Source of the DNA: an uncultured Spirochaetia bacterium
GTDB taxonomy: Bacteria > Spirochaetota > Spirochaetia > CAKZLE01
Reading direction: 5' to 3'
Assembly: GCA_937125225.1 (NCBI GenBank)
Contig: CAKZLE010000006.1
Coordinates: forward strand, 1 to 64,000
Length of the DNA stretch: 64,000 nucleotides
Both the position numbers and the translations under genes were made by a program. This document shows, piece by piece, positions 1 through 64,000 of this stretch. Below the pieces are notes generated by a model. The model saw nothing but the letters and a program-made list of their open reading frames with translations. It made no database searches and had not been told where the DNA came from. The number at the start of each line of letters is the position of its first letter. Positions within the stretch are counted from its first letter, which is position 1.

Positions 1-740
<740 letters not shown>

Positions 741-928
741 ATTATTTATAGCATCCGAAGATGCTAATAACCATTTCTTGTTTTTCCCCTGTCTCCTCGC
801 TGACTCATTCTTTCGAATTCATCTTTAAATTGACTTAAGGACCCTTACGGTTCCTATTCTTCATCCTTCACTTTTCTTATTTCTCTGTCAAAAATCGTGC
901 GTCACTTAAGGTGTTTCCCTCAGTGCGC
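741..928 (-). other. rRNA operon leader with UUCG hairpin
   Basis: This is the transcribed leader between the predicted start near 928 and the mature 16S 5' end. Directly before the 16S, at 749-766, lies a perfect 7-bp hairpin TAGCATC-TTCG-GATGCTA with a stable cUUCGg tetraloop. It may help fold or process the precursor. I see no clear boxA antitermination sequence and no open reading frame with a ribosome-binding site here. Confidence 0.6.
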
Positions 929-934
929 TCGGTA

Positions 935-963
935 GTTATACCAAAACGACAATCTATTGTCAA
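935..963 (-). promoter_or_regulatory. Strong rRNA operon promoter
   Basis: On the minus strand a perfect -35 TTGACA (958-963) is separated by exactly 17 bp from a -10 TATAAC (935-940). The predicted start is near 928, about 190 nt before the 16S. The consensus quality and position fit a sigma-70 rrn promoter. Confidence 0.8.
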
Positions 964-1049
964 CAACCCTCATTTGTTTTTCCCCTTTTTTTTCATCCCA
1001 TGAGAGACCACAAAGAAAGAAACATGTACATTATGTTACTATATAAGCA

Positions 1050-1853
1050 TTAAGATTGAATACCTCGTTTAGCGGATATCAGAAGTTCTGCAAACTCGCA
1101 GAAGCCTTTCCCACCAATCTCATGTGACCCATAGGAGGGGAGATCATTCTCATCCCAATCAGCCGAGAAGAGGTCTCCTACACCAACAGAAAGTGGAAAG
1201 GTTTGAAACAGGGGAATGTCATTGCTAGAATCTCCACAATAGACACCACAATTACGCAACTCCTCTAGACTGATATGGTAATAGCTTTCCATGAACAGCT
1301 TAACCATGTCGAGTTTGTCATAGGTTCCGAACCAGCAATTCACATGTATAGAGGATACACCATAAGAGGCGCCCTCCTCTTCACAGATCTTTATTATCGA
1401 ATCGATTTTCTCTTTCTCAAGATAAGGGGGTTCACTGTGATGATCAAAGGCGATATCAAATACCCTACAAAATTGATCAGAGGATAGTTTACTGCCTGGA
1501 ACCTCTTGCAAGACTCTATTGACCAATCTCTCTGCCTTAAGGGTATACCCTTCTTTCTCTATACTCGGATGATAGAAGGTCCCCCTTCTTTGATCAACTT
1601 CAGTATAATATGCCAGAGCACCGCTTTCTGTGATCACAGCGTCGATCGGCCATTGACGAATATAGGTGTCAGCCCAACCAGCTGATCCACCAGTAACCGG
1701 GATAATAGTTATTCCTGACTCATGAAGACTCCATAGGACCTTCAGAGTCTGAGAATGGAGTTTCCCTTCAGTAGTTATCGTATCATCGACATCTGTCAGA
1801 AGGAATTTGATCTTTTGAAGTTCTATTTTAGGGATCTCGGTAATATGTCTCAT
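1050..1853 (-). CDS. HAD-superfamily (Cof/IIB-like) sugar-phosphate phosphatase
   Basis: This is a 267-residue soluble protein with the HAD motifs in order: motif I DVDDT (residues 21-25, nucleophile and acid/base aspartates), motif II VTGG (about 53-56), a motif III lysine near 180 and motif IV GDSSND (207-212). The large cap insertion between motifs II and III and the overall length fit the Cof/sucrose-phosphatase-like IIB group, which dephosphorylates sugar phosphates or other small phosphates. The substrate cannot be read from sequence. It is the last gene of the minus-strand run thrS-dedA-M32-pgsA-HAD, 9 bp after pgsA, so it is probably co-transcribed. Its Shine-Dalgarno is weak. Confidence 0.85.
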   Translation of the reverse strand: MRHITEIPKIELQKIKFLLTDVDDTITTEGKLHSQTLKVLWSLHESGITIIPVTGGSAGWADTYIRQWPIDAVITESGALAYYTEVDQRRGTFYHPSIEKEGYTLKAERLVNRVLQEVPGSKLSSDQFCRVFDIAFDHHSEPPYLEKEKIDSIIKICEEEGASYGVSSIHVNCWFGTYDKLDMVKLFMESYYHISLEELRNCGVYCGDSSNDIPLFQTFPLSVGVGDLFSADWDENDLPSYGSHEIGGKGFCEFAELLISAKRGIQS

Positions 1854-1862
1854 ACCAGAACG

Positions 1863-2453
1863 CTACCTTGTCATCCCAGAGAGTTTCGGAATCGCATTTC
1901 TCAAATAACTGAGAAATGAGAGTACTGATGCTACTGCTGCAAGAATAAAGATATAGGGCAATACCGTTCCATAAATAGCTAACCACCGAGGTGCCCCTTC
2001 GACCATACGTATCAGTACGGAATAAAGAATCCCCAAGATAGCAGATATCGCATAAAGGACCGCTTTGAACTTTCCCCAGATAGAGGCTGCCATAGCAACA
2101 CCCTCTCCCATGAGTATCATCCTAAGGAAAGTCACACCCAGTTCTCGATACAGAATGATAAGGAATACCCATAACGGCATGATCGATGAGAAAGCGAGAC
2201 AGACAAAGTATGTCATCCTACTCAAGACATCAGAGAAAGGATCAAGAACCTTCCCCAGATCGGTGACCATATGGTATTTTCGTGCAATTATCCCATCAAG
2301 CAAATCACTTCCCTCAATGAGAATATAGACTATGATCAACAACCAAGTCATTAAAGTCTGGTCTACCCCAGTCCATTGTGGCAAGAAATATATAATGAAG
2401 AAGAGAGGTGCCATAAACAATCTACTCACAGTAATCTTATTCGGTATATTCAT
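1863..2453 (-). CDS. pgsA: CDP-alcohol phosphatidyltransferase, PgsA-like
   Basis: This 196-residue integral membrane enzyme carries the full CDP-alcohol phosphotransferase signature D-x2-D-G-x2-A-R-x8-G-x3-D-x3-D at residues 50-75, which binds the metal and CDP-diacylglycerol. Size and membrane pattern fit PgsA, which makes phosphatidylglycerophosphate from CDP-diacylglycerol and glycerol-3-phosphate. A related head-group transferase cannot be excluded. The ATG at 2453 was chosen because AAGGAG lies 6-7 nt before it. A longer in-frame start at 2525 would overlap the upstream peptidase and lacks such a site. The start codon lies just downstream of the peptidase stop, indicating tight coupling. 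Confidence 0.85.
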   Translation of the reverse strand: MNIPNKITVSRLFMAPLFFIIYFLPQWTGVDQTLMTWLLIIVYILIEGSDLLDGIIARKYHMVTDLGKVLDPFSDVLSRMTYFVCLAFSSIMPLWVFLIILYRELGVTFLRMILMGEGVAMAASIWGKFKAVLYAISAILGILYSVLIRMVEGAPRWLAIYGTVLPYIFILAAVASVLSFLSYLRNAIPKLSGMTR

Positions 2454-2463
2454 AAGAAGCTCC

Positions 2464-3969
2464 TTACCACTTGTAAATGGCTTTATATTTTGACCAGAGA
2501 TATTCGATAAAATAGGAGGAGTCAAGTTCTTGCCCAGTGATCATTTTCAATAGATCTTCTGGGGTATAGATACTCCCCTTGAGGTATACCTCTCGGTTCA
2601 ACCAGAGAGAGGCATCATTGAGATTCCCTTCAGAGAATTGAGTCACAGTTTCAGGTACTTGTTTAACCAATTCATGATAGATCTGTGCTCCATAGAGATT
2701 TCCTAATGCATAGGTAGGAAAGTACCCAATCAATCCCGCTGACCAATGAATATCCTGAAGCACCCCGTTCTGAGGACCATCTGGGATTATTCCTAAATAC
2801 TCTTCCGATAGAGTATTCCAGGCCTCTGGAAGATCTTTCACGGCTAGAGAACCTTCGATAAGCTGCTTCTCAAGCTCATAACGCATGATTATATGAAGAT
2901 TATAGGTCACCTCATCGGCGTTCACCCTGATAAAGGAGGATTCAACCTTATTGACACCTCTAACAAAGCTCTCTTTAGATATCCCCTCCAACTGTTCGGG
3001 AAATAACCTTTTGAAGATTGGGAAGTAGTGCGTCCAGAAGGCATCGGATCTTCCGATGATATTCTCCCATAATCTTGACTGACTCTCATGGATTGCCATC
3101 GAGACTCCCTCTCCAAGGGCTGTTCCTCGCGTCTTGCTGTTGGAAGCGCCCAACTCATATAATCCATGTCCACCCTCATGTATAGTACTGAAGAGTGGTG
3201 AACTCACTGAAGGTTCATCATATCGTGTTGTGATCCGTACATCATCAGCGCCAACAGTCGTAGTGAAGGGGTGCACCGCTTCACACATCTGAGCACGTTG
3301 AAAATCAAAGCCCATATCATGAAGTATTTCTCTTCCAAAACGGTCCTGTTTTTCTTTGGGATATTTCTTATAGAGAAATGAATCATCAATAGTTTCGCAT
3401 GCTCTGATCTTATCCATTAACGAGACGACCTCATGCTTCAAAGGGGTAAACAAGGCATCTATTCTTGCTACCGTCATTCCTGGCTCATAATGATTCAATA
3501 ATGCATTGTAGGGATGATCTATATACCCCACAGTATCAGCATAGACCCTTTTAAGTTCTATGATCTTCTCCAGATAGGGTTCGAACTCTTTGAAATTATT
3601 ATTCTTTCGAGCAAAGACCCAGGCATTCTGTCCTTTCGACTCTGCATCACTCAGCTGTAGGATCAATGACTTTGGCACCTTGACCGCATCATCATACTCT
3701 TTACGATAGATCCTAATTAAAGCTCTCTGAGCATCTGTGACAGCTAGTTTGCCCTCTTCAATCGCACTGAGGGCAGCCCCCATCTCTGCAGATGACTTCA
3801 AATCATGAATATACCCCTTAAGCAAAGAGATCTGTTCTGATCTCCCATCGATACCATCAGGGGGCATCTGCGTCTCTTCATCCCATTCTAATAATGCTGC
3901 TGTTTGCTCAAGCAGCACGAGTTCCTTATCTATCTGATATAGGATATCCCAACTGGATTCTTTTTCCAT
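2464..3969 (-). CDS. Carboxypeptidase Taq family metallopeptidase (M32)
   Basis: This 501-residue cytosolic zinc carboxypeptidase removes C-terminal amino acids from peptides. The zinc site HEGGH is at residues 264-268, followed about 30 residues later by the family motif HESQSR, whose Glu supplies the third ligand. Length and lack of a signal peptide fit the M32 family. The ATG at 3969 is preceded by AGGAG at 8 nt. A GTG at 3978 is also in frame, but the Shine-Dalgarno would then touch the start codon. The gene follows dedA with a short gap and precedes pgsA. Confidence 0.93.
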   Translation of the reverse strand: MEKESSWDILYQIDKELVLLEQTAALLEWDEETQMPPDGIDGRSEQISLLKGYIHDLKSSAEMGAALSAIEEGKLAVTDAQRALIRIYRKEYDDAVKVPKSLILQLSDAESKGQNAWVFARKNNNFKEFEPYLEKIIELKRVYADTVGYIDHPYNALLNHYEPGMTVARIDALFTPLKHEVVSLMDKIRACETIDDSFLYKKYPKEKQDRFGREILHDMGFDFQRAQMCEAVHPFTTTVGADDVRITTRYDEPSVSSPLFSTIHEGGHGLYELGASNSKTRGTALGEGVSMAIHESQSRLWENIIGRSDAFWTHYFPIFKRLFPEQLEGISKESFVRGVNKVESSFIRVNADEVTYNLHIIMRYELEKQLIEGSLAVKDLPEAWNTLSEEYLGIIPDGPQNGVLQDIHWSAGLIGYFPTYALGNLYGAQIYHELVKQVPETVTQFSEGNLNDASLWLNREVYLKGSIYTPEDLLKMITGQELDSSYFIEYLWSKYKAIYKW

Positions 3970-3974
3970 ATATA

Positions 3975-4601
3975 TCACTCCTGTGATTTCATAGCTTTCT
4001 GCCAGATAATATAACCAAAAGTTCCCAAAACAACAAAGATAATCACTGAATACTTGAAAACCCCCAAAACAGACGTGGCAGTCGATCCATAATGATGAAC
4101 AGTGAAGAATAACAGGCCTGTGGTCAAAGCAACTCCAAGAATATCATACAGGAGGTAGGTTATATAGGGGATTCTCACGAATCCTACACTCATATGAAGA
4201 ATATTCCTAAATCCGAAGGGGAGATACCTACCGACAATCAACAGGAGAGCAGGATGTCTCTGCGAATGATCTTTTATCCAGGATCTGCGTCTATGGTATC
4301 TGATATAATGTCTTTCTCTTGATGGGGAGTACTGTGATCTTCGATAGAATCTGTTTTCTATAACTGGTTCAATGACCCTGCCGAACCAGTAAGAGACCTG
4401 ATCTCCTGCATAAGCTCCCAACAATACCGCGGAAGCTAACTGCAGGGTCATCTCAGGATGAGCAGCAGCAAGAGATGCTGCTGCTATATTCAGCAAGTCT
4501 TCAGATATGGGGACATTAGCTCCTGCAATAAGAAGCAGGACAAAGATCAGATAGGGAGCTAGTGTCATATGGGACTGTATTAATAGTTCTATCCCTTCCA
4601 T
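3975..4601 (-). CDS. DedA/VTT-domain membrane protein
   Basis: This is a 208-residue multi-spanning inner-membrane protein. The central VTT region includes GRYLPFGFRN (about 124-133), matching the conserved G-R-x-x-P-x-x-R motif of DedA proteins, and the hydrophobic N-terminal re-entrant segment carries an acidic pair (SED). DedA proteins support membrane homeostasis, and several are lipid-carrier or phospholipid transporters; the substrate here is unknown. A GAGG sequence precedes the ATG by about 4 nt. It sits between thrS and the M32 peptidase, in the same run as pgsA, so a membrane lipid role fits the context. Confidence 0.82.
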   Translation of the reverse strand: MEGIELLIQSHMTLAPYLIFVLLLIAGANVPISEDLLNIAAASLAAAHPEMTLQLASAVLLGAYAGDQVSYWFGRVIEPVIENRFYRRSQYSPSRERHYIRYHRRRSWIKDHSQRHPALLLIVGRYLPFGFRNILHMSVGFVRIPYITYLLYDILGVALTTGLLFFTVHHYGSTATSVLGVFKYSVIIFVVLGTFGYIIWQKAMKSQE

Positions 4602-4621
4602 ATTGCCTCATGCTAAGAGGA

Positions 4622-6364
4622 TTATAAGTCCTCTTTCTTCTCAACTTTCTCCTGCAGAAACTCAACAAAGTCAGTAACAGGTATACCATTCTCCTGTTTT
4701 CCGCTTCGATAACGGCAGGAAACGGCGTTATTCTCAGCTTCCTTCTCTCCAAGGATGAGCATATAGGGAATCTTCTCTTTCTGAGCCTTTCGAATCTTAG
4801 CATTCATTCTATCATTACTCAGATCAACTGAGACCCTGAACCCCTCCTCTTTCAAGAGCATCTCTATCTTCTGACCATAATCATTGAATGGTTCAGCGAC
4901 AGGTATGATCCTCACCTGCTCAGCTGCAAGCCATGGAGGGAATGCCCCGGCATAATGTTCGAGGAGTACTCCGAAGAATCTCTCGATCGAACCAAGTAGA
5001 GCCCTATGGATCACGAAGGGTTGTTTCTCCACACCATCAGTATCCACAAAGGTCATCTTGAATCGTTCAGGGAGATTGAAGTCGAATTGCACAGTCGAAA
5101 GTTGCCATTGTCTTCCAAGAGCATCTTTGATCTTCAAGTCGATCTTCGGTCCGTAGAATGCTCCACCACCTTCATCAACCTGGTATTCTAACCCTTCAGC
5201 CTCAATAGCCTTTCTTAAGGACTCTGTAGCAGCATCCCATTTGGACTTCTCTCCTACACTCTTCTCCGGTTGCGTAGAGAGGTAGGCACTGATATCGGTA
5301 AAACCAAAGGATCTGAGCATAAATAGTGAAAATCTCAATACTTCTAGGATCTCACCTTCCATCTGTTCAGGAGTACATATGATATGAGCGTCATCCTGAG
5401 TAAATCCTCGAACTCGCAAGAGTCCATGGAGCGCGCCCGAATTCTCGTATCTATAAACAGTCCCAAGTTCAGCCCATCTGCAGGGGAGATCTCGGTAGGA
5501 ATGTTTTGTATTGTTGTAGATCATGATATGAAAAGGGCAATTCATTGGTTTTGCATAATAGTCGGCCTTATCCATGACCATAGCCGGATACATTCCCTCT
5601 TTATAGAAATCGAGGTGTCCAGAAGTCTCCCATAACCATGATTTTCCTACATGAGGAGTACTGACCATCTCATAGCCATTCTTATAATGCTCTGCTCTCC
5701 AGAAGTCTTCGATCGCCAGCTTGATTCTTGCACCTTTAGGATGCCAATAGACAAGTCCTGGACCAGCCTCTTCATGCAATGAGAACAGATCTAGTTCTTT
5801 TCCTAGCTTCCTATGATCTCGCTTCTCGACATCTTCGAGATGTTTCAGATAGAGTCTCAATTCTTTTGGGTTTGCCCAAGCGGTACCATAGATTCTTGTG
5901 AGCATTGGATTGGTCTCTTTCCCTCTCCAATAGGCTCCAGCTATAGAAAGAAGCTTGAAAGCCTGAGGATTCAACTGCTGTGTCGATTCCATATGCGGAC
6001 CTCTACAGAGGTCAGTAAAAGCTCCCTGATTATAAACTGACACCTCATCATCCTCAGGGATAGCCTTGATAAGTTCGAGTTTGTAAACCTGATCTGCGAA
6101 CATCTCCTGTGCCTCTGCACGGGTGACGACTTTTCGAACGAACTCTTTCTTCTCTCCAATGATCCTCTTCATTCGAGAAGTGATCTCTTCGAGGTCATCG
6201 GGTATAAGCTGTCTAGGAAGGTCGAAGTCATAATAGAACCCATTATCTATCGAAGGTCCAATAGCTATCTGTGCTGCAGGGAACATCTCCAAAACAGCTT
6301 CAGCCATCACATGAGCCATTGAATGACGGATCTTATGTAATTTCTCATCGTTATCTTTTGCCAT
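4622..6364 (-). CDS. thrS: Threonyl-tRNA synthetase lacking the TGS domain
   Basis: This 580-residue class II synthetase attaches threonine to tRNA-Thr. The protein begins almost directly at the N2 editing domain (HSMAH near residue 14, DLCRGPH near 117). It then has the catalytic core with motif 2 (RYENSG-x5-GLLRVRGFTQDDAH) and the zinc ligand region MNCPFH, and ends with the anticodon-binding domain. E. coli ThrRS is 642 residues; the missing part corresponds to the roughly 60-residue TGS domain. AGGAG lies 7 nt before the ATG at 6364, and no upstream in-frame TGS-like coding sequence is seen. Expression is probably controlled by the T-box leader directly upstream, and the downstream genes may share that control. 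Confidence 0.97.
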   Translation of the reverse strand: MAKDNDEKLHKIRHSMAHVMAEAVLEMFPAAQIAIGPSIDNGFYYDFDLPRQLIPDDLEEITSRMKRIIGEKKEFVRKVVTRAEAQEMFADQVYKLELIKAIPEDDEVSVYNQGAFTDLCRGPHMESTQQLNPQAFKLLSIAGAYWRGKETNPMLTRIYGTAWANPKELRLYLKHLEDVEKRDHRKLGKELDLFSLHEEAGPGLVYWHPKGARIKLAIEDFWRAEHYKNGYEMVSTPHVGKSWLWETSGHLDFYKEGMYPAMVMDKADYYAKPMNCPFHIMIYNNTKHSYRDLPCRWAELGTVYRYENSGALHGLLRVRGFTQDDAHIICTPEQMEGEILEVLRFSLFMLRSFGFTDISAYLSTQPEKSVGEKSKWDAATESLRKAIEAEGLEYQVDEGGGAFYGPKIDLKIKDALGRQWQLSTVQFDFNLPERFKMTFVDTDGVEKQPFVIHRALLGSIERFFGVLLEHYAGAFPPWLAAEQVRIIPVAEPFNDYGQKIEMLLKEEGFRVSVDLSNDRMNAKIRKAQKEKIPYMLILGEKEAENNAVSCRYRSGKQENGIPVTDFVEFLQEKVEKKEDL

Positions 6365-6386
6365 AATCTACTCCTTCTGGTCAAAT

Positions 6387-6478
6387 AAAAAAAACCCTTA
6401 TACCAGACGTCCTATACACAAACGCACATCTGATACATTGTAACAGAGAACATGTGTAAGGACGAAACGTATAAAGGT
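6387..6478 (-). terminator. T-box regulated intrinsic terminator
   Basis: The 5' arm ACCTTTATAC (6469-6478) pairs with GTATAAGGGT (6394-6403) with one G-U pair. An inner stem CGTCCTTACACA / TGTGTATAGGACG extends the hairpin. Eight U residues follow (6387-6394), shortly before the thrS ribosome-binding site. Confidence 0.85.
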
Positions 6479-6707
6479 TCTCTCTATACCGCTCCGCGGT
6501 TCCACCTTACTTCCTTAATGGAATACCAAAAGGCTCTTAATTTACTCATTCACGCAGAGATCACGTCGCAGTCTACTCTCACCTTTATGGGATTTCGGTC
6601 CGAAGCTCAGGAGGGGTTTTCAAAAGTGCTCATCCAAACATCTTCCAGCCTAGGGATGTTCTCTCTTAACCGAATTCACAGCTCTCTACTCGTCTCCATC
6701 ATAGCCT
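6387..6707 (-). promoter_or_regulatory. T-box riboswitch leader of thrS
   Basis: Reading the minus strand, the leader holds the T-box sequence AAGGTGGAACCGCG (6495-6508), which pairs with the uncharged tRNA acceptor end. Further upstream is Stem I material including GGAGACGAGTAGA (about 6688-6700), resembling the conserved AG-bulge/GA-motif region. The T-box AAGG can pair with CCTT at about 6474-6477 to form the antiterminator. That same segment is the 5' arm of the terminator at 6387-6478, so the two folds exclude each other. A candidate specifier codon is ACU (Thr) at 6625-6627 in GAGCACTTTTG, but I have not folded Stem I fully. An open reading frame on the opposite strand here is a shadow. 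Confidence 0.9.
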
Positions 6708-6713
6708 ATAGGA

Positions 6714-6744
6714 ATACTATCGTGAAACGGGAAGCTTTTGTCAA
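6714..6744 (-). promoter_or_regulatory. thrS T-box leader promoter
   Basis: On the minus strand TTGACA (6739-6744) is followed by TAGTAT (6714-6719) with a 19-bp spacer; GATAGT at 17 bp is an alternative. The start would fall near 6707, just ahead of T-box Stem I. Confidence 0.55.
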
Positions 6745-6794
6745 CAAGAATATATCTTATTAAGGTCTCTCTTTAAAAAAGTTTTAAAACCTGC

Positions 6795-6823
6795 TTGACA
6801 AGATATATTTTTATCGATATAAA
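6795..6823 (+). promoter_or_regulatory. Promoter of the iron alcohol dehydrogenase with ATCGATA operator candidate
   Basis: A perfect TTGACA (6795-6800) lies 17 bp from TATAAA (6818-6823). The spacer and -10 contain TTTTATCGATATA, the reverse complement of TATATCGATAAAA, which also occurs inside the adhE promoter at 21107-21119. A repressor at this site would block RNA polymerase. Confidence 0.7.
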
Positions 6824-6854
6824 TTTACTTATTAAATATTAACGGGAGGACACT

Positions 6855-8000
6855 ATGAGTGTTAATGCATTCTCTGTTCCAAGAAATATCGTATATGGCG
6901 AAGGGTCCCTGGCTAAACTTTCAGAACTTACCGGCAAGAAGGCAGTATTAGTCACTGGTGGTAACTCAATGAAAAAGTTCGGCTTCCTTGATGAAGCTAA
7001 GAGCCTATTGGAGAAGGCAGGAATTGAAACTGCCATCATTGATGGAGTAGAACCAAATCCATCAGTAGAGACAGTCAGAAGAGGATCTGAAGAGATGCTC
7101 GCCTTTGAACCAGAGTGGATAATCGCTATTGGTGGTGGATCTGCTTTAGATGCCGCAAAGGTCATGTGGTGCTTCTATGAACACCCTGAACTATCTTTTG
7201 AAGACATCATCACACCGGGAAGCATGCCTACCTTAAGAAACAAGGCGAAGTTCATCGCTATCCCATCAACTAGTGGTACGGCCTCTGAGATCACCGCATT
7301 CTCTGTAATCACAGATACTGCAGCTCATATCAAATACCCTATAGTCTCAGGTGAGATGGTTCCAGACCTCGCTATCCTCGACCCGGCACTTCCAATGAAG
7401 ATGCCAGCTCATATCACCGCAAACACAGGAATGGATGTCATGGCGCATGCCGTTGAGGCCGTTGCTTCGATAGCCGCTACCTCTTTTACATCTCCCTATG
7501 CAGTAGAGGCTATTAAACTGGTCTTCGCAAACTTGGAGACTGCCTATTCAGCTCCTGAGAATATGGAGGCGAGGACTGCTATGCATAATGCTTCAGCCCT
7601 TGCAGGAATGGCTTTTACCAATGCGTCACTCGGATTAGTACACTCTCTCGCTCATAAGATTGGTGGAGAGTTTGGTGTGACTCATGGTCTAGCAAATGCC
7701 ATCCTCCTTCCCTATATCATCGAATTCAACAAGCAGTTCACTGATGCCTATGCTCAGGTAGAGGAACTACTTGGAATCGATTGTATTGAAGCTGAGATTC
7801 GAACACTAAATGCAAAGCTAAATATACCTGAAACATTCAAGACCTGTGATGAGGTAGATTTCTCAGAAGAGAAGTTCAATACTGTTCTTGATAGAATGAG
7901 TGTGAATGCTCTTGCAGACCCCTGTACCCTTACGAATCCAGGGACGCCTACAGTAGAGGATGTTAAAGCGATCTATATGGTAGCCTATAATGGAAAATAG
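6855..8000 (+). CDS. Iron-containing alcohol dehydrogenase
   Basis: This 381-residue soluble group III alcohol dehydrogenase reduces aldehydes to alcohols with NAD(P)H. The N-terminal dinucleotide-binding half has the GGGSALDAAK motif near residues 95-104. The metal-binding half has GMDVMAHAVEA (Asp and His ligands near 195-200), HSLAHKIGG (near 265) and THGLANA (near 279), giving the full Asp/His/His/His iron set. It resembles butanol dehydrogenase-like enzymes and the C-terminal domain of AdhE. A GGGAGGA sequence precedes the ATG. The gene is monocistronic, with its own promoter and a strong terminator, and shares an operator-like sequence with adhE, so redox control is likely. Confidence 0.93.
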   Translation: MSVNAFSVPRNIVYGEGSLAKLSELTGKKAVLVTGGNSMKKFGFLDEAKSLLEKAGIETAIIDGVEPNPSVETVRRGSEEMLAFEPEWIIAIGGGSALDAAKVMWCFYEHPELSFEDIITPGSMPTLRNKAKFIAIPSTSGTASEITAFSVITDTAAHIKYPIVSGEMVPDLAILDPALPMKMPAHITANTGMDVMAHAVEAVASIAATSFTSPYAVEAIKLVFANLETAYSAPENMEARTAMHNASALAGMAFTNASLGLVHSLAHKIGGEFGVTHGLANAILLPYIIEFNKQFTDAYAQVEELLGIDCIEAEIRTLNAKLNIPETFKTCDEVDFSEEKFNTVLDRMSVNALADPCTLTNPGTPTVEDVKAIYMVAYNGK

Positions 8001-8058
8001 ATCATGCAACCCCGAATCCTGTATGATTTCTATAACATAATATAGTCCCATACCTTTT

Positions 8059-8099
8059 CAGAGCGTACATCCCCCAAAAATGTACGCTCTGTTTTCTTT
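8059..8099 (+). terminator. Intrinsic terminator after the alcohol dehydrogenase
   Basis: A perfect 12-bp stem (CAGAGCGTACAT / ATGTACGCTCTG) with a 9-nt loop is followed by GTTTTCTTT. Confidence 0.9.
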
Positions 8100-8111
8100 A
8101 GTGGTTAATCC

Positions 8112-8140
8112 TTGCATATCTATCTTTTTTGAATTACCCT
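8112..8140 (+). promoter_or_regulatory. Candidate promoter of the GntR gene, placing the start at the ATG
   Basis: TTGCAT (8112-8117) is separated by 17 bp from TACCCT (8135-8140), a TAnnnT-type -10. Transcription would start about 7 nt later, at the ATG at 8147, and no Shine-Dalgarno is present. This suggests a leaderless mRNA. Confidence 0.45.
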
Positions 8141-8146
8141 AGTCCC

Positions 8147-8809
8147 ATGAATTTAAAGACGGGGAAAATCATCTCCACTATCAAAGATCAAGTATATGAA
8201 GTGTTGAAAGAGAATATCCTGAATGGATCTTTACAACCAGGTGAACGTATTCAGGAAGTACAGATCGCAGAAAAACTCAATGTGAGTAGATCACCCGTTC
8301 GAAACGCAATCAATAAACTTGTGGGGGAAGGACTTCTCGAAAGTATTCCAAACAAGTGTGTTTGTGTTAGAAGATTCTCTGATCGAGAGATCATTGAATC
8401 CTATGAATTCAGATTGATCATTGAAAAATTCGCTATCGAAAAGATCTGTGATCATATGACAATAGATATGGAAAAAAATCTTATTCGGTTCAGGGATAGA
8501 TTCAAAGATACCGCCAATTTCGTACAGATGAATGAGTATCTACTAATTGATGCTGAATTTCATAATTACATAGTCAGTGAATCAGGAAATAATGTGATAC
8601 ATGAAGCTCTCGATAAAGTATCTATGATGATAAGTCCTTTTAGGATTCTCGCTCTCTCAAGAGAGAAACGGTTTTATGAATCTGTTGATGAACACACTAA
8701 AATCATAGAAGGGATCCTTTCACAAAACAAACAACAGGCACTTATTGCTTGTGAAACACACCTTTCTCTAGCAAAAGAAGAAATTCTCAAACACCTATCC
8801 ACGAGATAA
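8147..8809 (+). CDS. GntR/FadR-family (FCD) transcriptional regulator
   Basis: This 220-residue regulator has an N-terminal winged helix (about residues 12-75) with the GntR pattern LQPGERIQEVQIAEKLNVSRSPVRNAINKL. An all-helical FCD effector domain follows (about 85-215) with Asp/His metal-site residues (DAEFHNYIV, EHTKII). FCD proteins usually sense carboxylates or sugar acids. It lies just upstream of the racemase/dehydratase/permease operon, whose promoter holds a palindrome containing ATGTATACAT, a GntR-type site. It is therefore inferred to be the local regulator of that operon. The ATG at 8147 is preferred over the TTG at 8129, since neither has a Shine-Dalgarno and the promoter points to a leaderless start. 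Confidence 0.88.
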   Translation: MNLKTGKIISTIKDQVYEVLKENILNGSLQPGERIQEVQIAEKLNVSRSPVRNAINKLVGEGLLESIPNKCVCVRRFSDREIIESYEFRLIIEKFAIEKICDHMTIDMEKNLIRFRDRFKDTANFVQMNEYLLIDAEFHNYIVSESGNNVIHEALDKVSMMISPFRILALSREKRFYESVDEHTKIIEGILSQNKQQALIACETHLSLAKEEILKHLSTR

Positions 8810-8851
8810 ACTCCTACCCAAAATTAGCATCTGAAGAAAAATAAAAAAAAT

Positions 8852-8905
8852 TTGACATGCAATCTCGTCTATGTATAATGTATACATAACACATAATACA
8901 TAGAC
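8852..8905 (+). promoter_or_regulatory. Promoter and palindromic operator of the larA-like operon
   Basis: TTGACA (8852-8857) and TATAAT (8874-8879) are 16 bp apart. A perfect 10-bp inverted repeat, GTCTATGTAT (8867-8876) and ATACATAGAC (8896-8905), straddles the -10 and start region. Between its arms sits the perfect palindrome ATGTATACAT (8878-8887). This layout fits repression by the neighbouring GntR-family protein. Confidence 0.75.
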
Positions 8906-8916
8906 AGGAATGAATA

Positions 8917-10200
8917 ATGAAAAGAATTGAGCTAGCATATGGGACAGGTACTATCGGGGTAGACATACCTTCCAAGAATCTGGTTGCCGTATTAGAGTTA
9001 CCACCTTCTCATCAAAAAATAGAGCTGTCAGAGATAGAGATCATCAAGAAGTCTCTGGCCTCTCCAATCGATACAGCCCCTCTTCACATCCTTGCTCACA
9101 ATAAGAAGAAAGTCGTGATCATCACCAGTGATCATACAAGAGCAGTCCCAAGTAGTATCACCATGCCGCTACTCCTTGAGGAGGTTCGTAAAGGTAATCC
9201 CCAGGCTGACATCACCATTCTTATTGCAACAGGATTACATCGGGGAATGACGAATGAGGAGAAGGTTGCTAAATTCGGACTGGACATTTTCACTAATGAA
9301 AGACTGATCAATCATAATGCATTCGACAAGAATGCCTTTACTGATCTTGGAACCCTTCCTTCAGGTAGTAAGTGTGAGATCAATACCTTGGCTATAGAAT
9401 GTGATCTATTGATCTCAGAGGGCTTCATAGAACCCCATTTCTTTGCAGGCTTCTCCGGAGGAAGAAAGAGTGTACTCCCGGGAGTGGCATCACAAGACTG
9501 TGTAAATATAAATCACAGTGCATCAGCGATCAAACACCCTCTCTCAGTGACTGGAATACTCGATGGGAATATCATTCATGAGGATATGATCCAAGCCGCA
9601 AGATTGGCAAATCTATCATTTATCTTGAACGTACTATTAGATGAGAACAAAAAGGTCATTGAAGCTTATTGTGGAGATGTAGATCAGGCTCATCGAACAG
9701 GTGCTGAAAGCTTAATGAGACGTTGTGGGATTGATAAAGTCTCAGCAGACATCGTGATCACTACTAATGGAGGATATCCTCTAGATCAGAATCTCTACCA
9801 ATGTCCAAAAGGTCTTGATGCCGCCCTTTCCTGTGTAAAGGAAGAAGGTGTAATCATTTTAGCAGCTTCATGCATCGACGGGTTAGGTGGTGATAATTTC
9901 GGAGACCTCATGCTATCTGCACCATCTAAAGAACTTCTACAAAGAATTCTCAGTACCCCACCAGAACAGACGATCTCTGAACAGTGGTGTGCACAGCGGT
10001 TCTCAGATGCACTACTGAAATATTCCATCATCCTAGTGACCGATGGTTTAGACAGATCCCAAGTAGAAAGAATGAATTTTATTTATACCGAGACCATCAA
10101 GGATGCCGTTACAAAAGCTCTTGAGTTAAAAGGCAAGAATGCTTCTATAGCAGTCATTCCCGATGGGGTCGGAATCATCATAAGGAGAGAAGAAAAATGA
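8917..10200 (+). CDS. LarA-family nickel-pincer racemase/epimerase
   Basis: This 427-residue enzyme belongs to the lactate racemase family, which uses a covalently bound nickel-pincer nucleotide (NPN) to racemise 2-hydroxyacids by hydride transfer. All active-site residues known from Lactobacillus plantarum LarA are present at identical numbers: Asp72 and Arg75 (SDHTRAVP), His108 (GLHRG), His174, Lys184 (covalent NPN lysine, in GFSGGRK), His200, Gln295 and Lys298. The substrate is unlikely to be simply lactate. The gene overlaps by 4 bp a split altronate-dehydratase-like pair and is followed by a GntP permease, so a sugar-acid or related hydroxyacid substrate is inferred. No larB, larC or larE cofactor genes lie nearby. 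Confidence 0.9.
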   Translation: MKRIELAYGTGTIGVDIPSKNLVAVLELPPSHQKIELSEIEIIKKSLASPIDTAPLHILAHNKKKVVIITSDHTRAVPSSITMPLLLEEVRKGNPQADITILIATGLHRGMTNEEKVAKFGLDIFTNERLINHNAFDKNAFTDLGTLPSGSKCEINTLAIECDLLISEGFIEPHFFAGFSGGRKSVLPGVASQDCVNINHSASAIKHPLSVTGILDGNIIHEDMIQAARLANLSFILNVLLDENKKVIEAYCGDVDQAHRTGAESLMRRCGIDKVSADIVITTNGGYPLDQNLYQCPKGLDAALSCVKEEGVIILAASCIDGLGGDNFGDLMLSAPSKELLQRILSTPPEQTISEQWCAQRFSDALLKYSIILVTDGLDRSQVERMNFIYTETIKDAVTKALELKGKNASIAVIPDGVGIIIRREEK

Positions 10201-10514
10201 GTGAAAAAATACGAGCCATTAAGAATCATGACAATGATAATGTCGCCACGTTATTCGGAACAGCTACCTCAGGTGATATTGTGACCATCTTGGATAAGGC
10301 TGGAAAGGGATTCCCCTTAACAGTTCTCCAAGATATCCCCTATGGTCATAAGATCGCATTAATTGAAATAGCAGTTGGACAACAGATTACTAAATACGGT
10401 GAGGAAATAGGGATTGCAACAATACCGATTGCACTCGGCGAACATGTGCATATTCAAAATATCGACAGTATTCGAGGCCGTGGGGATTGGGACAAAGAAG
10501 GAGCAGCAAAATGA
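10197..10514 (+). CDS. UxaA-type dehydratase small subunit (SAF domain)
   Basis: This 105-residue protein matches the N-terminal SAF domain of the altronate/galactarate dehydratase family, including the DIPYGHKIAL and ITKYGEEIG segments. In E. coli UxaA this domain is fused to the catalytic part; here it is a separate gene. It works with the next protein in dehydrating a sugar acid or similar hydroxyacid. Its ATG overlaps the racemase stop (ATGA) and its own stop overlaps the next ATG (ATGA), so translation is coupled across all three. Confidence 0.88.
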   Translation: MSEKIRAIKNHDNDNVATLFGTATSGDIVTILDKAGKGFPLTVLQDIPYGHKIALIEIAVGQQITKYGEEIGIATIPIALGEHVHIQNIDSIRGRGDWDKEGAAK

Positions 10515-11674
10515 ATTCATATATGGGATACGTAAGAAAAGACGGAAGTGTCGGAAGTAGAAATCATGTTGCAATCATCCCTTCTGTCGTTTGTGCGAAT
10601 GAAGTTGCTGAAAGCATCGTTCAGAACACGATTCAGACCCAAGGAATCATCCATCACCAAGGTTGTTGTCAGACTCCTCCTGATCTTGAACGAATCACAG
10701 ACTGTCTTATCAAAGTTGGAGAGAATCCAAATGTCGGTGCATCATTGATCGTAAGCCTTGGTTGTGAAGGTGTTGATACAGATAGGCTTGAACAGGCCCT
10801 GATAGCGACTGGAAAACCTGTTGAGAGAATAAACATCCAAGAACTAGGTGGAACAAGTGCTGCTATCCAGGCAGGCATCGACAAAGCGCAAGAGTTAGTC
10901 CTTAAGATTTCTGGGTATCAAAGAACAGAAGTTGACCTCTCAACGTTTGTCATGGGTATCAAGTGTGGAGCTTCAGATACCACTTCCGGAGTGGCTTCAA
11001 ATCCTGTAATCGGGTATGTAGCAGATAAGATCGTTGATCTTGGAGGGACCGTCATCTTTGGTGAGACAACTGAGTTCATCGGTGCTGAACACATCCTACA
11101 AAGAAGAGCCAAGAACGATTTTGTTGCTTCAGAGATAGGTAGAATCGTTGATGAGATGGAAGCTCGAGCAAAGGCTATCGGTGTTGATATGAGAAAAGGT
11201 CAACCTACTCCGGGGAATATTGAAGGTGGTTTAAGTACTATAGAAGAAAAATCATTAGGTGCCATCGTCAAATCGGGAACTAAGACTATTGAGGGTGTAA
11301 TCGGTTATACAGAAAAACCTTCAGGAAAGGGCCTTTGGATCAAAGATTCTCCCGGAAGAGAGATCGAACTTCTTTCAGGCATGGCAGTGGGAGGAGCTCA
11401 AGTCATCCTCTTCTCTACCGGGCGAGGAGCTCCTCAAGGCTTCCCAGTGGTCCCGGTAATCAAGATCTGTGGAAATCCCATCACCTATGACCGAATGAGT
11501 CGAGATATGGACGTGAATGCGGGAAAAATCGTAACGGGTGAAAGATCGATAGAAGAGGTTGGTGAAGAGGTATTCCAGATGCTCTTAGAAGTGGCTTCTG
11601 GCAAAACAAGTAAAGGTGAAGCAATAAAGTATACGAAATCAATGGATTTCTATTGTTTAGGACCAGTTATTTAA
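10511..11674 (+). CDS. UxaA-type dehydratase large subunit
   Basis: This 387-residue protein belongs to the C-terminal catalytic part of the altronate/galactarate dehydratase family. It begins with the family hallmark GYVRKDGSVGSRN (residues 5-17) and carries conserved cysteines (GCCQTPPD, GIKCGASD) and the glycine-rich end expected of this iron-dependent lyase. The ATG at 10511 was chosen because it gives a 4-bp ATGA overlap with the small subunit; an in-frame start at 10487 is less likely. With the LarA-like racemase, it probably converts one epimer of a hydroxyacid to a 2-keto-3-deoxy product. The exact substrate is unknown. Confidence 0.9.
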   Translation: MNSYMGYVRKDGSVGSRNHVAIIPSVVCANEVAESIVQNTIQTQGIIHHQGCCQTPPDLERITDCLIKVGENPNVGASLIVSLGCEGVDTDRLEQALIATGKPVERINIQELGGTSAAIQAGIDKAQELVLKISGYQRTEVDLSTFVMGIKCGASDTTSGVASNPVIGYVADKIVDLGGTVIFGETTEFIGAEHILQRRAKNDFVASEIGRIVDEMEARAKAIGVDMRKGQPTPGNIEGGLSTIEEKSLGAIVKSGTKTIEGVIGYTEKPSGKGLWIKDSPGREIELLSGMAVGGAQVILFSTGRGAPQGFPVVPVIKICGNPITYDRMSRDMDVNAGKIVTGERSIEEVGEEVFQMLLEVASGKTSKGEAIKYTKSMDFYCLGPVI

Positions 11675-11745
11675 ATTCAGGTATACTAGGAATACTCATG
11701 AATAGATTATGGGTAATCCTTATAAAAAAAGGAGTGTATAGAAAG

Positions 11746-13122
11746 ATGGGTGATGTTAATGTCATTAGAGTCGTCATTGGGCTAGTGGTTGCTATCGGGT
11801 TGATTCTCTACATGGTAACACGTACGAAAATTCACGTATTCCCTGCTATGATCATAGGTGCGTTAGCAGCTGGATTAGTAGCGGGTCTGCCTTCAGCTGA
11901 AGTGCTTGGAGCAATAAAAAGTGGTTTCGGTGGAACCTTGGGAAGTATCGGGATCATCATTGGCTTCGGTGTCATGATGGGAGCGATCTTTGAGGTAAGT
12001 GGAGCCGCAAAACGGATGGCTCTGTCTTTTATAAAATTACTGGGGAAAGGAAAAGAAGATGTCGCAATGATGATTACTGGTTTTATCGTTTCAATTCCAG
12101 TATTCTGTGATTCAGCATTTGTTGTATTATCTCCATTATCTAAATCATTATCGAGAAATACCGGTAGGTCCTTGACCACCATCAGTTGTGCGTTAGGTAC
12201 AGCTCTTCTTGTCACACATTCACTGATACCACCAACACCAGGTCCCCTTGCTATTACAAATTATTTTCACTTGGACATTGGTATATTCATGCTTTATAGT
12301 TTGATCGCAGCGATTCCTATAACGATCTCTGGACTATTATATGCAAAGTGGATCGGAAAAAGACTCTTCAAGTTACCGAGTCCTGATGATTCTTCTGTCC
12401 TCATCGATAGGCCCTATACCGCTGAAGAACTTGCTGTTACTGAAGAGATCGATGAAGATGATATTCCTGGAACTTTTATCGCCTTTGCGCCGATTCTGAT
12501 CCCTATATTACTCATCCTTTTGAATACGGTAGGAAATATGGTTGGGTTCGAAGGTACTTTCAAATCGATCGTTGCAACCTTAGGCCATCCTATTGTAGCA
12601 GTAGGTATAGGTCTTCTGATTGCAATCTATGGTCTAGCAGGGAAGATGGATAGAAAAGAGGTTGTTGAAATCCTTGATAACTCTATCAAACATGCAGGTA
12701 TTATCGTATTTGTGACCGGTGCTGGTGGTGCCTTAGGGGCAGTCCTCAAAGCCAGTGGTGCAGGAAATGCAATCGCTCAGACCTTAGTTGATGCAAATAT
12801 CCCAGGAATCGTGCTCCCCTACCTCATGGCGTTCCTTTTAAGGATTGTTACGGGTTCCGCTACCGTTGGTATGTTGACGGCAGGTTCTATCTCAGCTCCA
12901 ATCCTCTTAGCTATGCCTGGAATCAATCCTTATATGGCAGGACTTGCCTGTTGTATCGGATCAATAGGAATCACAAACCTACACGATAGTTATTTCTGGG
13001 TAGTAAACAGAACTACAGGTCTTACAGATGTCAAAGAGATGCTATGGCACTGGTTTGGTGCTGTTCTTTCCCTCTCAGTCGTTGGTGCAGTAGTGCTTTT
13101 TGTTATGAATGCCATCGTATAA
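11746..13122 (+). CDS. GntP-family sugar-acid:H+ symporter
   Basis: This 458-residue inner-membrane transporter has about 12 hydrophobic spans, the usual size of the gluconate permease (GntP) family. Typical segments include the SIPVFCDSAFVVLSPL region (about 105-120), the TPGPLAI motif and GSATVGMLTAG near 375. It presumably imports the hydroxyacid used by the upstream racemase and dehydratase. The ATG at 11746 was chosen because AAAAAGGAG precedes it, though the spacing (11 nt) is a little long; the longer frame from 11653 overlaps the dehydratase. A terminator follows, so this is the last gene of the operon. Confidence 0.9.
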   Translation: MGDVNVIRVVIGLVVAIGLILYMVTRTKIHVFPAMIIGALAAGLVAGLPSAEVLGAIKSGFGGTLGSIGIIIGFGVMMGAIFEVSGAAKRMALSFIKLLGKGKEDVAMMITGFIVSIPVFCDSAFVVLSPLSKSLSRNTGRSLTTISCALGTALLVTHSLIPPTPGPLAITNYFHLDIGIFMLYSLIAAIPITISGLLYAKWIGKRLFKLPSPDDSSVLIDRPYTAEELAVTEEIDEDDIPGTFIAFAPILIPILLILLNTVGNMVGFEGTFKSIVATLGHPIVAVGIGLLIAIYGLAGKMDRKEVVEILDNSIKHAGIIVFVTGAGGALGAVLKASGAGNAIAQTLVDANIPGIVLPYLMAFLLRIVTGSATVGMLTAGSISAPILLAMPGINPYMAGLACCIGSIGITNLHDSYFWVVNRTTGLTDVKEMLWHWFGAVLSLSVVGAVVLFVMNAIV

Positions 13123-13155
13123 GCCTACAGCTTGATTGTTTTTTCCAACTGAACT

Positions 13156-13188
13156 GCCGGATCCGACCTTAGGTCGATCCGGCTTTTT
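13156..13188 (+). terminator. Terminator between converging operons
   Basis: GCCGGATC-CGACC pairs with GGTCG-ATCCGGC around a 3-nt loop, followed by TTTTTAT. It ends the GntP operon. It lies 4 bp from the stop of the converging hydrogenase gene and could also act in reverse, though the U tract favours the plus strand. Confidence 0.85.
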
Positions 13189-13191
13189 ATA

Positions 13192-14592
13192 TTAGGAGAA
13201 ACGTCTTCTTGTCAACCTAGGATCAGCTATACATCCGGGGCCGCCGATACAACCGGACTCACAGCACATGACCTCAACAAGATCAGCAGCAGGAGGTCTC
13301 TTCTTCCAGCTTTTCATCAAACGAATTCTCTTGCGATCAATACCATCTATCTGTTCATATATAATATCCTCATGCTCAGATAAACGACTCTTGATCGAAG
13401 TGCTCACTCCACTAGATACGGCAAATACTCGAGGAAGTCCCTGTAGCCTAGTATCATCTTCTGGCTCTTCTTGGGTATCGATATCAGCTGCGACAAAAAA
13501 GGCGGCTAATTCCTCGAATGTAAGCACTGCATCCACATAGGGATCGATCGCACCCTCTTGTTTCTTCGCGATACATGGGCCTAGAAAGACAGTGAAAGTC
13601 TCTGGATCTTCAAGTTTAGCCTGCTCAGCACAGAAGGACATCGGACTACGTGTATGGGAGATCCTATCGTTCAGATCAGGGAGGTGTTTCTCAACACAGG
13701 AAACATATGCACTACAGCAGGAGGTGGTCATGAAAACCCCTTCACCTCTTCTATCTAACAGTTCTTGAGCCTCTTGCTCTACTGTGATCTGAGCCCCCTC
13801 TGCCACCTCGATGACATGAGTGAATCCGATCTTTCTGATACCAGACAGAATCTGTTTGAGGCTACCAGGAAACTGTCCATCAACCGACGGTGCGACCAAT
13901 GCAGTAATTGACCTATCCGAGAGTAACCTCTGAGCTACTTGCAAGATCTGAGATCTCTCTACGATAGCACCAAAGGGACAAGCCCGTGAACACTTACCAC
14001 AATCGATGCAGGCATCCCAATCAATATGGACCTGGCCATAGTCATCTTTACTGATCGCATTGACTGGACAGGCATCTTCACAAGGTACAGGTAGATAATT
14101 TATCGCACTGAAGGGGCAAACCTGCATACACTTTCCACAATTCACACACTTCTCTTCGTCAATCACAGCTCTATTATTCATAAAGCTGATAGCATCTTTA
14201 GGACAATTTGTCTTACAGGGTCTTGCAAGACACCCTCTACAAAGCTCGGTCACCTGATACCTGCTCTTCGTACAGGAACTACACCCCTCTTTGATGATCG
14301 TCAGGATTGGGAAAGGGGTAACTTCCTGTTTAAGAGCTTTATGAGCATATGAACTGAGAGGTGTGTACTCATCATCCTCTTCGAGGGCAACCCCCATCAA
14401 AGAGAGTAGACGACTTCTGATCATCGCTCGATCCTTGTAGACACAGCACCGCGAATGGTCATGATCTCGAGGGATCATAGAGACTGGGACTTTATCAATC
14501 TCGGTCTCTAAGGCCCCCTCCCTATGCAGCCTCAGAACATTTGTCGCAAGTTCTCTTCTTAGGTAGGTATATTGATTCTTCGATGTCAACAT
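13192..14592 (-). CDS. Monomeric [FeFe] hydrogenase, group B-like
   Basis: This 466-residue protein has N-terminal ferredoxin-type cysteine clusters (about residues 103-210, including CVNCGKCMQVCP and CIDCGKCSRACP) and a C-terminal H-cluster domain. The three H-cluster signatures are present: L1 TTSCCSAY (keeping the proton-transfer Cys), L2 GPCIAKK and L3 EVMCCESGCIGGPGC. It is expected to make H2 from reduced ferredoxin, or oxidise it, in the cytosol. The usual L1 proline (TSCCP) is Ser here. The cluster arrangement resembles group B enzymes and HydA2 of Ruminococcus albus. AAGGA lies about 6 nt before the ATG, and the start overlaps the preceding ferredoxin gene by 7 bp. Confidence 0.88.
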   Translation of the reverse strand: MLTSKNQYTYLRRELATNVLRLHREGALETEIDKVPVSMIPRDHDHSRCCVYKDRAMIRSRLLSLMGVALEEDDEYTPLSSYAHKALKQEVTPFPILTIIKEGCSSCTKSRYQVTELCRGCLARPCKTNCPKDAISFMNNRAVIDEEKCVNCGKCMQVCPFSAINYLPVPCEDACPVNAISKDDYGQVHIDWDACIDCGKCSRACPFGAIVERSQILQVAQRLLSDRSITALVAPSVDGQFPGSLKQILSGIRKIGFTHVIEVAEGAQITVEQEAQELLDRRGEGVFMTTSCCSAYVSCVEKHLPDLNDRISHTRSPMSFCAEQAKLEDPETFTVFLGPCIAKKQEGAIDPYVDAVLTFEELAAFFVAADIDTQEEPEDDTRLQGLPRVFAVSSGVSTSIKSRLSEHEDIIYEQIDGIDRKRIRLMKSWKKRPPAADLVEVMCCESGCIGGPGCIADPRLTRRRFS

Positions 14593-14903
14593 GATCTTTC
14601 CTTGTCAGGTGTCCTTCCTAGACGTTTCTGTACCCCTGGAAGTACCACTTCTGCGATCATACTGATCGTTGCCTCACCGATCAGCACGTCATCAATCAGC
14701 ACAAAAGGAGGTCTCATCCCTGGGACTCTACAATGGCCGGTACACGTTTTCCCTTTTATCACTAGCACTTTGTCTATCTCCTTCTGTGAGATATCATGTG
14801 GTGCCCATATTCGGAGCAGTTCATCATTGAGTAACAAAAGGTCCGCTCCTCCCATAACAAAACAGGCAGTACCTGTACATATCTCAATAGAAATTGGTTC
14901 CAT
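14586..14903 (-). CDS. Thioredoxin-like [2Fe-2S] ferredoxin (NuoE/HydC type)
   Basis: This 105-residue small redox protein has the thioredoxin-fold [2Fe-2S] cysteine pattern: CTGTAC near the N-terminus and CTGHC further on, like the NuoE/HndA/HydC family. It probably passes electrons between the neighbouring hydrogenase or sensor and other carriers. The ATG at 14903 has GGGAGAAG just upstream and gives a natural N-terminus (MEPISIEICTG); a longer frame from 14951 overlaps the phosphatase gene. It lies 10 bp after the phosphatase stop and overlaps the hydrogenase start, so it is part of the five-gene hydrogenase operon. Confidence 0.85.
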   Translation of the reverse strand: MEPISIEICTGTACFVMGGADLLLLNDELLRIWAPHDISQKEIDKVLVIKGKTCTGHCRVPGMRPPFVLIDDVLIGEATISMIAEVVLPGVQKRLGRTPDKERSC

Positions 14904-14913
14904 CCTCTTCTCC

Positions 14914-16107
14914 CTAGATATATTCGATAGATGTCTCTTTGAGACAGACATCCTCCAAAGCTCTTCTTATTCTCTGTATGATCGTTCTTCTTATCCCAAT
15001 GTCAAAAGGGATACTCGGATCCTGATGAGCTTCATTGATCTTTGTACCAACAATGAAGAAGACTCTATCACTCACTTGGAGCAACTCAAGGAAAGACTTT
15101 ACTGCATGGTCCGGCATTGATTCGATTGGGGTCTGTTGTTCTAACTCATGAGCGACTTGGTTCAACGTGAGCATTCCCTCAGTAACGAGTTCCACACCTT
15201 CCATCGCTGATGCAGGAGGAATCTTTGCATCCCAGCTCGATAGATCAACTGATACAGTCTCTGAAAGTTCACGTGAAAATATCTGAGCCGTAGTACCACC
15301 AGATATAATTTTCTTCCCCTCAAAACACATGACTTTTTTTACGAGTAGACTATCATGCAGAGGTTCGATAGGAGGACCTGTAGCAATGATCAAGTCTCTC
15401 GGTTGCCTTACACTGATTACTGCACAGGTGATATCATCACGAGGGATACCACCATCTAGACTCTTAGCTTTCCTTATAACAGTATCAGCTAGCACCTTTG
15501 AGGATATCGTAGGGTCTTTCTTCAAAACAGATTGAATGAATTCACTGACAGCGCTTTTTCGCCACCCTAAAGGATATAAAGGAGTCCCCAGTCCAGCTTG
15601 AGTGACACCATCAGTAAAAAAAACTAATCGTTGTCTATTAGAGAGCGTCAGCTCTGAAGTATAGATATGTTCATCTTTGAAGGCTCCCTTTCGTTCTAGG
15701 GTCATTCTCTGTTTCTTGATCGATCTTGATTCATCACCATCGAAGAGGATAGCTGAGGGATTATCATATTCCGTGAGTTGAACTGCTATATTCTGTGAAC
15801 CATCAAAAGTAAGAGATGCAATAGAGAATGTGGCATAGCTGATCTTCCGTTCTTTGCAGATTGGTAGGGTGTTCATGATAATACCAGCCGAATGCTCAGC
15901 ATCAAGAGGACTGAAAGATAGTTTCTCTGCCATATGAGCTGTTAGGTTCGCTAAGACATTTGCCTTAACCCCACTTCCCAACCCATCAGAGAGAGTAAAG
16001 ACCATACGTGTCTTCTCGGGGTTCCTCGAGCTAAGATATACATCCCCACCGATACGATGACGATACTTATAGAATTGTGCATAATCTGCATCAACGACAT
16101 ATTTCAT
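14914..16107 (-). CDS. SpoIIE/PP2C-type serine/threonine phosphatase of the hydrogenase operon
   Basis: This 397-residue protein has an N-terminal SpoIIE-like PP2C domain with the metal-binding aspartate motifs SDGLGSG (about 40-46), FFTDGVTQAG (about 168-177) and PRDDITC (about 225-231). A second domain (about 240-390) begins IIATGPP and contains SGGTTAQIF and LVTEGMLTL. I recognise the pairing but not a fold for the second domain. PP2C phosphatases next to PAS-bearing group C [FeFe] hydrogenases are thought to relay the H2 signal by protein dephosphorylation. No kinase or anti-sigma partner is encoded nearby. The Shine-Dalgarno is weak. Confidence 0.87.
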   Translation of the reverse strand: MKYVVDADYAQFYKYRHRIGGDVYLSSRNPEKTRMVFTLSDGLGSGVKANVLANLTAHMAEKLSFSPLDAEHSAGIIMNTLPICKERKISYATFSIASLTFDGSQNIAVQLTEYDNPSAILFDGDESRSIKKQRMTLERKGAFKDEHIYTSELTLSNRQRLVFFTDGVTQAGLGTPLYPLGWRKSAVSEFIQSVLKKDPTISSKVLADTVIRKAKSLDGGIPRDDITCAVISVRQPRDLIIATGPPIEPLHDSLLVKKVMCFEGKKIISGGTTAQIFSRELSETVSVDLSSWDAKIPPASAMEGVELVTEGMLTLNQVAHELEQQTPIESMPDHAVKSFLELLQVSDRVFFIVGTKINEAHQDPSIPFDIGIRRTIIQRIRRALEDVCLKETSIEYI

Positions 16108-16116
16108 AACTATACC

Positions 16117-17943
16117 CTAGCTTCCAGGACTCTCAAAGACATCTATCATAGAACTCAACATGATCTCAGTCTCAGCGGCATTCTCTCCAAGGAGAGAGGC
16201 TATCTGTTGAACACTCTGCAAGTTCTTTTGAATGACATCCTCTGCCCTTCTCATGACTGCATCTCTATTCTTGGTAATCTTTGTGGTATCCTGAAACAGA
16301 GCCCCTGCCATCCGTCTATCATCTATCGAGAATAAGGTGATCTCTATGATTCTCTCAGAACTCTCATATTTCTGATGTCGGACTGAATGAGAACCGGTAA
16401 AGACCTGTGCGAAATCAGAATCAAGATCGATAAAGGTCTTAAGGTCTCTACCAGAGATCTTCCCTAACTCGTAATCTTCAGCTTCGTACGTGATCTCCGA
16501 GAACATATTGAGAAACTGGGCATTACAGTCAATGATCCGGTTATCTCTGTTGACAATGACCACCCCCATAGGTAAAGTCCTCAGGAGCATATCCACTTTA
16601 CTTTGAGCCTGTTTTCTCATCTTTGCGACACACATCTCAGGTTCTGCCATATGTGCGAGATATGCCGAAGCAAACTCCTTACAGGAGTTGTAACCGCAAC
16701 CACCACAATCAAGTCTCTCAGAATCATCTGCTTTACCAAGCTTCCGTAAAGCTTGCTCTATCTCATATCCAGCTGGTTTCTGAGGGATCTTATTCTCCAA
16801 GGAAGAAGAATCATAGGTGCATTGGATCGATGACGAGAAGACTTTTTGTGATCGGTTCATATGCTCGATCATAGAAAGTCGTTTTCTTGTGAATCTACTA
16901 TTCACCACCTTCTTGATGACCGAAGCAGTCTTGCCTACACATCCAGGGCCATTGATACATCCACCATCACAACTGAGCATCTCAAAGAAAAGAGGAAGAG
17001 ATTTACTTTCCTCTCCTGAAAGAGTCTTGAGTCCTATTAGAGAATCGAGAACCTCTTTTGTCCCGGAAATACTCGTAGTAATATCCTGCAATTCTACATC
17101 ACCAGCGACCAACGTAGCGATCATCCCATTTTCCTGAGCATAGTTTGTACTCTTTGCAGCTAGAAACGGTAGAAACTCCAGAGGTTCAGAACTCTTCTCA
17201 TTATGAGAAGATAGTCCATACCAGCTATTGAGAGGATCATTCATGAAGTCAGCATTGGTTCCAAGAAGTGTTTCAGGGCGCTTAAGGTCAATCCCCTGCT
17301 CACTCATCCAACTAATGAGTTCTCTGAATGTCAGTGCTACATCAGGAAGTCCTACATTCCTGTCTGCTTCTAATTTCTTAGATATACAAGGACCTATGAA
17401 GACTATTCCTATATTCTCACCATACAACTCTCTAAGCATAAGCGAGTGGGCTCCAAGAGGAGACCTGAGTTCTGTGACAGAGGGAAGAATCTCCGGGTAA
17501 TACTTCCTAACAGCTTCGACGACCGTAGGACAGGCAGAGGAAATAAGATATTGAGTATCTTTGTCTTTTAGAAGGTTATCAACCTCCATAGAAACGATCT
17601 CCGCACCTAGTGCAGTCTCAGAGACCCCTGAGAAACCAAGATTCTTCAAGGCTATAAGGAGGTTATCCTCTACTCCAGTGAACTCTGTGACAAAAGAGGG
17701 TGCCAAGGAAACGAAAACATGGTCCTTCTCTTTGATCAACTGTTTGACCCTCGATACATCATTTCGAATTTTCTTTGCATGTGCAGGGCAGACATCTACA
17801 CACTTTCCACAGAAGATACACCGATCATGTGCGACTACGGCACTTCCATTTTGCACCTGTATAGCCTTCACGGGACAGACCCGAACACATTTATAGCAAT
17901 CTCTGCATTCTGTCTTTTCTGTGTAGATTGGTTCAAGTTTCAT
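16117..17943 (-). CDS. hydS: Sensory [FeFe] hydrogenase with PAS domain (HydS)
   Basis: This 608-residue multidomain protein has two [4Fe-4S] ferredoxin motifs (CRDCYKCVRVCP and CIFCGKCVDVCP, first 60 residues). An H-cluster domain follows (about 75-360), then a four-cysteine Fe-S motif CGGCGYNSC (about 405-413), then a PAS domain (about 440-550). H-cluster motifs are L1 SSACP, L2 GPCISKK and L3 EMLSCDGGCINGPGC. The proton-transfer Cys of L1 is Ala, which is typical of sensory group C enzymes with low turnover. It probably senses H2 or redox state and signals through the phosphatase encoded 9 bp downstream. The ATG at 17943 has AAAGGA at 7 nt; a TTG at 17961 is possible. Confidence 0.9.
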   Translation of the reverse strand: MKLEPIYTEKTECRDCYKCVRVCPVKAIQVQNGSAVVAHDRCIFCGKCVDVCPAHAKKIRNDVSRVKQLIKEKDHVFVSLAPSFVTEFTGVEDNLLIALKNLGFSGVSETALGAEIVSMEVDNLLKDKDTQYLISSACPTVVEAVRKYYPEILPSVTELRSPLGAHSLMLRELYGENIGIVFIGPCISKKLEADRNVGLPDVALTFRELISWMSEQGIDLKRPETLLGTNADFMNDPLNSWYGLSSHNEKSSEPLEFLPFLAAKSTNYAQENGMIATLVAGDVELQDITTSISGTKEVLDSLIGLKTLSGEESKSLPLFFEMLSCDGGCINGPGCVGKTASVIKKVVNSRFTRKRLSMIEHMNRSQKVFSSSIQCTYDSSSLENKIPQKPAGYEIEQALRKLGKADDSERLDCGGCGYNSCKEFASAYLAHMAEPEMCVAKMRKQAQSKVDMLLRTLPMGVVIVNRDNRIIDCNAQFLNMFSEITYEAEDYELGKISGRDLKTFIDLDSDFAQVFTGSHSVRHQKYESSERIIEITLFSIDDRRMAGALFQDTTKITKNRDAVMRRAEDVIQKNLQSVQQIASLLGENAAETEIMLSSMIDVFESPGS

Positions 17944-18184
17944 GAGACGTTCCTTTCTCAATCAGATTCTCAATGATCGTTATTATTTCAGTCTCTGCTA
18001 ATCCCTGGTATATGGTCCCATCGATCCTGATATTAGGACCATTTGAGCAATCACCGAGGCAAAGATGACCTGAAAGATCAATAGAGATATGTTCATGCTG
18101 TAAGATAAGGTCCTCAAGGATATGGAGGAGTCGCGAATTTCCCCGTGCAAAACAGGAACTTCCCATACATAGTTCTATACGCAT
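17933..18184 (-). CDS. Small thioredoxin-like [2Fe-2S] ferredoxin, first gene of the hydrogenase operon
   Basis: This 83-residue protein has four cysteines in the NuoE/HydC-like pattern: CMGSSC near the N-terminus and CLGDC near residue 47. It is a paralogue of the ferredoxin at 14586-14903 and probably an electron carrier for HydS or the hydrogenase. The ATG at 18184 has GAGGA upstream; the GTG at 18187 is an alternative. It overlaps hydS by 11 bp. The 230 bp upstream contain no convincing gene, and I could not assign a clear promoter there. Confidence 0.82.
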   Translation of the reverse strand: MRIELCMGSSCFARGNSRLLHILEDLILQHEHISIDLSGHLCLGDCSNGPNIRIDGTIYQGLAETEIITIIENLIEKGTSHET

Positions 18185-18377
18185 CACAGTCCTCTAAAGG
18201 TACTTCCAGAATCATGCTTTTAGGGAGAGAAGAATCTGAACTATTGTTCCAAATTAAAGGAGGGAAAGGTCAACCGCGAACAAATTCGTTCTTATGTGGT
18301 GTTTCAGAATGGGAGGAAACGGTCACCTTCTAGTCTATCAGAATCCTTAAAAACATGATCTGGAAGCTATATAAGAT

Positions 18378-18404
18378 ACATGTGGAGGATTCCCCTCCAC
18401 ATGT
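18378..18404 (-). terminator. Hairpin after adhE
   Basis: A perfect 11-bp stem, ACATGTGGAGG / CCTCCACATGT with a 5-nt loop, lies just beyond the adhE stop and before the hydrogenase operon. The following U tract is poor (ATCTTAT), so it may be a weak terminator or an mRNA-stabilising 3' hairpin. Confidence 0.55.
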
Positions 18405-18423
18405 TATTCACGAATCTCGTATC

Positions 18424-21045
18424 TCAGGCGCCATAGAAGGCTGAAAGATACATCTCTCTGATCTCAGAGATCAATGGGTACCTTGGATTTGCTCCTGTAC
18501 ACTGATCATCAAAAGCCTGTTCAGACAATTCGTCGAGTTTAGCCAAGAAATCCGCCTCAGCAATTCCGCAGTCCTGAATACTCTTTGGTATGTTCAATCG
18601 ATTCTTTAAGTCCTCAATGAGCTTCATAAGCTTTTGAACCTTATCTGCATCGTTCTTCCCACCAACTTTTAGGTAATCCGCTATTCGAGCATATCGAGAA
18701 ATAGCTGTCGGGTATTCATACTGAGGGAACGCAGCCTGTTTTACCGGTGTATCCGTAGCATTGAACTTGATCACTTCATTGATCATAAGAGCATTAGCGA
18801 CTCCATGTGGTATATGGAAAGCCGCTCCTAGTTTGTGAGCCATCGAGTGACACACACCAAGAAACGCATTCGCAAATGCCATACCTGCCATTGTAGAGGC
18901 ATTATGAACCTTCTCTCTTGCTCGAGTGTCAGTATCACCATTCTCATAAGCTGCTGGAAGATATTTGAAGAGAATCCTAATTGATTCCAGGGCAATACCA
19001 TTCGTATAATCAGATGCCATAATAGAGACGAAGGCTTCAAGAGAGTGTGTCAGAGCATCAATACCGGATGCTGCAGTAAGTCCTGCTGGCATAGATGCCA
19101 CAAGCTCAGCATCAACAATAGCCATCGAGGGAGTAAGCGCATAGTCTGCAATCGGATATTTCAGTCCTGTCCTGTCATCTGTGACTACTGAAAAAGGTGT
19201 CACCTCTGATCCGGTACCTGAGGTAGTTGGAATTGCGACCATAGAGGCCTTCTTTCCCATGGTAGGGAATGAATAGATCTTTTTCTCTATATCCATGAAC
19301 CTTAGGGCTAGACCTTCGAAAGACACATCTGGATTCTCATATAGTAACCACATGATCTTTGCTGCATCCATGGGGGATCCTCCACCAAGTCCAATGATGA
19401 CATCCGGTTGAAAAGCCTTAAGAATCGCTACACCTTCATTAATAGTACTCAATGTAGGATCTGGTTTAACCTGATGGAAACACTCTGTATCGATCCCCAT
19501 CTGATCTAGGACATTTGTGATTCGATCCACATAACCATTTTTAAAAAGATAAGAATCTGTGACTATGAAACATCGCTTCTTCCCTTTCAGTTCTTGAAGA
19601 GCAACTGGGAGACAACCATATTTGAAATAGACTTTTGGTGGGATCTTGAACCAGAGCATATTCTCTCTTCGCTCTGCGATGGTCTTTATGTTCATAAGAT
19701 GTTTTACTCCTACATTCTCACTGACGGAGTTGTTACCCCAGCTACCGCAACCAAGGGTAAGCGAGGGTTCGAGTCTGAAATTGTAGATATCACCGATAGC
19801 ACCCTGAGATGCAGGCATATTTATAAGTACACGTCCAGTCTTCACCACATCTCCATAGCGTTTGATACGATCTTGATTCTGGAGGTCAGTATAGAGCACT
19901 GAAGTATGACCGAAGCCACCAAGTTCCACAAGTTGTCGAGCCATATCAAGCCCCTCTTCAAAATCCTTACAGGAATAGAGAGCAAGGCAGGGACTCAGTT
20001 TCTCATGAGCGAAAGGTTCATCAGCGGTGACCTTCGTGACTTCACCAATAAGTATTTTACTAGTCTCAGGAACTTCAAGTCCTGCAAGTCCTGCAATAGT
20101 TGAAGCCTTTTGTCCAACGATAGCCGCATTGACAGTCCCCCGCTTCTTATCGAGGATGACATCTCGAATCTTATCGATCTCATCCCCTTTAAGGATATAG
20201 GCCCCTCTATCAGAAAACTCTTTCTTCACTGCATTGTAGAGGTTCTTATGTACGATGACTGACTGTTCAGAGGCACAGACAACACCATTATCGAATGTCT
20301 TGCTGAGAAGCACAGAGTTGACAGCCATTTTAATATCTGCCGTCTCATCTATCACAGCAGGAGTGTTTCCTGCTCCTACCCCGATAGCCGGTTTTCCCGA
20401 GGAGTATGCCGCCTTCACCATTCCTGGGCCTCCGGTTGCAAGAATCAGGTTGATCGCCTCATGCTTCATCAACTGAGCAGATAGTTCGAGTGAAGGTTCA
20501 TCAATCCATCCTACCAATCCTTCTGGGGCACCTGCTCTCTCTGCTGCTAGCTTTATAATACGGGCAGCTTCCACTGTAGAGGCTTTTGCTCTTGGGTGGG
20601 GAGAGAATATGATAGCATTACGGGTCTTTAGGGCAATAAGAGCTTTGAATATCACTGTGGATGTAGGGTTTGTCGTAGGTACAATACCGCAGATAACACC
20701 AATAGGTTCTGCTATCTTTTTAATACCAAAAGACTGATCGTCTTCGATCAGACCACAGGTCTTCGTATCTTTATATTTATTGAATATGAACTCTGAGGCA
20801 AAGTGATTCTTGATTACCTTATCTTCGATAATCCCCATCCCAGTCTCGTTAACAGCCATCTTTGCCAAGCTGATTCTAGCCTCGTTTGCCGCAATTGCTG
20901 CCTGTTTGAAGATCTCATCTACCTGTTCCTGCGAAAACTTCGCATAGAACTGCTGAGCATCTTTTACTCGTGCGATCAGCGCATCAAGATCTGCTGCTGT
21001 AGTCACACCTGTCTTTTGTGTCTTTGTTTCTGTAATCTTACTCAT
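18424..21045 (-). CDS. adhE: Bifunctional aldehyde-alcohol dehydrogenase
   Basis: This 873-residue fusion reduces acetyl-CoA to acetaldehyde and then ethanol, regenerating NAD+. The N-terminal CoA-acylating aldehyde dehydrogenase (about 10-440) has the catalytic Cys in NGVVCASEQS and GVGAGNTP. The C-terminal iron alcohol dehydrogenase (about 455-873) has GGGSPMDAAKIMW, GIDALTHSLEAF, HSMAHKLGA and PHGVANA. Length matches the family, and it forms spirosomes in other bacteria. The ATG at 21045 was chosen because GGAGG precedes it at about 8 nt; the ATG at 21060 has none. It lies next to rex, with ATCGATA elements in its promoter, so NADH/NAD+ control is likely. Confidence 0.96.
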   Translation of the reverse strand: MSKITETKTQKTGVTTAADLDALIARVKDAQQFYAKFSQEQVDEIFKQAAIAANEARISLAKMAVNETGMGIIEDKVIKNHFASEFIFNKYKDTKTCGLIEDDQSFGIKKIAEPIGVICGIVPTTNPTSTVIFKALIALKTRNAIIFSPHPRAKASTVEAARIIKLAAERAGAPEGLVGWIDEPSLELSAQLMKHEAINLILATGGPGMVKAAYSSGKPAIGVGAGNTPAVIDETADIKMAVNSVLLSKTFDNGVVCASEQSVIVHKNLYNAVKKEFSDRGAYILKGDEIDKIRDVILDKKRGTVNAAIVGQKASTIAGLAGLEVPETSKILIGEVTKVTADEPFAHEKLSPCLALYSCKDFEEGLDMARQLVELGGFGHTSVLYTDLQNQDRIKRYGDVVKTGRVLINMPASQGAIGDIYNFRLEPSLTLGCGSWGNNSVSENVGVKHLMNIKTIAERRENMLWFKIPPKVYFKYGCLPVALQELKGKKRCFIVTDSYLFKNGYVDRITNVLDQMGIDTECFHQVKPDPTLSTINEGVAILKAFQPDVIIGLGGGSPMDAAKIMWLLYENPDVSFEGLALRFMDIEKKIYSFPTMGKKASMVAIPTTSGTGSEVTPFSVVTDDRTGLKYPIADYALTPSMAIVDAELVASMPAGLTAASGIDALTHSLEAFVSIMASDYTNGIALESIRILFKYLPAAYENGDTDTRAREKVHNASTMAGMAFANAFLGVCHSMAHKLGAAFHIPHGVANALMINEVIKFNATDTPVKQAAFPQYEYPTAISRYARIADYLKVGGKNDADKVQKLMKLIEDLKNRLNIPKSIQDCGIAEADFLAKLDELSEQAFDDQCTGANPRYPLISEIREMYLSAFYGA

Positions 21046-21058
21046 TCGTAAACCCTCC

Positions 21059-21136
21059 ATATCGATAAACTTTTATCTTAATAGGTTACGGGAGTAATAT
21101 ATACAATTTTATCGATATATGTCAATCGATATAATT
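21059..21136 (-). promoter_or_regulatory. adhE promoter with three ATCGATA elements
   Basis: On the minus strand TTGACA (21120-21125) is followed 16-18 bp later by TATATA/TATATT (about 21096-21103). ATCGAT-centred elements occur at 21059-21070, 21107-21120 (in the spacer) and 21125-21136 (overlapping the -35). The middle one shares TATATCGATAAAA with the promoter at 6795-6823. Rex, encoded immediately upstream, is the leading candidate for the binding protein. Confidence 0.65.
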
Positions 21137-21153
21137 ATATCTTTTAAGTTTTT

Positions 21154-21840
21154 TTAGAGTATTTTTGTTTTAATAATCTTCTTTGGATTTCTCTTTTTTG
21201 TCTCGATAGAGTTCCGCAGTTTCGATGAGAGTTCCGCAAAACTAGTCGCTAGATCTGTTCTTTGTACGATAACATCATCAGGCAGGTTTAAAGTCTTGGG
21301 AGCAAAGTTCCATATCCCCTTGATACCAGAGCCAACTAGCCGTTGTGCAATCTCCTGTGCATATAGTGCAGGGACTGTAAGAACTGCGATATTGATCCCG
21401 AATCGTTCGATTGTATTCTCCAGATTATCCATTGACTGTATGGTTATCCCATAGGTCTGCTCACCAATCTTCTTAGGGTCTGTATCGAAGATAGCAACAA
21501 TTCGCAGTCCATAGTTCTCGAACCCCTTATACCCGATCAAGGCATTCCCAAGATGACCTGCACCAATCAGGATAGCATCAGAGGTGTTGTCCCATCCTAG
21601 ATGGTATTCAATCGCATGTATGAGTTCAGTAAGTTCGAATCCTACTTTAGGTTTACCCTCCACCCCAGTACAGGCCATATCCTTTCGAACTTGAATCGGT
21701 TTTAATTTAAGATCATCTGCCAGCTTGGTTGCAGAGATCCAAGTATCACCATAAGCCTGATAGTCTTTCAGTTTTCGAAGGTATGCTGGAAATCTTCGAA
21801 TAGTCGGTAATGGAATCGAATAGATATAATCTTTATTCAT
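21154..21840 (-). CDS. rex: Redox-sensing transcriptional repressor Rex
   Basis: This 228-residue protein has an N-terminal winged helix (about 5-85; ATKLADDLKLKPIQVRKDM) and a C-terminal Rossmann domain that binds NADH (IGAGHLGNALIGY near 92, then AIFDTDPKKIG). Rex represses fermentation and respiration genes when NADH is low and releases DNA when NADH rises. Its position directly upstream of adhE, in the same orientation, fits that role. The ATG at 21840 has a short AGG upstream; a GTG at 21846 is also in frame. The C-terminus has a basic tail (about the last 15 residues). Confidence 0.95.
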   Translation of the reverse strand: MNKDYIYSIPLPTIRRFPAYLRKLKDYQAYGDTWISATKLADDLKLKPIQVRKDMACTGVEGKPKVGFELTELIHAIEYHLGWDNTSDAILIGAGHLGNALIGYKGFENYGLRIVAIFDTDPKKIGEQTYGITIQSMDNLENTIERFGINIAVLTVPALYAQEIAQRLVGSGIKGIWNFAPKTLNLPDDVIVQRTDLATSFAELSSKLRNSIETKKRNPKKIIKTKIL

Positions 21841-21922
21841 ATACACCTGTCATCGGGAGATAATCATGATCTTTATCAAAAACGATCACTAACGAACACT
21901 ATAATACAGGATAGATCTAAAA

Positions 21923-22798
21923 TCAATCCTGTAAATTCATACAAAGAGTGCTAATATGCTCCTCAATAGATACTACAAGCCAATCTGGTGTAGAGGCACC
22001 AGCAGTGATCCCAATAACATCAAAGCCACACATTTCCTGAGTCACCTCATCGGGGGAATTGATATGCCAGACCCAACGGCAACATGAACCTGCCAACTCA
22101 AAAAGTCGTTTAGTATTAGAGCTATTCTTACCACCTACCACGATGATAGCATCAACTGTCTCACACAAGGTCTGAAGAGCTTGTTGTCTATTCTTTGTAG
22201 AAGGGCAGATGCTCTGTATGATCTCAAGCTCTCCACCACATTGTTCTAGAGTTTGTTTGAGTTTCCCGGCAATAGAGATAAAGCGATCCTTAGAGAAGGT
22301 TGTTTGAGACAATATGGTCATGTGGGCTTCGAGGGGAATCCTTGAGATATCTTTCTCCTCATGAATTATGATCACTCTGCCAGGTCCACCTGCTGCCCCA
22401 GCGACCGCAAATACTTCACCATGGCCTGGATCTCCAACAAGAACGACTGTCTCTCCCTCATCAGAGCATTTAGATACGATTCGTTGGGATCGAATAACCC
22501 GGGGGCAAGTTCCATCGAGGAGATGATATCCTCGCTTTTCAAATTCTTCTCGCATCTTCTGGGGGATCCCATGAGCTCTAATCACCGCTATACCTGGTTC
22601 TGCTTCTTCGGGGGACTCGACTATCTTCACCCCATGACGTTCGAGATAGGAAAGATACTGATCATTATGAATCAACGGACCAATCGTATATATCGGCAAG
22701 CCCCTACTCTCTGCAAGATCTATGGCTTCATTTACCCGAACAATCGCATTCTGTACCCCAGAACAAAACCCCATGACATTTGACCTGATAATCTTCAT
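21923..22798 (-). CDS. ispH: 4-hydroxy-3-methylbut-2-enyl diphosphate reductase (IspH/LytB)
   Basis: This 291-residue iron-sulfur enzyme catalyses the last step of the non-mevalonate (MEP) isoprenoid pathway, giving IPP and DMAPP. The three cluster cysteines are visible in MGFCSGV (Cys12), DGTCP (about Cys97) and SICPSTKNRQ (about Cys197). Also present are RAHGIP, HGEVF with the catalytic Glu, and SSNTKRL. Its presence indicates that the organism uses the MEP route. It follows the O-methyltransferase by 7 bp and is probably co-transcribed with it. Confidence 0.96.
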   Translation of the reverse strand: MKIIRSNVMGFCSGVQNAIVRVNEAIDLAESRGLPIYTIGPLIHNDQYLSYLERHGVKIVESPEEAEPGIAVIRAHGIPQKMREEFEKRGYHLLDGTCPRVIRSQRIVSKCSDEGETVVLVGDPGHGEVFAVAGAAGGPGRVIIIHEEKDISRIPLEAHMTILSQTTFSKDRFISIAGKLKQTLEQCGGELEIIQSICPSTKNRQQALQTLCETVDAIIVVGGKNSSNTKRLFELAGSCCRWVWHINSPDEVTQEMCGFDVIGITAGASTPDWLVVSIEEHISTLCMNLQD

Positions 22799-22805
22799 AT
22801 AGCAC

Positions 22806-23441
22806 CTACGCTTTTTTAATACTCAAAGCTACACCCTGACCGATAGGGAGCATCGTCGAATAGTAACGATCATCAATGAAGAGTCTTTGATTGTACCGAT
22901 CCACATGCACCCCAAGACCTTTTCTGATCGTTGGGTCGAATTGAAGCAAGGTGTCATCTGTGACTAATAATCCTCCAGGATTCAATAGATCATATATATC
23001 TTCATAGACAATATCATAGACATACTTTCCACAGTCTTGAAAGATCAAATCATACTGTTCATGATGCGACACGGCTCGTGGGACAAGCTCCTCAACATCT
23101 CCAAAACGAAAATCAACGAAGGAGTCTACCCCTGCTTTTGAGAGATTTTCTTTAGCCTCTTTGCTTGTCCTCTCATGATTATCCATCGTAGTAAGCCTTC
23201 CACCAGTAGCCTTCAGAGCCTCACCAAGCCAAATGGTGGAATAGGCTACCCCACTCCCTAGTTCAAGGACCGTTTGTGCGTTTGTTAGCCGTATGAGCAG
23301 TCCTAACATCTTTGCAAGTTCTGGCTCTATGAAAGGTTGGATATCATCACGAGATTTAGCTTCTTCATCAAGAAAGGAGAGTATTGGATTATCATAAGAG
23401 ACCAGATCTCTAATATATTCTAGTGCTTTATCGCTTTCCAT
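22806..23441 (-). CDS. SAM-dependent O-methyltransferase family protein
   Basis: This 211-residue class I methyltransferase resembles the caffeoyl-CoA/catechol O-methyltransferase-like group (YrrM type). The SAM-binding motif LELGSGVAYSTIWL is near residues 60-73, followed by the acidic MDNHE, FGDVEEL and the QDCGKYVYDI segment that takes the usual metal-site position. Its natural substrate is unknown; members act on hydroxylated small molecules, and some bacterial ones on tRNA. GGAGG lies 4-5 nt before the ATG at 23441. It sits between the secDF terminator and ispH, so it starts a two-gene unit. Confidence 0.82.
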   Translation of the reverse strand: MESDKALEYIRDLVSYDNPILSFLDEEAKSRDDIQPFIEPELAKMLGLLIRLTNAQTVLELGSGVAYSTIWLGEALKATGGRLTTMDNHERTSKEAKENLSKAGVDSFVDFRFGDVEELVPRAVSHHEQYDLIFQDCGKYVYDIVYEDIYDLLNPGGLLVTDDTLLQFDPTIRKGLGVHVDRYNQRLFIDDRYYSTMLPIGQGVALSIKKA

Positions 23442-23466
23442 CACTCCTCCTGTTCTACCTTATCAT

Positions 23467-23498
23467 AAAAAAGACCGCCCTGTTTATGCAAGGCGGTC
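23467..23498 (-). terminator. Terminator of the yajC-secD-secF operon
   Basis: On the minus strand GACCGCC pairs with GGCGGTC (23473-23479 and 23492-23498), followed by a run of six U residues. Confidence 0.85.
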
Positions 23499-23532
23499 CG
23501 AAAAGTTTTTCGTAATCTTTATCAGATGAAGA

Positions 23533-24858
23533 CTATTTCTTAGTCTTTCGTTTCCCCTTTAGCTTTCTATCCGCTTGAGGTATCACTGCATCCTCTTTCA
23601 CGACAGTCAACTTGGTTGCAGGAGCAGCCTCGACAGCTTCAGCTTCTGCGACAATCCCCAAGTGCTCCGCTTCCTTTGTCTTGATTCTTTTCATCAAAGT
23701 AAGGAGAACAGGAGATGCTATGAAGATCGATGAATAGGTACCGACAATGATACCGACGATCAAGTTTAGAGCAAACAATTTGATTGCTCCTGTAGCGAAT
23801 ATAAACAGAGGGATAACAGCCAGCAGAGTAGTAAGTGAGGTAATCAGAGTTCTGCTGAGTGATTGTGTGATACTGGTATTGATGATACCGTCTAATGCGG
23901 TGTCCTTCATACCCTTGATATTCTCTCGAATTCGGTCGAATACAACAATGGTATCATTCAATGAGTAACCGATGATAGTCAAGACAGCAGCTATGGTTGT
24001 CGTAGATACCTCAAGTTGAAGTATTGCGATAAAACCTAGCATGATCAAGATATCATGGGTAAGTGCAGCCAATGCGGATAGAGCATAAGCTAGCTTGAAT
24101 CGAATCCAGATATATACTGCGATAAGGATGAGAGCCACGATTACTAACATGATAGAGCTAGTGGAAAGTGCTGCTGAGAACTTAGGACCGACATAGTCAG
24201 ATCCTTTGATCACTACACTATTCTCACCAAAAGTCTCACGTAGAAGTGCAGCGATATCAGCCTCTAGTTCATTCTTCACCCCTTCAGACTCTGTTTCAGC
24301 TCTGATCTGGAATTCCTGACTGTAGTCATCACCTACAACCTGAACCTGTGCGATACCCATTGATGCCAAGGCATCTCGTACTGTATCGATAGCAATGAAT
24401 TCAGCTTCATCAAGATTTGCAGTGTTTACATATACAGCTGTAGTTCCAAGTTCATATGGAAGAGACAGGCCTGTGACGATGGTCTCTACAGGTGTAGATG
24501 CAGAACCGATAACCGCAGCCTCTACCCCATAAACACCCTGTAGGCCAGCTACGAGGTCGCCGATTGTTGGGTATGATTCAGCAGTCAAAGTAGTAGTGAA
24601 TACACCTTCTGTGTTTCGCAATGTGAGGATCACATCATCACCATCAACATCAAAGCTCACATCATCGTCACCGGCAACAGTAAGAGAAAAGCTCTCTTCA
24701 GCAATCTGGACTCTCTGGCTCAGACCGGCTGAGAAGTCGATACTGAGGTTAAAACCACCAAGAGTGATCATACCTACGATACCACCGATGATCAGCAATA
24801 ATGAAAGGCCGAACATATAGTTTCGCATTTTAGTAAAATTTATGATTTTAGTGCTCAT
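23533..24858 (-). CDS. secF: Protein translocase subunit SecF
   Basis: This 441-residue inner-membrane protein works with SecD to pull exported proteins across the membrane using the proton gradient. It has the N-terminal span and SecF-type IDFSAG motif (about 40), a large periplasmic domain (about 50-225), and five clustered spans with SLNDTIVVFDRIREN (about 298-312) and SLSRTLITS. The periplasmic domain is longer than in E. coli SecF (323 residues). The C-terminus is a highly charged, lysine-rich tail. It overlaps the secD stop by one base (TAATG) with GGAGG upstream. Confidence 0.95.
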   Translation of the reverse strand: MSTKIINFTKMRNYMFGLSLLLIIGGIVGMITLGGFNLSIDFSAGLSQRVQIAEESFSLTVAGDDDVSFDVDGDDVILTLRNTEGVFTTTLTAESYPTIGDLVAGLQGVYGVEAAVIGSASTPVETIVTGLSLPYELGTTAVYVNTANLDEAEFIAIDTVRDALASMGIAQVQVVGDDYSQEFQIRAETESEGVKNELEADIAALLRETFGENSVVIKGSDYVGPKFSAALSTSSIMLVIVALILIAVYIWIRFKLAYALSALAALTHDILIMLGFIAILQLEVSTTTIAAVLTIIGYSLNDTIVVFDRIRENIKGMKDTALDGIINTSITQSLSRTLITSLTTLLAVIPLFIFATGAIKLFALNLIVGIIVGTYSSIFIASPVLLTLMKRIKTKEAEHLGIVAEAEAVEAAPATKLTVVKEDAVIPQADRKLKGKRKTKK

Positions 24859-26576
24859 TACAGCCTCCAGTCTATGTGCAGTTTTGATGCACCCAATTGC
24901 TCGATAGCAAAATCAAAGATGAGTCGAGATACGAACAGAGCTGTGAACATCGAACTAACAATACCTACAGCAAGAGTGTTTGCAAACCCTGCGACTGATC
25001 CTGATCCCAATTGAGACAGTACCAATGCTGCGATGAATGTAGTGATGTTAGCATCCATGATAGTCCAGAATGCTTTCTGGAATCCCGCTTTAACTGATGC
25101 TTCGGCTGATTTTCCCAATCGGTACTCTTCTTTGATTCTCTCAAAGATGATTACATTCGCATCGACTGCCATACCGACTGTCAGGATAAGACCTGCAATA
25201 CTGGTAAGGGTCAAAGTCAAGTTGAAAGCAGAAAGTACCGATAACATGAGAACAAGGTTAAGAAGCAGCGCCAAGTCTGCTACGAGACCAGCTCTTCTAT
25301 AGTAGATCGCCATGAATATGATTACCAAAAGGAATCCTAATGCGATAGCATTAAGTCCACTTGAGACAGAATCTTCACCGAGGGAAGCTCCGACTGCCTG
25401 CTGATTCACGACATTCAATTCGATAGGAAGTGCAGCGGTCTTGAGGACTACAGCTAATGAAGCGGCTTCATCAGATGAGAATCCAGTAATCTGAACACTT
25501 GATCTGATAGGTTCGCTGATTGTTGCCATAGCCTTGACTTTGCCATCCATGACAACTGCCATGGTATCATTCTGATGGTTGGTAGTGAACTTGTAGAAGA
25601 TCTCTCCACCATCATCATCAAGCTGGAAGTTGACTGTAGGGTTTCCTGTGATAGGGTTCGAACCAGTTGTAGCTTCCATAATATGAATACCATCTAGTCC
25701 GACCTCTTCATCAAGAACTACAAATCTCTGCAGCTCATCAATTCCATAATCATCATCAACAAAATATCCAGCTACAAGTTTACCAGCTTCCAGAAAATCA
25801 TGTTGTTTGATCTCTCCGCTTGCAGTGAACTGTTCAGCTGGGTTAGCAGCGACATACTGCTGAACCTCTTGAGATGCTTCTTGATCTACTATTTGGAAAG
25901 TCAATGACCCCTTACCCATCAGGTAAGAATTGATTCTTTCCGGATCTGCAGCACCTGGAACCTCAACAAGAATCTGATCTGATCCCTGAAGACGAATATC
26001 AGGTTCTGTAACACCAAACTGGTCAATACGATTATTGAGGATTTCCATATCCTCTTTAACCTTCTCACTGACTTCAGCATCTGAGATATCTCTACCGACT
26101 TTTTCGGCATAAGCTTCTCGATCAGCTTCCAGAAGGACGCTCATACCACCAGACAAGTCTAGACCTAACTGAAGGACAGAATTACCATCATCTTTGGAAT
26201 CCAGGAGGTCTGATCGATAGAAATCTTCTATCGCATCAAAAAGGCCCTCTTCTGATGTGTAGGCTTTCATTACATCTTCAACGGTCCATGAACCGGAAGG
26301 TGTATCCATTCCTCGACTCTTATACGAATCTTTTGCAACGCCAATTAAATAGTCATATGCTTCAGGAAGGTTCTCAGTAACTGAGAATCCCTTTAATTCC
26401 TGAAGTTCCTGCGTTGCCAGTCCTCGAGCATATTCTTTAATCTGCTCTTTTGAACCGGTAGCAAGATCCTTTGTCTCCTGGGGTACCGCGAAGTACCAAT
26501 TTACGGTTGGGAATAGGAATAAACCACTCACAACCAATACCAGGAGCACGATGAACAAACGTCCGCGTTTAGTCAT
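24858..26576 (-). CDS. secD: Protein translocase subunit SecD
   Basis: This 572-residue inner-membrane export motor subunit has the D1 motif LGLDLSGGMSVLLE (about 137-150), the P1 periplasmic domain, and six spans including GMAVDANVIIFERIKEE (about 476-492). P1 captures translocating chains, and the spans form the proton path with SecF. GGAG precedes the ATG at 26576. Gene order yajC-secD-secF matches most bacteria. Confidence 0.96.
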   Translation of the reverse strand: MTKRGRLFIVLLVLVVSGLFLFPTVNWYFAVPQETKDLATGSKEQIKEYARGLATQELQELKGFSVTENLPEAYDYLIGVAKDSYKSRGMDTPSGSWTVEDVMKAYTSEEGLFDAIEDFYRSDLLDSKDDGNSVLQLGLDLSGGMSVLLEADREAYAEKVGRDISDAEVSEKVKEDMEILNNRIDQFGVTEPDIRLQGSDQILVEVPGAADPERINSYLMGKGSLTFQIVDQEASQEVQQYVAANPAEQFTASGEIKQHDFLEAGKLVAGYFVDDDYGIDELQRFVVLDEEVGLDGIHIMEATTGSNPITGNPTVNFQLDDDGGEIFYKFTTNHQNDTMAVVMDGKVKAMATISEPIRSSVQITGFSSDEAASLAVVLKTAALPIELNVVNQQAVGASLGEDSVSSGLNAIALGFLLVIIFMAIYYRRAGLVADLALLLNLVLMLSVLSAFNLTLTLTSIAGLILTVGMAVDANVIIFERIKEEYRLGKSAEASVKAGFQKAFWTIMDANITTFIAALVLSQLGSGSVAGFANTLAVGIVSSMFTALFVSRLIFDFAIEQLGASKLHIDWRL

Positions 26577-26649
26577 TGTGCAACTCCATTAGAGATAATT
26601 ATCAGTATAGAAGTCATTCTTTGACTCCTATACTGTTGCTCTCAATATT

Positions 26650-27099
26650 TTATTTTGTTTCTTCGTCCTGCTTAGCAGAATCTGTTGCTTCATCAGCAAC
26701 GGGTTTTTTGACTGTAGTCTTCTTTGCTGCAGCCTTCTTAGCAGCTGGTTTCTTTGCTGCAGGTTTTTCATCCTTCTTTATGATCACACTAGAGATAGCC
26801 CCTTTTGAGAACTCGATCTTAGCGTTATCATCAACCTTTACGACTACTGTATCTTCCTTGACAGAAGTTACGGTACCTCGAATACCACCGATTGTCACGA
26901 CCTTATCACCCTTTTTAACCGCACTGATCATGTCTTTGGTCTCTTTCTCTTTCTTTTTCTGTGGTCTGATGATCAAGAAATAGAAAACCGCAATGATCAA
27001 GCCGAAGGTTACGAAAGTCGTCACCATAGAACCTGATGTTGCCTCACCACCTGCAGGAGTACCCATCAGTAGTGGAAAAGCAGAAAATACTGTTGTCAT
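26650..27099 (-). CDS. yajC: Preprotein translocase subunit YajC with lysine/alanine-rich tail
   Basis: This 149-residue protein has a single span (about 28-48, ending YFLIIRPQKKKEKE) and the YajC small beta domain with GDKVVTIGGIRGTV (about 64-77). YajC associates with SecDF. It is longer than usual (about 110 residues) because of a C-terminal extension (about 110-149) rich in PAAKK/AAAKK repeats that ends in an acidic stretch. The extension resembles histone-H1-like low-complexity tails and would lie in the cytoplasm. A plus-strand reading frame over this gene is a shadow. Confidence 0.93.
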   Translation of the reverse strand: MTTVFSAFPLLMGTPAGGEATSGSMVTTFVTFGLIIAVFYFLIIRPQKKKEKETKDMISAVKKGDKVVTIGGIRGTVTSVKEDTVVVKVDDNAKIEFSKGAISSVIIKKDEKPAAKKPAAKKAAAKKTTVKKPVADEATDSAKQDEETK

Positions 27100-27296
27100 A
27101 ATATGATTCCCTCACATTTTTATTATTGTTAGTATCGAGAAAAAGTATCATTTAAATCACCAGTAGTCAAGGAAGATTAGGAAGAGTGTGAACTAACTGT
27201 ACTATCTTACCCAGTTTTTCATAAAAAAAGTCCAAGTTCATAACTTGCTTGCGACATCCATGAGAAACAGATTCCCAACCTAAAGAACTTTGGAAG

Positions 27297-27325
27297 TTGA
27301 CAACTAGGATATGACAGGTTATCAT
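27297..27325 (+). promoter_or_regulatory. Promoter of the URO-D family gene
   Basis: TTGACA (27297-27302) lies 17 bp from TATCAT (27320-27325). The start would be near 27332, about 64 nt before the ATG at 27396. The rest of 27100-27296 shows no gene. Confidence 0.65.
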
Positions 27326-27395
27326 ACGAAGAAAGATTACGTAGTCATTTTTATGAGTATGTACTAAATCCTAATAAGAGGTAAGAGATCAAATT

Positions 27396-28439
27396 ATGTC
27401 AACATTACGAGAAAGAAACATGCGACGATTACGGGAAAGCATTTCTGGAGAAAAATCAGATGGACATGCAGTATTCAATTTTTATACCTTCCCCTTCTTC
27501 AACTCGATTACAGGAGTTAATTTAGATGAGTATTTTCATAATCCGAAAGTAACTCTTGAGAGTCAGATCGAAGCTTTAGAAAAAGTTGACGGAATCGGAA
27601 ACCCCCTACCAGATATGGGTGCTGTTGCGGAAGCTAGCGGTCTTGGTGGTGAGGTACGATTCGATGACGCCGGTTTTATTTCTGTTCATCCAAATCCTAA
27701 GATCGCATCAGCTTCAACTGTCGCTGATCTCGATTGGCTAGAACCGGGAGATCCCTATGGTGATAACTATATGGGAAAAGCTCTTAAATCATTAGAATAT
27801 ATGGTTGACCACTGCCCTGAAGGGTACAAGATCAATCCACATCCAATCATGGGGCCTTTCACCGTAGGGGCTAGTATCAGAGGGATCAGTCAATTCAGTA
27901 TGGACTCTATCCTCGATCCAGATTTGACTCAGAAGATTCTAGATGTCGTGATTGAGACAGAGATCAGATTCATGAAGGCACAGGAAAAGATCCTAGGTTC
28001 ACTGCATCATATCTTTGTCGCTGATGATCTCTCAGCGTTCCTCAGTGAACCAATGTATCGTGATATCATCCTACCAGGATATTTGAAGATGTTTGAAGAC
28101 TTCCCAAATACACAAAGATGGCTTCATAATGATTCTACTGCACGACACGTCGCTCCTGCTATTGCAGATTCAGGAATGGTTGCATGGCAATATCTCCCTG
28201 AGATTGAACCAATGGATGCGTTGGAGCTTACCGGAGGTAAAATATCCCTTCTTGGTGGGTTGAGTCCACTTGATTTACAAAAGTGGTCTGAAGAAGAGAC
28301 TTATGACAACTGTACCAAAGTGTTACAGTCTTTCCAGGGAAATAACAAATGTGTACTCGCAGCAGGGGGGTCTGTCAATCAGGTACCTATCCCGAATCTC
28401 AAAGCTATATTCAAAGCTGCTGATGATTTCAAACTGTAA
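27396..28439 (+). CDS. Uroporphyrinogen decarboxylase (URO-D) family protein
   Basis: This 347-residue protein matches the URO-D superfamily, which includes HemE and the corrinoid-linked methyltransferases MtaA/CmuA. Visible features are the acidic segment HIFVADDLSAFLSEPMY (about 206-222), WLHNDSTARHVAP (about 247-259, the usual His-rich active-site strand) and SLLGGLSP. No heme-synthesis genes lie nearby, and the sequence looks more like the methyltransferase or unknown clades than HemE. A methyl-transfer role is only an inference. It is monocistronic, with its own promoter and terminator. Confidence 0.8.
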   Translation: MSTLRERNMRRLRESISGEKSDGHAVFNFYTFPFFNSITGVNLDEYFHNPKVTLESQIEALEKVDGIGNPLPDMGAVAEASGLGGEVRFDDAGFISVHPNPKIASASTVADLDWLEPGDPYGDNYMGKALKSLEYMVDHCPEGYKINPHPIMGPFTVGASIRGISQFSMDSILDPDLTQKILDVVIETEIRFMKAQEKILGSLHHIFVADDLSAFLSEPMYRDIILPGYLKMFEDFPNTQRWLHNDSTARHVAPAIADSGMVAWQYLPEIEPMDALELTGGKISLLGGLSPLDLQKWSEEETYDNCTKVLQSFQGNNKCVLAAGGSVNQVPIPNLKAIFKAADDFKL

Positions 28440-28485
28440 TAGAGTCTGATCTAACAGGGTACTCTACCGATAGAAGTACAACAAA

Positions 28486-28536
28486 AAAAGAAGTTTGTTC
28501 AAAGGAGAATTCCTCTGTGCAAGCTTCTTTTCTTTT
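28486..28536 (+). terminator. Terminator after the URO-D family gene
   Basis: AAAAGAAG (28486-28493) pairs with CTTCTTTT (28524-28531), with further inner pairing (TTG/CAA, AGGA/TCCT), followed by a U-rich run. Confidence 0.65.
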
Positions 28537-28573
28537 ACAGTTGATATGATGCATCTCTTAGAGAGAAGACACT

Positions 28574-28870
28574 CTACTTTATGATCAGGACTCGAGTGAT
28601 GGCTTCAGCGGGCTCAATGACTCCGAACATCCTCTTAAGATCGTCTGAGGTCTGAAGTTTTGTACCTGCGATAGCGTTATAACGTTCCCTTATGAGGTCC
28701 AAGGCCTTCTGATCAGCATCAAATAATGCGCTACTTATTGCGAACCGATACAGCCCCTTCTCCACAAGCTGCTCAACAGAGTCGCCTGAATAGCTTTTCT
28801 TCGCCTGCCCATCAACTAGTGCAGCATCCCCCTGATATCCTATACAGAACTTGTAATCTTCTCGTTTCAT
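28574..28870 (-). CDS. Small hypothetical protein downstream of groEL
   Basis: I do not recognise this 98-residue protein with certainty. It is soluble, without signal peptide or spans, and reads as a compact alpha/beta protein: an N-terminal strand region (YKFCIGYQGDAALVDGQAKK) followed by helices. AGGGA lies about 9 nt before the ATG. It lies about 110 bp after groEL on the same strand, with two hairpins between. Codon use and a clean start support it as a real gene. No function is proposed. Confidence 0.65.
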   Translation of the reverse strand: MKREDYKFCIGYQGDAALVDGQAKKSYSGDSVEQLVEKGLYRFAISSALFDADQKALDLIRERYNAIAGTKLQTSDDLKRMFGVIEPAEAITRVLIIK

Positions 28871-28892
28871 ATCATTTTTTCCCTATCGCAAG

Positions 28893-28920
28893 GACATCTC
28901 CCACATGTGCGGGAGATGTC
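28893..28920 (-). other. Hairpin between groEL and the small hypothetical gene
   Basis: A perfect 10-bp inverted repeat (GACATCTCCC / GGGAGATGTC, 8-nt loop). No U tract follows on either strand. A second small hairpin, CTGAAC-GGTAT-GTTCAG, lies at 28958-28974. These may be processing or stability elements of a groEL-led transcript. Confidence 0.55.
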
Positions 28921-28978
28921 TATAAAGCATTAATATTGATGAGTGAATGATCTCACACTGAACGGTATGTTCAGATGT

Positions 28979-30631
<1,653 letters not shown>

Positions 30632-30687
30632 TCAACCTCTCCTAATATTCATTTTAAAATTAAATTGTTTTGAAAATTATTTTTTTC

Positions 30688-30723
30688 TCTTTGTAAAATA
30701 CAAAGAATCAATCTGATTATCAA
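30688..30723 (-). promoter_or_regulatory. groEL promoter with non-CIRCE palindrome
   Basis: On the minus strand TTGATA (30718-30723) is 17 bp from TATTTT (30695-30700). Overlapping the -10 is a perfect inverted repeat TCTTTGTA-AAA-TACAAAGA (30688-30706). It could be an operator for an unidentified heat-shock or stress regulator. Confidence 0.55.
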
Positions 30724-30880
30724 TAAAAAAACTACATATTTCATACGATTTTTCCTATTAATCACAGATATAAGAGTTATTGGTGGTATGCTCCCATATA
30801 TAGAAGAAAGCAAAACAGTGATTTTCCTTCATCCTTATTGATTTTTTTCATCTAATATATTAAGGTCATTTTCAGTACAT

Positions 30881-30964
30881 GCCGGCGTGGTGAAATTGGT
30901 ATACACGATAGATTCAAAATCTATTGAGCGTTTGCTCGTACCGGTTCAAGTCCGGTCGCCGGTA
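30881..30964 (+). tRNA. tRNA-Leu (CAA)
   Basis: An 84-nt class II tRNA. The acceptor stem GCCGGCG pairs with CGCCGGT (G1-U72 as in many tRNA-Leu). The anticodon stem ATAGA/TCTAT encloses loop TTCAAAA with anticodon CAA, reading UUG. A long variable arm GAGCGTTTGCTC and the T-loop GGTTCAAGTCC follow. The CCA end is not encoded. A terminator follows. Confidence 0.97.
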
Positions 30965-30977
30965 GTCATGTATTAAA

Positions 30978-31007
30978 AACAACTCCCATTCTGGGAGTTG
31001 TTTTTGT
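30978..31007 (+). terminator. Terminator of tRNA-Leu
   Basis: AACAACTCCCA and TGGGAGTTGTT form an 11-bp stem with a 3-nt loop, followed by TTTGT. Confidence 0.9.
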
Positions 31008-31083
31008 CTAGAACACCCAGATATGTCCCTCATGCGAGAAACGAAGAATTACTCTTCCTTATTCACTATCTAACAGATGGAGA

Positions 31084-31100
31084 TATGCTATAATAACAAC
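31084..31100 (+). promoter_or_regulatory. Extended -10 promoter of the histidine kinase
   Basis: A perfect TATAAT (31089-31094) is preceded by TGC, forming an extended -10. Only 6 nt separate it from the ATG at 31101, so transcription should start at the ATG itself. The -35 is poor, as is common with extended -10 promoters. Confidence 0.6.
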
Positions 31101-33884
31101 ATGGCATCAAGCTCATTAAGAGGATTATTCTTTGATCCTGATGATATTGCTAAAGAAGATACCTCACTATTCTGGCAACAGATAGTATTCTCTGCCTTCT
31201 CGACCCTAATTATCATCGGGGGATCTCTTCTCACAATCCAAGGAAGCTACCAATTCTTTAAAGACAGAAACTATTTGATGGTCTTTTTAGATATCTTATT
31301 CTATTTCACGATTATCTCCTTCACGCTATGTCGAAAGCTCCCCTTCACGATAAGAAAGCGTTCTGTCGTCTATTGTTTCCTACTCATCGGATCCGTTCTC
31401 CTCATCGTAACAGGTCCCCATGGCGCAAGTCTAACCTATGTACTTTGTTCCTTCATCTGTGGAGGGTTATTTGAATCACGAAAAGGTCTTATCAATCATA
31501 TTCTCTTTACCTTGACCACCTTCCTGATCATTACCATCCTGTTATTCACCGATAGGCTCTCAGGATTCGCCGTTGTAGCGTTGAGAGATACATGGGCGAT
31601 CATCATTGGGAATATGTTGCTCATCGGATCAGTCCTTGAGATCATTGTATTCAATGTGACGAACGGACTACAGAAACAGACAAAAGAGCTACACAATCAA
31701 CAGAAATACCTTGAATCGATATTCAACTCATCCATGGACCCGATGTTCACCATCGATGATAGGTACCGGATCATCAAACTCAATACGGCAGCTTCAACCT
31801 TTCTGGGAGGATCTTCTGAGAATTATTCGGGGATTGATCTTTTCAGACTCATCAATATCTCTGATAAAAGAGAGGAAACCCTTTTAAGAGATACGATTCT
31901 CTCCATACCTAGCGACCCTATGAGAGGAAAGACCTATAATCATATTCAGATGACCGATGACTCAGGGAGAATGATCCAAACAATAATCAGTATCTCACCA
32001 TTGAGTCAGTACTTTGAGAAGAAGATGGGTCAAGAGATCATAGGAGCAGTGATCTCCATAAAGGATATGACTGCTGAATATATGAAAGACATTCAATTGA
32101 AACAGTATGAATGGTTGACTGAGAAGACGGACCTCTTTCTCTCAGAAGACAACTCTAGGCCCCTCGCAAGCTACGGCGACCTGACTAGACTCAATCGTAA
32201 TAGACTCATTCTCGATTCTGTTGGGGAAAAGACACTATTTGCATATGCAAAGGAGCTCATGCTCCTGTTAGATAGTTCGATCAACATCTTTGAGTCAAAT
32301 GGGGATTACGCGCTAAGCATGATCTCCTCTAGTTGGTGTAAGCTCCATGATGAGGCATCTAGAGAGAAAAACAGATTGATTGATAACAGTGTGGCCATAG
32401 GTTCAGGTCTCTGGGACTGTCATGAATGTCGATGGACTCAGAACGCCCGAATTGTAATAGATTCAGGAAGACCGTTAGACTCCCTGAACAGTTGCGGTCT
32501 CAGCGTTTTCGGAGTACCTATCAAGGCAGGCGATACGGTGATCGGTGCTATCAACATCGGATACGGTACTCCACCAGAAGACCTAGGGAAGCTTAAAGAA
32601 CTTTCTAAACTGAATCATATCGAGCTAGAGCATATTCAACAGGTATCAAAGGAATATAAACCTAGACCACAATATATTATCGATGTAGAAAAGTATCGAC
32701 TACAGACCATAGCAAGATTGATCGGAGAGATCGTAGAACGGAAGCAGACCGCACGAGAACTCGAGAAGGTTCAGAGTCTGAAGAGGATCGGATACCTTGC
32801 AGGCGGGATCGCTCATGATTTCAATAATATCCTGACCGGGGTCTATGGATACATATCTTTGGCTAAGATGACCTTCCCTGAAGACCATGAGGCATTTCTC
32901 ATGCTTGAAACTGCTGAGAAATCTATAGACCGGGCAACGAACCTGACAAGCAAACTCTTGACGTTCGCAAAAGGTGGGACTCCCATTAAACAGATCCTCC
33001 ATACCTCTTCTCTTATCAAAGAGATAGTCTATTTCGAACTATCTGGCTCGAAGATCGAACCGATCTTCAAGATCGACAACGGGTCCTACCACATCAATGC
33101 TGATAAGACTCAGATCGAACAGGTCTTTTCGAACCTGATCCATAATGCAGTGCAGGCTATGCCAAAAGGTGGTAAGCTCTATATCCATATATCAAACATC
33201 ATTGACAATGGAATCGTATATCTACAGGTCTCAATCAAGGATGAAGGTATCGGGATCCCAGCTGAGAGTATCGAACATATATTTGACCCCTTCTTCACCT
33301 TGAAGGAGCATGGAACTGGTATCGGCCTAGCGACGGTCTATTCAATTATTACCAAGCATGGGGGTACTATCAGTGTGACATCTGTTGAGGGAACAGGAAG
33401 TACCTTCATATTACAACTCCCCACATCGTCTGAAATGATCATTAATCCGGTCATTACAAACCCAAAGGACTCTATTGATCTATCACAGTTCTCAGTACTG
33501 ATCATGGATGACGAGAAGACTGTGAGGAAAATCGCTCAATCACTATTAGAAAAACAGTTCAGATCGGTGAGCACAGTACCAAATGGGACTGAAGCTCTCA
33601 AGACATATACTACGGCGCAAAGAGAGGGCGACCCTTTTGATCTCGTGATATTGGACTTGACTATCCCTGGAGACCTAGGTGGTGTAGAGACGTTACAGGA
33701 ACTCAAGTTAGTTGACCCTGAGGTTAAGGCTATCATATCTAGCGGATATGTCGATAACTCAGACATAGCCCAATATAGCGCATATGGTTTCATTGGATAT
33801 ATCGGGAAACCCTATATTCAAAGTCAGCTATTGAAGAAGTTGAGGACTATCCTCGAAGCAGAGGATCTTTCCCCAAGAAGATGA
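31101..33884 (+). CDS. Membrane hybrid sensor histidine kinase (PAS, PocR-like, HisKA, REC)
   Basis: This 927-residue protein has six N-terminal spans (about 20-195), a PAS domain (about 215-335) and a PocR-like sensory domain with a CHEC/Cys pattern (about 375-535; WDCHECRWTQ). It continues with a histidine kinase core, with phospho-His in GGIAHDFNN (about 573-581) and ATPase boxes NLIHNAVQAM, DEGIGIP and GTGIGLATV. It ends in a receiver domain (about 800-925) with MDDE and phospho-Asp in LDLTIPG. No DNA-binding output is present, so an external partner is expected. The ATG at 31101 is chosen because the -10 sits immediately before it; a start at 31077 would lie upstream of the promoter. Confidence 0.92.
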   Translation: MASSSLRGLFFDPDDIAKEDTSLFWQQIVFSAFSTLIIIGGSLLTIQGSYQFFKDRNYLMVFLDILFYFTIISFTLCRKLPFTIRKRSVVYCFLLIGSVLLIVTGPHGASLTYVLCSFICGGLFESRKGLINHILFTLTTFLIITILLFTDRLSGFAVVALRDTWAIIIGNMLLIGSVLEIIVFNVTNGLQKQTKELHNQQKYLESIFNSSMDPMFTIDDRYRIIKLNTAASTFLGGSSENYSGIDLFRLINISDKREETLLRDTILSIPSDPMRGKTYNHIQMTDDSGRMIQTIISISPLSQYFEKKMGQEIIGAVISIKDMTAEYMKDIQLKQYEWLTEKTDLFLSEDNSRPLASYGDLTRLNRNRLILDSVGEKTLFAYAKELMLLLDSSINIFESNGDYALSMISSSWCKLHDEASREKNRLIDNSVAIGSGLWDCHECRWTQNARIVIDSGRPLDSLNSCGLSVFGVPIKAGDTVIGAINIGYGTPPEDLGKLKELSKLNHIELEHIQQVSKEYKPRPQYIIDVEKYRLQTIARLIGEIVERKQTARELEKVQSLKRIGYLAGGIAHDFNNILTGVYGYISLAKMTFPEDHEAFLMLETAEKSIDRATNLTSKLLTFAKGGTPIKQILHTSSLIKEIVYFELSGSKIEPIFKIDNGSYHINADKTQIEQVFSNLIHNAVQAMPKGGKLYIHISNIIDNGIVYLQVSIKDEGIGIPAESIEHIFDPFFTLKEHGTGIGLATVYSIITKHGGTISVTSVEGTGSTFILQLPTSSEMIINPVITNPKDSIDLSQFSVLIMDDEKTVRKIAQSLLEKQFRSVSTVPNGTEALKTYTTAQREGDPFDLVILDLTIPGDLGGVETLQELKLVDPEVKAIISSGYVDNSDIAQYSAYGFIGYIGKPYIQSQLLKKLRTILEAEDLSPRR

Positions 33885-34040
33885 CTGAAAGATCGTTCTT
33901 TTAGGAATATCTTAGAAGCTTTCTCAGAGACCTATCATCTTTGTATACTCATAGTACATGGAAACTTACAGACATTCTGGTAGTGGTTTCTTCTCATATT
34001 GGTGAATTCATGCTTTAATGGTAGGAGAAATGAGGTACCT

Positions 34041-35948
34041 ATGAGAAAGATCACACTGAGAATTATCCCCATCCTTTTATTATGTATTATGGCTTTCCCC
34101 CTATTCGCAGACTCGCTGTATCTTGCAGATACAGCGATCTTCTATGGAGAAGAACTATTCTCCCAAAGAATCTCGGAGAGTGAAAGGGATGAACCTCTAG
34201 GTCTTGTCCTCTCAGGTGGATCAGCTAGGGCATTTGCGCATATTGGAGTACTACAATATCTTGAAGAACAACATATCATTCCTGATTTCATCGTCTCGAA
34301 TTCCATGGGATCAATAGTCGGGCTCCTTTATAGTGCAGGATTATCACCAGACCAGATCTACGAACTGGTCTCAGATACTGAATTCAGCGATCTATTCAGT
34401 CTGACCCTCCCCTTAGGAGGAGGACTACTTGATGTATCAAAATTCACAGACCTTGTTTATACCTATCTAGGAGAACGTAGAGTAGAGGAACTAGAAATAC
34501 CGATTATCGTAGTCTGTGAGGACCTCATCTCAAAACGACCAATTAGAATCTCTGAAGGAGATTTCTATACTGTCCTGGAGGCATCATTTGCCCTTCCTGT
34601 CTATTTTGATCCAATCTCCTACAAGGATCATGTACTCCTAGATGGAGGGATCACTAACCTTCTCCATCTAGATACAGCCTATGCCTATACTGATGATGTG
34701 ATTGTCTCATCGACCTTTTATGAAAATCCTGACCTGAATATCTCGAACCCTATCACCATCTTGAATGTATCCATTGATATCGGGAAACGTCGCGCGGGTG
34801 TTGCAGACCTGATCCTGTATGATCCAATCCTCATTCGGTGTGCTGTAGAGGATTTCTCGTTCATGGATTTTGGGAGACTTGATGAGATCTATGAAGCAGG
34901 CTATGAATCAGCCAAAGAGAAGAAGACCGATCTAGAAGGATTCTCACTTGAGCAGGAGGCTATGGCCTTTGAACAGCTGCGAGAGCAGTTTGAGTTGAGA
35001 CAATCTATCGTTAAAAGAAATCTGGACTACTTTAACTTCATTCCAGGAAAGAGGGGTAAGGGGAAGTTCCATCTTCAACCGAAAGGATTCGGAGCTCCTC
35101 ATGACAATACTCCGCTCTATGACGATACAGTCCTCTCTCTCGGCTATTGGTATGGTGGAGCTCAGTTCGAAGGTTCTTTAAGCCTTGGAACCTCTTTGTA
35201 TACGCATACCACTATGAACTTCGCACCGATCATACTTTTTGATCACACTCAATACCTTTCCCCCGCTATACGGGCAAAGCTCAACGGAAGGCTCCTGTTT
35301 AATTCTGATTTCACTCTAGATGAAGAGATACTCACTATTGGTCTCGATTCGATCCTGTATAAGAGGGGTGGTGTGACTATAGATCTTAATGCAACAGGAA
35401 TGATACGTACTGTTGATTCCTTTATCACGGATTATTCGAGATTGGGGACAGGACTCTCTGTAGCCTACAACCCCATAGGGATGATAGGGGGAAGTTACTT
35501 CCTCGAAGATCTCACAGTACATGGGATCTCAGGAGAGATATTTAGCACTCTGAAGATTCTTCCTACGTTCAACATGAAACTCTCAACTAAAGGGGTCATG
35601 TCGCTAGATCCATCTGAACAGATCAGATTCTTCCCACACGATAGCTATAGGATGAATAAGGCTGAAGATACTTCTCCCTATTTTCTAGGTGCCAGTCTCA
35701 CAATCGAACATGAACCTGAGGATCTTGATTTCAAATTCGCTGAATTCCTAGTCATCGATCAGATGACCATCGGGCTGTATGGTGATATTCTCTTGACCGA
35801 TTCCACCGATTGGGCAGCAGGTATCACCTGTGAGACGAATCTCTCCCTTATAGGGATCGAATCTACCTCATTACAGCTCTACGGAGGTTATAGTAGTCAT
35901 GTGGAAGGATTAGCGATGGGTTATGTCTTAGGAACTGAACTCTATTAG
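34041..35948 (+). CDS. Patatin-like phospholipase with C-terminal beta-barrel
   Basis: This 635-residue exported protein has a signal peptide (about 1-23, ending PLFADS). A patatin domain follows (about 50-320), with oxyanion motif LSGGSARAFAHIG, nucleophile elbow NSMGS and the second dyad residue in LDGG. The remaining half (about 355-635) is built of alternating hydrophobic and polar strands and ends in Tyr, as expected for an outer-membrane beta-barrel. The layout resembles PlpD-like type Vd secreted phospholipases and RssA/BamA-fold fusions. GAGG precedes the ATG at 34041. The 3' end overlaps the convergent DUF445 gene by 4 bp. Confidence 0.87.
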   Translation: MRKITLRIIPILLLCIMAFPLFADSLYLADTAIFYGEELFSQRISESERDEPLGLVLSGGSARAFAHIGVLQYLEEQHIIPDFIVSNSMGSIVGLLYSAGLSPDQIYELVSDTEFSDLFSLTLPLGGGLLDVSKFTDLVYTYLGERRVEELEIPIIVVCEDLISKRPIRISEGDFYTVLEASFALPVYFDPISYKDHVLLDGGITNLLHLDTAYAYTDDVIVSSTFYENPDLNISNPITILNVSIDIGKRRAGVADLILYDPILIRCAVEDFSFMDFGRLDEIYEAGYESAKEKKTDLEGFSLEQEAMAFEQLREQFELRQSIVKRNLDYFNFIPGKRGKGKFHLQPKGFGAPHDNTPLYDDTVLSLGYWYGGAQFEGSLSLGTSLYTHTTMNFAPIILFDHTQYLSPAIRAKLNGRLLFNSDFTLDEEILTIGLDSILYKRGGVTIDLNATGMIRTVDSFITDYSRLGTGLSVAYNPIGMIGGSYFLEDLTVHGISGEIFSTLKILPTFNMKLSTKGVMSLDPSEQIRFFPHDSYRMNKAEDTSPYFLGASLTIEHEPEDLDFKFAEFLVIDQMTIGLYGDILLTDSTDWAAGITCETNLSLIGIESTSLQLYGGYSSHVEGLAMGYVLGTELY

Positions 35949-36664
35949 AAGTTAGTAAAACTCATGACAAGACCAATCAGGCCACCGAACACACCACCCC
36001 AGATGACCAACCATCCTAGATGTCTTGCGATCATTTCCTGTACGATCTCTTTTACCAATTGAGGAGTGAGTTCATCCAATCGGGATGCAACGATAAGATC
36101 GACATTGTCTTTGACTGATAAGACGAGATCATCATTATTCCCGTAAGCACTGATCAAAGCCTTCTGAAATGATGCATCTTCAGCCTGTTCAGTGATGAAC
36201 ATCCTTATCTTCTCCTCAAAAGGACCTCGAAAGCCTTGAAGGACCCCAGCTCCTCCGAACATATTCAACATCCCACCAAATGAGGATTCAAGTATCATTG
36301 AGGTCAAAGCCTCAAAAGCTCGATCATACTCGATACAATCAAGAGCAGGTCTCACATCTATTTGAGCAGGCTTTGCATCAAGGGTCTCAGTAAGGAACTT
36401 TCTCATATTATCTTCAGTAAAGAATTGATCCATGATCAGATGTTTGATACCTGATTTAAAGTCCTCAAAATGATTGGGAACGACTCCTGAACCATAGAGA
36501 AAAGGGACTTTCTCAAATAACATATGAATGGCAAGCCAGTTTGTGATGGCTCCTGACAGGGCAAAGAAACCCACTGATCTAATCTGGTCTCCCCATACAG
36601 GAGAAATATATCCGAGAATGATCACTATGATCGCGATTCCGTTTGTTGCAATACTCTTATTCAT
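35945..36664 (-). CDS. DUF445-family membrane protein
   Basis: This 239-residue protein has hydrophobic spans at both ends (about 5-45 and 215-237) and a soluble helical middle. The segment LSGAITNWLAIHMLFEK (about 34-50) matches the DUF445 hallmark (G-x-x-TNWLAIKMLF). The family has no established biochemical function. The ATG at 36664 has GAGGGA upstream; a TTG at 36676 is in frame. It converges on the patatin gene with a 4-bp overlap. Confidence 0.78.
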   Translation of the reverse strand: MNKSIATNGIAIIVIILGYISPVWGDQIRSVGFFALSGAITNWLAIHMLFEKVPFLYGSGVVPNHFEDFKSGIKHLIMDQFFTEDNMRKFLTETLDAKPAQIDVRPALDCIEYDRAFEALTSMILESSFGGMLNMFGGAGVLQGFRGPFEEKIRMFITEQAEDASFQKALISAYGNNDDLVLSVKDNVDLIVASRLDELTPQLVKEIVQEMIARHLGWLVIWGGVFGGLIGLVMSFTNF

Positions 36665-36807
36665 CTCTTCCCTCAAATACCTTTATTCTTATCGAACAGA
36701 ATATACATCTTTTTGCATTCAGAGGAAAGACCTCCTTGAAATAGTTCACCATCGAAAGCAGTACAGGAGTATAGAGTAATTTTAGATGGGTTTAGCTGCC
36801 CCATCTA

Positions 36808-36835
36808 TTGCATTGTATTAAATAGTCTTTATAAT
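36808..36835 (+). promoter_or_regulatory. Promoter of the small membrane protein gene
   Basis: TTGCAT (36808-36813) is 16 bp from a perfect TATAAT (36830-36835), giving a start near 36842. A 7-bp hairpin AGATGGG/CCCATCT lies just upstream (36784-36806). Confidence 0.6.
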
Positions 36836-36861
36836 ATTGTTATATAGGAATTGAGAGAGTG

Positions 36862-37275
36862 ATGAAAGGTAACATATCGATCTGGGTCTACATATATACA
36901 ATCCTCCATGCGATCTTCTCCTTCGGGATGGGCCTATTGGCTTTGATAGATCCAACCTTTCAATTTACTGGACTGCTTCAGACTGCAGCGGTGATGCATC
37001 CGATCGGGCTATATGCAAACAGAGGCTTCGCCCTGGCCATCGCTGCAATAGCAGCCGTTATTTATGGGCTCAGGACTCGTAGGCCTTCTCAACTCACGAG
37101 CATCCTTCTCATCTTCTTTCTCATCGATCTTTTTGATTTCATCCAGCTTTGGATTCAGAAAGATGCTAGTTGGTTAATGGGTGGGACCTATACTATTCTC
37201 TTCTGGGTACCAGAGATAATCGCATTGATCTATCTCAACCGGAGATTACACCCAAGAAAGAGAATGAAGGCCTGA
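36862..37275 (+). CDS. Hypothetical four-span membrane protein
   Basis: I do not recognise this 137-residue protein's family. It has four predicted hydrophobic spans (about 5-30, 48-70, 77-97 and 107-128) and a basic C-terminus (RRLHPRKRMKA), so it is an inner-membrane protein with its tail in the cytoplasm. It is preceded by GAGAGAG and a good promoter and appears monocistronic. A GTG at 36859 is an alternative start. Confidence 0.75.
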   Translation: MKGNISIWVYIYTILHAIFSFGMGLLALIDPTFQFTGLLQTAAVMHPIGLYANRGFALAIAAIAAVIYGLRTRRPSQLTSILLIFFLIDLFDFIQLWIQKDASWLMGGTYTILFWVPEIIALIYLNRRLHPRKRMKA

Positions 37276-37356
37276 ATCGAATCACAAACAATTGAATAAT
37301 CTTTGCAATAGCACTTAATCGGTAGTACTATATATATGTGGGAAACGAGGTGAACT

Positions 37357-38706
37357 ATTACAACTATTGGTTTAATTGATCATTCGGTCTTCTTGAATAT
37401 CAACTCTTTGGATTATTTAGAGTCTTTCTTTCCAGATAGATCATATCATTTCTTCATACCGACCTCCTATAAGAAGATTCTTACTAACCTCATTGAGCAA
37501 GCCTTGGATCCAGAACAGAAGACGTTACTTGAAAACGCATTGACTCTGATTCAGCACACCAAGCAGACCCCCTATACCGGACCGAGCGGAAGGGTCAAAG
37601 TCGAATGTATCGAGACTCATTCGAGTGATGCGATTCATGCGATTTTGGAGGGATTGACCATTCTTAGGGACCGGTACGAAAAGGTCTTCCTCTATACCCA
37701 GAACGAGTTGAGAAAAACTGCGGTTGAACATTTAGGTTTTTTAGCAGACTTAGTTCACACCCCATTCAATCAGGATTTTCATGACCTATTCTGGACAACG
37801 AAGATTGCCAGGCATATCGAGCATCAGCAGATATCAATTGCCATGCATCCTACAGGTATAGATCCTGATAGACTCTGGATACCCTCTATAGGAACCTACT
37901 CAAAAGATTTGATCAAGCGAGCAATAAAGAAACTTACCGACACCTATCCTATCGAGACCATGTTCAGGAATAGAAATATTCTCTCAGATGGGGAAATCTC
38001 CTATTCCATTCCGAAAGGTCTGATACAGGTAACCATCGAACAATCAGAACCCGAGGTACGAGAGTTCATAGACTCCATCTATGAATCATGGAAAGAGAAT
38101 ATCGAGTCTTGGACAGAAGATTTGATTACCCAGTACCAGACAGATCTTCGATACAACTCCATCCTGGTGACGATGAAGAATCTCACAGATAATGAACTTC
38201 ATAATATCACATTGAGTTGCGAGATACCCGATTCTATAAAACTCCTGGATGAAAGAGAAAGCGACCCAATCACCTTGGATATCCCTAAACTACCGATTCT
38301 CACACAGGAGAACTGTTTACATATTGAAAGGATCCCTCCTGAGACCTATCTTAGACTCTTCGGGAATGATCTGGATGACTGCTGCCTTATCTCACCCTCC
38401 TATCAGGAAAAGAGTGATACACAGAAGCCCTATTCAAGACTCTCAAGACGTATAACTTCAGGTGGACACAGAATCTGTTACACCATTGAGAACATACTCC
38501 CCTATGAAGATCTCTTGCTTCCTATCAATTTCCTCTATATCGGAGATGATGTGCCTTCCACGATAAAGATCGATTACTCCATCACCAGTTCAGGGAACAT
38601 CAACATGGGAAGGGGAACGATGCTTATTCCAACGATCAATAAGGAGATATCAATACTCCACTATATCGAAGAGCTATTGGAGAGATCGACCTCATCAGTT
38701 CTCTGA
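37357..38706 (+). CDS. Hypothetical soluble protein, probable AUU start
   Basis: I do not recognise this roughly 449-residue protein. No signal peptide, spans or known motifs are visible; the C-terminal half reads as beta-rich (about 240-430). The first ATG/GTG/TTG-type start is a TTG at 37393 without a Shine-Dalgarno. In contrast, GAGG at 37347-37350 is 6 nt from an in-frame ATT at 37357, which adds ITTIGLIDHSVF, a natural-looking N-terminus, right after an in-frame stop at 37351. I therefore favour AUU initiation. The 3' end overlaps ptsP (convergent) by 12 bp. Confidence 0.65.
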   Translation: MTTIGLIDHSVFLNINSLDYLESFFPDRSYHFFIPTSYKKILTNLIEQALDPEQKTLLENALTLIQHTKQTPYTGPSGRVKVECIETHSSDAIHAILEGLTILRDRYEKVFLYTQNELRKTAVEHLGFLADLVHTPFNQDFHDLFWTTKIARHIEHQQISIAMHPTGIDPDRLWIPSIGTYSKDLIKRAIKKLTDTYPIETMFRNRNILSDGEISYSIPKGLIQVTIEQSEPEVREFIDSIYESWKENIESWTEDLITQYQTDLRYNSILVTMKNLTDNELHNITLSCEIPDSIKLLDERESDPITLDIPKLPILTQENCLHIERIPPETYLRLFGNDLDDCCLISPSYQEKSDTQKPYSRLSRRITSGGHRICYTIENILPYEDLLLPINFLYIGDDVPSTIKIDYSITSSGNINMGRGTMLIPTINKEISILHYIEELLERSTSSVL

Positions 38707-40977
38707 GTATTCAGGAAAGGATTCATGTAGAATCTCAACGATCTCATCAGTAGAACGTGCTTTGATCAGTCTTTGTGATAGTTCTTTACAAGCTTCATAT
38801 GAGATCTTACCAATGACCTCTTTGATAGTTACCAGTTTTGCAGGTTCGACACTGAAAGAGTCGATCCCAATACCTATCAGGAAAGGGAGCATCAAAGGAT
38901 CACCTGCGGCATCACCACAAACAGATAGATACCCATCAATATTTGGATAGACCTTCTTGATCCCATCCACAAGCCTGTTCAAGGCTCTCAGAACCGAGGG
39001 ATGGAATGAGGTATGGAGAGAGCCCACCCGTTCATTCCCACGATCAACAGCGAGCAGATACATGATGAGATCATTGGTACCGACACTCAGAAAATCTGCC
39101 TCTTCAGCGAGTTCTTCTACAATCTCTATCGCTGAAGGGATCTCTATCATCGCACCGAGTCTTGGGTGCTTACAATAGGGGGTATCACCTTCTGCCATCT
39201 CAGTTAGACATTGTCCAACGGCCTCTTTAGCCGCAAGGAATTCATCAAGAGAAGAGACCATAGGAAACAGGATCTTCAGCTCTGTCTCTGCACCAGCCCG
39301 TAACATTGCCTTGATCTGTTCATGAAAGATATCCATAGCCTCAAGGGAGTATCTGATACCTCGGAACCCAAGAAAGGGATTCTCTTCAGCGATAGTGTCA
39401 ATGTAGCCGGGGAGCTTATCTCCTCCGATATCCAAGGTCCTGAGAATGACCTCTTTATCCCCAGCGATTGAACAGATCTTCTCATAGACATAATACTGCT
39501 GACTCTCTGAAGGAAAGTCATTCTGGATCAGGAAAGGGAACTCTGAACGATAGAGACCGATACCTTCAGCCTTTCGCTCAAAACCAGCCTCTGCATCATG
39601 GAGGATGTTCACATTCACATTCACCCTGATCCTACGTCCATCTTTAGTGACAGTAGTCTCTGGGAGATCTGCAGGAATGGGATCATCGCTTTCATTGTGA
39701 ACATCTTTATAATGGTTCAAGACACTCTTATCCGGCTTAATATGCAGTACCCCTTGAGTCGCATCTACTAAGAGATCTGACTTGTTGGGAAGTCTTAAGA
39801 TATCTCGGTTATTCACAAGCAGAAGTGGGATTCCAAGAGATCTTGAGAGGATCGATATATGGGCTGTAAGACCATGACCTATCAAGACGATACCTTTTGC
39901 TTTCTGCACCCAGAAACGTACGAGTTCTGAGGGATAGAGATTCTGAGCTATGATAATGAGATCTGAATAGTCACTATGGTCGGATGTCTTATTGTAGAGA
40001 TTCGCCAACATCCTATGTTCGAGATCCCTTACATCCTGTTCTTTCTCTTGGATTCTTGGATTTTCTGTACTTGCCATCAATTGGGCATAGGTATCAGATA
40101 CGAAACGAATAGCATCATCTGCAGCCATCCCCTCCTCTATCTTATCTCTCATCATCCCCGCGAAATTGGGGTCCTTTAGCATAAGGTAGTGGGCAGTGAA
40201 GATCAGCCCTGCAATATCACTGAGACTCTCCCCGAGTTGGTCCTCGATCTGCTTGAGCTGTTCGAGGGTCTTCTCTATAGCGGTATCAAAGTCCTCAAGA
40301 GAATAGACTTTAGACGTATCCGAAGAGTGCAGCCCCTCATCGATTCGATCATCAAGCCCAAACTGTTCTCTGTTATAGAGAAAACTCTTTCCTTTGACTA
40401 TTCCATGAGAGGCTCCTATACCTTCGATAGGAGATTTTATCGGGACCTCAGGTGTGTTCTTACGTTTCAGGGAGAGAAGGAACCCTGCACTCAGTACTGC
40501 TGAAGCTAACTGAGAAGCGATCGCCATCAGGATAGTGACATCCTTGACCGTGAAAAAGGAGGGCTCATGTTTATGAAGTGTTATCACCCCGATCCTGTTT
40601 CTACCTCTTCTGATCGGGACAGCTAGGAGGGATTGAAACTCCTCTTCGCCAATATAGGGATATGGTTTGAACTTTGGATGTGATGGTGCATGATCTGATT
40701 TAATAGGAAACAAGGTATCCATAACGGTACCTGTGATACCTTCCCCCCGTTTGAGGACAAGCTTCCCAATGAATTCGGAAGACAGGCCGTCTGTCCCCTG
40801 CAAGGTAAGCTGTTCGGTATCATCATCATAGATGAAAAAGGAACAGGAATCAGAACCCATATGGGTCGTGATGAGTTTGGCTAGATCACTGAGGAAGACT
40901 GTGAGATTCGTACTCTTCTTCATGAGTTCGGTAAACTCTATTGTCTTGTTCAATAGGGACATTCTCTTCTTCTTCAT
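38695..40977 (-). CDS. ptsP: GAF-domain PTS enzyme I (PtsP-like)
   Basis: This 760-residue phosphotransferase has an N-terminal GAF domain (about 20-170) joined to a full enzyme I (about 185-750). The phosphohistidine motif is HGLTAHISILSRSLGIP (about 367-383). The PEP-binding barrel has FPMVSSLDEF, SVGTNDLIMYLLAVDR and the catalytic Cys in SVCGDAAGD (about 695). It transfers phosphate from PEP to an HPr-like protein, and the GAF domain suggests a regulatory (PTS-Ntr-like) role. No HPr or EII genes lie nearby. ATG at 40977 follows GAGGG; a TTG at 40980 is in frame. Confidence 0.93.
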   Translation of the reverse strand: MKKKRMSLLNKTIEFTELMKKSTNLTVFLSDLAKLITTHMGSDSCSFFIYDDDTEQLTLQGTDGLSSEFIGKLVLKRGEGITGTVMDTLFPIKSDHAPSHPKFKPYPYIGEEEFQSLLAVPIRRGRNRIGVITLHKHEPSFFTVKDVTILMAIASQLASAVLSAGFLLSLKRKNTPEVPIKSPIEGIGASHGIVKGKSFLYNREQFGLDDRIDEGLHSSDTSKVYSLEDFDTAIEKTLEQLKQIEDQLGESLSDIAGLIFTAHYLMLKDPNFAGMMRDKIEEGMAADDAIRFVSDTYAQLMASTENPRIQEKEQDVRDLEHRMLANLYNKTSDHSDYSDLIIIAQNLYPSELVRFWVQKAKGIVLIGHGLTAHISILSRSLGIPLLLVNNRDILRLPNKSDLLVDATQGVLHIKPDKSVLNHYKDVHNESDDPIPADLPETTVTKDGRRIRVNVNVNILHDAEAGFERKAEGIGLYRSEFPFLIQNDFPSESQQYYVYEKICSIAGDKEVILRTLDIGGDKLPGYIDTIAEENPFLGFRGIRYSLEAMDIFHEQIKAMLRAGAETELKILFPMVSSLDEFLAAKEAVGQCLTEMAEGDTPYCKHPRLGAMIEIPSAIEIVEELAEEADFLSVGTNDLIMYLLAVDRGNERVGSLHTSFHPSVLRALNRLVDGIKKVYPNIDGYLSVCGDAAGDPLMLPFLIGIGIDSFSVEPAKLVTIKEVIGKISYEACKELSQRLIKARSTDEIVEILHESFPEYSEN

Positions 40978-41058
40978 CAACCCTCACCTTACTAAAAGAT
41001 ATGTGCTATATAATACTATGGACTTCCGTCCTGCGACAAGGAAAAACCCATATTACGA

Positions 41059-41087
41059 TTGCTCATTCATTGCTTATGTCGTATTAT
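41059..41087 (+). promoter_or_regulatory. Candidate promoter placing the MFS mRNA start at its ATG
   Basis: TTGCTC (41059-41064) lies 17 bp from TATTAT (41082-41087). The predicted start (about 41094-41095) is next to the ATG at 41096, and there is no Shine-Dalgarno, so this mRNA may be leaderless. Confidence 0.45.
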
Positions 41088-41095
41088 CACCAATA

Positions 41096-42247
41096 ATGGA
41101 AGACAAACAGAGTAAAAAGTCTCTTACCATCACGATATCTACCCTATCGATGTTACCTATCATGGCGGCAGCGACTGTGGCTCCGATCTTGGGTGAATTC
41201 CAGAAGGTCTTTCCAGATTCCTCTGATCTGATGATCAGGATGATCCTGACCCTTCCACAGATAATGATCATTCCAGTCTCCCTAATCACAGGAAAACTCT
41301 CATCAAGATTTCGAAAGAAGGACCTCCTAATCATAGGTTTGACCCTATATATCATCGGAGGACTAACTGGCGGTTTCATACCTAACATAATGGCATTACT
41401 CAGTTGTAGAGCACTCCTTGGTGTCGGGATAGGTATGATCTACCCTTTGACAACATCATTAGTGGCAGATTTCTTTGAAGGAGAGCAACGAGTCCATATG
41501 ATGGGTATATCCTCTGCCCTGAACAATCTCGGGGGTGTGATCGCAACGCTCCTATCCGGGAGTCTTGCTATCCTCTCCTGGAGAGCCCCCTTCTTACTAT
41601 ATTGTATAGCGATACTTGTCCTGATTGAGACGATCATATTTCTTCCGAAGGAGAATAAAGTATTCTCATCCCAAAAGAGTTCAGTCAATGACGGGTTGCT
41701 ATCAACTCTCCCATTTCTCTTCGGGATCATCCTATTGAACATCATCTTCTACACGACCCCGTCAACGACCTCTATGTCAATTCGGGAACTCGCTCTAGGA
41801 AGTTCCCTTTTCAGTGGACTTATGCTCGCTACTCAGAACTTCTGTTCATTTTTGACAAGTTCGACTTTCAAGAAGACCTTCTCCATATTTGGGAAGATGA
41901 TCAGGTATGTGGGGATGTTTCTTATAACATCAGGGTATCTGCTTTTTCTCTCTGTCCAGACAAGATGGACTTTGGCAATCTCTATGATCCTTATCGGATC
42001 AGGTTATGGGTTTCTCACCCCCTATTACCTCGTCGAGATAAGCAATTCTGTCTCTGAAAAATCTAGGACATTTGCACTATCTCTAGCAAGCTCAAGCATA
42101 TTTCTTGGACAGTTCTGTAATCCGATCATTCTTACCGCATTACAGAAATCCCTGCAGATCAAGATGCCAGTAGCAGTATCACTCCTACTGATCCTACCCT
42201 TCACCCTCTTGATGATCTTCTCTGATCTGAAACGTTCTAAGAGATAG
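41096..42247 (+). CDS. Major facilitator superfamily transporter
   Basis: This 383-residue inner-membrane carrier has about 12 spans and MFS landmarks: GKLSSRFRKKDLLIIG after span 2 (motif A-like) and RALLGVGIGMIYPL in span 4-5. The C-terminal half has the weaker repeat of the same pattern. The substrate cannot be told; drug or sugar efflux/uptake are both possible. The ATG at 41096 is the likely start. The reading frame is open back to 40832, but that part overlaps ptsP antisense. The stop overlaps the convergent yccF-like gene by 11 bp. Confidence 0.85.
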   Translation: MEDKQSKKSLTITISTLSMLPIMAAATVAPILGEFQKVFPDSSDLMIRMILTLPQIMIIPVSLITGKLSSRFRKKDLLIIGLTLYIIGGLTGGFIPNIMALLSCRALLGVGIGMIYPLTTSLVADFFEGEQRVHMMGISSALNNLGGVIATLLSGSLAILSWRAPFLLYCIAILVLIETIIFLPKENKVFSSQKSSVNDGLLSTLPFLFGIILLNIIFYTTPSTTSMSIRELALGSSLFSGLMLATQNFCSFLTSSTFKKTFSIFGKMIRYVGMFLITSGYLLFLSVQTRWTLAISMILIGSGYGFLTPYYLVEISNSVSEKSRTFALSLASSSIFLGQFCNPIILTALQKSLQIKMPVAVSLLLILPFTLLMIFSDLKRSKR

Positions 42248-42599
42248 AGGCTCCGAAGGGTACCAATGCTATTCGAGCTAGTTTGAAGTGTTGTTTCCCG
42301 AAGGGGATACCTATGATGGTGATACTAAAGAGAAGCCCTAATCCTAGATGATAGAGAAACAGTTCCCAACCGAAGATCAGTATCCAGAGGATATTACCGA
42401 TCAATCCCATTGCACCGAACGCGCCGATTGATACTTCAGTTCCGAACGGCCATAACGTTAGCCCTGCTATCTTAAAACACTGTTTCCCGAACGGGATACC
42501 AATTATCGTGATCATCAGAATGAATCCAGCAATCATCCAACCGATAGCCCCTACCAAGCCCCCAAAAAGAATCCAAAGTACGTTTCCAATTAATTTCAT
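42237..42599 (-). CDS. YccF-domain inner-membrane protein
   Basis: This 120-residue protein is made of two tandem YccF repeats, each with a N-x-x-WILxxG hydrophobic segment and the signature IIGIPFGKQ-x-FK-x-A-x3-L-x-PFG (about 31-52 and 94-115). Four spans are expected. Function is unknown. AGG lies close to the ATG at 42599. It overlaps the MFS gene convergently by 11 bp and is divergent from the amino acid ABC transporter. Confidence 0.85.
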   Translation of the reverse strand: MKLIGNVLWILFGGLVGAIGWMIAGFILMITIIGIPFGKQCFKIAGLTLWPFGTEVSIGAFGAMGLIGNILWILIFGWELFLYHLGLGLLFSITIIGIPFGKQHFKLARIALVPFGASIS

Positions 42600-42645
42600 A
42601 ACCTCATCATGGCATACTTTATTATATTGTCAATAGTGTTTATCC

Positions 42646-42675
42646 TTGACAGAACAGAGTAGGAATGAATACCTT
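42646..42675 (+). promoter_or_regulatory. Promoter of the amino acid ABC transporter operon
   Basis: TTGACA (42646-42651) is 18 bp from TACCTT (42670-42675). The start would be near 42682, about 23 nt before the ATG at 42705. Confidence 0.5.
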
Positions 42676-42704
42676 ATCAATATAGAAATTTATAAGAGGT
42701 GGTT

Positions 42705-43514
42705 ATGAAAAATAGATTATTAGGATTATTCTGTGTCTTGTTATTGATACCGACTGCACTCTTTGCAGGTGGGGCTCAAGAGATCGAATCAGATGAATTG
42801 ATCGTTGGTATGGAGCTACAATATCCCCCCTTCGAGATGAGTGATACAAACGGTGACCCTGCAGGAATAAGCGTCGAGATCGCTAAAGCTCTCGGGGAAT
42901 ATGTGGGAAGACCTGTGAAGATAGAGAATATCGCATGGACCGGATTGATCCCATCATTGCAGACTGGAAAAGCAGATATCATCATCTCCTCAATGACTAT
43001 CACGGAAGAGAGAGCAGAGGTAGTAGATTTCTCAGACCCCTATATCAAATCAGGTCTAACATTACTCATTGCTAAGGATTCTCCAGTCGATGTGTTTGAT
43101 GACTTGAATACAGAGGGGCGTATCGTTGCCGTGAAGTCAGGAACCATCGGGGCAAGGATCGCTCAGGAACAGCTTACTAAAGCAGACATCAGACTCTTTG
43201 ATGAGGTAGCAGCATGTGTTTTGGAAGTAGCACAGGGAAAAGCTGATGCATTCATCTATGATGTATTGACTGTCTATGAGAATCATAAGAATAATTCAGA
43301 GACTACTCGAGTGAATATTCAATCGATCCCAGGGACTGATGGGTATTGGGGTATGGCAATCAAGAAAGGGAATGATGAGTTCAAGGCTCAAGTCAATTCC
43401 TTCATATCTGAATTCAGGACAGCAGGTGGTTTTGAAGAGATCGCTGATATGTATCTTGGAGAGCAAAAAGCTCTTTTCGAAGATTCTGGAGTCCCATTCT
43501 TCTTTGATATGTAA
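42705..43514 (+). CDS. Polar amino acid ABC transporter, substrate-binding protein
   Basis: This 269-residue periplasmic protein of the family 3 solute-binding type has a signal peptide (about 1-21, cleaved after ALFA) followed by GGAQE, a start often seen in spirochaete binding proteins. Typical segments are MELQYPPFEM (about 35), WTGLIPSLQTGKADIIISSM with TEERAEVVDFSDPY, and the late GTDGYWGMAIKKGN. It captures an amino acid for the permease and ATPase encoded downstream. The ATG at 42705 has GAGG 5 nt upstream; a GTG at 42699 is in frame. Confidence 0.93.
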   Translation: MKNRLLGLFCVLLLIPTALFAGGAQEIESDELIVGMELQYPPFEMSDTNGDPAGISVEIAKALGEYVGRPVKIENIAWTGLIPSLQTGKADIIISSMTITEERAEVVDFSDPYIKSGLTLLIAKDSPVDVFDDLNTEGRIVAVKSGTIGARIAQEQLTKADIRLFDEVAACVLEVAQGKADAFIYDVLTVYENHKNNSETTRVNIQSIPGTDGYWGMAIKKGNDEFKAQVNSFISEFRTAGGFEEIADMYLGEQKALFEDSGVPFFFDM

Positions 43515-43542
43515 TGAGAAATACCTATGAGGAGATTTCATA

Positions 43543-44340
43543 GTGAAGCTTAACAAAATGTTTTCCTCTCTAATGATCGAGAAAAAGGGAGAACCGGTAT
43601 CTTGGTTTGTTCGTCTGACGAATATCCTTATTCTCGTACTATTATTCTATGGACTCTTCTCCTTTGGTTTCTCTAGACTTTCCTATACCTTCAGATGGGG
43701 CTCTGTGTGGAAGTATAGGAATAATCTGATCGATGGATTCATCATGACTATCCTTTTATCACTGGCATCGCTGGTATTGAGCGTCCTTCTAGGATTTCTC
43801 TTTGCCATTGCACAGAAGAGTCGTATTCTTCTGATCAGATACTTCTCTCGAGCCTATATCGAAGTGATACGAGGGACACCATTATTGGTACAGATCCTTA
43901 TGTTCTTCTATGTCATAGCGAATGCAGCAGGACTGAACAACCGTTATATTGCAGGAGTATTGATCATGTCGATATTCGCTAGCGCCTACATAGCGGAAAT
44001 CATCAGAGCAGGTATTGATGGGGTCGGGAGTACGCAACTTGAAACAGCAAGGTCTATTGGTCTGACAAAGCAGCAAACCTATCGACATATTGTATTCCCA
44101 CAGGTCATCACAGGAGTCCTCCCTCCCATGGCAGGACAGTTGGCCTCACTAATCAAGGATTCCTCCCTTCTATCGATCATTGCTATCAAAGAGTTCACCA
44201 TGGCCGCAAGAGAGGTGAATGCTAATACGTTCTCAACTCTAGAGAGTTATATACCTCTGGCCATCGGTTATCTTATTCTGACATTACCGATCTCGTATGT
44301 GACTAAGAAACTGGAGAGGAGATACTTCTATGAGACTTAA
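43543..44340 (+). CDS. Polar amino acid ABC transporter, permease
   Basis: This 265-residue inner-membrane permease of the HisM/GlnP type has about five to six spans. The coupling loop contacting the ATPase is visible as IRAGIDGVGSTQLETARSIG (about 150-169; the EAA motif, here with ETA). GAGGAG lies about 8 nt before a GTG start at 43543. Its 3' end overlaps the ATPase gene by 11 bp. It forms a homodimeric channel in this three-gene importer. Confidence 0.93.
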   Translation: MKLNKMFSSLMIEKKGEPVSWFVRLTNILILVLLFYGLFSFGFSRLSYTFRWGSVWKYRNNLIDGFIMTILLSLASLVLSVLLGFLFAIAQKSRILLIRYFSRAYIEVIRGTPLLVQILMFFYVIANAAGLNNRYIAGVLIMSIFASAYIAEIIRAGIDGVGSTQLETARSIGLTKQQTYRHIVFPQVITGVLPPMAGQLASLIKDSSLLSIIAIKEFTMAAREVNANTFSTLESYIPLAIGYLILTLPISYVTKKLERRYFYET

Positions 44341-45064
44341 GATTGACAAACTTACAAAGAGCTATGGAGATCTCACAGTCCTTGATAAACTAGATTTGGA
44401 AATCAAGGATATCAACTCGCTGGTGCTCATCGGTCCTTCTGGGGGAGGAAAGACGACCCTTCTTAGGTTACTTGCAGGCCTTGAACAACCTGATTCAGGA
44501 TCGATCATAGTCAATGATCATAATCTTGATTGTACTGAAGAGGAGCTTCTGACCTACAGAAGAGATGTGGGAATGGTCTACCAGGCCTACAATCTTTTCC
44601 CACACCTAGATGCCCTTGAGAATATCATGCTCCCCTTAGTACATGCTCAACAGATACCAAAGAAAGAGGCTCGAGAACAGGCACTCTCATTGCTTGAACG
44701 ATTCAATCTTGCTGAACATGCCTTTAAAAAGCCTGTGGCCCTATCAGGGGGTCAACAACAGAGAATAGCAATCTGTCGTGCAGTGGCGATAAAACCAGAG
44801 ATCCTCTTCTTCGATGAACCAACGTCAGCATTGGATCCAGAATATACCTCAGAGGTCCTTGACCTGATCGAAGAGCTCAGAGAAGATACGATGGAGTTGA
44901 TTCTCGTCACTCATGAGATGGGTTTCGCACATAATGCGGCAGACCATGTCCTCTTCATCTCAGATGGTGGGATCATAGCACAAGGCCCCCCCTCAGAGCT
45001 TTTTGAACAAACAAAGAATGAGCGAGTAAAACGGTTCTTTGATAAAGTTCTCAAGTACAATTGA
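44330..45064 (+). CDS. Polar amino acid ABC transporter, ATP-binding protein
   Basis: This 244-residue GlnQ/HisP-like ATPase has Walker A GPSGGGKTT (about 34-42), Q-loop VYQAYNLFPH (about 82-91), signature LSGGQQQR (about 137-144), Walker B ILFFDEP (about 157-163) and the switch His in VTHEMGFA. It powers uptake by the upstream permease and binding protein. Confidence 0.95.
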   Translation: MRLKIDKLTKSYGDLTVLDKLDLEIKDINSLVLIGPSGGGKTTLLRLLAGLEQPDSGSIIVNDHNLDCTEEELLTYRRDVGMVYQAYNLFPHLDALENIMLPLVHAQQIPKKEAREQALSLLERFNLAEHAFKKPVALSGGQQQRIAICRAVAIKPEILFFDEPTSALDPEYTSEVLDLIEELREDTMELILVTHEMGFAHNAADHVLFISDGGIIAQGPPSELFEQTKNERVKRFFDKVLKYN

Positions 45065-45134
45065 TAATCTTTACTATAATCCTATACACTATCGAGAAAT
45101 GCCTTTATAATCTCTATTAGAGGGGGATGAGTAA

Positions 45135-45611
45135 TTGACACTGATAATATATGCCACGAAACATGGTGCAGTCACATCGTGTGCAGAGATACTCTCAGAG
45201 AGACTCGCAGATGATTGTACGATAATTAATATCAAGAAAGACAAGATTCCTTCGTTAGATGACTTTGATTCTGTTATTCTCGGGTTCTCAGTACATGCAG
45301 GATCGATCTCAAACCAGATAAAGAAATTTGCCGAAGACCATATTTCCAAGCTGAAAAATAAACGATTCGGACTATTCTGCAGTTGTCTATCTGAAGAGGA
45401 TCAAGCCATATCATATTTCCACAAGAACTTCTCAACAAATGTCATCAAAGCTACTAAGACCATCGGGATCTTCGGTGGGAAGATCTTATTCGAAGAGATG
45501 AATTTTGTTGAAAGATTCCTCATGAAGAGGATCACTAAGAAAGATACCAGTTTCTCAACACTCAACCATGAAAACATCGCTGAGTTCATACGACTCTTCG
45601 AACAGGATTAA
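45135..45611 (+). CDS. Flavodoxin-domain protein
   Basis: This 158-residue protein has a flavodoxin-like start (LIIYATKHGAVTSCAEILSERL) with the FMN-phosphate loop and an SVHAGSIS loop, as in HemG-like and flavodoxin_5 proteins. It is probably a small FMN electron carrier or oxidoreductase; protoporphyrinogen oxidase activity is possible but unsupported here, as no heme genes are near. It starts at TTG (45135) with AGAGGGGG about 8 nt upstream. A three-codon ATG-AGT-AAT-TGA mini-frame (45127-45138) ends over that TTG. The gene converges on the GH9 gene with a 4-bp overlap. Confidence 0.75.
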   Translation: MTLIIYATKHGAVTSCAEILSERLADDCTIINIKKDKIPSLDDFDSVILGFSVHAGSISNQIKKFAEDHISKLKNKRFGLFCSCLSEEDQAISYFHKNFSTNVIKATKTIGIFGGKILFEEMNFVERFLMKRITKKDTSFSTLNHENIAEFIRLFEQD

Positions 45612-48187
45612 GGTTGAGGGATATAACCCGATAGTTCCGATAGGGAGTCTATCGGGGCTCTTCCTTTCCAACTCTCCTGAGGCATCCACCCTTGAGGAAT
45701 CAGACATGCAGTAAATGATGCAGCGGGTCCTATCGTCTCCCATACGGTGAACTCATTCTGATCCACTATCAGATGTTCGATAGTGGTATGTCTTCTATAG
45801 ATCGGGATGATCGTATCCAACTTATCTCTCAACTCTTCATAGATATCCAAGGAGCTTCCATCCTCTATCAAACCAGGAAGAAGCACGGTATAAGAGTCCT
45901 CATCATCAGGTAATAAATAGACCTGTCTTTCTGCCTGATGAGATATCGAACCAGTATAGGTGAATGGGGTGATACCTGGGAAAGGTTCTTCGATCCCATC
46001 CGCAATAGCAGGGAGAGAGAGGACCTTTACCGGAAAGACCTCTCCAATCCCAGTCGTTAGGGATCGACCTTGGCTGTTCGCTCCACTCATCCAATCGACT
46101 AAGAGAAGTGCACTATCATAATAGCGAGATTCACCTGTTATATACCACGCTGAAAGAAGAGCCCTACCCTTATAATAGGGAAGTCCCCTTCCCCAGGCCA
46201 TAAACTGGAAGAACCCATGATCAATCGGCCAGTTCACCGTTCGATAAGCTAATTCCCTCTGACTCTCTATGAGTCTTTGTGCATATTTGATGATCTTATC
46301 GTTAAAACGTTGAGACCAATCTTTCCTGAACTTATCTGCGTAGAGTGTCAGGTGCATGAAGTGATAGGACCTGTCAGCACTGTAAAACCAATTCAGGGAG
46401 TCAGAGAACCCTTCTTCACTGAGATACTGCCCGTAAGCAACTGTATCATCGACGAGGGAGAGCAGAGAAGCTGCATGGAAGATAGCAAAGTCATCAAGTT
46501 GTTCTGGCTCCCTGTATTGATACTGTTCTTTTTTTAGCCCCTCTTTATGGGTGAAGGTCACATCAGTCGTGTTCGCCTCCTCCATTGCATAGATGAATGC
46601 TCTCCGAGCAGAAGATGCATAGCGTTGAGCTTCGTAATGCTCACCGGCCTCTTGATAGGCTAACGCTAACAATGCCGCTGAAGATGCATAACTGAGAGAA
46701 CTCTCTCTTGTGGCAAGTGATAGATAGTATCGTTGTGTGTCTTTTGCCGGATCATACACGTGGGGGTGACTCTCTGCCTCAATCCAACAACCGACTCCAC
46801 CGTCAGCTTGCTGTGCCCGTAACCATACATCGATACCCCAAGCTGCCTCATCTATGATATCGGGGATCCCGTTTCCGGACTCCGGAATATCTAGCTGATT
46901 ATCACTGAACTTTTCTGGATACATGAGATAGGCTGTCAGGAGATCCTCTACAATGGCAAAATGATACATCCTTCTATCAAAGTCACCTGCATCATACCAG
47001 CCTCCCCAAACATCAGAAAGCAACTGTTCTGTCTTTGTATCTGCAACCATAGTGAATGGATAGTATCGAACCGGTTCACCAGAGGAATCAAAGAATCCAA
47101 AGGATTCCTCTTCAGCCCTGTAATGAGTATCATTTGGAGCGAATCCTCCCTGATAGGTCTCAGTGTGCCCTGCTCCCATCTCCCACTCCGTATAGGGGGA
47201 GACTTTTTCTATTCCACTTCTCTGATGATACAACCCACGAGTATGGGTATAGAACGCAAATCCAATGGCATCATAGCCTATTGAAAAACTCCAGGATCTA
47301 CCAACAGAAGGGAGATACAGATGGTAGGTGCCAGGTTCACTGAACGATGAGAAATCAAGTTCATAGACATACTCACCATCGATAGGGATCTGAGCACCAT
47401 ACGAACTTTCATGATATTGAGGTTCACTCCTCAATGTAACTATCCCAGAGAATACACTTCTCTCAGACTTCTCATCAATAAGATAGAAGGGAGCACCTTC
47501 AAACTCATCAAACTCAATCGCTCCAGAGGTTCCGGCCCATAGTCCCAGATATCCATACTTCTCTCCTGCATCAGGAACATATCCTTGCTGATTGACTTTT
47601 AGCGCATAGGAGATCACATCCTTTGAAGCATAGGTAAAGTCGATTTCGTCATCAAACCCAGTTCTGAGCGTATAGTTTTTACCCTCCTCCATCGGTCTAT
47701 CCAAGTGAAGATAGGCATAATGAGCGGTCTTTGCCATCTGAGCATCATGGAACCCTTCACCATTCAAATGGGGAAAGATCATCTGAGCTATTCCCTCTAT
47801 CCAATAGGAGGACATATCTATGTTGATCTCATCAATACCATCAGTGATCGAGAAACTACCACCATGAGAGAAACTTTCCTGAATAAGAGGCCTATACTCT
47901 CTTACAATAGACTCTATAGCCTCTGTATATTGTTCAGAATAGGACCAGTCAGGAATTGAACCGACCTTTGCATCTAACGCTCTAAGCTGTTTACCATACT
48001 CTTTTGAAAGCTGATCGATAAGAAACTCTGAATAGTCTCCAACAACACATATCCACTGATCACTCAGGTGCCTAACAAGGAGGTCCCCTTTAGGTATACT
48101 TGGCTCGATCTCTGCATTTGGAAGAGCAAAAGTGAGCATCATGGGAAAGATCAGAAATCCAAAGATTAGCAACAGTTTTTTTCTCAT
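45608..48187 (-). CDS. Glycoside hydrolase family 9 (endoglucanase-like), secreted
   Basis: This 859-residue exported enzyme has a signal peptide (about 1-21, LLLIFGFLIFPMMLTFA), an N-terminal region, and an Ig-like CelD_N domain (about 185-320). The GH9 (alpha/alpha)6 catalytic domain follows, with WYDAGDFD (catalytic Asp pair, about 405), DIIDEAAWGIDVWL, and GANSQGRSLTTGIG. The late acid Glu lies in NEFTVWETIGPAA (about 825). It cleaves beta-1,4-glucans or cello-oligosaccharides; no dockerin or binding module is visible. The start at 48187 fits a TATAAT 6 nt upstream (leaderless). An upstream TTG at 48202 would lie beyond that -10. Confidence 0.9.
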   Translation of the reverse strand: MRKKLLLIFGFLIFPMMLTFALPNAEIEPSIPKGDLLVRHLSDQWICVVGDYSEFLIDQLSKEYGKQLRALDAKVGSIPDWSYSEQYTEAIESIVREYRPLIQESFSHGGSFSITDGIDEINIDMSSYWIEGIAQMIFPHLNGEGFHDAQMAKTAHYAYLHLDRPMEEGKNYTLRTGFDDEIDFTYASKDVISYALKVNQQGYVPDAGEKYGYLGLWAGTSGAIEFDEFEGAPFYLIDEKSERSVFSGIVTLRSEPQYHESSYGAQIPIDGEYVYELDFSSFSEPGTYHLYLPSVGRSWSFSIGYDAIGFAFYTHTRGLYHQRSGIEKVSPYTEWEMGAGHTETYQGGFAPNDTHYRAEEESFGFFDSSGEPVRYYPFTMVADTKTEQLLSDVWGGWYDAGDFDRRMYHFAIVEDLLTAYLMYPEKFSDNQLDIPESGNGIPDIIDEAAWGIDVWLRAQQADGGVGCWIEAESHPHVYDPAKDTQRYYLSLATRESSLSYASSAALLALAYQEAGEHYEAQRYASSARRAFIYAMEEANTTDVTFTHKEGLKKEQYQYREPEQLDDFAIFHAASLLSLVDDTVAYGQYLSEEGFSDSLNWFYSADRSYHFMHLTLYADKFRKDWSQRFNDKIIKYAQRLIESQRELAYRTVNWPIDHGFFQFMAWGRGLPYYKGRALLSAWYITGESRYYDSALLLVDWMSGANSQGRSLTTGIGEVFPVKVLSLPAIADGIEEPFPGITPFTYTGSISHQAERQVYLLPDDEDSYTVLLPGLIEDGSSLDIYEELRDKLDTIIPIYRRHTTIEHLIVDQNEFTVWETIGPAASFTACLIPQGWMPQESWKGRAPIDSLSELSGYIPQP

Positions 48188-48193
48188 TACCCC

Positions 48194-48221
48194 ATTATAC
48201 AAAAAATAACTTAGGAGTAAA
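48194..48221 (-). promoter_or_regulatory. GH9 promoter directly abutting the ATG
   Basis: On the minus strand TTTACT (48216-48221) is 16 bp from a perfect TATAAT (48194-48199). Six bases (GGGGTA) separate it from the ATG at 48187, so the mRNA probably begins at the start codon. Confidence 0.55.
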
Positions 48222-48243
48222 CGTATTTCTTACCTATTGCATC

Positions 48244-48273
48244 TTGACAATACTGTATATCACACACTATTGT
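48244..48273 (+). promoter_or_regulatory. PadR gene promoter with inverted repeat
   Basis: TTGACA (48244-48249) is 18 bp from TATTGT (48268-48273). ACAATA (48247-48252) and TATTGT (48268-48273) form an inverted repeat spanning the promoter, suited to PadR autorepression. The start would be at or next to the ATG at 48280. Confidence 0.55.
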
Positions 48274-48279
48274 ATATTT

Positions 48280-48615
48280 ATGAGTACCATCAAGAATAAA
48301 CTATCAGGACGCCTGATTCAGGAATACCACAGAGGCACACTGACTCTTGTAGTATTATCAGTCCTCAAAGAGAGGCATTATGGCTATGCACTTGTACAGA
48401 AATTACAGGAGGCAGGTCTAGATGTGTCTCAAGATACCGTCTACCCCCTACTCAGACGTTTAGAGAAGCAAAAACTTCTACAAAGTGAATGGATTGTTGA
48501 TGGATCAAGACCACGTAAGTACTATTCAGCAAGTATCGAAGGAAATCTAATCATTTCTGAGCTTCAACAGGAATGGTTGGTCTATACAGAGACCATAAGG
48601 GGGATCATACAATGA
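48280..48615 (+). CDS. PadR-family transcriptional regulator
   Basis: This 111-residue single-domain PadR repressor has a winged helix with GYALVQKLQEAG (about 38-49) and the wing pattern DTVYPLLRRLEKQKLL (about 54-69), then SRPRKYYSAS. It usually senses a small molecule or envelope stress through its helices. It is co-transcribed with the downstream HAAS-domain membrane protein (ATGA overlap), a standard partner. The ATG at 48280 has no Shine-Dalgarno and sits just after the promoter. Confidence 0.9.
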   Translation: MSTIKNKLSGRLIQEYHRGTLTLVVLSVLKERHYGYALVQKLQEAGLDVSQDTVYPLLRRLEKQKLLQSEWIVDGSRPRKYYSASIEGNLIISELQQEWLVYTETIRGIIQ

Positions 48616-49607
48616 GAATAACAAAAGAGGCAGAATATCTTCTCGATCGTTATATGTTGTCAGTCTCTAGAAGACTACCGCTTAGACAACGGAAAGATAT
48701 CACTGAGGAGTTGAGAAGCTCCATCCTTGATGAGATCGAGAGTAGATATCCCAAAGACATGATCGAAGAGGAGATGGTTGAGAAGATTCTCATCGAATTT
48801 GGAGCACCTGGTAAGCTTGCAGGTTCCTACAGAGGTGAGGAATGGATCATTGGTCCTAGATTATACCCGCTCTTTCGCATGATCTTTCTTATCGTATCGA
48901 TCGTTGTCACAGCACTTGGGCTCATCCAGATGGGGATATCACTTCCCTCCTATGATCTCGTATCAGTCCTAGGAAAGTTTGTTGATCTCTTTGCATCCTT
49001 GATGACTGCATTAGGATTTCTCATTCTCGCGTTCTACATCATACAAAGAACCACTTCAAAGACAGATTGGAATGAGGAACTCTATGACGACTGGAGTATT
49101 TCAGAATTACCAGAGATCGAGACACGAACTCCGGTCAAACTCTGGGAACAGGTATTCTCTATGATCTTCTCGTTATTGATCATCATACTTCTCAATGGTT
49201 TCCACCACAGGATCGGAGCACGTTATTCGACGGGGAATAGCTGTGTATTCATTCCAATTTTTGAAGAGGGTTTCATCTCCTTACTCCCATACCTTACTGT
49301 TCGATGGCTATTAAGTATCGTACTAGCTGCCATCTTGATCTGGAAACGTGTTGAAAGATTCGGTACAAGTATCTTCACCATCTCATTGAGTTCATTCGAT
49401 ATTGCCATCGCAATCATCTTCATCCAGGGTAGAATCGAGACCTTCTTCAATGTTGATGGGCTAATGGTAACACCATTAGCATCAGTCGTTCAGATCTTCA
49501 AAGTCATGTTTTATATCGTTTTAGCCTTCATAATCATCGCAACAATCGTAGAAATCGTAAAAAAAGTGCAAGAGTTGCTTAAGTATCCCATAATAGAGGG
49601 AAAGTGA
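48612..49607 (+). CDS. PadR-associated HAAS-domain membrane protein
   Basis: This 331-residue protein has an N-terminal HAAS helical domain (about 1-75; LPLRQRKDITEELRSSILDEIESR) and about six spans in the rest (starting near 80). Such proteins are encoded with PadR regulators and are thought to act with them in membrane sensing. The ATG at 48612 overlaps the PadR stop by 4 bp, so translation is coupled. Confidence 0.85.
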   Translation: MRITKEAEYLLDRYMLSVSRRLPLRQRKDITEELRSSILDEIESRYPKDMIEEEMVEKILIEFGAPGKLAGSYRGEEWIIGPRLYPLFRMIFLIVSIVVTALGLIQMGISLPSYDLVSVLGKFVDLFASLMTALGFLILAFYIIQRTTSKTDWNEELYDDWSISELPEIETRTPVKLWEQVFSMIFSLLIIILLNGFHHRIGARYSTGNSCVFIPIFEEGFISLLPYLTVRWLLSIVLAAILIWKRVERFGTSIFTISLSSFDIAIAIIFIQGRIETFFNVDGLMVTPLASVVQIFKVMFYIVLAFIIIATIVEIVKKVQELLKYPIIEGK

Positions 49608-49609
49608 CA

Positions 49610-49638
49610 TTGACTATGAACCAAGGATGTGTTACTTT
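49610..49638 (+). promoter_or_regulatory. Promoter of the RRM gene, long leader
   Basis: TTGACT (49610-49615) is 17 bp from TACTTT (49633-49638), giving a start near 49645 and a leader of about 150 nt. At the leader's end, hairpin TCCGG-ATATA-CCGGA (49769-49783) touches the Shine-Dalgarno AAAGGA (49783-49788). Confidence 0.5.
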
Positions 49639-49793
49639 CAAATTGCTTTATTGATGACTTTGTATTTTATTTGAGTTCTTCCGTCTCTCACGTCTCTTTC
49701 TCTTGATCGGATCTGATGAGCAATGACTTGGTATTACATGTCGCGTCTTATAAAGTAAATTTATTATGTCCGGATATACCGGAAAGGATGCTT

Positions 49794-50069
49794 ATGGCAA
49801 AGAAAATTTATGTAGGTAATATGAATTACGCTACAACAGAGGACCAATTGTTTGATCTGTTCGGTCAGTATGGTACTGTAAACAGTGTTCGAATCATTAC
49901 TGATAGAGAAACACAGAGACCTAAGGGTTTTGGTTTTGTTGAAATGGAAGAAGATGATGCAGCAGATGCAGCAATCAGCGAACTTGATGGAAAAGAATAC
50001 GATGGTAGAAACCTTCGAGTAAACGTCGCTCTTGAGAGACGACCTCGACAGAATGGCTACGGTCGATAA
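49794..50069 (+). CDS. RRM-domain RNA-binding protein
   Basis: This 91-residue protein consists of one RNA recognition motif: RNP2 IYVGNM (about 5-10) and RNP1 KGFGFVEM (about 44-51), with an Arg-rich tail. It binds single-stranded RNA; similar small RRM proteins in bacteria are often cold- or stress-induced. The ATG at 49794 has AAAGGA 5 nt upstream. The frame is open further upstream (to 49716), but that part looks like untranslated leader. A terminator follows, so the gene is monocistronic. Confidence 0.93.
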   Translation: MAKKIYVGNMNYATTEDQLFDLFGQYGTVNSVRIITDRETQRPKGFGFVEMEEDDAADAAISELDGKEYDGRNLRVNVALERRPRQNGYGR

Positions 50070-50092
50070 GTAATAACACTTAAGACTCGCAG

Positions 50093-50121
50093 AGGACTAC
50101 CTTCATGGTAGTCCTTTTTTT
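50093..50121 (+). terminator. Terminator after the RRM gene
   Basis: AGGACTACC and GGTAGTCCT form a 9-bp stem with a 5-nt loop, followed by seven T residues. Confidence 0.93.
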
Positions 50122-50143
50122 GATTCCAGCTCCCTGTACGTGC

Positions 50144-50713
50144 CTATGGGTTACCAACAAGCCCAAGTTCTAGGGCAATCTCCTGCATTCCCTTGATAGT
50201 CCAATCAATGACCTCAGAAAGTTCCATACCCAACATCTCAGTTCCTTTCAAGATCACCGATCGATCAACTCCTGCTGAGAAAGCTTTGGATTTCCACTTC
50301 TTCTTCACTGACTTCACCTTCAGATCAAGGATACTCTTAGAGGGACGAACTAAAGCGGTAGCAGAGACAAGTCCTGTCAGTTCATCTATGGTATATAGGG
50401 TCTTCTCTAATCTACTGATCGGTTCTATATCACAGCAGAGTCCCCAACCATGACTTTGAACGGCATGTATATAGAATTCGGGCCATCCTGCATCTGTCAG
50501 AAGATCTAAGGCCTTGATACAATGCTCTTCAGGATACTGTTCGTAATCAATATCATGACAGAGTCCTATGACTCCCCATTGTTCTTCATCCTCTCCAAAC
50601 TGTTTTGCGAAATATCTCATAACAGCCTCAACCGCCAACGCATGTGATATAAGATTTGGTGTATGCACATGCTTCTGAAGTAGAGTCCAAGCATCTTCTC
50701 TAGTTATACTCAT
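50144..50713 (-). CDS. HD-domain hydrolase
   Basis: This 189-residue protein has the HD-domain metal motif: HALAVEAVMR (about 23-32), then CHDIDYEQYP (about 52-61) and a later SHGWG. It is probably a metal-dependent phosphohydrolase; the substrate is unknown. GGGAGA lies about 6 nt before the ATG at 50713. It follows birA by 11 bp in the same direction, so the two form an operon. The longer frame to 50758 would overlap birA. Confidence 0.82.
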   Translation of the reverse strand: MSITREDAWTLLQKHVHTPNLISHALAVEAVMRYFAKQFGEDEEQWGVIGLCHDIDYEQYPEEHCIKALDLLTDAGWPEFYIHAVQSHGWGLCCDIEPISRLEKTLYTIDELTGLVSATALVRPSKSILDLKVKSVKKKWKSKAFSAGVDRSVILKGTEMLGMELSEVIDWTIKGMQEIALELGLVGNP

Positions 50714-50724
50714 ATTGTTCTCCC

Positions 50725-51501
50725 TTATAATCCTGTCTGATATTCTCCAGAATACCATACAGTTGTCTTTTTATCATCTTCAATGATCAAACCACCATAG
50801 TCATCGAGACCCCGAAGTATCCCGGTTACCACATTTCCTGTTGAAGATACTCGTCCATCTTCTGTTGCTTCACCAGTCACAATCGAGATGGCCTCCCCTA
50901 GACGATAGAGCCTCTGTTCTATATAGTCCTTCCATGTTTTTAGATAAAAGGACCAATTGAGAGATTCAAGAATCTGAGGTAGCAACTCCAGCGGATCAGC
51001 AAAGAGCCCTCCCTCCAATCTCAGAGAGGTCGGTTCTCGTAAGGAACTGTTAGTGGGTACCCCTGCAAAGATTTTCTGATTCACATTGATCCCGATTCCT
51101 ATAGCATAGGATTTGAAGGTACTCTCACAGAGCAAACCACAGACTTTCCTATTTCCGATGAGAATGTCATTTGGCCATTTGATCATCGATTTGATACCCG
51201 TAGAAATCTCCACAGCATGAGAGACAGCAATACCTGCTCTCAAGGGTAACTGCTCAGCAGGGAATGAAATCTGTGAAGAATCTAGTATGATTGTGAAAAG
51301 TAGAGATTCACCAGGAGAATCAACCCATTGTCTTTTTTCTATTCTTCCTCGACCTGATACCTGATGTCTAGCTGTAAGAACAAGACCACCAGTCTTTGTT
51401 TCAGCATACAGTTCTTTAGCCTTTCTCATAGTTGTATCAACCGTATCAACGAGGTATATCGGCGATTGGTTGAAGGGATTAAGCATATCGAGTCTTCTCA
51501 T
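50725..51501 (-). CDS. birA: Biotin-[acetyl-CoA-carboxylase] ligase, catalytic-only BirA
   Basis: This 258-residue enzyme attaches biotin to carboxylase carrier domains. The biotinyl-AMP loop SGRGRIEKRQW (about 49-59) and KWPNDILIG (about 109-117) are clear. The N-terminal DNA-binding helix-turn-helix of E. coli BirA is absent, so it should not be a repressor. No good Shine-Dalgarno precedes the ATG at 51501, and an in-frame ATG at 51486 is possible. It is divergent from argR. Confidence 0.92.
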   Translation of the reverse strand: MRRLDMLNPFNQSPIYLVDTVDTTMRKAKELYAETKTGGLVLTARHQVSGRGRIEKRQWVDSPGESLLFTIILDSSQISFPAEQLPLRAGIAVSHAVEISTGIKSMIKWPNDILIGNRKVCGLLCESTFKSYAIGIGINVNQKIFAGVPTNSSLREPTSLRLEGGLFADPLELLPQILESLNWSFYLKTWKDYIEQRLYRLGEAISIVTGEATEDGRVSSTGNVVTGILRGLDDYGGLIIEDDKKTTVWYSGEYQTGL

Positions 51502-51536
51502 GTTTGAATGGTATTATTTAGCTAAGATTTATGCAA

Positions 51537-51581
51537 CATGAATTTTTATATCTTGCAATAACCCCTTTCATAATGTATGTT
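51537..51581 (+). promoter_or_regulatory. argR promoter with ARG-box-like site
   Basis: TTGCAA (51553-51558) is 17 bp from TATGTT (51576-51581). Just upstream, CATGAATTTTTATATCTTG (about 51537-51555) resembles an ARG box (CATGAAT-N4-ATTCATG), matching well on one half. This suggests autoregulation and possibly control of the divergent birA. Confidence 0.45.
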
Positions 51582-51630
51582 TATACAGTATTTCAGTATA
51601 AATATACAAAAACAAACAAACGAGGTTGTT

Positions 51631-52101
51631 ATGCGAGAACGACAGAACAGATTATCAAAGATAAAAGAGTTGATTAAGATACACAGAATCGACAGTCAGG
51701 ATATGCTTCTTGAACTACTGGTCAAAGAGGGATATACCGTAACCCAGGCAACTTTATCAAGAGACTTGAAGATGTTGAAAGTCGGTAAGATCTCTGATGG
51801 ATGGTCCGGGTACTATTATGCCCTACCTGATAATGATCTTATATCAGAATCAGAGAAAAGTTATATCCAGGATGTCAGACGAGGTGTCCTTTCCATTGAG
51901 TTCAGTAATAATATCGGAGTCATCAAGACCCGACAAGGTCATGCTGACAGTGTAGCCTTAGCTTTAGACATATTATCCATTCCAGAGATCCTTGGGACAG
52001 TTGCAGGGGATGACACCATCTTTATCATCCTCAGAGAGGGGATGACAAAAGAGGATCTCCTTGAGAGTTTCAAGGTCAGGATCCCTGAGATCGATACCTA
52101 A
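51631..52101 (+). CDS. argR: Arginine repressor ArgR/AhrC family
   Basis: This 156-residue protein has an N-terminal winged helix (about 5-70; VTQATLSRDLKMLKVGK) and a C-terminal arginine-binding oligomerisation domain (about 85-155) with the family signature GTVAGDDTIFIILR. It represses arginine synthesis and can activate catabolism. GAGG lies about 5 nt before the ATG at 51631; the region from 51577 is leader. No arginine genes are in the window. Confidence 0.92.
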   Translation: MRERQNRLSKIKELIKIHRIDSQDMLLELLVKEGYTVTQATLSRDLKMLKVGKISDGWSGYYYALPDNDLISESEKSYIQDVRRGVLSIEFSNNIGVIKTRQGHADSVALALDILSIPEILGTVAGDDTIFIILREGMTKEDLLESFKVRIPEIDT

Positions 52102-52179
52102 GACCGGTCATTCACTATAGATAAAAGTATAAAAAATCACTATCTTATTCATACATCTTAATATTATCAGGAGAAGATC

Positions 52180-53751
52180 ATGGCAATAAAATTCACTGAT
52201 CTAGATAAGACAACAACCTTTGCAGAACTTGCTGTATTACAACCAGCAGTCCTAAAAAAAGAGCTTACTAATACTAGAGTAGAAGCATATTCTATTCCAG
52301 CTGGAGGTTCCCTCAATTTCAATTATGCAGCATCACCAGTATATGAGACTCATATAGAACTCCTTCAAAAACTAGCAGACGAACAACAAGTCATAGAGAA
52401 ATATCATGAAGTAGCAAGTGGTTCAGTCATGAACACAGGAGAATCCCGTAAGGTCCTACACCATCTGACAAGAGGTAAACTCTCTGCGGATGTCATCGAA
52501 GATGATATCGATCTTGAGAGATTCTACGCTTCACAGTTGAAGAGGCTAGACTCTTTCTCGGATCAGGTCCATTCAGGAGTTATCAAAGGGTCAACCGGTA
52601 AAGCGTTTGATACCGTGGTACAGATAGGTATAGGAGGTTCTGATCTTGGTCCAAGAGCTTTGTATCTTGCACTAGAGGGAATCATGACAACTCAGAAGAT
52701 GAAAGCTGAATTTATCTCGAATGTGGACCCCGATGATGCAGCAGCAGTTTTACGAAGAGTGGACCCAGAGACAACCTTATTCATACTTGTGTCAAAAAGT
52801 GGGACGACTCAAGAGACCCTGACAAACAGAGACTTGGTATTACAAAAAGTAGCAGCGAAAAACATCAAAGGGTTCAACCCCTCAAAACATATGGTAGCGG
52901 TCACGAGTAACAGTAGTCCCCTAGCCTCCTCAGATGACAATCTAGAGAGTTTCTTCATAGATAACTATATCGGTGGAAGATATTCATCTACTAGTGCCGT
53001 TGGAGGACTTGTTCTCTCTTTAGCTTTTGGAGTAGACACCTTCAAGGACCTCCTAGGTGGAGCCCATGAAGCAGATGCCCAAGCACTACATCAAGATATT
53101 AAGAAGAATGCTGCGTTGATGGATGCACTCATTGGGCTCTATCAGAGAAATGTACTTGATCTGAGAACAACTGCCATCCTTCCCTATTCTCAGGCTCTAT
53201 CTAGATTCCCTGCACATCTGCAACAGTTAGATATGGAAAGTAATGGAAAGAGAGTCAACAGAGATGGACAACCTATTGATTATAAGACTGGTTATACCCT
53301 CTTCGGAGAACCTGGAACCAATGGTCAACATTCGTTCTATCAACATCTTCATCAGGGTACTGATGTGACCCCTCTGCAGTTCATCGGATTCTCAGAGTCA
53401 CAATATCAGGAGGATCTTATCATCGATGGTAGTACGAGTCAGCAGAAGTTAAATGCAAATCTAGCTGCCCAGATCATAGCCTTCGCAAAGGGACAAGAGC
53501 ATGAGAACCTGAATAAAGAGTTCCCTGGAGAACGATACTCGACTTTGATCCATGGAAAGCAACTGACCCCTAGGACACTGGGAGCTCTACTTGCTCATTT
53601 TGAGAATAAGGTCATGTTTCAGGGATTTCTGTGGAATGTGAACTCATTCGATCAAGAGGGTGTACAACTTGGAAAACTCTTGACGAGTAAAGTCCTATCT
53701 GGAGATATCGACGATAGTGCACTCGTATCTTTTGTCGAACTACTCTCATAG
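52180..53751 (+). CDS. pgi: Glucose-6-phosphate isomerase
   Basis: This 523-residue glycolytic enzyme interconverts glucose-6-phosphate and fructose-6-phosphate. Motifs include GIGGSDLGPRAL (about 157-168), LVSKSGTTQET (about 208-218), GGRYSSTSAVGG and PGTNGQHSFYQ with the catalytic His. The family signature near the C-terminus is only loosely kept. GGAGAAG precedes the ATG. It faces pfk across a 400-bp intergenic region that holds a candidate sRNA. Confidence 0.96.
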   Translation: MAIKFTDLDKTTTFAELAVLQPAVLKKELTNTRVEAYSIPAGGSLNFNYAASPVYETHIELLQKLADEQQVIEKYHEVASGSVMNTGESRKVLHHLTRGKLSADVIEDDIDLERFYASQLKRLDSFSDQVHSGVIKGSTGKAFDTVVQIGIGGSDLGPRALYLALEGIMTTQKMKAEFISNVDPDDAAAVLRRVDPETTLFILVSKSGTTQETLTNRDLVLQKVAAKNIKGFNPSKHMVAVTSNSSPLASSDDNLESFFIDNYIGGRYSSTSAVGGLVLSLAFGVDTFKDLLGGAHEADAQALHQDIKKNAALMDALIGLYQRNVLDLRTTAILPYSQALSRFPAHLQQLDMESNGKRVNRDGQPIDYKTGYTLFGEPGTNGQHSFYQHLHQGTDVTPLQFIGFSESQYQEDLIIDGSTSQQKLNANLAAQIIAFAKGQEHENLNKEFPGERYSTLIHGKQLTPRTLGALLAHFENKVMFQGFLWNVNSFDQEGVQLGKLLTSKVLSGDIDDSALVSFVELLS

Positions 53752-53770
53752 TATACCTAGCATTTCACAA

Positions 53771-53805
53771 ATATAAAGCCATGAGAGGATCTCATGGCTT
53801 TATAT
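53771..53805 (+). terminator. Terminator after pgi
   Basis: A perfect 15-bp inverted repeat (ATATAAAGCCATGAG / CTCATGGCTTTATAT) with a 5-nt loop. The U tract is formed partly by the stem, so it could act in both directions. Confidence 0.75.
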
Positions 53806-53851
53806 TTGCCCTTTCAAGGGGGATAAGCGGTTCATGAATTATTTTTTGGAC

Positions 53852-54037
53852 AAAAAAACCCCTCAGGGAAAAGGAGGTTAAAACCCTGAGGGGAACATCA
53901 AAAGGAGGTCGATGGAAAAAGTCTTATGCTCTTTCATAACGGTAAACAGATACCGGAACAAAAGGTTACATTCTTTTCCAACAACTTTATACTAAAGCAG
54001 TTGTTTGACCAACTAACCTAGCAATCATTGCTTTTAT
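53852..54037 (-). ncRNA. Candidate sRNA with two anti-Shine-Dalgarno motifs
   Basis: On the minus strand, between pfk and pgi, an RNA of about 185 nt is predicted. It ends in a strong terminator: CCCCTCAGGG / CCCTGAGGGG (53884-53893 and 53859-53868) followed by seven U. The 15-nt apical loop contains ACCTCCTTTT (53869-53878). A second copy of ACCTCCTTTT lies at 53900-53909 in a small CATC/GATG hairpin. These C/U-rich loops are complementary to AAAAGGAGGT ribosome-binding sites, a design known for regulatory sRNAs. It may be a separate transcript or a pfk 3'-UTR product. Confidence 0.5.
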
Positions 54038-54043
54038 GAATTT

Positions 54044-54072
54044 AAAATATCCATAACTCATAAATAAATCAA
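54044..54072 (-). promoter_or_regulatory. Candidate promoter of the sRNA
   Basis: On the minus strand TTGATT (54067-54072) lies exactly 17 bp from TATTTT (54044-54049), in the 3' region of pfk. The predicted start is near 54037. Confidence 0.4.
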
Positions 54073-54157
54073 GATAAATTCTTGATATTCATAGTATTTT
54101 AAAACAAATAGTAGAATCCTCTAATAAAATATTCTCATAGAAGATCTACTCCGTTCT

Positions 54158-55486
54158 CTAATTCATCATGGAATATGGCTGTCTGGTATTCTCTAGAACA
54201 TCTCTCCAGAGACTACCTTCAGTATCTACCCTGTTTCTCTCAGCTACAGCTACCTTGATGGGGATATGCACATATTTATTATTCACGAGGCTGATAAGAG
54301 TTTGAGTCTTTCCTGTCATTGCTGCATGTACTGCATGTGCACCAAGGCGTGAACAATAGATAGAATCATTAGGGTTTGCAGGAGCACTTCTGATGATATA
54401 ACTTGGATCGATATATTTGATGTTCACTTCGATTTCTTCATTACTAAAATACTCTTTCATCTCTGATTTAAGGAACTCTCCAATATTCTGCAATCGAATA
54501 TTACCCGAGGCATCAACCCTTTCACTCTTTTCCAAGAGACCCTGACCTGCTCCCTCTGCAACGAGGATCACCGCATGACCACGATCAAGGATCCTTTTTT
54601 TCAGATTCTCCAGCAGCCCATTGGGTCCCTCTAGATCAAAGGGATTCTCAGGGATTAGACAGAAGTTCACATCACTCATGGCAAGTGCCGTATGGGCAGC
54701 GATGAAGCCAGATTCGCGCCCCATGACTTTGACCAGCCCGATACCGTTGATAGAGTCTGTTGCTTCTATATGAGCACCTCGTACAGACTGTACAGCAGTA
54801 CTTACTGCTGTATCGAAACCGAATGAGCTTTGAATGAAAGAGAGATCGTTATCGATGGTCTTGGGGATACCTATGATGGCGATCTTGAGACCACGTTTCT
54901 TGATCTCCGCTCCTACCTCATCTGCTCCCCTGAGAGTACCATCACCACCGATAGTTATCAGGATGTTTATATTCATTCTTTCAAGAGAATCAACGATCTC
55001 CTCTACTCTATTACCACTTCCACGAGCAGATCCAAGAATGGTCCCACCCTTCATCTGGATATCATCTACGAGTTCGGGATCTAATGAGACCGGTTCGTAT
55101 GGACTGTCAGGCATAAGCCCTCTATACCCATATTGAATACCACTGATCCTTCGGACTCCATACCGATACCAAAAACATCTGACAACAGCTCTAATGACAT
55201 TATTCAGTCCAGGACAGATTCCACCACAGGTCACTACGGCTGCATGAACATGGGCAGGGTTGAAGTAGATCTTATCTCGAGGTCCTGCAATTTCGATCAG
55301 GTCCTGTTGATCAATCTCTGAGTCACCCTTCTGATCGATATGAGCATCAATGTTGTAAAGTATCCTCTCAGATTCATCCACATAATTCGCTATCTTGTCA
55401 CCACGAATTGATGACATCTCGATAGGCGAATCGATCTTTGCCACCCCTAATGATGGAATACTGAAGTCATAATGATTTGTCGCCAT
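54158..55486 (-). CDS. pfkA: 6-phosphofructokinase (ATP type, TP0108-like)
   Basis: This 442-residue enzyme phosphorylates fructose-6-phosphate. It shows VVTCGGICPGLNNVIR (about 83-98), TIGGDGT (about 177), PKTIDND (about 206-212) and MGRESGF. The Gly in GGDGT favours ATP, while the Lys in PKTIDND is of the PPi-like type. This Gly/Lys combination is found in the long plant/Treponema TP0108-like ATP-dependent clade. GGAG lies 7 nt before the ATG at 55486. Its start overlaps the upstream HTH gene by 20 bp. Confidence 0.92.
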   Translation of the reverse strand: MATNHYDFSIPSLGVAKIDSPIEMSSIRGDKIANYVDESERILYNIDAHIDQKGDSEIDQQDLIEIAGPRDKIYFNPAHVHAAVVTCGGICPGLNNVIRAVVRCFWYRYGVRRISGIQYGYRGLMPDSPYEPVSLDPELVDDIQMKGGTILGSARGSGNRVEEIVDSLERMNINILITIGGDGTLRGADEVGAEIKKRGLKIAIIGIPKTIDNDLSFIQSSFGFDTAVSTAVQSVRGAHIEATDSINGIGLVKVMGRESGFIAAHTALAMSDVNFCLIPENPFDLEGPNGLLENLKKRILDRGHAVILVAEGAGQGLLEKSERVDASGNIRLQNIGEFLKSEMKEYFSNEEIEVNIKYIDPSYIIRSAPANPNDSIYCSRLGAHAVHAAMTGKTQTLISLVNNKYVHIPIKVAVAERNRVDTEGSLWRDVLENTRQPYSMMN

Positions 55487-55838
55487 GTTCAAGCTCCTTG
55501 TTCAGTGTTTCTTTAAAGTCAATGAATCTATTCTGAGCATAATCTTTCACATCATGCTGAAATTCATCATATAATCCTACCAATTTCTTACCAGAAGTAG
55601 TGAGATAGGCTCCTTCTCGAGCCTCGCCCCCTCTTCTTCTCTCAAGTACTTGTATCCCAAGGTCTTTCTCGAGTGTCTTCAACATATTGAAAGCTTTCGA
55701 ATAGGAGATACCAAGTTCAGCGGCCGCACTACGTATAGATCCCGAATTCGAGATCTCCTGTAGTAGCCACAAGACACCGATGCCCATGAACTTCTCCTGA
55801 TTTCCATCTACAAGATATATCTTGAGTTTTAGTTCCAC
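55467..55838 (-). CDS. ModE-type winged-helix regulator without molybdate domain
   Basis: This 123-residue protein has an N-terminal LysR/ModE winged helix (about 20-90; GSIRSAAAELGISYSKAFNMLKTLEKDLG, then RRRGGEAREGAYLT) but no TOBE/molybdate-binding half. It is therefore an HTH-only relative of ModE, perhaps responding through a partner or simply DNA-binding. It starts at GTG (55838) with GGTGAG nearby. It overlaps the aminotransferase stop by 10 bp and the pfk start by 20 bp, a tightly coupled three-gene unit. Confidence 0.85.
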   Translation of the reverse strand: MELKLKIYLVDGNQEKFMGIGVLWLLQEISNSGSIRSAAAELGISYSKAFNMLKTLEKDLGIQVLERRRGGEAREGAYLTTSGKKLVGLYDEFQHDVKDYAQNRFIDFKETLNKELEHGDKSL

Positions 55839-57118
55839 AGCTCACCTGCAGCGGTGAACACTGCCTTATAAAGTTCATCAACATTCTCAAGATCGACGCT
55901 TGAGAAGGCTATTCTTAGATATGAACCCTGAATAGCGATCGTACCGATCCTATATTCTTCAAGCAGATATAATCTTAGCTGTTCCGCATCCCCTTTACAG
56001 ATAAAGGTCATGAAATAACCTGAATTGAAAGGAAGTGGGATCAAGGTATCTTGATCACTGTATTCTGCAAGGATCTCTTTTACCTTCTCATATCGTGCTT
56101 TCAAGATCTTAAAGGAGGCTGCCTTCTCATCATAATAGGAGGGACTCTCCAACGCTTTCAATAAAAGAGACTGTGCCGGTCGGCTACAGTTCGATACTGA
56201 TGAACGGATAACTCCCATTGTCTTCTTTACGAGAGCATCATATTGTGCATCGGTGAATCCTTTGCAACCATAGGTAAGAAAACCTACTCGAAAACCCCAG
56301 ACGAAGTCCTCTTTTGTCGAACCATCAATTTTTACTGCTAGAATATTCTCATGAAGATCAGCGATAGATGCGAACAGAGACTCAGTTGAGGTCTCATCCT
56401 CGAAGAAGAGGCCGAAATATGCATCATCAGAGATGACGAGAAGTTTTTTGCCGAGATCAGCCTGTCGTTTGAGTATAGCTATGATTGCTTTAACCTCATC
56501 GACTGATGGTGAATACCCTGTTGGATTGTTTGGGAAGTTAAGGATCAGTGCAGCCTTATCGCTCTTTATATCTGAGATACTCTTCTCGAGTCCCTCAAGA
56601 TTGATTCCTCCATTCTCGGCAAAGAATGGGAATGGGACGATAGATGCTTCACGTCGTTCTTCAAAGATGAGTCGGTAATTACCCCAGAACATATCAGGAA
56701 CGATGATCGAATCACCCTTCTCAAGAAACAGGTCTGCAGCCATGAGGATTCCGTGGGTCAATCCACTCGTCACTAATGGTGTGGAGATCGAGACACCCTC
56801 TAAAGAGGGATTCTTCTTGATCATCTCAGCCTTCCAAACGGCTCGCAGTTTAGCATCACCAGGTGTGGGAGCATAGGTAAAGATGTCACTAGCATCCAAT
56901 CCAGGGACTGAATCATTGATTGAGGTAAGGAACATGGGATCTGCACCCTGTTTTGCCATACCTACAGTAGCATTGAATCTCGTAGCTTTCTGTTTTGCCT
57001 CGGCGGACTGAGCAACAATACCTTTGGGGAAGTACATTCTTTTCCCTAAATCTGATAATAGGGTCTGTGCAGCAGTACCCTCTAGAACTTGATTCAATTC
57101 AACAGCAATCGAATTCAT
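55829..57118 (-). CDS. Class I/II PLP-dependent aminotransferase
   Basis: This 429-residue fold-type I enzyme has the substrate/PLP motif NFPNNPTGY (about 194-202), the SDDAYFGLFF aspartate-tyrosine segment (about 228) and the Schiff-base Lys in DGSTKEDF (about 266). It probably transaminates an amino acid with a keto acid, likely of the aspartate or aromatic type; the substrate is not clear. GGAGG precedes the ATG at 57118. It leads the unit aminotransferase - ModE-like HTH - pfk. Confidence 0.9.
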   Translation of the reverse strand: MNSIAVELNQVLEGTAAQTLLSDLGKRMYFPKGIVAQSAEAKQKATRFNATVGMAKQGADPMFLTSINDSVPGLDASDIFTYAPTPGDAKLRAVWKAEMIKKNPSLEGVSISTPLVTSGLTHGILMAADLFLEKGDSIIVPDMFWGNYRLIFEERREASIVPFPFFAENGGINLEGLEKSISDIKSDKAALILNFPNNPTGYSPSVDEVKAIIAILKRQADLGKKLLVISDDAYFGLFFEDETSTESLFASIADLHENILAVKIDGSTKEDFVWGFRVGFLTYGCKGFTDAQYDALVKKTMGVIRSSVSNCSRPAQSLLLKALESPSYYDEKAASFKILKARYEKVKEILAEYSDQDTLIPLPFNSGYFMTFICKGDAEQLRLYLLEEYRIGTIAIQGSYLRIAFSSVDLENVDELYKAVFTAAGELWN

Positions 57119-57209
57119 ATCTGACCTCCTAATTCATAGATGATGTTATGAGACTGATACTATCCTAAGATTGCGCCAATGTGAATATCCTACTGGAATA
57201 ATCAGCCAA

Positions 57210-59285
<2,076 letters not shown>

Positions 59286-59309
59286 TTAACATACAAGGAA
59301 TACAAGCCT

Positions 59310-61286
59310 ATGAACAAAGATATGAGCATCCATACGATCCACCATCCTGATATGCTTTTCGGACAACTCGTGAGGTCTTCCATACCGAAAGGGAACATAG
59401 CATCTATCTCACTCCCGAAGCTTTCAGATGATTTCATCGTCATCACAGCCCAGGATATTCCAGGATCGAACAGTATCAAGGTCTTTGATGAGACGATTCC
59501 TCTCTTATCAGGAGATCATATCATCTATAAAGATCAACCGATCTTGGCTATCTTCGGTCCAGATCGGGAATCAGTCCATCAGGCCACATTACAGGTGAAT
59601 ATCAACTACACTATTGATGAGGAGCCCGTAGGAGCTGTTCAACCTCCGGAACATGAGACCTCAATGAGTTGGGGAGACTGTGAGAGTTTCTTTGAGAATC
59701 CAATGAATACCATCGAACATACCTATATGACTGGCAACACCTCCTCTGTCCCCTCCTCTCCACTAGGAGCAGTTGCCATCTTCAAGGATTCAGCAGTCGA
59801 AGTATGGGCTACTACACAATGGCCTTTTCATGTAAGGAAGACCGTCTCAGAAGTTTGTGGAATCACAAAGAGGAAAGTAGAAGTCTACCAAAACCCCTAT
59901 GATCATTCATCAGGAGGCCTTCTCCTTGAACCCTCTGTTATGGCAGCCTTGTCTACCATAGCCGCAATCAAGACGGGAAAACCAGCGAAGATGACTTCGA
60001 TGGATCCGGTCTTCAGACCGGAACTCATCGTAACCAAGAAGACAGCAGTCGATCAAGATATGGTCCCCATCGCTGAGAAGATAGAGTTCCAGATCCATCT
60101 TGGGGTCATTCCTCTGTTCGCTGATGAGATCCTTGCTCAGGTCATGGAGGGTGTTATTCCTATCTATCATCTTGAAGCCTGTTCAATCCAAGCCAGGGTA
60201 TTGACCTCTCCTACCGTACCAAGAAACTACTTCTTTGGTTTCGGCTTTTCCTTAGGTCTATTCACATCGGCAGCACATGCTTCTCATATAGCTCAACTCA
60301 GTTTGATGAATCCTGCCAACTGGCTTATGAAAACAGTGCGAAATTCAACCAAAAGACCAAAGCACCTTGTTCACCCACGACCAGCGCTGATAAAGGAACT
60401 CATAGAGAGAACCGTAGAACGTAGTGATTTTTCCCGAAAGTATGCAGTCTATGAGATGCAGAGACGAAGAAACCGTTCGATCTCGACTTTCACCGGATAT
60501 ACTCGAGGGGTAGGACTTGCCTCTGGCTTCGGTGTCAACGGATTCTCTAACACCTATATGAACGAACATAACTACTCGGTGGAGGTGACCCTGGATGTGA
60601 ATGATCAGGTTCTGATCAAATCATCGATCCTCCACTCCTCCACAGAAGAGATATGGAAGACGATCATACAGAATCAACTCGGTATCAATTCTGAGGATAT
60701 CGCAATTTGTCAAGGATCTACATCTGAGGTGCTGGACTCAGGTCCCGATATATTGAATCGCGACCTGACAGTTATTTCACTGTTGATTGAACGATGTTGT
60801 GAGTCGATAAAGAACCAACGATTCAAAGAGCCCCTTCCGATCATCGTCAAACGAAGTCTCAAACGATCGAAGGCTACAAACGATGAGATGAAAAAATCAG
60901 CATTCGCCTATTTCACTTGGGGGTCTTTAGCTCTTGAGATAGAGATTGATCCTGTCTCCTTGAATCCGATCCCCATGGGGGTCTGGATCACCGTGAGCTG
61001 TGGTCATATCTATGATCAGGATAGACTGAAGAAGAAGATCCAGGCACGAGTACTCAAAGAACTCCAAGCCGTGATGGGTACAGAGACTCGTTCGACCTAT
61101 CAACCCCATATTGATGTAGAGTTCCATAAAGATGAGGATGCGATCACCGCTGATCCACTCCCGAACATATTGGGATTACTCTATGCAGCATATACCTCTG
61201 CGATCACCCAGGCACTGAATGAACCGTTCACCTCCATTCCTGCTGGAGCACAACAAGTATTTGAATTCATAGGAGGTAAGAAATGA
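59310..61286 (+). CDS. Divergent xanthine dehydrogenase-like molybdopterin subunit
   Basis: This 658-residue protein aligns with the large (Moco) subunit of xanthine dehydrogenase/aldehyde oxidase. Recognisable segments include FGQLVRSSIPKGNI near the N-terminus, WATTQWPFHVRKTVSEVCG (about 170-188) and LTSPTVPRNYFFGFGFS (about 295). Several Moco-contact motifs are altered. The expected GGGFGGK is YDHSSGG, AFRGFG is NYFFGFG, and the C-terminal GxGEP with the catalytic Glu is not seen. The protein is also about 100 residues shorter than usual. It may have changed or lost hydroxylase activity. The start is uncertain: ATG 59310 (AAGGA about 10 nt upstream) or 59277. Confidence 0.78.
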   Translation: MNKDMSIHTIHHPDMLFGQLVRSSIPKGNIASISLPKLSDDFIVITAQDIPGSNSIKVFDETIPLLSGDHIIYKDQPILAIFGPDRESVHQATLQVNINYTIDEEPVGAVQPPEHETSMSWGDCESFFENPMNTIEHTYMTGNTSSVPSSPLGAVAIFKDSAVEVWATTQWPFHVRKTVSEVCGITKRKVEVYQNPYDHSSGGLLLEPSVMAALSTIAAIKTGKPAKMTSMDPVFRPELIVTKKTAVDQDMVPIAEKIEFQIHLGVIPLFADEILAQVMEGVIPIYHLEACSIQARVLTSPTVPRNYFFGFGFSLGLFTSAAHASHIAQLSLMNPANWLMKTVRNSTKRPKHLVHPRPALIKELIERTVERSDFSRKYAVYEMQRRRNRSISTFTGYTRGVGLASGFGVNGFSNTYMNEHNYSVEVTLDVNDQVLIKSSILHSSTEEIWKTIIQNQLGINSEDIAICQGSTSEVLDSGPDILNRDLTVISLLIERCCESIKNQRFKEPLPIIVKRSLKRSKATNDEMKKSAFAYFTWGSLALEIEIDPVSLNPIPMGVWITVSCGHIYDQDRLKKKIQARVLKELQAVMGTETRSTYQPHIDVEFHKDEDAITADPLPNILGLLYAAYTSAITQALNEPFTSIPAGAQQVFEFIGGKK

Positions 61287-61768
61287 AGATCAATTGTCTG
61301 TTGAACAACAAACAAGCCTTTTTCAACACATACTCAGACAAACCCTTGAGTCTATTACTCACTGAAGAGGCTGCTATCACATCCCTTCAGATCGGGTGTG
61401 GGACCGGACGATGTGGTAATTGTATTCTCCTCATTGATGACAAGCCGGTCCTTTCCTGCCTCATCCCTGCCTTCTCTGTCGCAGGAAAGAGAATTCTTAC
61501 ATTCGAAGGCTTCACCAAGACCCGTTTTCACTCTGAGATCAAACGAGCCTACAAGAAACATCAAGCCTATCCCTGTGATCAATGTTATGCGGCAAAGACT
61601 CTCATCATTCATTCGATCATCAGTGATAATATGGATCCGGAACCTGAAGATATCATTCAGGCGCTTCAGGTGAATACTTGTAACTGTCTCAACTATGATG
61701 AACTTACCCAGATCGTTCAGACTGCAGCTGGGTTCAGAAGGAGAAAACGTCGTGTACGAAGGAGTTAG
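61283..61768 (+). CDS. XDH-like [2Fe-2S] iron-sulfur subunit
   Basis: This 161-residue small subunit has the plant-type [2Fe-2S] motif GCGTGRCGNCILLIDDKPVLSC (about 38-59). A second cluster pattern with two C-x-C-type pairs follows (CDQC near 93 and CNC near 133), as in XdhC/CoxS-type subunits. It carries electrons between the Moco and FAD subunits. Its ATG overlaps the large subunit stop by 4 bp, and its end overlaps the FAD subunit by 17 bp. The C-terminus is strongly basic. Confidence 0.87.
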   Translation: MKINCLLNNKQAFFNTYSDKPLSLLLTEEAAITSLQIGCGTGRCGNCILLIDDKPVLSCLIPAFSVAGKRILTFEGFTKTRFHSEIKRAYKKHQAYPCDQCYAAKTLIIHSIISDNMDPEPEDIIQALQVNTCNCLNYDELTQIVQTAAGFRRRKRRVRRS

Positions 61769-62636
61769 AGCACCAGCAGTATTCAATCCTGAGACGATCC
61801 TTGAGGCATTGGATGTATACCAGAGATATCCGAGATCCATCCTATGGGCGGGAGGAACTACTCTCATGAGTCAACTCAGAGAGTATCCGAGTCATGACAA
61901 TAAAGATATCCTCTACCTAGGAGGAGTAAGTGAGCTTCATCGTATCAACCGTAATGAACGATATATTGAGGTAGGACCGATGGTCTCTATTCAGCGTCTG
62001 CTTACCGTAGGACAGCATATACTACACCCCGTTCTAGCTCATGCTTGCAAGAGATTAGGTCCCCCGATCATCCGAAGTCAGGCAACGATCGGAGGGAGTC
62101 TGTGCCATCCCAATCTCAGGCTCAACCTCGCAACAGCACTCATGATCCTCGAGACTCAGGTAGAGATCAAGGATTCAAGATCAACTAAATCCTCTACGAG
62201 ATGGGTACCCATTCATCGTCTCTATAAACGGGACGGTTCATTGGGATTGATTCATGGAGAGATCATCACACGTTTGAGAGTATTCTTCGAGGATGCCAAC
62301 TTCCAGTGCTTTTCGATCATAGGAGACCCTTTCTATCATCCGGAGACTGCCGTGATCTTCGCAGTCTTTGCGAAATATGAAAAATCTACCATATCAGAAT
62401 TCAGGTTTTCCCTATCCCTGCCATCGATCGATATATTCAGGAGCAAGGAGATCGAAGCCTCGATTACGAGCAAAGACCTACCTCTCTCAGCTAAAGAGAT
62501 CATCGCTATCTCTGGACAGCTTCGGGAGTTATTGTCCAACTACTCCTCTAAGATCCAGAAGGTCCAGATAGAACGATCATGTAGGATCCTTGAGAAGACT
62601 CTTCAAGATATGAATACCAAAGTCTTTGCGAATTGA
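61752..62636 (+). CDS. XDH-like FAD-binding subunit
   Basis: This 294-residue protein has the PCMH-type FAD-binding domain of XDH/CO dehydrogenase medium subunits: ILWAGGTTLMSQL (about 31-43), RSQATIGGSLCHPN (about 102-115), followed by a C-terminal CO_deh_flav_C-like region. A GTG at 61752 is chosen because AAGGAG lies 8 nt upstream; the frame extends back to 61695 inside the iron-sulfur gene. It would pass electrons to NAD or another acceptor. Confidence 0.85.
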   Translation: MYEGVRAPAVFNPETILEALDVYQRYPRSILWAGGTTLMSQLREYPSHDNKDILYLGGVSELHRINRNERYIEVGPMVSIQRLLTVGQHILHPVLAHACKRLGPPIIRSQATIGGSLCHPNLRLNLATALMILETQVEIKDSRSTKSSTRWVPIHRLYKRDGSLGLIHGEIITRLRVFFEDANFQCFSIIGDPFYHPETAVIFAVFAKYEKSTISEFRFSLSLPSIDIFRSKEIEASITSKDLPLSAKEIIAISGQLRELLSNYSSKIQKVQIERSCRILEKTLQDMNTKVFAN

Positions 62637-62649
62637 TCTGAGCGCTACC

Positions 62650-62678
62650 TTTACGGGATGCGGTGAGATTGATATAGT
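62650..62678 (+). promoter_or_regulatory. Candidate dnaE promoter
   Basis: TTTACG (62650-62655) lies 17 bp from TATAGT (62673-62678), giving a start near 62685, about 32 nt before the dnaE ATG. Confidence 0.5.
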
Positions 62679-62716
62679 TATGGGATCAGTACAGACCGAT
62701 GACAATGAGGGATTCC

Positions 62717-64000
62717 ATGACAGATTTCGTACACTTGCATAACCACTCAGACTTCTCCCTGCTCGATGGTGCAGCCCCGGTAAAACGGATGGCCGCAAAA
62801 GCTAAAGAGCTGGGAATGAAACATCTCGCAATCACAGATCATGGAAGTATGTTCGGAGCCTTGAGATTCTATAAAGCCTGTAGAGATGAGGATATCAATC
62901 CGATCATCGGTTGTGAGTTCTATGTCGCTCCAAAGTCCCGCCATATAAAATCGGGAACTGAGAATGGAAGTAGAGCCTATCATCTAGTACTACTTGCCAT
63001 GAACGAAGTGGGTTATAAGAACCTCATATATCTTGATTCGATGGCCTATGTCGAGGGCTTCTATTATAAACCAAGAATCGATGATGAGCTCATGGCAGAA
63101 CATCATGAGGGGCTCATCTGTATGTCTGCCTGTCTTGGGGGAGAGATCTCTGTACACCTCAAGAACAATCAGCTTGAACTTGCCAAAGAGAGGGCTCTCT
63201 TCTATCGAGACCTGTTCGGCAAAGAGAACTACTACCTTGAACTCCAAGACCACGGGATCCCTGACCAGAAGACGGTCAATACTCGTATGGTCAAGTTATC
63301 TCAGGATACCGGTATCCCACTTGTGGCATCCAATGATATCCACTATATCGATCAGGAGGATGCCAATGCACAGGATATCCTCATCTGTATCGGGACTAAC
63401 AGAAAGAAGCATGAGCTCGGACGAATGAAATTCGAAACTGATCAATTCTATCTAAAATCAGGTGATGAGATGGCAGATCTTTTCAAATATGCCCCGGAGG
63501 CTATCACGAATACCATAAAGATAGCTGAACGTTGCAACCTAGAGATCAAGTTCCCTGGACCGCTACTCCCGGATTTCGAGATTCCACCAGAGTTCAATGA
63601 CCCTGATGAATACTTGAGACATATCACCTATGAAGGTCTTAAAGATCGCTATCATGAGATCAATGAGGAGATCAAAGAGAGAGCAGAGTACGAGTTGGGA
63701 ATCATCATAGAAATGAAATTCACCGGGTATTTCCTTATCGTATGGGACTTTATCCACTGGGCAAAACAGAATGATATCCCAGTCGGACCTGGAAGAGGAT
63801 CAGGAGCAGGGTCAATCGTTGCCTATGCTATGACGATCACCGATATCGACCCCTTGAAATACAAACTCCTCTTCGAACGATTCCTCAATCCAGAGAGAGT
63901 ATCGATGCCTGACTTCGATATCGACTTCTGCTTTGAACGTCGTGGAGAGGTGATCGAATATGTTACCCAGAAATATGGTACTGACCGAGTCGGCCAGATC
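62717..64000 (+). CDS. dnaE: DNA polymerase III alpha subunit (partial, runs off the right edge)
   Basis: The first 428 codons of the replicative polymerase. It starts with the PHP domain ([15 protein letters not shown], about 4-18; AITDHGSM), then enters the palm, with [16 protein letters not shown] (about 356-371) and the catalytic aspartates in MPDFDIDF (about 402-409). It is of the DnaE type, not PolC. GAGG lies 6 nt before the ATG at 62717; an ATG at 62705 is in frame. The 3' part is outside the window. Confidence 0.97.

Follow-up and report, generated by a model that had tools for sequence, protein, structure and literature searches.

A conserved spirochaetal small RNA with two anti-Shine-Dalgarno motifs and a putative ECF sigma factor promoter

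Background

The interval between pgi and pfk in the genome of an uncultured Spirochaetia bacterium raises the question whether it encodes a regulatory small RNA (sRNA) and, if so, by what factor such an RNA would be switched on and with which messages it would pair. The interval lies in a stretch of 64,000 nucleotides, called the window below. On its plus strand, pgi (52180-53751; glucose-6-phosphate isomerase, NCBIfam PRK14095 above cut-off) converges on the putative sRNA and is separated from it by a terminator-like inverted repeat (53769-53807). A pfk-like gene (54158-55492; open frame of 444 amino acids, putative name taken from an earlier reading) lies upstream on the minus strand, the same as that of the sRNA. 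An earlier note had proposed here a minus-strand anti-Shine-Dalgarno sRNA with two hairpin loops.

Streptococcal csRNAs, controlled by CiaR, contain between two stem-loops an unpaired region complementary to the Shine-Dalgarno (SD) sequence and AUG (PMC3091779). LhrC1-5 of Listeria, induced by envelope stress, pair with SD sequences through repeated CU-rich motifs present in a loop, a linker and the terminator loop (PMC4132741). RybB and MicA are sigma-E-dependent sRNAs (PMC1804206), and FoxI and FoxJ of Fusobacterium are sigma-E-controlled sRNAs with a C-rich seed directed against envelope protein mRNAs (PMC11005410). Cuckoo-type alphaproteobacterial sRNAs carry CCUCCUCCC loops (PMC3927594), and CcsR1-4, under alternative sigma factors, are processed 3'-UTR products (PMC8307010). 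In the literature that we searched, we found no account of a spirochaetal ECF response with an RNA arm.

Sequence comparison reveals in the interval a conserved predicted RNA on the minus strand, with constant loops, a covarying stem and a promoter of the type that precedes a sigma gene. We propose that this trans-acting sRNA of about 85 nt is probably the non-coding arm of a sigma-E-like ECF response and blocks Shine-Dalgarno sites.

Results

The 10-mer ACCTCCTTTT occurs twice on the minus strand of the interval, at 53900-53909 (anti-SD motif 1) and at 53869-53878 (anti-SD motif 2), the two copies spanning 41 nt end to end as the earlier note had stated. The window holds 3 copies against 0.14 expected, the third being located at 14703-14712 of the minus strand. 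As the whole 3.43-Mb genome contains only 11 copies, two of them within 41 nt, in loops, are not due to chance. Motif 2 lies inside the loop of an intrinsic terminator hairpin (53852-53893, minus strand; CCCCTCAGGG-TTTTAACCTCCTTTT-CCCTGAGGGG-TTTTTTT), whose 10-bp stem, 15-nt loop and U7 tail had likewise been described correctly. Around motif 1 a weak hairpin, CATCGACCTCCTTTTGATG (53896-53914, minus strand), can be drawn. The minus strand folds at -24.1 kcal/mol between 53840 and 53920 (z -3.7 versus shuffles). The predicted mature RNA (53851-53937, minus strand), delimited by promoter and terminator and with a 5' start placed by inference some 7 nt downstream of the -10 box, folds at -28.6 kcal/mol (z -4.1).

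When the 271-nt region was used as a blastn query, its last 60-120 nt, including both motifs, were matched in many families of the class, and ACCTCCTTT is kept at both places in an alignment of 16 sequences (144 columns). Motif 1 is present in nearly all relatives and motif 2 is near-invariant across families. A search of 84,980 species genomes for the exact double-motif pattern returned 37 stretches, all spirochaetal and Sphaerochaeta among them. When a covariance model, built in two versions (R1 and R2), was run at E 0.01 against 393 genomes of the phylum, the sRNA was recovered in 88, and the strong matches were confined to the window's own class, Spirochaetia. Within this class it was recovered at E 0.001 in 193 of 395 genomes, representing 67 of the 133 genera; about half of the sampled genomes, including the one designated G111, gave no match at that threshold. 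LhrC (score 19.7, threshold 110), anti-hemB, suhB/mmgR and RsmY all stayed below their Rfam gathering thresholds, no RsaE/RoxS match was listed, and the sequences of the relatives were likewise without Rfam match. The sRNA forms a new family of a known kind, one that no family in Rfam covers, and the existence of a real, widespread spirochaetal small RNA on the minus strand is well supported by these comparisons.

Structural conservation is concentrated in the terminator. In an alignment of 53 distinct sequences (54 matches), which was fitted to the covariance model so that covariation counts lean towards it, both sides are changed in 9 of the 10 stem pairs. Paired cells amount to 98.1%, a value that none of 500 shuffles reaches, versus 35-69% in slid controls. 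Double-sided changes of the stem are also visible in an alignment not fitted to the model, and while the stem covaries, ACCUCCUUU of the loop is nearly constant; the comparison among relatives thus bears out both the proposed sRNA and its conserved anti-SD sequences. The stem cells include 11 G-U pairs and no A-C, therefore the minus strand is the RNA strand, as had been suggested. The second of the two proposed hairpins fared less well than the terminator: it folds in 13 of 51 relatives, versus 8% of flank shuffles. Judged by these foldings it is not a conserved structure, and motif 1 forms a mostly unpaired linker.

Upstream of the sRNA there is a second conserved block, TGTAACC...GTTTA, with near-constant internal spacing. 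In the window it takes the form TGTAACC-N15-TGTTTA (53943-53970, minus strand), which motif comparison across sRNA loci and sigma genes marks as a putative promoter of the ECF sigma type. Counted within 50 nt upstream of the covariance-model start, TGTAAC-N16/17-[T/G]GTT directly precedes the sRNA in 35 of 54 loci versus 0.11% of shuffled sequences. The SigX promoter of B. subtilis, for comparison, is TGTAAC-N17-CGAC. The genome of the window has one short ECF gene, which follows cysS and is itself followed by an anti-sigma-like gene of the zf-HC2 type; this cluster of cysS, ECF factor and zinc-finger anti-sigma (contig G000:C23, locus L105, minus strand) is outside the window. The ECF gene is preceded by the same TGTAAC motif, an arrangement of the autoregulatory type. 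The motif is found upstream of all 32 examined orthologues of the cysS-linked gene. Thirty of these were surveyed in addition to the gene of the window's genome; one of the thirty (L153) has GTTGTC as its -10 element and falls outside the stricter version of the pattern. At 28 other sigma genes no copy of the motif lies within 700 nt. The sRNA and this sigma gene thus have promoters of a common type. The motif also precedes orthologous genes of likely FadL/PorV-type outer-membrane proteins in the window's genome (L123, G000:C11) and in a related one (L120, G001:C27), with families assigned by eye, as well as a gene of the window's genome judged by eye to be lipoprotein-like. These hits suggest an envelope regulon.

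G111, a 1.1-Mb genome that is probably T. pallidum, keeps the ECF sigma gene with its conserved motif. The gene occupies the position of TP0092 rpoE in T. pallidum, behind cysS. A search of G111 for a relic of the sRNA gave seven motif hits, one of them before the sigma gene, with no RNA-like sequence downstream by eye.

The promoter that the earlier note had assigned to the sRNA, TTGATT-N17-TATTTT, is indeed present farther upstream (54044-54072, minus strand). Counterparts of the form TTGATT-N17-TA occur in 9 of 29 ECF-type loci, versus 1.9% in shuffles, and in four loci (L001, L002, L003 and L074) the distal promoter has the same offset, -138 to -140. It is a plausible sigma70-like element that may act as a second promoter, but the ECF type is better supported. 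In Sphaerochaetaceae a sigma70-type TTGA..-N17-TA...T stands in front of nearly all sRNA loci in place of the ECF promoter, while the ECF sigma gene keeps its TGTAAC motif, so control appears to have been rewired there. On promoter sequence, ECF control is not universal among relatives. In two Sphaerochaetaceae genomes (L143 in G416, L144 in G361), the match to the ECF sigma gene contains one TAG, inside the gene or at its end.

These sigma70-type promoters, found in the window, in most Sphaerochaetaceae loci and in part of the ECF-type loci, together with the order pfk - sRNA - convergent pgi, conserved in many families including Sphaerochaeta, would suit a constitutive or metabolic sRNA, transcribed from the distal promoter or by readthrough from pfk and tuning glycolytic or general genes through its anti-SD loops. 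We consider this unlikely, because the ECF motif is far commoner than the distal promoter and is kept at near-constant distance. Moreover, Treponema-like genomes, in which neither pfk nor pgi was found beside the sRNA, nevertheless keep the ECF promoter. The earlier note had also allowed for a 3'-UTR sRNA of pfk. Since the sRNA has its own conserved promoter or promoters upstream, it is probably not simply a fragment of that 3'-UTR. The promoter sequences argue against an origin by processing from pfk, although some readthrough may occur.

The preferred reading, an ECF-controlled RNA that pairs with mRNAs, draws on what the two motifs resemble. The loops of the sRNA match GGATCACCTCCTTT of probable 16S rRNA ends in relatives. 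Only ACCUCCUUU(U) is constant, and GAUC, which precedes it in the rRNA, is not kept. CAT adjoins motif 1 in 30 of 51 distinct relatives and is absent from most Sphaerochaetaceae loci. Because of this CAT, the segment CTTTTTCCATCGACCTCCTTTT (53900-53921, minus strand), supported by CAT conservation and a duplex test, is complementary not only to an SD but also to an AUG start codon; by sequence, it is an unpaired SD- and AUG-complementary segment like that of the csRNAs.

The claim that the loops are perfectly complementary to strong ribosome-binding sites needs qualifying. In about 1.2 Mb of the window's genome the perfect site AAAAGGAGGT occurs at none of 1023 called gene starts, and genome-wide the perfect 10-mer target was found at no real gene start; pairing with real sites must therefore use shorter or split matches. 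Two further 10-mer matches before ATG in this genome belong to spurious frames of 5 and 21 codons. Strong sites are a minority, AGGAGG being present upstream of 78 of the 1023 genes, in calls that are home-made and rough and whose choice of starts favoured SD sites. In one related genome (G025), start regions of exported-type genes, a label equally home-made and rough, pair better with the sRNA. Two independent 400-kb samples give this result, with p 4e-6 in one and 7e-5 in the other, and the 24 flank-shuffled controls never match it in strength; the top candidates resemble, by eye, solute-binding lipoproteins. No such effect was seen in the window's own genome or in G024, and the preference for exported proteins is a lead, not a result.

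The match of the loops to ACCUCCUUU of probable 16S 3' ends, and the lack of a full 10-mer mRNA partner among the sampled gene starts, would also agree with a decoy that mimics the 16S 3' end and titrates a protein or assembly factor recognising CACCUCC (Era-like), with no pairing to mRNA. That only the short core is constant, the preceding GAUC of the rRNA being lost, speaks against it, and CAU beside motif 1 in many loci fits start-codon pairing; we regard such a decoy as improbable.

Scarcely credible, finally, is a strong terminator with nothing but sequence noise around it, or else a plus-strand product, either a small protein or a CsrA-type sponge. A terminator is present and the plus strand does have GGA in its loops and an SD-like start, but loop and promoter are conserved beyond the stem, and the G-U and A-C counts, together with the U-tract, speak against the sponge. 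The 27-codon plus-strand frame from 53912, whose conservation would have spoken for a peptide instead of the RNA, is not conserved: in relatives its counterparts measure 4-55 codons and encode unrelated residues, or lack a start altogether, so that the sRNA reading survives.

Discussion

From these features we infer transcription, sigma dependence, mRNA pairing and repression by the sRNA, as follows. Under stress, the anti-sigma would release the cysS-linked ECF factor, and the sRNA and the sigma gene would be induced together. Transcription of 53851-53937 (minus strand) would start from the promoter read by this one conserved, sigma-E-like factor. The resulting RNA would expose two near-copies of the anti-Shine-Dalgarno tail of 16S rRNA, one in the unpaired linker, in the window and in many related genomes beside CAU, which is complementary to AUG, and the other displayed in the terminator loop. 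By pairing with the SD and start regions of certain mRNAs it would block the loading of ribosomes, and translation of selected genes would be shut down. The weakest part of this proposal is that the targets are exported or envelope proteins.

In its unpaired SD/AUG-complementary segment, its presumably regulator-controlled promoter and its several copies in some genomes, the sRNA resembles the csRNAs. It differs from them in being predicted to depend on an ECF sigma factor instead of a two-component regulator and in having a second anti-SD motif in the terminator loop. CiaR promoters and streptococcal origin define the csRNA family, whereas our loci have ECF or sigma70-type promoters and the double-motif search found only spirochaetes; the likeness is one of design, and no common ancestry is claimed. 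With LhrC it has in common repeated anti-SD, CU-rich motifs, one of them in the terminator loop, and, if our prediction holds, induction by envelope stress, but LhrC is under LisRK two-component control and uses the motif UCCC in place of ACCUCCUUU. As a putative non-coding arm of an ECF response, with a promoter motif common with the sigma gene, it is comparable to RybB, MicA, FoxI and FoxJ. Unlike FoxI and FoxJ it carries two near-copies of the 16S tail and not a C-stretch; the likeness is again one of design, and envelope targets are only a lead here. Anti-SD sequences displayed in several loops recall the Cuckoo-type sRNAs and CcsR, from which it differs in stems and motif; the Rfam relatives are below threshold, and CcsR are derived from 3'-UTRs.

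The sRNA is conserved in a large part of Spirochaetia, and its promoter points to one controlling sigma factor, which offers a directly testable regulon. Treponema-like genomes are within its range; the sigma gene, for its part, persists in G111, the probable T. pallidum, where the sRNA was not found. If the proposal is right, another bacterial group joins those whose sigma-E-type responses carry an SD-blocking RNA. More speculatively, the sRNA might be a class-level riboregulator that uses ACCUCCUUUU and UUUUCAU to recognise the generic start of an exported gene, composed of SD, AUG and AAA lysine codons; we think this rather doubtful. Were it true, a single stress-induced RNA would throttle export as a category, and the strength of its SD would set the sensitivity of each gene.

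Two variations of the locus deserve mention. L037 and L049 have the sRNA duplicated in tandem, and both copies are preceded by an ECF-type promoter of their own. In L018 and L019 an inserted GC-rich hairpin stands in place of motif 1, and the anti-SD sequence is left only in the terminator loop.
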